DNA of 25,850 nucleotides. Origin: a virus. Of the stretch, positions 1-25,850 are shown one piece after another. The notes under the pieces were generated by a model. That model had not been told where the DNA came from, made no database searches, and was given only the letters and a program-made list of their open reading frames with translations. Numbering within the stretch: position 1 is the stretch's first letter; each line of letters opens with the position of its first letter. The position numbers were made by a program, and so were the translations under genes. The stretch is from positions 1-25,850 of IMG/VR virus record IMGVR_UViG_3300008120_000817; one strand, written 5' to 3'.

Positions 1-1
1 C

Positions 2-193
2 CACTTCCTGACCGATCCGGACGCATGGTTTATCAAAACCGACGCCCCCAACGGCATGAAGATGTTCCAGCGTGTATCGATCAAAACTGGCTTCGAAGGC
101 GACTTCGACACCGGCAACGTTCGTTACAAGGCCCGTGAGCGTTATTCGTTCGGATTCTCGGATCCGCGCGGTATCTTCGGTTCACCGGGTTGA
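2..193 (+). CDS. Major capsid protein, C-terminal fragment (probable)
   Basis: Sixty-three residues of an open frame enter from the left edge and end at TGA 191-193. The tail of the protein reads VRYKARERYSFGFSDPRG and then IFGSPG. An ending of this kind, with a basic/aromatic ERYSFG stretch followed by DPRG, is typical of phage coat proteins as I remember them, where the last strand holds many aromatic residues. Position supports this: a strong terminator follows at once, then small decoration-like and head-tail connector genes. The N-terminal part lies outside the window, so the fold (HK97-like in tailed phages) is inferred. It could instead be another abundant virion protein, but coat protein is the best reading. 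Confidence 0.6.
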   Translation, partial: HFLTDPDAWFIKTDAPNGMKMFQRVSIKTGFEGDFDTGNVRYKARERYSFGFSDPRGIFGSPG

Positions 194-199
194 TGTTGT

Positions 200-236
200 A
201 AAAAAGGGGGGTTACAAAACCCCCCTTTTGTTGTAT
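200..236 (+). terminator. Rho-independent terminator behind the capsid gene
   Basis: The arm AAAAGGGGGG (202-211) pairs perfectly with CCCCCCTTTT (220-229) around an 8-nt loop, and a T-rich run (TTTTGTTGT) follows. This is a textbook intrinsic terminator seven bases after the capsid stop codon. It is the only convincing terminator I find in the window. Downstream genes therefore need either read-through or a new promoter. Confidence 0.9.
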
Positions 237-257
237 TCTTTAGGGACTAGGATTTCG

Positions 258-300
258 CTCGTATCTACTGACCTAGCAGACTTAGTAGAGAAGATACGAG
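258..300 (+). repeat. Long imperfect inverted repeat in the leader of gene 325
   Basis: CTCGTATCTACT (258-269) is complementary to AGTAG (284-288) plus ATACGAG (294-300), with a 5-nt bulge (AGAAG, 289-293) on the 3' side and a loop of about 14 nt. It lies between the terminator at 200-236 and the ribosome-binding site of the next gene. In RNA it would form a 12-bp interrupted helix. It might be an RNase III-type processing site, an mRNA-stabilising 5' hairpin, or a DNA-binding palindrome. No T-run follows, so it is not a second terminator. Confidence 0.6.
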
Positions 301-324
301 AATGTGCTACTACACGAGGACAAT

Positions 325-780
325 ATGGCAACTACTACCTTTTCCGGCCCAGTAAAGGCTGGCACAATCAAAGATACTACCGGTACCACGGTAGGAACCG
401 ACGTAGCAAACGTGGGCTATGCCCTGATGGCTCAATCCGCTGTGATTGACATCATTGGACCAACTGCAGCAAATCAAGTTGTAGCTACTGTTCCAGCAAA
501 CTCACAAATTGTAGACGTTATTTTAAACGTCACAGTTCAAAATAATGACACCACCACCGCTACCGTTGTAGTTGGAACTTCGGCTGACGCTGACGCATTT
601 ATTCCAAGTACTTCTGTTAAAACATTGGCCACAACCCGTGGAACTTTGGACACAGAAGCCACGAACGTTGGAACAATCGATCTCCAAGTTTTAGCTGACT
701 TTGCTGCTGGAACAGGAGACGGAACAACTGGTGCGGCGACGGTTACTGTTCTCTATATTCAGAACAACAACCTCTCCTAA
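325..780 (+). CDS. Small beta-rich virion protein (decoration-like, hypothetical)
   Basis: The product is 151 residues and starts MATTTFSGPVKAGTIKDTTG. I chose ATG 325 because ACGAGGA (314-320) is a good Shine-Dalgarno site at correct spacing; an upstream in-frame ATG at 304 has no such site. The protein is rich in Thr, Ala and Val, has no cysteine and no membrane segment, and alternates hydrophobic and polar residues as beta-sandwich structural proteins do. It directly follows the capsid gene and terminator. This is the usual place for a head decoration or head-fibre protein, but that role is inferred from position. Proteins with this N-terminus are familiar from uncultured phage contigs without an assigned function. 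Confidence 0.75.
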   Translation: MATTTFSGPVKAGTIKDTTGTTVGTDVANVGYALMAQSAVIDIIGPTAANQVVATVPANSQIVDVILNVTVQNNDTTTATVVVGTSADADAFIPSTSVKTLATTRGTLDTEATNVGTIDLQVLADFAAGTGDGTTGAATVTVLYIQNNNLS

Positions 781-793
781 CTAGGAGGCTCTA

Positions 794-1096
794 ATGAGCT
801 ACAGTAATCTACTTGCGGTCACCAAGACCGGAGATGATGATGCAATTACCGGGCGCACGCGCGTAGCGGCTATTTACTACACCTGCCTCGGTACTGCATC
901 GTCTTTTCAGCTAAAAAACGGAGCTACAACTGGCGCAACGACACTTGTAGACATTAAAACACCGGGTTCCGCTGGAGCCTATGACATTATTTTCCCAGAC
1001 ATGGGGGTACTGTTTGATAACGGTGTTTTTATTGAGTTTGCAGATGCAAACGTGGCCAGTGTTACGTTATTCTTCTACGGCGGGATTGCTGCGTAA
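794..1096 (+). CDS. Small structural protein of unknown function
   Basis: The product is 100 residues, starting MSYSNLLAVTKTGDDDAITG and ending in a hydrophobic beta-type stretch (VTLFFYGGIAA). AGGAGG at 782-787 provides an excellent ribosome-binding site. No enzyme motif, signal peptide or membrane helix is visible. The Gly/Thr/Ala-rich composition and position between two other beta-rich proteins suggest a virion component. Its stop overlaps the next start as TAATG (1094-1098), so the two are probably translationally coupled. Confidence 0.75.
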   Translation: MSYSNLLAVTKTGDDDAITGRTRVAAIYYTCLGTASSFQLKNGATTGATTLVDIKTPGSAGAYDIIFPDMGVLFDNGVFIEFADANVASVTLFFYGGIAA

Positions 1097-1872
1097 TGGC
1101 TGAAAAATCGTCCATAACTCGGGTTGGAACCTATGAACCATGGGAGCTACAAGTCTCCCGTGGGCAGATTCCTTATCACAAGACTTTGTTTAAATTTGGT
1201 TCTAACCCAGTTGTAGACGCTACATTAGAAACAGTTTGGAGCCAAGGCGGCATTTACGTGTACCCCAGCGCTGCCACCGTGATGAAAGTATCAAGCTCAA
1301 GCGCAGCCGACACGGGTTCTGGAACAGGTGCTCAAACAGTCACAGTTAGCGGTTTAGATGCTAACTACAATGAAATTTCTGAGGTGGTGACATTAAATGG
1401 TCAGACTGAAGTTCTTACCACGAACAGTTTCATCCGTGTATTTCGTTCTTTCGTTAACACTGCTGGTACTGGTGCTACCGCTGCTGGCGATATTTATGTT
1501 GGTACCGGAACTGTTACGGCTGGGGTCCCAGCGACTGTTTACGCGAAAATCCCGTTGGGAGCCAATCAAACGCTGATGGCGGTTTGGACGGTTCCTGCGG
1601 GCTACACGGCCTACATAGACCAAGGTACCTTTTCTGCGGCAGGCTCAAACACAAACCATTCGATAAAAGGTCAACTTTGCTTTAGGCCTTTTGGCGGAGT
1701 CATGCGCGTGGGCGCAGAATTGGGCTTGTCTAGCGGTTTTGCGTTGTTTGATTTTGAATACCCTATTTCTTTCCCAGAAAAAACAGATGTGGAAGCAAGA
1801 GCTTTGGCGTTATCGGGCACTGGCTTTTACGTAGCCGCAACTTTTGACTTGATCTATATACAAAATGCCTAA
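1096..1872 (+). CDS. Virion structural protein (hypothetical)
   Basis: The product is 258 residues. The N-terminal part contains ITRVGTYEPWELQVSRGQIP and then LFKFGSNPVVD, followed by a long Thr/Gly/Ser-rich beta region (about residues 60-150) with alternating hydrophobic residues. The C-terminal part ends in FYVAATFDLIYIQNA. The pattern W-x-L-x-V-S-R-G-x-I is familiar from conserved structural proteins of uncultured tailed phages, but I cannot give a precise role. It starts inside the preceding stop codon (TAATG), and its last codons overlap the next start at 1865. No catalytic motif or membrane helix is seen. Confidence 0.75.
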   Translation: MAEKSSITRVGTYEPWELQVSRGQIPYHKTLFKFGSNPVVDATLETVWSQGGIYVYPSAATVMKVSSSSAADTGSGTGAQTVTVSGLDANYNEISEVVTLNGQTEVLTTNSFIRVFRSFVNTAGTGATAAGDIYVGTGTVTAGVPATVYAKIPLGANQTLMAVWTVPAGYTAYIDQGTFSAAGSNTNHSIKGQLCFRPFGGVMRVGAELGLSSGFALFDFEYPISFPEKTDVEARALALSGTGFYVAATFDLIYIQNA

Positions 1873-2152
1873 CGCAAAAGGAATGGGAATTAAAACCTCG
1901 GTCAAGAGCGGCAACTTCCGCTCTACCAAGTCTGGCGCGGGCATGACCAAAAAGGGCGTTGCGGCATATCGACGCGCTAACCCAGGAAGCAAGTTACAGA
2001 CTGCGGTTACCGAAGACAATCCGACCGGCAAGCGAGCAACACGGCGTAAGTCGTATTGCGCTCGTTCTGCTGGCCAAATGAAGAAGTTTCCAGAGGCGGC
2101 AAAAGATCCAAATAGCCGTATTCACCAAGCCAGAAAACGATGGAAATGCTGA
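1865..2152 (+). CDS. Small basic conserved phage protein (DUF6321-like)
   Basis: The product is 95 residues and strongly basic. It contains MTKKGVAAYRRANPGSKLQT, then KRATRRKSYCARSAGQMKKF, and ends in RKRWKC. This order (TKKGV-AYRR-NPGSKL, RRKS-CARS-GQMK, C-terminal W-K/N-C) matches a small phage family that I recall as DUF6321. The assignment is from memory and unverified. The biochemical role is unknown. Lysine/arginine content and conserved cysteines would suit nucleic-acid or metal binding, but this is inference. The start lies inside the preceding gene (8-nt overlap). It opens a cluster of tiny basic proteins, and its first residues (KGMGI) recur in the protein at 2837. Confidence 0.7.
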   Translation: MPNAKGMGIKTSVKSGNFRSTKSGAGMTKKGVAAYRRANPGSKLQTAVTEDNPTGKRATRRKSYCARSAGQMKKFPEAAKDPNSRIHQARKRWKC

Positions 2153-2153
2153 C

Positions 2154-2384
2154 ATGAGCGTCGAACGAGAACTTGCCACCCACTCTGTTGAAATCCGTCA
2201 TATCCAAGACGACATGGATAAAATGATGGCTGATATGAGTGATATTAAAAAATCGCTAGAGGCGATTAATTTAACTTTGTCAGAAGCGAAAGGCGGCTGG
2301 AAAACCCTTATGTGGGGAGCCGGAGCGTCAAGTGCGGTGACAAGTTTTTTTATTGGTTTATATTCATTTTTCAACGGAAGGTAG
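2154..2384 (+). CDS. Small coiled-coil protein with C-terminal TM helix (XhlA/holin-accessory-like)
   Basis: The product is 76 residues. Residues 1-45 are charged with heptad-like hydrophobic spacing (MSVERELATHSVEIRHIQDD, then MDKMMADMSDIKKSLEAINL), predicting a coiled coil. Residues about 51-73 form one membrane helix, followed by NGR. This layout, a short amphipathic helix plus one C-terminal TM, matches the hemolysin XhlA-type proteins that assist phage lysis. It is far from the main lysis cassette at 13834-15479, so it could also be a membrane-tethered virion or assembly factor. It begins one base after the preceding stop. Confidence 0.7.
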   Translation: MSVERELATHSVEIRHIQDDMDKMMADMSDIKKSLEAINLTLSEAKGGWKTLMWGAGASSAVTSFFIGLYSFFNGR

Positions 2385-2388
2385 AACC

Positions 2389-2544
2389 ATGCCAGCAAAA
2401 CCCGGCTTGTATTCTAATATCAACGCAAAAAGAAAACGTATCGCTATGGGTTCTGGTGAAAAGATGCGTAAACCGGGAACTAAAGGCGCTCCTACTGCTA
2501 AAGCTTTTAGACAATCTGCCAAAACGGCAAAGAAAGGAAAGTAA
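2389..2544 (+). CDS. Very small lysine-rich protein (51 aa)
   Basis: The product begins MPAKPGLYSNINAKRKRIAM and ends KTAKKGK, with basic residues throughout. ATG 2389 is preceded by GGAAGGTAG (2375-2383), a good ribosome-binding site. A longer frame (2312-2575) in another register is a shadow. The opening PGLYSNINAKRKRI-GSGEKMRKPG-KGAP looks conserved among phages, as I recall it, without known function. Its size and charge suggest a DNA- or RNA-binding peptide or a small virion protein. This is inference from composition. Confidence 0.7.
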   Translation: MPAKPGLYSNINAKRKRIAMGSGEKMRKPGTKGAPTAKAFRQSAKTAKKGK

Positions 2545-2546
2545 AC

Positions 2547-2834
2547 ATGAAGGGATTTATGAAAAGTGTCAGTAAGATGGTTAAAAAAGCTGAGTCAGGA
2601 GCCGCTCCCGCTCCGGCTAGCTCTGGCGGAAAAGGAATTCGTGGAATGATGTCCCGAGCAATCGGCAAAGCTGCATCCCAGGGTAAAGGTCCTGTTGCTA
2701 GTTTAGCTGGTAAAGCAATCGAAGCCAAAAAAGGCGGCATGATCAAGAAAAAATCAGCAAGTGATATGGCTGGTCGTGCAATGAAAAAAACTTCGGCTGA
2801 TGCAAAAGGCCGTGCAATGAAAAAGGGGAAGTAA
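2547..2834 (+). CDS. Small Lys/Ala/Gly-rich basic protein
   Basis: The product is 95 residues, begins MKGFMKSVSKMVKKAESGAA and ends in two related basic blocks, MAGRAMKKTSADA and KGRAMKKGK. It contains no acidic cluster, no cysteine and no membrane helix. The repeated G-R-A-M-K-K motif and high lysine content recall histone-tail-like, nucleic-acid-coating peptides, although no known fold is recognised. It follows the previous stop by two bases, after AAAGGAAAG at 2533-2541. Function unknown. Confidence 0.65.
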   Translation: MKGFMKSVSKMVKKAESGAAPAPASSGGKGIRGMMSRAIGKAASQGKGPVASLAGKAIEAKKGGMIKKKSASDMAGRAMKKTSADAKGRAMKKGK

Positions 2835-2836
2835 TC

Positions 2837-3043
2837 ATGGCCGGAAAAGGAATGGGCATTGCAACCAAGGGCGGCGGATGTGTTGAGTCTGGCCCTAAGA
2901 ATAAAATGATTTTAAAGACCAGCAAAACCAGCGGTCCTGTGATGATGAAAAACGGCGGTGCCGTTAATCAGCACAAGCGTATGGCTATGGGCATGATGGG
3001 TGGTGGAATGGCCAAGGGATACAAAAAAGGCGGAATGTGCTAA
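2837..3043 (+). CDS. Small Gly/Met/Lys-rich protein ending in cysteine
   Basis: The product is 68 residues. It starts MAGKGMGIATKGGGCVESGP, has a middle block MMKNGGAVNQHKRMAMGMMG, and ends in GYKKGGMC. Gly, Met and Lys dominate, so it is probably flexible. Two cysteines (residue 15 and the last residue) could bind metal or form disulfides. The KGMGI start echoes the 1865 protein, suggesting shared ancestry or function. Its stop codon TAA is directly followed by the next ATG. I do not recognise a described function. Confidence 0.65.
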   Translation: MAGKGMGIATKGGGCVESGPKNKMILKTSKTSGPVMMKNGGAVNQHKRMAMGMMGGGMAKGYKKGGMC

Positions 3044-3715
3044 ATGGCAACTTCTGGTACCACAACATTTGATCTTTCGATTGATGAACTAGTCGAAGAA
3101 GCATTTGAGAGATGCGGCATGGAGATGACCACTGGTCATCACCTTAAAACTGCTCGTCGTTCTCTCAACATAATGTTTCTTGACTGGGCCAATCGTGGAC
3201 TAAATTTGTGGACCATTGAAGAAGTTGTTGCAAACCTTACGGCTGGCGTAACGTCAATTAACCTGCCTACGGATACCGTTCAGGTATTAACGGCGGTTAT
3301 TCGGGATTCGACACAAAGTCCCGCTGTAGACATTACGATTGATGCAATTACTCGTGCAGAGTATTTGGACGTTCCAGATAAAAGCACGCAGGCCCGCCCC
3401 GCTCAGTATTACGTGCAACGCACAAACACCCCGGTGGTGTATTTCTACCCAACTCCAAACTTGACGGGTGCGTATCAATTTCGGTACTACAGAATCCGTC
3501 GTATCCAAGATGCTGGAGAGTACACCAATACTTCTGACGTTAACTTCCGTTTTCTGCCATGCTTGGCTGCAGGGCTTGCCTATTATCTGTCGTTGAAGTT
3601 TGCTACGGATAGAACGCAACTCTTGAAGTCTATCTACGAAGAAGAGTGGGCACGAGCAGCCGCAGAAGACAGAGAAACTGCACGAATATCTTTCGTGCCA
3701 CAGTTGGGGGTATGA
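3044..3715 (+). CDS. Head-to-tail adaptor / tail accessory protein (P22 gp4-like, probable)
   Basis: The product is 223 residues. The N-terminal half is helical: FDLSIDELVEEAFERCGMEM, then TARRSLNIMFLDWANRGLNL and WTIEEVV. A beta segment follows (LTAGVTSINLPTDTVQVLTA) and then a helical C-terminus with LAAGLAYYLSLKFA. An N-terminal 'I-x-EAFERCG ... ARRSLN-LF-DW-NRGLNLW' is a conserved phage pattern that I associate with the gp4/gp11 type connector proteins binding under the portal. In P22 the homologous protein closes the DNA-filled head and begins the tail. Position three genes before a second adaptor supports this. It starts directly on the preceding stop codon (TAAATG). The exact family is inferred. 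Confidence 0.65.
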   Translation: MATSGTTTFDLSIDELVEEAFERCGMEMTTGHHLKTARRSLNIMFLDWANRGLNLWTIEEVVANLTAGVTSINLPTDTVQVLTAVIRDSTQSPAVDITIDAITRAEYLDVPDKSTQARPAQYYVQRTNTPVVYFYPTPNLTGAYQFRYYRIRRIQDAGEYTNTSDVNFRFLPCLAAGLAYYLSLKFATDRTQLLKSIYEEEWARAAAEDRETARISFVPQLGV

Positions 3716-3716
3716 T

Positions 3717-4121
3717 GTGGCCTTTGCTACCGGCAAATTCTCTTTCGGCCTCTGTGATTACTGCGGACAACGTTACCCCTATAACGTACTTCGCAAAAAC
3801 TGGCGGGGATTCAAAGTCTGCCCAGAGGACTACGAGCCAAAAGAACCACAACTTGAGCCCCTCAAGTTTAGCGGCGATGCCGTTGCTCTTTTTGAACCTC
3901 GCCCGGATCGTGTGGAACCGGTGGATGTGTACGTTGGTGCCCCAGGGGATAGTGCATTCCAAAGTTTGGGAAGCGCTAATGGCGGGACAAATATGCAACC
4001 TTATCCAGAATCACAAATTGTCGAAGGACAAGGACAAGTTGGGTCGCTCGAAATTCAGATCTCAACCTCCTTCTCTGTCACAGGATCTAGTGCCTCAACC
4101 GCTGTCGGGACAGTGACATGA
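3717..4121 (+). CDS. Conserved protein with N-terminal cysteine (zinc-finger-like) motif, GTG start
   Basis: The product is 134 residues. GTG 3717 is the only plausible start: the stop of the previous gene is at 3713-3715 and GGGGG (3706-3710) lies six bases upstream. The N-terminus reads ATGKFSFGLCDYCGQRYPYN and later GFKVCPEDYEP, giving C13-x2-C16 and C35. This resembles a zinc ribbon with the last ligand missing, since the position where CxxC would continue is Asp38 (C-P-E-D). The rest is acidic, Pro/Gln/Ser-rich and probably disordered. It lies between two connector genes and overlaps the next start by four bases (ATGA). Probably a small virion or assembly protein; role unknown. Confidence 0.7.
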   Translation: MAFATGKFSFGLCDYCGQRYPYNVLRKNWRGFKVCPEDYEPKEPQLEPLKFSGDAVALFEPRPDRVEPVDVYVGAPGDSAFQSLGSANGGTNMQPYPESQIVEGQGQVGSLEIQISTSFSVTGSSASTAVGTVT

Positions 4122-4774
4122 CCTACAACGAACTCGTTACCAATATCCGTAACTACACCGAAGTGGACTCTAACGTGTTCACTAATGCGGTGATTGATAC
4201 GTTTATCACCATGACGGAGAATAAAATCCTCCGTGACATTGACTTGGATGTCTTTAAACTTGAAGCCACGGCCAACATGACGACGGGCAACAAGTTCTTA
4301 ACGGCTCCTAGCGATATTCTGACCCACCGCTACATGATGATTACCTCTGCCGGGGATCAGATCTTTTTAGAGTTCCGAGACACTTCCTTCATGAAGGAAT
4401 ATTGGGCAGATGGCACCTCTACCGGCATTCCTAAGTATTACTCTGTGTGGGACCAGAACACCTTCTACTTAGCGCCTACCCCAAATAGCAACTACGTGGT
4501 AGAACTGGGCTATATTTATCGTCCGGCCCAGTTATCGGCGGCTAATCCAACAACTTGGATAAGCAACAATGCCCCTGAGGCATTACTGTACGGATGCTTG
4601 ATCCAAGCTTATAGTTACACCAAAGGTCCTACCGAGATGCTTACGTACTTCACGAATAGCTATCAGCAAGCCATCCAAGGCCTTGGAATTGAGCAGCAAG
4701 GTCGCCGTCGTCGTGACGAATTCCGTGACGGTATGGCAAGAATTAGAGTTAAATCGGAGAGCCCAGGACCATGA
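4118..4774 (+). CDS. Phage adaptor protein (SU10-type head-tail adaptor)
   Basis: The product is 218 residues. Recognisable features are the N-terminal helix MTYNELVTNIRNYTEVDSNV, then FITMTENKILRDIDL, a beta hairpin with TGNKFLTAPSDILTHRYMMI, the loop TGIPKYYSVW, then FYLAPTPNSNYVVELGYIYR and a helical end with NAPEALLYGCLIQAY. This order, especially MTY-EL ... AE/TENKI-R ... FL-APSD ... G-P-YY ... Y-Y-LAP-P, is the phage adaptor family typified by SU10. Such proteins form a 12-subunit ring between portal and tail. Start and stop overlap neighbours by ATGA (4118-4121, 4771-4774), indicating translational coupling. Among the more secure calls here. Confidence 0.8.
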   Translation: MTYNELVTNIRNYTEVDSNVFTNAVIDTFITMTENKILRDIDLDVFKLEATANMTTGNKFLTAPSDILTHRYMMITSAGDQIFLEFRDTSFMKEYWADGTSTGIPKYYSVWDQNTFYLAPTPNSNYVVELGYIYRPAQLSAANPTTWISNNAPEALLYGCLIQAYSYTKGPTEMLTYFTNSYQQAIQGLGIEQQGRRRRDEFRDGMARIRVKSESPGP

Positions 4775-5058
4775 TCAGTGTTCAATCCCCCGTGCTTCTC
4801 GGTGGCATAAAGGTAGCTACCACCGAAGGAAGAGGCCACAATGCCGAGGAATTGGCTCAGCGCATGGCCGACAAGATTGTATATGTGGGAGGAAACTCCC
4901 ATCCAGCAATACGCGACCAAGCGATCGCTTTTAAGGCAGCAGTGAAAGCTGTTTGCTTGTTTTATTTAAAAGAAGCGGTCAACCAGGATCGCGCGACCAT
5001 TGCCCACCGCTTGCGGGAGGCTGGTTACCCAGACTTAATTAATCTTTTAGGAGAGTAA
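4771..5058 (+). CDS. Small conserved helical phage protein
   Basis: The product is 95 residues: a beta start (MISVQSPVLLGGIKVATTEG), then helices with HNAEELAQRMADKIVYVG, HPAIRDQAIAFKAAVKAVCL and a C-terminal AHRLREAGYPDLINLLGE. It is well folded in appearance, with no membrane segment. The pattern RGHN-EE-A ... NSHPAIRDQA-AFK ... I-RLREAGYP-L--LLGE looks strongly conserved and is familiar to me from uncultured phage contigs, always without function. It overlaps the adaptor gene by four bases, so a role in head completion or tail attachment is a reasonable guess. An internal-virion or tail-chaperone role is not excluded. Confidence 0.7.
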   Translation: MISVQSPVLLGGIKVATTEGRGHNAEELAQRMADKIVYVGGNSHPAIRDQAIAFKAAVKAVCLFYLKEAVNQDRATIAHRLREAGYPDLINLLGE

Positions 5059-5060
5059 AA

Positions 5061-5375
5061 ATGGCTTTCACTGGCAACTTTATGTGTACAAGCTTCAAGC
5101 AGGCTGCATCTGGATCTTATGCGGCAGGTGGTGGTCTATTGACTAATGTGACCCCAACAACTTCGGGTACAACAGCGTTTACGGATTTTAACGACCTGTC
5201 GTTTACCAGCGCTACGATCACGGCTTATGGCGCGATGATTTATAACGACTCAGCAGCGGGTGACCCTGCAGTATGTATCTTGGATTTTGGCGGCGCGAAA
5301 ACGTCCACTGTTGGTACGTTTACGATCATTTTCCCAACAGCAGATGCAACTAACGCAATTATTCGGATTGCTTAA
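5061..5375 (+). CDS. Small virion structural protein (hypothetical)
   Basis: The product is 104 residues and starts MAFTGNFMCTSFKQAASGSY. Gly/Ala/Thr-rich beta segments follow, ending FTIIFPTADATNAIIRIA. AGGAG (5050-5054) is a clear ribosome-binding site. No catalytic motif, membrane helix or signal peptide is visible. The T-F-T-I-I-F-P segment resembles the end of the 794 protein (YDIIFPD), so the two may be distant relatives in the same structural family. Likely a tail or head surface subunit, judged by context only. Confidence 0.7.
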   Translation: MAFTGNFMCTSFKQAASGSYAAGGGLLTNVTPTTSGTTAFTDFNDLSFTSATITAYGAMIYNDSAAGDPAVCILDFGGAKTSTVGTFTIIFPTADATNAIIRIA

Positions 5376-5377
5376 TT

Positions 5378-5381
5378 AGGA
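5378..5381 (+). promoter_or_regulatory. Shine-Dalgarno site selecting GTG 5391
   Basis: AGGA lies nine bases before GTG 5391. An ATG in another frame at 5383 is too close to use this site (one base). This spacing, together with the protein pattern, decides the start of the following gene. Confidence 0.55.
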
Positions 5382-5390
5382 AATGGCTAC

Positions 5391-6521
5391 GTGGCAACCT
5401 ACAGCGGCTGGGGAGAAGGTTATTGGGGCCAAGTCCCATGGGGCCAAGAGCTTGTTGAGGTTGATTTACAAGGATGGGGCTTTGGTAACTGGGGCAGTCA
5501 GGTCTGGGGCGGACAAAACGCGGGTTTGCAAGCGCAAGCCCTCGTCGGTACCGTCACGGTTAATGCCGTCCGAAATGTCACCGTCTCGTTCGATGCGTGG
5601 GGAAGTTCTGCTTGGGGATCGGGAAGCTGGAGCTATGGAACACCGCTTCCTGCCGCAAGTGGCCAAGTCGGCACCGTATCCCTGGCAACTGGGTCAAATG
5701 TCAGTGTCACCGGAGTACAAGGGACAGGCCAGGTTGGTCAAGTCACAGTCGGCGAAGGCACCGGGGTCCTTGTCACGGGAGTCCAGGCTAATGGCTTCGT
5801 CGGAGCTACTAACTTCCGAGCAGACGTTGCCGTCTACGTCGCGCCGCCTGGATGGGGAGCAGAAGGATATGGCATTGCAGCATGGGGCTATGGTAATGGA
5901 GGCCTATCAGCTAATGCCTATGTCGGCGCAGTCAATGCCGTTCCGGTCACAAACGTCCTCGTCACAGGGGTCCAAGCAAACGGCTTCGTTGGCGTTGCTA
6001 CGGTTACAGGGGCAGCAAATGTCAACGTCACTGGGGTCCAAGGCACTGGCCAAGTCGGTACAGCCACGGTTACAGGGACAGCAAATGTCACCCTCACGGG
6101 CGTATCCGCGCAGGGATTCGTTGGCGTTGCCACGGTTACGGCTGGGGCAAATGTCAACGTTACTGGCGTTCAGGGCACTACCCAGCTTGGTACGGTCGTT
6201 GTTCGCCAAGACGTTGCGGTTAGCGTTACTGGGGTCCAAGCAACTGCCAGCGTTGGCTCGGTCACTATTTCTCTGGCTTTGGACGTCTTTGTCACAGGCG
6301 TCCAGGCAGTTGGTCAGATCGGCCAAGCAGCGGCTGGAGGCCAAAGTTTTGTGTATGTTACAGGCGTTCAAGCGGTCGGTTACGTTGGAAACGTCACAGT
6401 TTGGGGCGTGGTTAATGACAACCAGGCCGCTAACTGGCAAAATGTCGATGATTCCCAGTCCGGCACTTGGGTGGTCGTCGATGATTCTCAATCCTCAACA
6501 TGGACTCGAATAGCAGCTTAA
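5391..6521 (+). CDS. Repeat-containing tail/surface protein with Trp-Gly N-terminus
   Basis: The product is 376 residues from GTG 5391; TAA 5373 blocks any upstream start. Residues 1-160 hold W-G-x(n)-W-G segments (GWGEGYWGQVPWGQ, GWGFGNWGSQVWGG, AWGSSAWGSGSWSYG, GWGAEGYGIAAWGYG). From about residue 104 a unit of roughly 22 residues repeats, with core V-T-G-V-Q-x-x-G-x-V-G-x-x-T-V, last seen at residue 323. The end is NWQNVDDSQSGTWVVVDDSQ and STWTRIAA. Such arrays form extended beta structures, as in phage tail fibres or surface adhesins. The same DNA is also open in frame 5383-6513, but that frame lacks the repeats. The adhesin role is inferred from architecture and position. Confidence 0.8.
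   Translation: MATYSGWGEGYWGQVPWGQELVEVDLQGWGFGNWGSQVWGGQNAGLQAQALVGTVTVNAVRNVTVSFDAWGSSAWGSGSWSYGTPLPAASGQVGTVSLATGSNVSVTGVQGTGQVGQVTVGEGTGVLVTGVQANGFVGATNFRADVAVYVAPPGWGAEGYGIAAWGYGNGGLSANAYVGAVNAVPVTNVLVTGVQANGFVGVATVTGAANVNVTGVQGTGQVGTATVTGTANVTLTGVSAQGFVGVATVTAGANVNVTGVQGTTQLGTVVVRQDVAVSVTGVQATASVGSVTISLALDVFVTGVQAVGQIGQAAAGGQSFVYVTGVQAVGYVGNVTVWGVVNDNQAANWQNVDDSQSGTWVVVDDSQSSTWTRIAA
5706..6401 (+). repeat. Array of degenerate repeats of about 66 bp (22 residues) in gene 5391
   Basis: The core GTC-ACN-GGN-GTC-CAA recurs from 5706 to about 6401, encoding V-T-G-V-Q. The better-preserved copies are spaced by about 66 bp. At least nine units are recognisable, for example VTGVQGTGQVG, VTGVQANGFVG, LTGVSAQGFVG, VTGVQGTTQLG, VTGVQATASVG and VTGVQAVGYVG. 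One insert with Trp-Gly residues interrupts the array near 5840-5920. The copies have diverged but keep frame. Confidence 0.8.
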
Positions 6522-6531
6522 AGGACTAATC

Positions 6532-7182
6532 ATGACTATTAATTACACCACCCTCCTTGGCCTTGCCCAGCCGGTAACGGGTACTGAATCGGGCACCTGG
6601 GGCACTGTCGTCAATGACGAAATCACGGCCCTGGTGGAACAGGCGGTTGCGGGAACGGCAAGTGTTAGTGTTACTGCCGGTAACGTGACTTTGACGGATA
6701 CGGATGGCGTATCGAACCAGGCGCGTAATGCGGTCTTGCTGATCACGGGTACTCCTGGTACTAGCCGCAACGTAATTGCTCCTTCTTCCAGCAAAGTTTA
6801 TGTTGTTGTCAATAGCTCGGATGCGCAGATTGTATTTAAAGGCTCTGCTACTACTGGGGTAACCATCCCAAGTGGAGCTAAAGCAGTTGTGTTCTGGGAC
6901 GGCAGTGACTTTGTATCGTTAAGTTCTGCGGTGCTGTCCATTATTGGAACAGCATCCGGTGGCGGTGCCGCTCGTTTCTACGAAGATACAGATAACGGCG
7001 TAAACTACGTCGGTCTGCAGGCTCCGGATTCAATCGCATCTAATTTCACGTTGAAATTGCCAACGGCTGATGGTACGAGTGGCCAAGCAATTGTAACGGA
7101 CGGCTCCGGCAACCTTTCTTTTGGTAACGCTGGCATTTCCACGGGCAAGAGCATTGCTATGGCGATGATCTTCGGATTCTAA
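6532..7182 (+). CDS. Conserved phage tail protein (tail-fibre/appendage type)
   Basis: The product is 216 residues and begins MTINYTTLLGLAQPVTGTES, then GTWGTVVNDEITALVEQAVA. This N-terminus (TTLLGLAQPVTGTESGTWG-VND) is a common, well-conserved opening of phage tail proteins. The middle is beta-rich (GNVTLTDTDGVSNQARNAVL, then KVYVVVNSSDAQIVFKG). The C-terminal part, RFYEDTDNGVNYVGLQAPDS followed by FTLKLPTADGTSGQ, is a short attachment-like segment also common in tail fibres. AAGGAC (6521-6526) is the ribosome-binding site. A virion appendage role is likely; receptor binding itself is not shown. Confidence 0.75.
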   Translation: MTINYTTLLGLAQPVTGTESGTWGTVVNDEITALVEQAVAGTASVSVTAGNVTLTDTDGVSNQARNAVLLITGTPGTSRNVIAPSSSKVYVVVNSSDAQIVFKGSATTGVTIPSGAKAVVFWDGSDFVSLSSAVLSIIGTASGGGAARFYEDTDNGVNYVGLQAPDSIASNFTLKLPTADGTSGQAIVTDGSGNLSFGNAGISTGKSIAMAMIFGF

Positions 7183-7199
7183 TATTAAGGAGTATTTAA

Positions 7200-7577
7200 A
7201 TGGCAAACCCAAATATTGTTAACGTCACGACGATTTACGGTAACTCGTCGCAGACGGCACTTTCTACTACCAGCGCTACGTCAATCGTTAGTAACGCTGC
7301 TGCCAGCGGAAAGGTATTTAAGATAAACTCTATCGTTGTGGCTAACGTAGACGGAACGGCTGCAGCGGACATTACGATCAACGTCTATTCTGCTGCGGCT
7401 CTTGGCGGTACGGCCTTTGCGATTGCATCGACCATCTCGGTTCCTGCAGACGCATCGCTGATCGTAACGGACAAGACCACGTCGTTCTATCTGCTTGAGA
7501 ACCAGTCAATTGGTGCTACGGCAGGTACGGCCAACGACCTCGTTGTTACTGCAAGTTGGGAAGAGATAAACTCGTAA
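7200..7577 (+). CDS. Small beta-sandwich virion protein (hypothetical)
   Basis: The product is 125 residues. It starts MANPNIVNVTTIYGNSSQTA, contains FKINSIVVANVDGTAAADIT and a hydrophobic beta hairpin, and ends VVTASWEEINS. This pattern of I-x-S-I-x-V-x-N ... A-D-I-T-I-x-V is typical of small phage beta-sandwich proteins that decorate tails or heads. AAGGAG (7188-7193) gives a strong ribosome-binding site. No enzymatic motif. It lies between the tail protein at 6532 and the glycine-rich pair, so a tail-associated role is probable. Confidence 0.72.
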   Translation: MANPNIVNVTTIYGNSSQTALSTTSATSIVSNAAASGKVFKINSIVVANVDGTAAADITINVYSAAALGGTAFAIASTISVPADASLIVTDKTTSFYLLENQSIGATAGTANDLVVTASWEEINS

Positions 7578-7587
7578 GGGTTAAACC

Positions 7588-9258
7588 ATGAGCATGCGCT
7601 ACAAAGGCGGAGTGATCTCCGCCACACCGCCTACAACATCCACGGCTGCTGCGACAGGCGTATGGACTCTTATCCAGCAACTGCAAGCAAAAGCTGCAGG
7701 TCAATGGCCCTTTTCTACTTACAGTGTTGTTCAAACCTTTACTGCCACATCTACATGGACTTGCCCTACTGGTGTAACGAGTGTTGAGTATTTAGTTGTC
7801 GCTGGTGGTGGTGGAGGAAGTGATGCGGGTGGCGGTGGTGCTGGTGGGTTTAGAACTGCATCAGGATTTAGCGTTACTGCTGGTACAGATTACACAATTA
7901 CCGTTGGTGGTGGTGGTGCTGGCGCCCCAAACAACGGTACTGGTACAAGCGGTAGTAATTCTGTGTTTTCAACAATTACATCTGCTGGTGGAGGCAACGG
8001 CGGGAATTATGCCGTTGATAACGCCGGTTCGGGTGGCTCTGGTGGTGGTGGTGGTAGCAGTCCTCCCATAGTTCACCCCGGCGGCGCAGGAAATACTCCA
8101 TCTGTAAGCCCGTCTCAAGGTAGTAACGGTGGTAATGGCGGTACTGCAAACTATGCCGCTGGTGGTGGAGGCGGTGCATCTGCAACTGGTTCTAACGGAA
8201 CTACTACTGGTGGTAACGGCGGTAACGGAACCGCATCAAGCATTAGCGGTTCTAGCGTGACCTATGCCGGTGGCGGCGGTGGCGCTAGTTTAACCGTGGC
8301 GGCTGGAACGGGTGGCTCAGGCGGTGGTGGTAATGGTGGTGGAGACGCAGGCGGTGGGCAAACATCAACCGCTGGAGGCACAAACCTTGGTGGTGGCGGC
8401 GGTGGCGGTAGCACAGACGTTAACCCAAACGCTGTTGCGAGAGCAGGAGGCTCTGGCATCGTGATCCTTAAATACCTAGCACCTACTCAATCCATATTCA
8501 CCTTCAAAGGTTCTGGCTCATGGGTCGCACCTACTGGCGTGACTTCTGTTGACTACCTTGTGGTTGCGGGTGGTGGCGGTGGAGCCGGTGATGCGGCAGG
8601 TGGTGGTGGAGCCGGTGGCTTCCGTACAGGTACGGGTTTCTCAATAGCATCTGGAACGACCTACACAATTACAGTTGGTGCTGGTGGCGCTGGAACAACA
8701 GCAAGTTCTGTTGGTACGCAGGGTTCAAGTTCTGTATTTAGCACAATCACTTCCGCTGGAGGTGGTGGTGGAAAATCAGGAAGCGGTGGCCCATCTCAAA
8801 ATGCTAACGGCGGCTCAGGTGGTGGTGGACACGGGGACGGTAACGTTTCAAGTTACTCATCAGGCGGAACTGGAAATACTCCATCGGTCTCACCCTCCCA
8901 AGGAAACAATGGTGGAGTTGGCGCTCAGTCGGCCCCATTTGGCGGTGGTGGAGGTGGTGGAGGTGCTGGTGCCTCGGGTTCTGCCGGTGTTGTTGGATCT
9001 TCCGGAAACGGCGGTGCTGGTGGTTCTGGTACTGCCTCAACAATTACTGGGCCATCCGTAACTTATGCTGGAGGTGGCGGTGGTGGAGCCAGACCGGGTG
9101 GAACGGGTGGTTCTGCTACTGGCGGTGGCGGTGCGGGTGGTGCTAATAGTGGGCCAAACGGAACTGCTGGAACTGCAAACCTTGGCGGTGGAGGTGGCGG
9201 CGGCGGAACTACTGGTGGAACTGGTGGCTCTGGTATTGTGATCATCAAGATCAATTAA
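7588..9258 (+). CDS. Glycine-rich modular tail protein, two modules
   Basis: The product is 556 residues. The N-terminal section (1-44) reads MSMRYKGGVISATPPTTSTA, then ATGVWTLIQQLQAKAAGQWP. This anchor is shared with the next gene (MSLRYPGG ... GIWTLDQALQYIKAGTWP). Two modules of about 255 residues follow, each opening with F-T-x(5)-W-x-x-P-T-G-V-T-S-V-[ED]-Y-L-V-V-A-G-G-G and closing with G-G-S-G-I-V-I. The interior is poly-Gly sheets with A-G-G-F-R-T, Y-T-I-T-V-G and NTPSVSPSQG motifs. It matches the glycine-rich domain of phage tail/adhesin proteins, where polyglycine helices can form sandwiches in receptor-binding tips. That role is inferred. Pro-rich antisense frames here are by-products of GGN repeats. 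Confidence 0.85.
   Translation: MSMRYKGGVISATPPTTSTAAATGVWTLIQQLQAKAAGQWPFSTYSVVQTFTATSTWTCPTGVTSVEYLVVAGGGGGSDAGGGGAGGFRTASGFSVTAGTDYTITVGGGGAGAPNNGTGTSGSNSVFSTITSAGGGNGGNYAVDNAGSGGSGGGGGSSPPIVHPGGAGNTPSVSPSQGSNGGNGGTANYAAGGGGGASATGSNGTTTGGNGGNGTASSISGSSVTYAGGGGGASLTVAAGTGGSGGGGNGGGDAGGGQTSTAGGTNLGGGGGGGSTDVNPNAVARAGGSGIVILKYLAPTQSIFTFKGSGSWVAPTGVTSVDYLVVAGGGGGAGDAAGGGGAGGFRTGTGFSIASGTTYTITVGAGGAGTTASSVGTQGSSSVFSTITSAGGGGGKSGSGGPSQNANGGSGGGGHGDGNVSSYSSGGTGNTPSVSPSQGNNGGVGAQSAPFGGGGGGGGAGASGSAGVVGSSGNGGAGGSGTASTITGPSVTYAGGGGGGARPGGTGGSATGGGGAGGANSGPNGTAGTANLGGGGGGGGTTGGTGGSGIVIIKIN
7720..9255 (+). repeat. Two tandem glycine-rich modules in gene 7588
   Basis: Module A covers about 7720-8490 and module B about 8491-9255. 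Each begins with the W-x-x-P-T-G-V-T-S-V core and ends with S-G-I-V-I. Both carry the 45-bp element for GNTPSVSPSQG-NGG (8089-8133 and 8872-8916). The DNA is dense in GGT/GGC/GGA codons and therefore low in complexity. Confidence 0.8.
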
Positions 9259-9275
9259 TGATTGAGGTTTAAAAA

Positions 9276-12200
9276 ATGTCTTTACGTTATCCCGGTGGAT
9301 TGATTACTAAAAGCCCGACGGCTCCGACTACGTCCGCTGCTGCGGGTATCTGGACTCTCGATCAAGCACTGCAGTACATCAAGGCCGGAACATGGCCCTT
9401 TGCTAGTTTCACAGTTATCCAGACCTTTACGTCATCGACTACTTGGATATGCCCTCCCGGTGTAACTAGCGTTGAGGCTTTAGTAGTTGCCGGTGGTGGC
9501 CCCGGTGGTGGAGACCAAGGCGGTGGTGGTGGTGGTGGCGGTCTTTCGTATATTTCTTCTTTTGCTGTAACTGTTGGAACCTCTTACACCGTTACCGTAG
9601 GTGCGGGTGGTACAGGCACAACTGGTAGGTCATCAAACGGAAGTAACTCCGTATTTTCTACTATCACATCTAACGGTGGTGGCGCAGGCGGCTCACAGTC
9701 TCCAAACGGAACTGGTAACGCTGGTGGCTCAGGTGGTGGCGGTGGAACAAGCACAGGTGGAGCCGCAAACCAAGGAAGTACCGGTGGTGCAACTGGATAT
9801 GGAAATGCTGGTGCGGCATATAGCGCAGGACCAAACTTAACTGGTGGCGGTGGCGGTGCAGGCGCAGCCGGTGCAGTAGGTTCAGGCTCAACTGCTGGTG
9901 CTGGTGGTAATGGTCTTGCTTATACAATTTCAGGTTCGTCTGTAACTTATGCTGGCGGTGGTGGTGGTGGTTCTTATAACCCACAAGGTCGATTTGCTGG
10001 CCCCGGCGGTACAGGCGGTGGTGGTGCTGGTGCGGATGGAATTGCAGCAGCCGGTACTGCGGGAACTGCGGCACTCGGTGGAGGCGGTGGCGGTGGAGCA
10101 GGCGCAAGTGGTGCGGGCGGCAACGGCGGCTCTGGCATCGTAATTATCAAATACGTAGTAACCCCTGCTACGACTGTTGATGTCGTTCAGCAATTTGAGG
10201 CATCTGGCTCATGGACTTGCCCGACAGGTGTAAGTGAAGTTCAGTACTTGGTAGTTGGTGGTGGTGCTGCTGGAGGCTCAGATTCCGCAGGAATCTCTGG
10301 TGGTGGTGGCGGAGCCGGTGGATTTAGAACTGGCACAGGATTGTCTGTTACCGCTGGAACAACTTACACCATCACGGTTGGTTCTGGAGGTGCTAGTAGT
10401 GCTACTGCTGGGGCAAACGGTGGAAGCGGTGGAAATTCTGTGTTTTCCACTATCACATCAACCGGTGGCGGCGGTGGTGGAGGTAGCAGCACAAATGGCG
10501 TAAATGGTGGTTCAGGTGGCGGTGGTGGTGCTGGCAATGTGTCAGGTACGACAGGCGGCTCTGGAAATACGCCAAGCGTTTCTCCATCACAAGGCAATAA
10601 CGGCGGAACTGGTGTTGCTGGTAGCGGAAACACAAACCTCCAATCTGGCGGTGGTGGTGGCGCAGGTGCAGTAGGTGGTAATGGTGTTGCTGGTGGGGCG
10701 GCTGGTAGCGGTGGTAATGGAACCGCATCTACCATTTCTGGCGCATCAGTAACTTACGCTGGCGGTGGCGGTGGTTCTTCATATCAAAATACTGCTGGAT
10801 CTGGTGGCACAGGTGGCGGTGGCGCTGGAAATGTCTACACAGGAAGCCCCGCTACTCCGACCGCTGGAACGGCTAATACAGGTGGAGGCGGTGGTGGTGG
10901 CGGCTATCCGGGCGTTAGAAATGGAGGCAACGGCGGTTCAGGCATAGTCCTCCTCAAATATGCAGTACCTCTATCTACCGTAGAAACATTTAACTCTACA
11001 ACCAAGTGGACTGCGCCTGCTGGCGTAACACAGGTGGAATACCTTGTTGTTGGTGGTGGGGGTTCTGGCGGTGAAGAACAAGGCGGTGGCGGTGGTGCCG
11101 GTGGATTTAGAACTGGTACGGGGGCTGCGGTTGTTGCTGGAACGACTTACACAATTACAGTTGGCGCTGGTGGTGCAAGCGTTACATCTGGCTCTGGTAA
11201 TAGCGGTTCGTCATCTTCCGTTGTTGGCGGCCCTTCTTCACCATTTGCTTCCCCCGGCATTGTTTCTGCTGGTGGTGGAGCAGCATCAGGTGGAAGTTCA
11301 GGCACAGCAAGCAATGGTGGATCTGGTGGCGGTGGCGGCTGGAATACTGCTGGAGGATCAGGTAACACTCCATCAGTAAGCCCATCACAGGGAAGTAACG
11401 GCGGGTCTGCAAATATTGGAAACGTAGGTAATAGCCGAGGCGCTGCTGGCGGTGGTGGAGCAAGTGCAGTCGGTGGCAATTATCTCCCCGCAGCAACATC
11501 AAAAGGAACTCCAGCAAGTTCTGGTAATGGCGGTGCTGGAACTGCAAGTTCTATTACTGGCTCTTCTGTAACATACGCTGGAGGTGGCGGTGGTGGAGCG
11601 TTGTTTTCAACAGATGGTTGGAATACAACTGCCGGTACTGGTGGAGCAGGCGGTGGTGGCGCTGGTGGACAAGACGCTGCGGGAACCGCTGGAACTGCAA
11701 ACCGAGGCGGTGGTGGCGGTGGTAGTGCTGCAAACGCACAAGCAAGCGGCGCAGGCGGCTCTGGTGTAGTCATCCTTAAATACCTTGCCAAACCTAATTA
11801 CCAAATCTTCCAAGCATCAGGTTCATGGACTGCCCCCGGTGGAGTTACTGAGGTCGAGTACCTAGTAGTGGCAGGTGGTGGTGGTGGTGGTGGTTGCCAG
11901 CCGGGTGGTATTGCTGGAGGCGGCGGTGCTGGCGGGTTCCGAACTGGAACTGGATTTTCCGTAACTGCTGGTACTACATATACCATTACGGTAGGTGGCG
12001 GCGGAACTCTTGGTTCTACAGCAGAAGGTGGTAATGGTTCAAATTCTGTGTTTAGCACCATTACATCGGCAGGTGGTGGAGGTGGAGGTGGTGGCGGAAC
12101 ACCCCCGTCTGGAGGTGGAGTCTTAAACGGAAAAAATGGTGGTTCTGGCGGTGGCGGTGGAGAAAACTCTGGAAACACAGGCACCGGAGGAACAGGTAAT

Positions 12201-12554
12201 ACCCCATCTGTAAGCCCATCCCAAGGCAGTAATGGGGGTGGCGGCGGTAATCCCGCAGGTGGTGGTGGAGGTGCTGGAGAAGCAGGAAATACAGACGGAC
12301 AGGCACAAGGCGGTGATGGAACCGCATCTGTAATTACTGGTTCTTCCGTAACCTACGCAGGTGGCGGTGGCGGAGGGACTACTGGCACAAACGGTGGCAC
12401 AGCCGGTGATGGAGGTGGCGGAGTTGGTGGTGGCACATCGGTTGCAGCCGGTTCAGGAACCGCAAATTTAGGTGGTGGAGGTGGAGGTGGCGCTAATACT
12501 GTAAACAAAAATGGCGGCGCAGGCGGTTCAGGTATAGTAATCATCCGTTGGTAA
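9276..12554 (+). CDS. Large glycine-rich modular tail protein, four modules
   Basis: The product is 1092 residues and a paralogue of the preceding gene. It opens MSLRYPGGLITKSPTAPTTS, then AAAGIWTLDQALQYIKAGTW. Four modules follow, starting at about residues 45, 300, 567 and 841, with openings TTWICPPGVTSVEALVVAGG, GSWTCPTGVSEVQYLVVGGG, TKWTAPAGVTQVEYLVVGGG and GSWTAPGGVTEVEYLVVAGG. Each ends in S-G-[IV]-V-[IL]-[IL]-[KR]-[YW]. Modules two to four carry NTPSVSPSQG; the first does not. It probably forms elongated surface fibres or a multi-tip adhesin, possibly anchored through the N-terminal segment shared with gene 7588. Spacing from that gene is 17 bases. The size (1092 aa) makes it the longest complete gene here. 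Confidence 0.85.
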   Translation: MSLRYPGGLITKSPTAPTTSAAAGIWTLDQALQYIKAGTWPFASFTVIQTFTSSTTWICPPGVTSVEALVVAGGGPGGGDQGGGGGGGGLSYISSFAVTVGTSYTVTVGAGGTGTTGRSSNGSNSVFSTITSNGGGAGGSQSPNGTGNAGGSGGGGGTSTGGAANQGSTGGATGYGNAGAAYSAGPNLTGGGGGAGAAGAVGSGSTAGAGGNGLAYTISGSSVTYAGGGGGGSYNPQGRFAGPGGTGGGGAGADGIAAAGTAGTAALGGGGGGGAGASGAGGNGGSGIVIIKYVVTPATTVDVVQQFEASGSWTCPTGVSEVQYLVVGGGAAGGSDSAGISGGGGGAGGFRTGTGLSVTAGTTYTITVGSGGASSATAGANGGSGGNSVFSTITSTGGGGGGGSSTNGVNGGSGGGGGAGNVSGTTGGSGNTPSVSPSQGNNGGTGVAGSGNTNLQSGGGGGAGAVGGNGVAGGAAGSGGNGTASTISGASVTYAGGGGGSSYQNTAGSGGTGGGGAGNVYTGSPATPTAGTANTGGGGGGGGYPGVRNGGNGGSGIVLLKYAVPLSTVETFNSTTKWTAPAGVTQVEYLVVGGGGSGGEEQGGGGGAGGFRTGTGAAVVAGTTYTITVGAGGASVTSGSGNSGSSSSVVGGPSSPFASPGIVSAGGGAASGGSSGTASNGGSGGGGGWNTAGGSGNTPSVSPSQGSNGGSANIGNVGNSRGAAGGGGASAVGGNYLPAATSKGTPASSGNGGAGTASSITGSSVTYAGGGGGGALFSTDGWNTTAGTGGAGGGGAGGQDAAGTAGTANRGGGGGGSAANAQASGAGGSGVVILKYLAKPNYQIFQASGSWTAPGGVTEVEYLVVAGGGGGGGCQPGGIAGGGGAGGFRTGTGFSVTAGTTYTITVGGGGTLGSTAEGGNGSNSVFSTITSAGGGGGGGGGTPPSGGGVLNGKNGGSGGGGGENSGNTGTGGTGNTPSVSPSQGSNGGGGGNPAGGGGGAGEAGNTDGQAQGGDGTASVITGSSVTYAGGGGGGTTGTNGGTAGDGGGGVGGGTSVAAGSGTANLGGGGGGGANTVNKNGGAGGSGIVIIRW
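9409..12551 (+). repeat. Four tandem glycine-rich modules in gene 9276
   Basis: Approximate limits are 9409-10170, 10174-10965, 10972-11790 and 11796-12551, so each is about 755-820 bp. The 45-bp NTPSVSPSQG element lies at 10563-10607, 11361-11405 and 12195-12239. Copies have drifted at synonymous sites, unlike a recent exact duplication. Confidence 0.78.
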
Positions 12555-12568
12555 AAAGAGGAGAAAGC

Positions 12569-12856
12569 ATGAGTCACGTTCAGATATACAGGCTTTATGG
12601 AATTGACACAGCGATGCATTTGCTGCGTCCGGGTGCAAAGTGGGAAATCAGCAACACAATGTTTACCCGCTGGGATGACCCACGCCCGTGCCCGACATGG
12701 GAAGAACTTATGGAAACTATGGAGAAGATCAAGGCATTTGAAGATTCAATCAATACGATTTGGCTACCAGAGCAACTTGCCGAGTTAACAGGCAGCGAGC
12801 AAATGCAGGCTCAAACTCAGGTTAATAAAATCATTGAAGAGCAGAAGGCCGCATGA
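12569..12856 (+). CDS. Small conserved tail-associated protein (chaperone-like, tentative)
   Basis: The product is 95 residues. I start at ATG 12569 because AGAGGAGAAAG (12557-12567) is an ideal ribosome-binding site; an upstream in-frame ATG at 12548 lies inside the previous gene. The protein starts MSHVQIYRLYGIDTAMHLLR, then PGAKWEISNTMFTRWDDPRP and CPTWEELMETMEKIKAFEDS, with a Gln-rich helical end. The layout, a residue motif with 'LRPGAKW-----F--W-D-RP-PTWEE' followed by a helix, recalls small proteins encoded just after fibre genes (tail-fibre assembly or XkdW type). Its position directly after two fibre-like genes supports an assembly role, but this remains a guess. Confidence 0.65.
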   Translation: MSHVQIYRLYGIDTAMHLLRPGAKWEISNTMFTRWDDPRPCPTWEELMETMEKIKAFEDSINTIWLPEQLAELTGSEQMQAQTQVNKIIEEQKAA

Positions 12857-13464
12857 TCCATAACCTATTTCCAACACCAGTTGCGATTTACAAGTTAGAC
12901 CGTGAACTGACAGAGAAAGAACTTTCCTTTATCAAGGGCCAAGAAACACGGTCCAACATGGGAAACGTTACTTCTATTGACAACACGGTTTTACGTAATC
13001 GTTCCATGACCAAACTGCGGGACTTCATCGAGTCAAGCGTGTCTGAGTATTTCAAGACTGTCCACAGCCCAAAGCATGACGTGAGCCTGCGGATTACTCA
13101 GTCTTGGATTAACTACACCGAGCCGGGGCAATACCACCACAAACACGCTCACCCTAATTCGTTTGTGTCTGGTGTGTTTTATCCCCAAGCAAATCGTGAG
13201 ACAGATAGAATCTACTTTTACCGTGACGGTTTTCAGCAGATTAAATTCCCTCCAAGCGATTGGAATGTCTGGAACTCTGAGAGTTGGTGGTTTGAGGTAG
13301 GAACTGGGGACTTGATCCTCTTCCCATCAAGCCTAACTCACATGGTGGAGACTGTTAAAGGTGAGGACACCCGCATCAGTCTTTCTTTTAACACTTTTCC
13401 AGTCGGTTTGGTTGGGGAAGAAATGGACTTAACTGGTCTTAAACTTGAATCTATAAAGGAGTAA
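12853..13464 (+). CDS. 2OG-Fe(II) oxygenase superfamily protein
   Basis: The product is 203 residues. It opens MIHNLFPTPVAIYKL, the typical start of the TIGR02466-like family ('LFPTPV'). The catalytic core is visible: YHHKHAHPNSFVSGVFYPQA (residues 94-113) holds the first metal ligands, with His at 95, 96, 98 and 100 and Asn102. LILFPSSLTHMVETV holds the distal His163, and DTRISLSFNTFP supplies Arg174 for 2-oxoglutarate. Members are dioxygenases that hydroxylate protein, nucleic-acid or small-molecule substrates with Fe(II) and 2-oxoglutarate; the substrate here is unknown. It overlaps the preceding gene by ATGA, so it is coupled to a tail-associated protein. All key residues appear intact. 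Confidence 0.85.
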   Translation: MIHNLFPTPVAIYKLDRELTEKELSFIKGQETRSNMGNVTSIDNTVLRNRSMTKLRDFIESSVSEYFKTVHSPKHDVSLRITQSWINYTEPGQYHHKHAHPNSFVSGVFYPQANRETDRIYFYRDGFQQIKFPPSDWNVWNSESWWFEVGTGDLILFPSSLTHMVETVKGEDTRISLSFNTFPVGLVGEEMDLTGLKLESIKE

Positions 13465-13466
13465 TC

Positions 13467-13832
13467 ATGGCGCACTTTGCCCAACTTGATAGCAACAACG
13501 TAGTAACACAAGTAATCGTTGTCGGAAACAAAGATACCGCTGACGCTAACGGCGTAGAAAAAGAGCACATCGGTGCTGCTTTCTGCGAGAAGCTCTTTGG
13601 CGGTAACTGGAAGCAGACTTCTTACAACGGCTCGATCCGCAAGAACTACGCTGGAATTGGTTATACATACAATTCAAGCCTTGATGCGTTTGTTCCTCCC
13701 AAGCCCTACGCTTCGTGGGTCTTGAATAACGACACAGCGCAGTGGGAAGCCCCGACTCCAATGCCTAACGATGACAAGAAGTATTCGTGGAATGAGTCTA
13801 CGACATCGTGGGAAGAGACAGCAGGCGTCTAA
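13467..13832 (+). CDS. Conserved phage protein, tail-associated (hypothetical)
   Basis: The product is 121 residues. It starts MAHFAQLDSNNVVTQVIVVG, has the central signature FGGNWKQTSYNGSIRKNYAG, then IGYTYNSSLDAFVPPKPYAS and WVLNNDTAQWEAPTPMPND. I recognise this as a conserved small protein of marine and freshwater phages, including cyanophages, where it lies near tail-fibre genes. No function is established to my knowledge. Repeated W-x-x-[DN] and Y-x-W-[ND] segments at the C-terminus (KYSWNESTTSWEE) look like short beta repeats. AAGGAG (13457-13462) is a strong ribosome-binding site. Confidence 0.75.
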   Translation: MAHFAQLDSNNVVTQVIVVGNKDTADANGVEKEHIGAAFCEKLFGGNWKQTSYNGSIRKNYAGIGYTYNSSLDAFVPPKPYASWVLNNDTAQWEAPTPMPNDDKKYSWNESTTSWEETAGV

Positions 13833-13833
13833 T

Positions 13834-14043
13834 ATGAAACGCATCGTAGAAGCGCAGGATTTGGATGGCGTGATCGTCCCCAAGCACGAGGTTGAGTTGC
13901 TCTGCAAAGAATGCGGCTATGACCTTGATGAGTCTGAGTTAGAAGCAGACACCTGCGCGGATTGCGGTGCGGATCTTGATCTTCAACAAAATGTCTCAAT
14001 CCACACTACGACAATTCCTGCCGCAGGTGGCGGAGTGATGTAG
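13834..14043 (+). CDS. Small zinc-ribbon protein
   Basis: The product is 69 residues, starting at ATG 13834 directly after the previous stop. An upstream in-frame start (13771) lies inside that gene and is rejected. Two CxxC knuckles are intact: C24-K-E-C27 and C41-A-D-C44, separated by 13 acidic residues (GYDLDESELEADT). This fits a rubredoxin/zinc-ribbon fold of the kind found in small nucleic-acid or protein adaptor proteins. The tail (SIHTTTIPAAGGGVM) is probably flexible. The stop overlaps a GTG start for a short hydrophobic frame (TAGTG). A function in lysis control is possible only by location. Confidence 0.65.
   Translation: MKRIVEAQDLDGVIVPKHEVELLCKECGYDLDESELEADTCADCGADLDLQQNVSIHTTTIPAAGGGVM
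14032..14035 (+). promoter_or_regulatory. Shine-Dalgarno site for the 19-residue hydrophobic frame
   Basis: GGAG lies inside the end of the zinc-ribbon gene, with seven bases to GTG 14043. This is optimal spacing and is the main reason to take the short frame seriously. Confidence 0.45.
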
Positions 14044-14102
14044 TGGGCGTTTGGGCGTTGACTTTTCTTTTTTTACTGCTACCTTGGATTCTGTTTATTT
14101 AG
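14043..14102 (+). CDS. Candidate 19-residue hydrophobic membrane peptide
   Basis: GTG 14043 overlaps the previous stop as TAGTG, and TAG 14100-14102 closes the frame. The peptide reads MGVWALTFLFLLLPWILFI. It has no charged residue and is hydrophobic from end to end, long enough to span a membrane once. A good Shine-Dalgarno (14032-14035) precedes it. It fills most of an otherwise empty 76-base gap immediately before a membrane-anchored protein, the holin and the endolysin. It might be a small lysis regulator or antiholin-like peptide. It might also be chance, since a T-rich stretch easily gives hydrophobic codons. Confidence 0.42.
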   Translation: MGVWALTFLFLLLPWILFI

Positions 14103-14106
14103 GGAC

Positions 14107-14111
14107 AGGGG
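14107..14111 (+). promoter_or_regulatory. Shine-Dalgarno site deciding TTG start 14120
   Basis: AGGGG is followed by eight bases and then TTG 14120. An ATG at 14113 is in another frame and closes after about 20 codons, so the gene downstream must use TTG. Confidence 0.55.
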
Positions 14112-14119
14112 AATGAATT

Positions 14120-14578
14120 TTGTCAGATCTAGATCCAATCATTGGTACTGCAAAGGCAGCAACAAAGAGTATTAAGTCTGCCATTGAGTCTGGCAGAGAG
14201 GTAAGTTCGGCAATAGAATCCATTCAAAATTTTGGAATGGCGGAAGTCAAAGCCCGCCACGCTTTTAAGACGGTACGTAAAAGTCAAGAAGGTGAAATAA
14301 CAATCATGACCGCTATGGCGGAGTGGCGCAGGCTAGATCAAATACGCCGCATGGAGTTGGAAGTAAAGGACTTTCTGATCCAGCAGTTTGGACACTTTAA
14401 GGGTGAAGAAGAGTTCGAGAAGATCAAGAAGATTAAAGAAGACATGATAACTCGCCATACCAAAAATAAGGATGAGTTAGGTCGGGACGTCAAGAAGTTG
14501 CGAGAGTTGCAGATTATTTGTGTGATGTTGGCGTTTATGGTTGTCACTATTTATTACATCATGAAGGGTCATCTGTAA
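14120..14578 (+). CDS. Tail-anchored coiled-coil protein in the lysis cassette, TTG start
   Basis: The product is 152 residues from TTG 14120 (MSDLDPIIGTAKAATKSIKS). Residues 1-40 are Ala/Ser-rich helix. Residues about 75-128 are highly charged and predict a coiled coil (FEKIKKIKEDMITRHTKNKD, then ELGRDVKKLRELQ). Residues about 131-148 form a single C-terminal membrane helix (IICVMLAFMVVTIYYIM), ended by KGHL. The topology would be tail-anchored in the inner membrane with the bulk in the cytoplasm. Position directly before the holin suggests holin regulation, for example an antiholin-type role. A spanin is less likely because the long domain precedes the helix. Its stop overlaps the holin start (TAATG). 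Confidence 0.65.
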   Translation: MSDLDPIIGTAKAATKSIKSAIESGREVSSAIESIQNFGMAEVKARHAFKTVRKSQEGEITIMTAMAEWRRLDQIRRMELEVKDFLIQQFGHFKGEEEFEKIKKIKEDMITRHTKNKDELGRDVKKLRELQIICVMLAFMVVTIYYIMKGHL

Positions 14579-15018
14579 TGTTACCAATAGCAGCACTATT
14601 AAGTATTGGGGAAAAGGTTTTAGACAAAGTCCTACCTGACCCAGCCGCAAAGGCCGAAGCACAGGCCAAGCTCATGGAGATGGCCCAAAAGGGCCAGTTA
14701 GCCGAGCTTGAGGCGATGACCAAGGAAATGGATTCCGCCCGCAAGCGCGAAATCGAGATTGCTACAAGCCAGTTTGCCCCAATGATTAATAAGATCGTTA
14801 CTCCGATCTTAGCCTTGGGTACGGTTGGTCTGACCTTCCTTTTATTTGGAGTGATTGTTTTTGTGGAAGTGAAGCCAGAAGCCAAGGACATTATCATCTA
14901 TGTGTTGGGTGCGCTAACTTCAGCGGTCACCATGGTACTGGGCTACTACTTTGGTTCAAGCCAGGGAAGCAAAGAAAAGTCCATGCAACTTGACGAAATA
15001 CTGGACAAGAAAAAATGA
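14578..15018 (+). CDS. Holin (three-TM, GTA_holin_3TM-like)
   Basis: The product is 146 residues. ATG 14578 overlaps the previous stop (TAATG); an earlier in-frame start at 14518 is rejected because it lies deep in that gene. The N-terminus MLPIAALLSIGEKVLDKVLP, then DPAAKAEAQAKLMEMAQKGQ, is the typical IG-KV-DK--PDP-AKA-A--KL opening of the 3TM holin family. Membrane segments lie at about 74-97 and 104-126; residues 1-10 form a short hydrophobic start. The C-terminus is charged (KEKSMQLDEILDKKK), as holins require. It should form membrane lesions at a set time and release the endolysin encoded next (ATGA overlap, 15015-15018). Confidence 0.82.
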   Translation: MLPIAALLSIGEKVLDKVLPDPAAKAEAQAKLMEMAQKGQLAELEAMTKEMDSARKREIEIATSQFAPMINKIVTPILALGTVGLTFLLFGVIVFVEVKPEAKDIIIYVLGALTSAVTMVLGYYFGSSQGSKEKSMQLDEILDKKK

Positions 15019-15479
15019 ACCTGACCACTAACTTTACCCTGTCAGAGATGGCGAAGTCTGATACTGCACTGCGCCATGACATGGATAACACCCCTGGGGA
15101 GATCGAGATTGAAAACCTTAAAAGATTGGCTGAGAAGGTTCTTCAGCCTGTTAGAGAACATTACCAAAGAGGCGTCAAAGTCAACTCGGGCTACCGGGCG
15201 CCGGAGGTCAATCAAAAAGCTGGTGGATCGCGGACCTCGGACCACTGCAAAGGGCAAGCAGCGGACATCGAAATCCCAGGCGTCCCAAACGCGGACCTCG
15301 CCAAATGGATCACGGAAAACCTCGACTTCACGCAAGTCATCCTCGAGTTCTACACGCAAGGTGTCCCGGACAGCGGCTGGGTCCACGTCAGCTACGACCC
15401 GCAAAACCTCAAAAAACAGAGCTTAACAGCCGTTAAAAAAGATGGTAAAACGGTATATCTACCGGGGATTGTTGCGTAA
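15015..15479 (+). CDS. Endolysin, peptidase M15 family
   Basis: The product is 154 residues. It begins MNLTTNFTLSEMAKSDTALR, the usual FTLSEM-KS-TA-R opening of M15A phage endolysins. VNSGYRAPEVNQ and SRTSDHCKGQAADIEI carry the metal ligands His77 and Asp84; WVHVSYDP gives His124. The enzyme should cleave peptidoglycan peptide stems (D,D-carboxypeptidase or L,D-endopeptidase type). No signal sequence is present, matching dependence on the holin just upstream. The middle of the gene, residues 71-136, has strongly different codon use: only one codon ends in T, unlike the ends. This suggests recombination. Two shadow frames are open here for the same reason. Confidence 0.88.
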   Translation: MNLTTNFTLSEMAKSDTALRHDMDNTPGEIEIENLKRLAEKVLQPVREHYQRGVKVNSGYRAPEVNQKAGGSRTSDHCKGQAADIEIPGVPNADLAKWITENLDFTQVILEFYTQGVPDSGWVHVSYDPQNLKKQSLTAVKKDGKTVYLPGIVA

Positions 15480-17348
15480 ATGGCGTACTTTAGGCTGGCC
15501 CTCAAACCGGGCATTGACAAACAGAATACGGAGTATGGCGCCGAGGGTGGTTGGATCGACGGCGACTATATTCGTTTCCGTTATGGTCTTCCCGAGAAGC
15601 TTGGTGGCTGGACCACGTTCAATCAAACTCCGACATATCTTGTTGGCAATGTAACCGACATCCTTACTTGGAACGACTTGGAAGGTGCGCCATATTTAAT
15701 GGCGGCCACAAACCGCAAGCTTTATGCGTTTCAAGGCGGGGTTTGGGCAGACATTACCCCGATTCGTGAGACCACTACGGCTGGAGCGGTAACTTTTGCC
15801 GCATCTACTGGTAGCGATAGCGTCACTGTAACTGATAACTCTCATGGCGCAACTGCTGGGGACTTTGTTACTTTTAGCGGTGCGGTCAGTTTAGGGGGCG
15901 CGATAACAGCGACATATTTAAATACTGAATTTGAGATCCAACAAATCCTGTCCAGCAATACCTATAGGATTAAAGTTGGCGTCAATGCAGATGCGGGTGA
16001 CGTAGGTAATGGCGGAGCTTCCGTTGTTGGGGCCTATCAAGTTAACGCTGGTAATATTGCCGGGTATTTTGACTTTGGTTGGAGCGTAGGTACTTGGGGA
16101 TACTCTACTTGGGGTACTCCACGTACGGGCGTGCAGAACTTCAAACTCATTCCTGGCACATGGCAGTTGGATAACTACGGCGAAGACGTTGTCTGCCAAA
16201 TCACAAACGGCCCGATTTACCTTTGGGATACAAGCGCCGGTTTAGTTAATAACCGTGCTACGGCTATTTCTGGAGCGCCAACCAAGAGTTCGTATGCGCT
16301 TATTTCGACCCCCGACAGGCACCTTATTTGTTTTGGCACGGAAAATACGATTGGTTCTGTTACTACGCAGGACCCAATGTTTGTGCGGTTCTCCAACCAG
16401 GAGGACATCAACACCTTTGCTGAGTCAGCAACAAATACCGCTGGTGGCCAGCGTCTAACTGACGGAAGCATTATCCTGTCTGCAATACGATCACGCGGTC
16501 AGATCCTGATCTTTACAGACACATCCCTGCACGCCATGCAGTACATTGGCCCTCCCTATACCTTTGGATTCCAACAGCTTGGCGCAAACTGCGGATGTAT
16601 TGGTGCCCACGCTGCTGTAGACATTAATGGTCTAGCCTTCTGGATGGGCACAGAGGCTTTCTATTTATTTGATGGTACGGTCAAGAAGATGCCTTGCACG
16701 GTCCAGGACTATGTGTTCAAGGACATTAATCTTGTTCAGGGCTACAAGACTGCAGCCGGGACAAACTCTCAGTTTAATGAGGTTACCTGGTACTACTGCT
16801 CGGCCAACTCGGATGTGATTGACCGATCGGTTAGCTACAACTATTTAGAAAATGTTTGGTCCGTAGGATCTTTGGCCAGAACAGCCTGGTCAGATATTGG
16901 CACTTATGCCAAGCCAATAGCTTCTAATTACGAGCCGTTGTCTACAGATGCGACCATAAGCACTATTTATGGTCTGACTGCAGGTCGTTCAAGGATATTT
17001 AATCACGAGGATGGATATGACGCGGATGGCGCTCCTATTTTTGCATATATTAAGTCTGGGTACTTTGATATTGGTGACGGTGACAATATGCTCTATATGC
17101 GCCGCTTTATCCCTGATTTCAAAAATCAGGTACAAAATCTCACTGTACGCCTCTTGCTCAGACCCTATCCCCAGTCCTCGGCCCAGCCTTCCTCGCTCGA
17201 CCCGTATGTCATTACGCCGACTACGCAAAAGGTTGATACGAGGGCAAGAGGACGACAAATCAGCCTTGGCATAGAAAGCGCTGACTTAGGTAGCAACTGG
17301 CGCTTTGGAACATTACGAGTGGACATCCAGCCTGATGGATTACGATGA
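15480..17348 (+). CDS. Large tail/stabilisation protein (P22 gp10- or T7 gp12-like nozzle, tentative)
   Basis: The product is 622 residues. It begins MAYFRLALKPGIDKQNTEYG, then AEGGWIDGDYIRFRYGLPEK and LGGWTTF. This opening (G-D-Q-TE--A-GGW-D-D--RFR-G-PEK-GGW) is widespread in phage late modules. It is followed by repeated beta-blade-like segments such as ILTWNDLEGAPYLMAATNRK, LYAFQGGVWADITP and LIFTDTSLHAMQYIG, compatible with a beta-propeller. In podoviruses a propeller protein of this size forms the tail nozzle or packaged-DNA stabiliser. I infer that role from fold appearance, length and the preceding adaptors. It starts directly on the endolysin stop (TAAATG). Confidence 0.6.
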   Translation: MAYFRLALKPGIDKQNTEYGAEGGWIDGDYIRFRYGLPEKLGGWTTFNQTPTYLVGNVTDILTWNDLEGAPYLMAATNRKLYAFQGGVWADITPIRETTTAGAVTFAASTGSDSVTVTDNSHGATAGDFVTFSGAVSLGGAITATYLNTEFEIQQILSSNTYRIKVGVNADAGDVGNGGASVVGAYQVNAGNIAGYFDFGWSVGTWGYSTWGTPRTGVQNFKLIPGTWQLDNYGEDVVCQITNGPIYLWDTSAGLVNNRATAISGAPTKSSYALISTPDRHLICFGTENTIGSVTTQDPMFVRFSNQEDINTFAESATNTAGGQRLTDGSIILSAIRSRGQILIFTDTSLHAMQYIGPPYTFGFQQLGANCGCIGAHAAVDINGLAFWMGTEAFYLFDGTVKKMPCTVQDYVFKDINLVQGYKTAAGTNSQFNEVTWYYCSANSDVIDRSVSYNYLENVWSVGSLARTAWSDIGTYAKPIASNYEPLSTDATISTIYGLTAGRSRIFNHEDGYDADGAPIFAYIKSGYFDIGDGDNMLYMRRFIPDFKNQVQNLTVRLLLRPYPQSSAQPSSLDPYVITPTTQKVDTRARGRQISLGIESADLGSNWRFGTLRVDIQPDGLR

Positions 17349-18769
17349 GCAAAATATTAAATGTCCGCTTACCCGACGCCTCTGGTGGAAACTATGACCC
17401 GCAAAAGTTTAACCAACTGGTTCGGTCGTTGGAACAAGTTATTCTGCAACTTAACAGTACTTACACGCCAGTTACAAGCGAAAACACGCAAGCAGCCTTG
17501 TCATGGTTTGAAGCTGGTGGAGGACAGTGTGAAATGAATTCAGGCTCATCAACCCCAGTATCGATAGGCGGCACCAACGTAGATGCGTTTGGCAGACTAC
17601 GGGTAAGTGAGCCCTACAGCCTATTTGACAGCCAAAGCCGCTACGCTGCTGACAATCAATTTAGCACCTCTACCTCTGGTACTGGGACATCGACATTTAA
17701 CACCAATCAGTCCAGCGTTAGTCTGGCTGTGACGGGTGGTGGCGTTGGTTCTGTGGTGCGTCAGTCATTCCGGAATATGCTATATCAGCCGGGGAAAAGC
17801 CTGTTGGTTCTAGCAACCTTTCAGATGGACAACAGCACCTCTGCCAACCTTAATCAAAGTGTTGGGTACTTTAATACCCAAAACGGGTTATTCTTCCGTC
17901 GTACCGGCGGGGTTAATGCGTTCGTATTGCGCTCAAACACTTCTGGCACGCCAAGCGATGCACGGTTTGTCAACCAAACCGACTGGAATGGTGACAAACT
18001 AGACGGCACTGGCCCGTCTGGATACACGCTCGACCTCACTCACCCTCAGATCTTGTGGATGGACTTTGAGTGGCTAGGCGTCGGTTCGGTCAGATGTGGC
18101 TTTATTATTGACGGGCAATATGTTCTTTGCCATACATTTAATACTGCCAACGTCTACGGCACGACGGTCTACATGACCACTGCCATACTGCCTGTTCGCT
18201 ACGAAATCACCACTACAACGGCAGCAGTTGCCGCTACGCTCACGCAGATTTGCTCGTCGGTAATATCTGAAGGCGGATTTGAGGCCACATCAATTGAGCA
18301 CGTCGCAAGGCGGACAACGGTGCTTGGCACCATAAACACGGCGGCCAACTTCCTCCCAGTTGTCTCAATCCGGCTGGCATCGACGGCGTTGGGCGCGGTG
18401 GTGCTTCCAAACCGTATACAGTTTCAGCCGACCACGCTGCAAGACTACGAGATTGCGCTGATTAAAAACCCCGTCCTTACGGGAGCCACTTGGGCGGCAA
18501 CTGTTCCTTCTGATGCCAACGTTGAGTTTGATGTTGCGGCTACGGCGATTGCTACGGCAGGCACGATTGTCCAGACTGGATACGTTGCTAGTTCAGGCGG
18601 AGGGGGTCAAGCAGACACATCGGCTCCTACCGGATTTAACTGGGATCAGCAACTTGGCGTATCCCTAACGGACGTTAGCGACATCTATACTTTGGGCGTC
18701 CGCACGATTTCCGGTGCTACAACCGGCGACGGGGTTGGCTCTATCTCCTTCTATGACTTAACCCAGTGA
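17345..18769 (+). CDS. Large virion structural protein with 'GRLRVSEPYSLFDSQ' core
   Basis: The product is 474 residues. Residues 1-60 (MSKILNVRLPDASGGNYDPQ, then KFNQLVRSLEQVILQLNSTY) form a helical N-terminal anchor. From about residue 80 a large beta domain follows: DAFGRLRVSEPYSLFDSQSR, then VVRQSFRNMLYQPGKSLLVL, QILWMDFEWLGVGSVRCGFI and a conserved end TLGVRTISGATTGDGVGSIS. Proteins with this core occur, as I recall, in many phages and even in some large eukaryotic DNA viruses, where they are structural. No enzymatic site is visible. It overlaps the preceding gene by ATGA. A surface or tail-tip role is likely but unproven. Confidence 0.7.
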   Translation: MSKILNVRLPDASGGNYDPQKFNQLVRSLEQVILQLNSTYTPVTSENTQAALSWFEAGGGQCEMNSGSSTPVSIGGTNVDAFGRLRVSEPYSLFDSQSRYAADNQFSTSTSGTGTSTFNTNQSSVSLAVTGGGVGSVVRQSFRNMLYQPGKSLLVLATFQMDNSTSANLNQSVGYFNTQNGLFFRRTGGVNAFVLRSNTSGTPSDARFVNQTDWNGDKLDGTGPSGYTLDLTHPQILWMDFEWLGVGSVRCGFIIDGQYVLCHTFNTANVYGTTVYMTTAILPVRYEITTTTAAVAATLTQICSSVISEGGFEATSIEHVARRTTVLGTINTAANFLPVVSIRLASTALGAVVLPNRIQFQPTTLQDYEIALIKNPVLTGATWAATVPSDANVEFDVAATAIATAGTIVQTGYVASSGGGGQADTSAPTGFNWDQQLGVSLTDVSDIYTLGVRTISGATTGDGVGSISFYDLTQ

Positions 18770-18776
18770 CATCACT

Positions 18777-18920
18777 TGACAAATCTAGGATAATCACACT
18801 ATGTACCAAACAGCCTCCTCCCCCCAATACGCCTTTGGCCCCGGCCTATGACAAATCTAGGATAATCACACTATGTACCAAACAGCCTCCTCCCCCCAAT
18901 ACGCCTTTGGCCCCGGCCTA
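18777..18920 (+). repeat. Perfect 72-bp tandem direct duplication covering start of gene 18873
   Basis: Bases 18777-18848 are identical to 18849-18920, with no spacer and no mismatch. The unit runs from TGACAAATCTAGG to CCCCGGCCTA and contains the ribosome-binding site AGGA, the ATG (18801 or 18873) and 16 codons. The second unit begins with TGA in the frame of the first ATG. The first copy therefore encodes a stopped 16-residue peptide (18801-18851), and only the second ATG leads into the full gene. The 72-bp length keeps frame. It could be a real slippage duplication or an assembly artefact. Confidence 0.95.
18801..18851 (+). other. Truncated duplicate start (16-codon minicistron) before gene 18873
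   Basis: ATG 18801 reads MYQTASSPQYAFGPGL and meets TGA 18849-18851. Its ribosome-binding site (18787-18790) is the same as that of the real gene. If the duplication is genuine, ribosomes could translate this minicistron first and then reinitiate at 18873, lowering or coupling expression. Listed as a consequence of the repeat, not as an independent gene. Confidence 0.5.
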
Positions 18921-20489
18921 GCCCCTGTCCCTATGCCCGTTTATAAACGTGGTGGAGAGGTCAAAGAAACCTACGGCCTAGAGAATGCCGCTGAGATGAT
19001 CCGGCGCCGAGGCCGTGGGGAAGATACAGTCCTTGCCCACATTACCCCCCAAGAGGCTGGCATCCTGCAATTACTTGGCGGGTCTGGACAAATCAATCCA
19101 TATACGGGTTTACCCGAATTTGGCATCTTAAAGAAAATTGTTCCCAAGCCAATTTACAAACTAGGTTCTAAGATTGGTAAAGAGATTGAGCGTGGCATTG
19201 AATCTTTGGCAGAAAAACTTGGCCCTGTTGGTCAAATTGCCGCCTCTTACTTTGGTGGCCCAATTGGAGCCGCCTTATACGCTGGCCTAGCCCCCAAGGG
19301 TAGTAGTTTTGACGTTAAGAAAGCGGCTATTGCTGGTGCTCTAACTTATGGTGCAGGGCAACTTCAGGGTATGAGTGGTGCCGAAGCGGGTACCGGTGCC
19401 GGTGCTGGCGCTGGCGCTGATCTAGCCACTCAGCAGGCAATTGATGCCGGTATAGATATTGTTAGCGCCCCCAGTATGTATCCAAGCGTTAGCCAAGCGG
19501 TCTCCATGTCGGGGCCGGGTGCTTTTGAGGGAGCCGCTTCAGATGCTGCAACCTCATACTTCAATGCTCCTGTAGAGCCAATTACTTATACTCCAGACCC
19601 CAGTTCTTATGTCAGCGGTGCCGATTCTGCTGGTACATATGCAGGGACACCTACCGCAACAGATGCTTACCCAACTGCTCCTACTCGTTTACCTACTGCC
19701 AGTGAACAATATTTTGACAATACGATGGCACCAGATACAAGAAGTGCACTCCGACAAGGTTATGACGCCGTAAAACAAGGGTATAACACTGCGGTAGACA
19801 CTGTTGAAAGCGGAATTAAGAGTGTTATTCCAGAGCCAATACAGGATGCTTATGGCGCAACAAGAGATTTTGTTAAAGACCTTATCCCACCAGATTACCG
19901 TGAGATGTTAAGCACCGCTAAAGATGTGGCGCTAATTGGTTCTGGTGCTACAGCGGCCTATGGCGCGTACCAAACCAAGAAAGAACTTGATGCTGCTAAA
20001 GCCGAGGCTGACCGCATTCTGGCCGATCAGGCTAACCGTAAGAAAGAAGAGATTGAGTGGGCACAGGGCGTCATGCGCGACTACCCCTATAACTACCAGC
20101 GTTTAACTGAAGCAGAGGTTCGCAGTGAGCGCGGCATGGCGATGGGTGGTCGGATCGACTCTTACGACGATGAAATCGGTGGCGATGACAATATGATGCA
20201 GGGTGGCATTGCTTCCCTAGCCAAAGGTGGTCTGCCACCTCGGTATCTTCGTGGCGGTGGCGACGGAATGAGCGACTCCATCAGGGCTAATATTGAGGGT
20301 AAGCAGGAAGCCCGACTGGCTGATGGTGAGTTTGTAGTCCCCGCTGACGTGGTATCCCACCTTGGTAATGGCTCCTCTAATGCCGGGGCTAAAAGACTAT
20401 ATTCAATGATGGACAGGGTGCGTAGATCACGCACAGGAAAAACCCGTCAGGCGCCTGAAGTTAATACTCGTCGCTTGATGCCTGCTTAA
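18873..20489 (+). CDS. Virion-associated protein with terminal 'GEDTVLAHITP/GEFVVPADVV' modules (probable internal protein)
   Basis: The product is 538 residues. Residues 26-83 include RGGEV and RGEDTVLAHITPQEAGILQL, then GGSGQINPYTGLPEFG. Residues about 117-141 are small-residue hydrophobic (GPVGQIAASYFGGPIGAALY), followed by an Ala/Gly-rich stretch and a Pro/Ser/Tyr-rich region. A coiled-coil-like segment follows (KKELDAAKAEADRILADQAN). The C-terminal 98 residues hold GGIASLAKGGLPPRYLRGGG, SDSIRANI, ADGEFVVPADVVSHLGNG and KRLYSMMDRVR. This C-terminal module recurs in large phage virion proteins. The architecture suggests an internal or ejected protein. Its start lies inside a perfect 72-bp duplication. 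Confidence 0.7.
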   Translation: MYQTASSPQYAFGPGLAPVPMPVYKRGGEVKETYGLENAAEMIRRRGRGEDTVLAHITPQEAGILQLLGGSGQINPYTGLPEFGILKKIVPKPIYKLGSKIGKEIERGIESLAEKLGPVGQIAASYFGGPIGAALYAGLAPKGSSFDVKKAAIAGALTYGAGQLQGMSGAEAGTGAGAGAGADLATQQAIDAGIDIVSAPSMYPSVSQAVSMSGPGAFEGAASDAATSYFNAPVEPITYTPDPSSYVSGADSAGTYAGTPTATDAYPTAPTRLPTASEQYFDNTMAPDTRSALRQGYDAVKQGYNTAVDTVESGIKSVIPEPIQDAYGATRDFVKDLIPPDYREMLSTAKDVALIGSGATAAYGAYQTKKELDAAKAEADRILADQANRKKEEIEWAQGVMRDYPYNYQRLTEAEVRSERGMAMGGRIDSYDDEIGGDDNMMQGGIASLAKGGLPPRYLRGGGDGMSDSIRANIEGKQEARLADGEFVVPADVVSHLGNGSSNAGAKRLYSMMDRVRRSRTGKTRQAPEVNTRRLMPA

Positions 20490-20499
20490 AGGATAGATC

Positions 20500-21432
20500 A
20501 TGGCAACTACCCAACAAGTCGTAACCAGTCAATTACCTACCGCGTTTGAGGAGTTTTATAAGACCGGTGCCCAAGGCGTCCCCGGCCTAATCCCGCAGGC
20601 GTTTAAACTCTACGGAGCAGGTTCTCCTGCCGAGTATCAAGCCAATATCAAAGGCCCCCTAGAAGCGGCTAACCTCTATACCGGAGCACAGCGAGTAGCG
20701 GGTCTAACCCCCGGACAACAACAGGTAGGCGCACAACTCTCTGCTATGCAGACCCCCGGGCAGTTTGCTATGGGGACTGGCGCTCTTGGCTCAGGCTATG
20801 CAGCAGCCACCGGGCTTCCAAGTATGTTAGATCAAGGGGTGATGCAGCAATATATGTCCCCCTATGCACAGGGCGTGATTGACGTTCAGAAACAGCAAGC
20901 CCTAACAGATGCCCAGAAAGCCCAGTTAGCCACTAACTTAGGAGCAGCCCGTCAAGGTACTTATGGCGGAGCACGGCAACTGCTTGCCACCACAGAACGT
21001 GAGCGCAACCTCCAGAACCAACTCGGTGACATCCAAGCCAAGGGACTTCAGGCCGCATACGAGGCCGGTCAAAAAGGACTGGAAGCAGAGCGTACTGCTC
21101 GTCTGCAACAGGCACAAACTTACGGCACACTAGGCCAGCAGTTTGGTCAGTTAGGCGCAGTACAGCAGACAGCAGACATTGACCGTCTCAAGACCCTCGG
21201 AGCCTATGGTGACTACGAGCGTGCATTGGCACAACAGAAGACAGATATTGACTATCAGAACCTCTTAGAGCGCATCCAGTATCCTGAGCAGCAACTGGAT
21301 AAACTGAGCGGCTTTATCCGTGGTATCCCAATGACAGACAGGACGATGCAGACAACCGCCCCACCGCCTTCATTTGCAAGTCAGTTGGCCGGTCTTGGAA
21401 TTGCCGGTCTTGGCGCTTTCATGAATAAGTAA
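20500..21432 (+). CDS. Internal/ejection-type virion protein (helical, probable)
   Basis: The product is 310 residues and mostly helical, rich in Ala, Gln, Gly and Leu. It contains MLDQGVMQQYMSPYAQGVID, then VQKQQALTDAQKAQLATNLG, AARQGTYGGARQLLATTERE and a Gln/Leu-rich amphipathic stretch (LQAAYEAGQKGLEAERTARL, then QQAQTYGTLGQQFGQLGAVQ). The YMSPY-Q-V-DV ... A---GA-GG-R motif is known to me from uncharacterised phage proteins beside internal virion genes. The C-terminus (LAGLGIAGLGAFMNK) is a short hydrophobic helix. With its neighbours it probably belongs to a set of proteins ejected to build a channel across the cell envelope, by analogy to P22 gp7/gp16/gp20. This is inference. Confidence 0.65.
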   Translation: MATTQQVVTSQLPTAFEEFYKTGAQGVPGLIPQAFKLYGAGSPAEYQANIKGPLEAANLYTGAQRVAGLTPGQQQVGAQLSAMQTPGQFAMGTGALGSGYAAATGLPSMLDQGVMQQYMSPYAQGVIDVQKQQALTDAQKAQLATNLGAARQGTYGGARQLLATTERERNLQNQLGDIQAKGLQAAYEAGQKGLEAERTARLQQAQTYGTLGQQFGQLGAVQQTADIDRLKTLGAYGDYERALAQQKTDIDYQNLLERIQYPEQQLDKLSGFIRGIPMTDRTMQTTAPPPSFASQLAGLGIAGLGAFMNK

Positions 21433-21444
21433 GGGATAACTAAT

Positions 21445-22677
21445 ATGGCAATGGGAATACTTCAAGCCCTCAAACTTCAAGAGGGGCCAATCGAGTCATT
21501 AGCACAGTTACCTCAACAGCAACTGATTGCTATGTCCCAGCAGGGGCGTATCCCGGCTGATGTCCTACCGATCATTCTGAATGAGAAAGCCCAGATGGCT
21601 CAGGCCGCTGCCAATATGCAGGCTATGCAACAGCCCATGCAGCCCTCAGTGATAGAACAGGCTATGGCTATCAATGCCCAAGCAGAAGCGCCTCAGATGC
21701 AACCCCAGATGATGGAGCCTCCTACAGATGCAGGAGTGGCCTCATTGCCAGTACCTGAAGAAATGTACAGTGAGGGCTATGCAGGAGGTGGAATCGTGGC
21801 GTTTGATGAAGGTGGGTTGGCTGGAACTTTTGATATGTTCATGCCTGAAACCCAGTATGTCCCAGTTGACCGTGACCTAAGCCGTGATTTCAAAGATACA
21901 GATACGGGAGTTAGCCTGCCACAGGTTGCCGCTCCTGCTGCACCCCGACCCGCTGCGCCACGCCCCGCTGCCAAACCCGAACCCGGCATAGCAGCAATTC
22001 CGGCCAAAGAAAGTATGCTTGATCGGCGTAGACGTATGCTTGAGCAGATGGGTGTAACAGACACGACCGAAGAAGAACTTGCCGCCTTAGAAAAAAACAA
22101 GGGCAAACTTGCTGATGATAAGTTTGACGCCTTGAGAATGTCATTGATCCGGGCTGGTCTTGGTATGGCTGCTGGTACGTCCCCTTATGCTCTTAGCAAC
22201 ATAGCCAAGGGTGGATTAGAAGGCTTTGAGTCTTACGAGCAGTCCATCAAACAGATCAAGGCTGAAGAGAAAGAGTACGGGAAACTTGCACGGGATCTGC
22301 GTAAAGAGGCTAATGCGCTCAAGCGTAGTGACGTTGATAAGGCTCTTGCCCTTGAGAATCAGGCAGAACTTCTGGATCTTGAGAAAGAGAAACTTAAGTA
22401 CACCCGTCAGACTGCGCTTAAGCCCAGCACATTCCAAGAGCAATTAACTGCTCTTACTGGCGGAAGCAAAGACCCGAAGGTTATTAAAGAGGCGACACGC
22501 ACTATCCTTGGCACAAGCAAGACTGGTGAACTGACAATTGAAGACGCATTAAAGATTGTTAAAGATCGTACTAAAAATATAAACGCCACCCCTGAACAAC
22601 TAATGACTCAGGCAAAAGAATTAATGTCCTCTCAAGGCGGAGCGGTTCCGGGCGTAAAATTCCTTGGCGTGAGATAA
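21445..22677 (+). CDS. Internal virion-type protein with 'AGGGIVAFDEGG' motif
   Basis: The product is 410 residues. Residues 1-60 are helical (ILQALKLQEGPIESLAQLPQ, then QQLIAMSQQGRIPADVLPII and LNEKAQMAQAAA). A Gln/Met/Pro-rich linker leads to EMYSEGYAGGGIVAFDEGGL at residues about 107-126, a motif I know from large phage virion proteins. A Pro/Ala linker and a charged coiled-coil region (about 185-320; SYEQSIKQIKAEEKEYGKLA, then RDLRKEANALKRSDVDKALA) follow. No catalytic motif is seen. The shared G-G-I-x-x-[FL] segment links it with the preceding 538-residue protein (GGIASLAKGG), pointing to a common structural role. Confidence 0.65.
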   Translation: MAMGILQALKLQEGPIESLAQLPQQQLIAMSQQGRIPADVLPIILNEKAQMAQAAANMQAMQQPMQPSVIEQAMAINAQAEAPQMQPQMMEPPTDAGVASLPVPEEMYSEGYAGGGIVAFDEGGLAGTFDMFMPETQYVPVDRDLSRDFKDTDTGVSLPQVAAPAAPRPAAPRPAAKPEPGIAAIPAKESMLDRRRRMLEQMGVTDTTEEELAALEKNKGKLADDKFDALRMSLIRAGLGMAAGTSPYALSNIAKGGLEGFESYEQSIKQIKAEEKEYGKLARDLRKEANALKRSDVDKALALENQAELLDLEKEKLKYTRQTALKPSTFQEQLTALTGGSKDPKVIKEATRTILGTSKTGELTIEDALKIVKDRTKNINATPEQLMTQAKELMSSQGGAVPGVKFLGVR

Positions 22678-22684
22678 GGCACTT

Positions 22685-25600
22685 ATGCCTATCGCATCGT
22701 TTCAGTTACCTGACGGGAAGATTGCGGACTTCGAAGTTCCTGAGGGGATGTCTCAGGAAGAGATTGAGCAGGCGGTTGGCCCAGAGTTACGCAGGCTTGT
22801 TGCTCCTCCGGCTCCTCCAAAGCCAGAAGAGTCTGGGTTCCTGCGTCAGGCAGCAGATATACCTGTAACTGTTGCCAAGGGTGCAGCCTCTGGTGTTCGT
22901 GCGATTGCGGATATATTTGGCGCAAACAATCCTGTATCTCGTGGGATCAGGGGCGCTGAGGATTACCTAGACTCCCTCCTATCGGCTGAGGCCAGAAACG
23001 ATCAGCAAGAAATTGCTCGGATCATGAAAGAGGCCGAGGATAAGGGTATCGCTGCCGAGGTTACTGCTGCCGCTAAGGCTTTTGCTTCGGCCCCGGTAGA
23101 CTTTTTGGCACAGGCTTTGGGTAGTGCCGCACCTGCTGTGGCAGGAGGTCTATATGCCAAACTTTTAAAACTTGGTGCCGTTGGAGTTGGGGCAGTTACC
23201 ACCGGAATTGGTGGTGCAACAGGCGCAGGTATCGTCAAGGGATCTATCTATGATGCCGTCAAGGGCGCCCTGACTGAAGCAGGAGAATCCCCTGAGGTAG
23301 CAGAGGCTAGAGCGCAGGCAGCGCAGTCTTATGGCGGAGAGAACTGGGGTCAGATATTGACAGGCACAGCTCTTGGTGGACTAGCAGGCCGTACCGGTGT
23401 TGAGAAACTTCTCTTAAATAGATTTGGTAAGGCAGAGGTTGCCGAACAAGCTGCTAAGGGTGTAGGTAGACGGGCTGTTGAGGGTGCCGTAACCGAAGCG
23501 GTTCCTGAGATGGCTCAGGCCGGTCAAGAACAGTTAGCACAGAACGTCGCTCTTCAAAGAGAAGGGTTTGATGTATCGACGTTACGTGGCGTTGCCGGTG
23601 CTGCGACCTTAGAAGGTTTGGCTGGTGGCGCACTTGGTGCTGGATTGGGAGCCCTACCTAGTGGTGCCCAGGCTGAGCCTACAGTTACTCCTACCCCGCC
23701 TGTTGAAGAGCCTAAAACTGTATCTACAAATATTTATGATGTTGTTGACTTCGATGGCAATCAGACCAAGGTTGCGGTCACTGAGGATGATTTAGGAAAT
23801 ATTGTTGCTAAGGATGTAAACGGGGAAGAAGTAGACTTAACAAATGTGATAAGTAGCGGTGTATCAATTCAGGATGCCGTCAAAAAGACGTTCTCTCCTG
23901 ACGACGCTCCTGATCCGGTCTTGTCTACAGAACCTCCTGTTGAGAGCATTCCTGAGACCGAACTAACTTCTGAACAAGAGTTAGAAACAGAACCATTTAC
24001 GCCTCCCGTATCTAGGGAGCCTATTCCTCAACCCGCCCCTCAACCCATTCCTCAGCCTACCCCTCAGCCAACTTCTATTCCTGAGGCAACCATCGAGGAC
24101 GAGCCAGCCACTGAAGAGCCTCGTATTGAATTGCCACCGGTTGAAAAACCTGCCGCTCCAGTTACAAATCTGAATGAAATACAGACTGGCCAACCGTTTA
24201 CTTTTGAAGGATTCCGTGGAGAAGGAAAGCCCAAGGAAGAGGTTTATACAGGCGCTCGTATCGCGGTTGGCGGCGAAGGAAGATACATTGCTGATACAGA
24301 GGAAAGCGCTAAAAACTACGGGGATCAAGTAGCTCGTGAAACAGTAACCTTAAACAACCCGCTAGTTATTCGTAATGATGATGAGTGGAGGACACTGACT
24401 CGTCAGGCAGGTTGGCGGTTTCCTAATCCGTTTGGCCTTGAAGAGCCTGTTGTTAAAAGGATGACAGAATCGCTTTCTACTTTGGTTAAGGGTCAAGGAT
24501 ATGACGGGTTAGTCATTGACATGGATCCACGAGGGGACATGGCCAAGACCCTGTACAACGTCTTTGGTCACCCACAGGTTATCTCTTATGCCCCAGCCAA
24601 ACCATCCAAGGAAGTTGCGGCCGCCCCATCATCTGCCGCTAAGAAGACATCTGACTTCATTGATGCCGAAGTCGAGGCTCTAGGTCCACCTCCTGCCGGT
24701 GAAGATCCTAAGCAGTCTATTGCTCGTCGTATTCAGGAAACCAAGAACGCTTGGAGGAAGTATCAAAAATTTGCCAAGGAATTGGCACCTCAAGAGAAGT
24801 TCAATGAGGCTCAGTTCAAGATGGTCTTTGATCGTAGACGCCGTGCCTACGAAGAAAAGGTTGGAACAAGGACTGCCGCCCCTGTTGCGCCCAAGGCTCC
24901 CAAGGCTCCTAAAGTAACTCCTGCCCCAACCGTAACTCCTACAGAACCAAGCGAAGCAGAATTGGCTGGCCGTATTCAAGCCAACCCTCAGGAGCGTGCT
25001 GTTGCTAACACACTAGCAGAGGAAATGCTAGGTGAAGTGGTTTGGCAAAACGGTAAGACTGCCATGTTGCGTGTTGCCGACCCCAAGTACGGGAAGATGC
25101 GGTACATCGTGACAGTTGGTCGAAAGAAAACAGCAGCCGATGTTCGTGAATATATTGGCAACATAGTTGACTTTAATCTTCTTTCCGAGCTTAGGGTTTT
25201 GGCAGATCAATTTGAGTCTGATGCACGAACCAAACACAACGCCAATCCCTATGTGAAGTTTAGCCAAGGGATTTCCGTATCTGATGATATAGATCCAAGG
25301 ATTGAAGGCATACTCAAGGGGTGGAGAAAAGAGCTTGGCATGGGCGCCAAGATCCACATTACCACTCTTGATGCCGTCAAGAGAAACCGTAATAAGTACA
25401 CTGGTCCACACCGAAGCATTATTGGCGGAGCGTTAAATCCTGATGCCCAGGGTTATATGCAGAAGTGGGACGATGGCAATTACTACATCGTCTTCACCAA
25501 GTCCACTAGCCCCACACGGATACTAGAGACAATTGCTCATGAGTTAGGCCACATTCACCAGCGTGATATGTTTGAGAATGCCGATCCTGCGCTCAAGCGT

Positions 25601-25850
25601 GAGGTAATGGCTGCGTATAACCGGTGGTTAGTTAAGAATAAACCCAAGAATGTCAAAGACTTCCTGCATTCTTTGCGTGCAAAAACAGCGGCGCAAGTTG
25701 CAACCGCAAAGGTTTCAGAATCAGGTTTAGCAAAACCGTCTTCGGTACTTAATCCGTATTGGAGATCATTTAGTGAATGGTATGCCGATCAAGTTTCTCG
25801 ATGGGCAGTCTCTAATGACAAACCGGTCGGGATTGTTGAACAGTTCTTCG
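22685..25850 (+). CDS. Giant polyvalent-type virion protein: ADP-ribosyltransferase-like and zincin metallopeptidase regions (3'-truncated)
   Basis: The frame is open for 1055 codons to the window edge. The N-terminus MPIASFQLPDGKIADFEVPE, then GMSQEEIEQAVGPEL, is typical of large virion proteins. Small-residue hydrophobic stretches (about 145-190 and 300-325) suit membrane or channel interaction. A Pro-rich linker (about 330-495) leads to an ART-like region (about 512-633): YTGARIAV, IADTEESAKNYGDQV, GYDGLVIDM (Tyr606-Asp607-Gly608) and FGHPQVISYAP. A Lys/Arg-rich helical part (about 676-728) follows. Near the end TIAHELGHIHQ holds HExxH (His952, Glu953, His956), with EWYAD supplying Glu1031 as probable third zinc ligand. 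This matches polyvalent proteins injected with phage DNA. The substrate and partners are unknown. Confidence 0.72.
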   Translation, partial: MPIASFQLPDGKIADFEVPEGMSQEEIEQAVGPELRRLVAPPAPPKPEESGFLRQAADIPVTVAKGAASGVRAIADIFGANNPVSRGIRGAEDYLDSLLSAEARNDQQEIARIMKEAEDKGIAAEVTAAAKAFASAPVDFLAQALGSAAPAVAGGLYAKLLKLGAVGVGAVTTGIGGATGAGIVKGSIYDAVKGALTEAGESPEVAEARAQAAQSYGGENWGQILTGTALGGLAGRTGVEKLLLNRFGKAEVAEQAAKGVGRRAVEGAVTEAVPEMAQAGQEQLAQNVALQREGFDVSTLRGVAGAATLEGLAGGALGAGLGALPSGAQAEPTVTPTPPVEEPKTVSTNIYDVVDFDGNQTKVAVTEDDLGNIVAKDVNGEEVDLTNVISSGVSIQDAVKKTFSPDDAPDPVLSTEPPVESIPETELTSEQELETEPFTPPVSREPIPQPAPQPIPQPTPQPTSIPEATIEDEPATEEPRIELPPVEKPAAPVTNLNEIQTGQPFTFEGFRGEGKPKEEVYTGARIAVGGEGRYIADTEESAKNYGDQVARETVTLNNPLVIRNDDEWRTLTRQAGWRFPNPFGLEEPVVKRMTESLSTLVKGQGYDGLVIDMDPRGDMAKTLYNVFGHPQVISYAPAKPSKEVAAAPSSAAKKTSDFIDAEVEALGPPPAGEDPKQSIARRIQETKNAWRKYQKFAKELAPQEKFNEAQFKMVFDRRRRAYEEKVGTRTAAPVAPKAPKAPKVTPAPTVTPTEPSEAELAGRIQANPQERAVANTLAEEMLGEVVWQNGKTAMLRVADPKYGKMRYIVTVGRKKTAADVREYIGNIVDFNLLSELRVLADQFESDARTKHNANPYVKFSQGISVSDDIDPRIEGILKGWRKELGMGAKIHITTLDAVKRNRNKYTGPHRSIIGGALNPDAQGYMQKWDDGNYYIVFTKSTSPTRILETIAHELGHIHQRDMFENADPALKREVMAAYNRWLVKNKPKNVKDFLHSLRAKTAAQVATAKVSESGLAKPSSVLNPYWRSFSEWYADQVSRWAVSNDKPVGIVEQFF

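Follow-up and report, generated by a model that had tools for sequence, protein, structure and literature searches.

A 72-bp segment carrying the translation start of a probable internal virion protein gene stands twice in direct tandem in the 25,850-base linear virus record of IMG/VR type analysed here (the window), and a recent, real and lineage-specific duplication with nearly neutral effect is the explanation that we consider a little better than evenly likely. The identical abutting units lie at 18777-18848 and 18849-18920 (Tandem Repeats Finder: period 72, 2.0 copies, 100% match, 0 indels), an exact identity that cannot be chance. Read directly from the sequence, each unit consists of TGACAAATCTAGGATAATCACACT, comprising leader and Shine-Dalgarno, followed by ATG and 15 further codons, with a Shine-Dalgarno-like AGGA at 18787-18790 in the first copy and at 18859-18862 in the second. 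The ATG of copy 1 (18801-18803) is followed by 15 codons and an in-frame TGA at 18849-18851, which is formed by the first bases of copy 2, giving a stopped minicistron (18801-18851) that encodes MYQTASSPQYAFGPGL. The ATG of copy 2 at 18873 lies beyond a gap of 21 nt and opens the intact 538-aa ORF (18873-20489). Readthrough of the TGA fusing both copies is ruled out, since TGA CAA ATC TAG brings a further stop three codons on. The first-pass annotation had thus correctly described two perfect copies, each with a ribosome-binding site, ATG and 16 codons (a count that includes the ATG), the upstream one a stopped minicistron, and it had rightly placed the gene among virion genes. Upstream lies a gene for a 474-aa virion structural protein (17345-18769; phrog_1645, head and packaging, E 4e-98), and downstream one for a DNA ejection protein (20500-21432; phrog_4287, E 6e-14); these three genes, both copies and the elements within them all lie on the plus strand. 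Neither Pfam nor PHROG yields a family for the 538-aa protein, which matches weakly an isolate-phage protein annotated as tail tape measure; because of this match and its neighbours, as well as its relatives, we call it a probable internal virion protein. Searches of solved structures and of Rfam returned no match. Elsewhere in the window, a large ORF at 22685-25849, open at the contig end, has weak DarB-like antirestriction, ART-PolyVal and metallopeptidase profile matches that suggest a polyvalent ejected protein, and a coding repeat with a 66-bp unit, present in 2.3 copies that have diverged to a 66% match, occupies 5985-6139 inside the ORF 5383-6513.

A leader, TTGACAAATCTAGGATAAT, occupies 18776-18794, with 6 nt between it and the ATG at 18801; no matches to it are expected by chance in the window. 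At the junction between the copies, which reads GGCCTA followed by TGACAAATC, the first T of TTGACA is replaced by A, so that the second leader, ATGACAAATCTAGGATAAT (18848-18866), carries one mismatch at its first base and an ATG arises at 18848. This ATG would open a candidate ORF of five codons, ATG ACA AAT CTA GGA TAA (18848-18865), which overlaps the minicistron TGA as ATGA and ends 7 nt before the main ATG.

The leader is old and conserved, as judged from its recurrence in relatives. After removal of duplicates, 20 other distinct loci carry GACAAATC[T/A]AGGATAAT, six bases and then the ATG of the virion gene, always once, although motif invariance among these loci is partly by construction because they were picked by motif. 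Selection by protein alone gave 18 related loci, the nine closest of which all have one copy before the gene; eight of these nine retain the exact leader, and the remaining one (L007) keeps only AAATCAAGGATAAT, being degenerate at the 5' end. A search with the leader itself matched 37 contigs once each, 19 of them upstream of the virion gene family and the remainder unrelated; a degenerate pattern gave mostly unrelated matches yet exposed a variant, AAGGATAAT, which a further search found once apiece in six contigs. Before the same gene, relatives (L002-L010, L029, L032, L034, L050, L051, L072, L084, L121, L123, L168 and others) likewise show TTGACAAATC[T/A]AGGATAAT, 6 nt and ATG, in single copy everywhere outside this contig, where the element is doubled. 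Since the leader is kept despite a different upstream gene (L006, L029, L032, L062) and despite a different protein N-terminus (L032, L048, L062, L072), the element seems to be under selection in its own right, and its core, AGGATAAT-N6-ATG, would most simply be a strictly spaced ribosome-binding site. The 16-codon minicistron is absent from the relatives and peculiar to this contig. No relative emerged from the protein search of genome_contigs, where the leader pattern gave three unrelated matches, about the chance expectation; blastn of the repeat region against isolate phages returned chance-level matches only, and the junction sequence had no match in viral_contigs, a set that may not include the record of the window itself.

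Comparison with the nearest single-copy relative (L008) dates the event. Five of the 72 positions of the unit differ and all five differences are common to both copies, therefore the duplication arose after the split from that relative, or in assembly; on this sequence comparison it is confined to the contig's lineage or to its assembly. The shared differences are better evidence of a young event than the identity of the copies, which over 72 bp bounds their divergence only to less than about 4% (95%, our own arithmetic). The flanks of the junction (T/A on the left, G/T on the right) share 0 bp of homology. In phage T4, tandem amplifications are reported with junction homology of 2-10 bp (PMC9391042), a range that defines the microhomology type and not all duplications; the present case falls outside that type, and its lack of such microhomology counts against a real duplication. 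The T4 dmd-tifA duplications and amplifications (PMC9391042) are head-to-tail exact phage copies, as here, but they involve whole genes and microhomology, whereas the present repeat has 72 bp, two copies only, no microhomology and no known selection. Our literature search on short phage duplications with microhomology found no paper under the terms used.

On the reading that we favour, illegitimate (no-homology) end joining or template switching would have duplicated the translation-initiation region of the virion gene, in the phage and not only in the assembly. Ribosomes starting at copy 1 would make a 16-residue peptide, stop, and then leave or restart via the ATGA and the second initiation site. 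Copy 2 comprises leader, Shine-Dalgarno and start in full; the gene is therefore intact, and the duplication would for the same reason be nearly neutral. The opening energy from -15 to +14 (ViennaRNA, four context lengths) is 3.7-4.4 kcal/mol for copy 2 and 4.1-5.4 kcal/mol for the single copy, so that the second start is predicted to be as accessible as the single-copy start or slightly more, and with accessibility unreduced little effect on expression is expected. The proposal in the first-pass annotation that the repeat tunes expression is accordingly unsupported, the second initiation site being complete and its predicted accessibility equal or slightly higher, and that of a variable locus gaining and losing the repeat is likewise unsupported, as no relative with two or three copies occurs among the 20 other leader-bearing loci or L007. 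Its alternatives of a very recent event or an assembly error both stand, the single-copy relatives supporting an event restricted to this lineage or to its assembly; the deep conservation of the leader, the ATGA overlap made by the junction and the mosaic boundary described below are points that it missed.

An assembly artefact, in which contig ends overlapping by 72 bp were set end to end unmerged or a chimeric read was incorporated, is a substantial possibility, if a lesser one than a real event. The perfect identity, the blunt junction at arbitrary places and the want of a copy in relatives all speak for it, and the repeat sits where the closest relative switches: across 18600-19200 the left side is nearest to G003/L011 (up to 96%) and the right side to G001 (up to 100%), a mosaic boundary at which assembly graphs may branch, while the 72-bp unit itself is nearest to G007/L008. 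However, joining two phages at a stretch that they share would give a chimera but not, by itself, two identical copies, and graph assemblers build such a repeat only with junction-bearing reads; nor is 72 known to be a typical overlap length of the usual assemblers. Gene synteny with relatives is unbroken across the repeat. An untrimmed or rotated circular contig was rejected, as joining end to start breaks the frame within a few codons and there is no terminal repeat. The rarity of similar cases tells against an artefact: no other exact two-copy duplication with a non-repetitive unit of at least 40 bp occurs in about 2.0 Mb of partly redundant viral DNA from the same kind of contigs, the remaining exact arrays (L166, L199, L208, L251) being composed of shorter sub-repeats. 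Natural events of this type are rare here too, however, so the rate favours neither origin. A perfect direct repeat should be prone to loss; for one to stand in the consensus, either the clone is young, or selection maintains the repeat, or it is an artefact, and this counts against the favoured reading.

That selection has kept a real duplication, the minicistron altering virion gene output or the copy number acting as a switch, is in our judgement unlikely. The junction yields ATGA, which is the most frequent of the stop/start overlaps between adjacent genes. In one study cited in a review (PMC12548453), translational coupling did not change for spacings of -4 to +25 nt, a range that contains the 21 nt separating the minicistron's stop from the main ATG; other studies cited in the same review find that coupling drops with distance. 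Given the overlap and the spacing, ribosomes finishing the minicistron could restart locally, and a stop/restart chain would survive via the ATGA at the first copy's stop. The arrangement thus resembles the coupled minicistrons of that review (PMC12548453), a short ORF ending 21 nt before an SD-bearing start plus ATGA. Unlike them, it originated as a copy of the start of the gene itself, its coupling is putative, and its 16-codon form is not conserved in relatives, though other mini-ORFs exist there. Many distant relatives do have a mini-ORF overlapping the start of the virion gene, but none with two or three copies was found, predicted accessibility is hardly altered, and an ATG beside an in-frame stop at the junction is not unlikely as a chance outcome (about 1 in 12, our own estimate). 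A duplicated promoter is far less credible still and can almost be dismissed. The leader includes TTGACA, and a promoter-like GTGACA-17-GATAAT lies at 18766-18794; yet no TATAAT-like box follows TTGACA at proper spacing, the GTGACA-17-GATAAT pattern occurs once where shuffled sequence would give 0.6, and its GTGACA box is missing from relatives and from copy 2.

The mini-ORF pattern of the wider relatives is possibly more interesting than the duplication. Using a family profile, we compared 48 leaders less than 80% mutually identical with those of 217 other genes from the same contigs, defining a mini-ORF as a small ATG ORF that starts 26-45 nt upstream and ends between -15 and +4 of the start. 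Such ORFs precede 23/48 family members and 34/217 controls (Fisher p 7e-6), and they end exactly in ATGA in 17 and 17 cases, respectively (p 4e-6), both p values being too strong since the leaders are related by descent; 13 of the 17 ATGA-ending family mini-ORFs start exactly at -38. Mini-ORFs of 11-13 codons, most often starting exactly 38 nt ahead of the gene homologous to 18873-20489 and closing with ATGA at its start (about -38 to +4), were seen in L018, L182, L183, L185, L191, L198, L199, L201, L206, L210, L211, L215, L223, L230, L231, L233, L235 and L249. The ATG form is absent from most of the window's own group. Selection on the encoded peptide is unsupported, third codon positions being no more variable than others; the peptide is therefore apparently irrelevant, and it seems to be the length and overlap that are conserved. 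A stop/restart relay is a possible role for these mini-ORFs. That the gene family is normally reached by such a relay, extended here by the duplicated initiation region with the ATGA keeping the chain and the copy number setting the dose of internal virion protein, is improbable, marginally more so than selective maintenance as such.

If the repeat is an artefact, it serves as a warning on short perfect repeats in metagenomic contigs. If it is real, it shows a phage soon after a translation start was duplicated, with the gene undamaged, and illustrates in nature how new minicistrons come about. The conserved leader and the mini-ORFs that precede the gene family suggest a common means of setting the amount of the internal virion protein.
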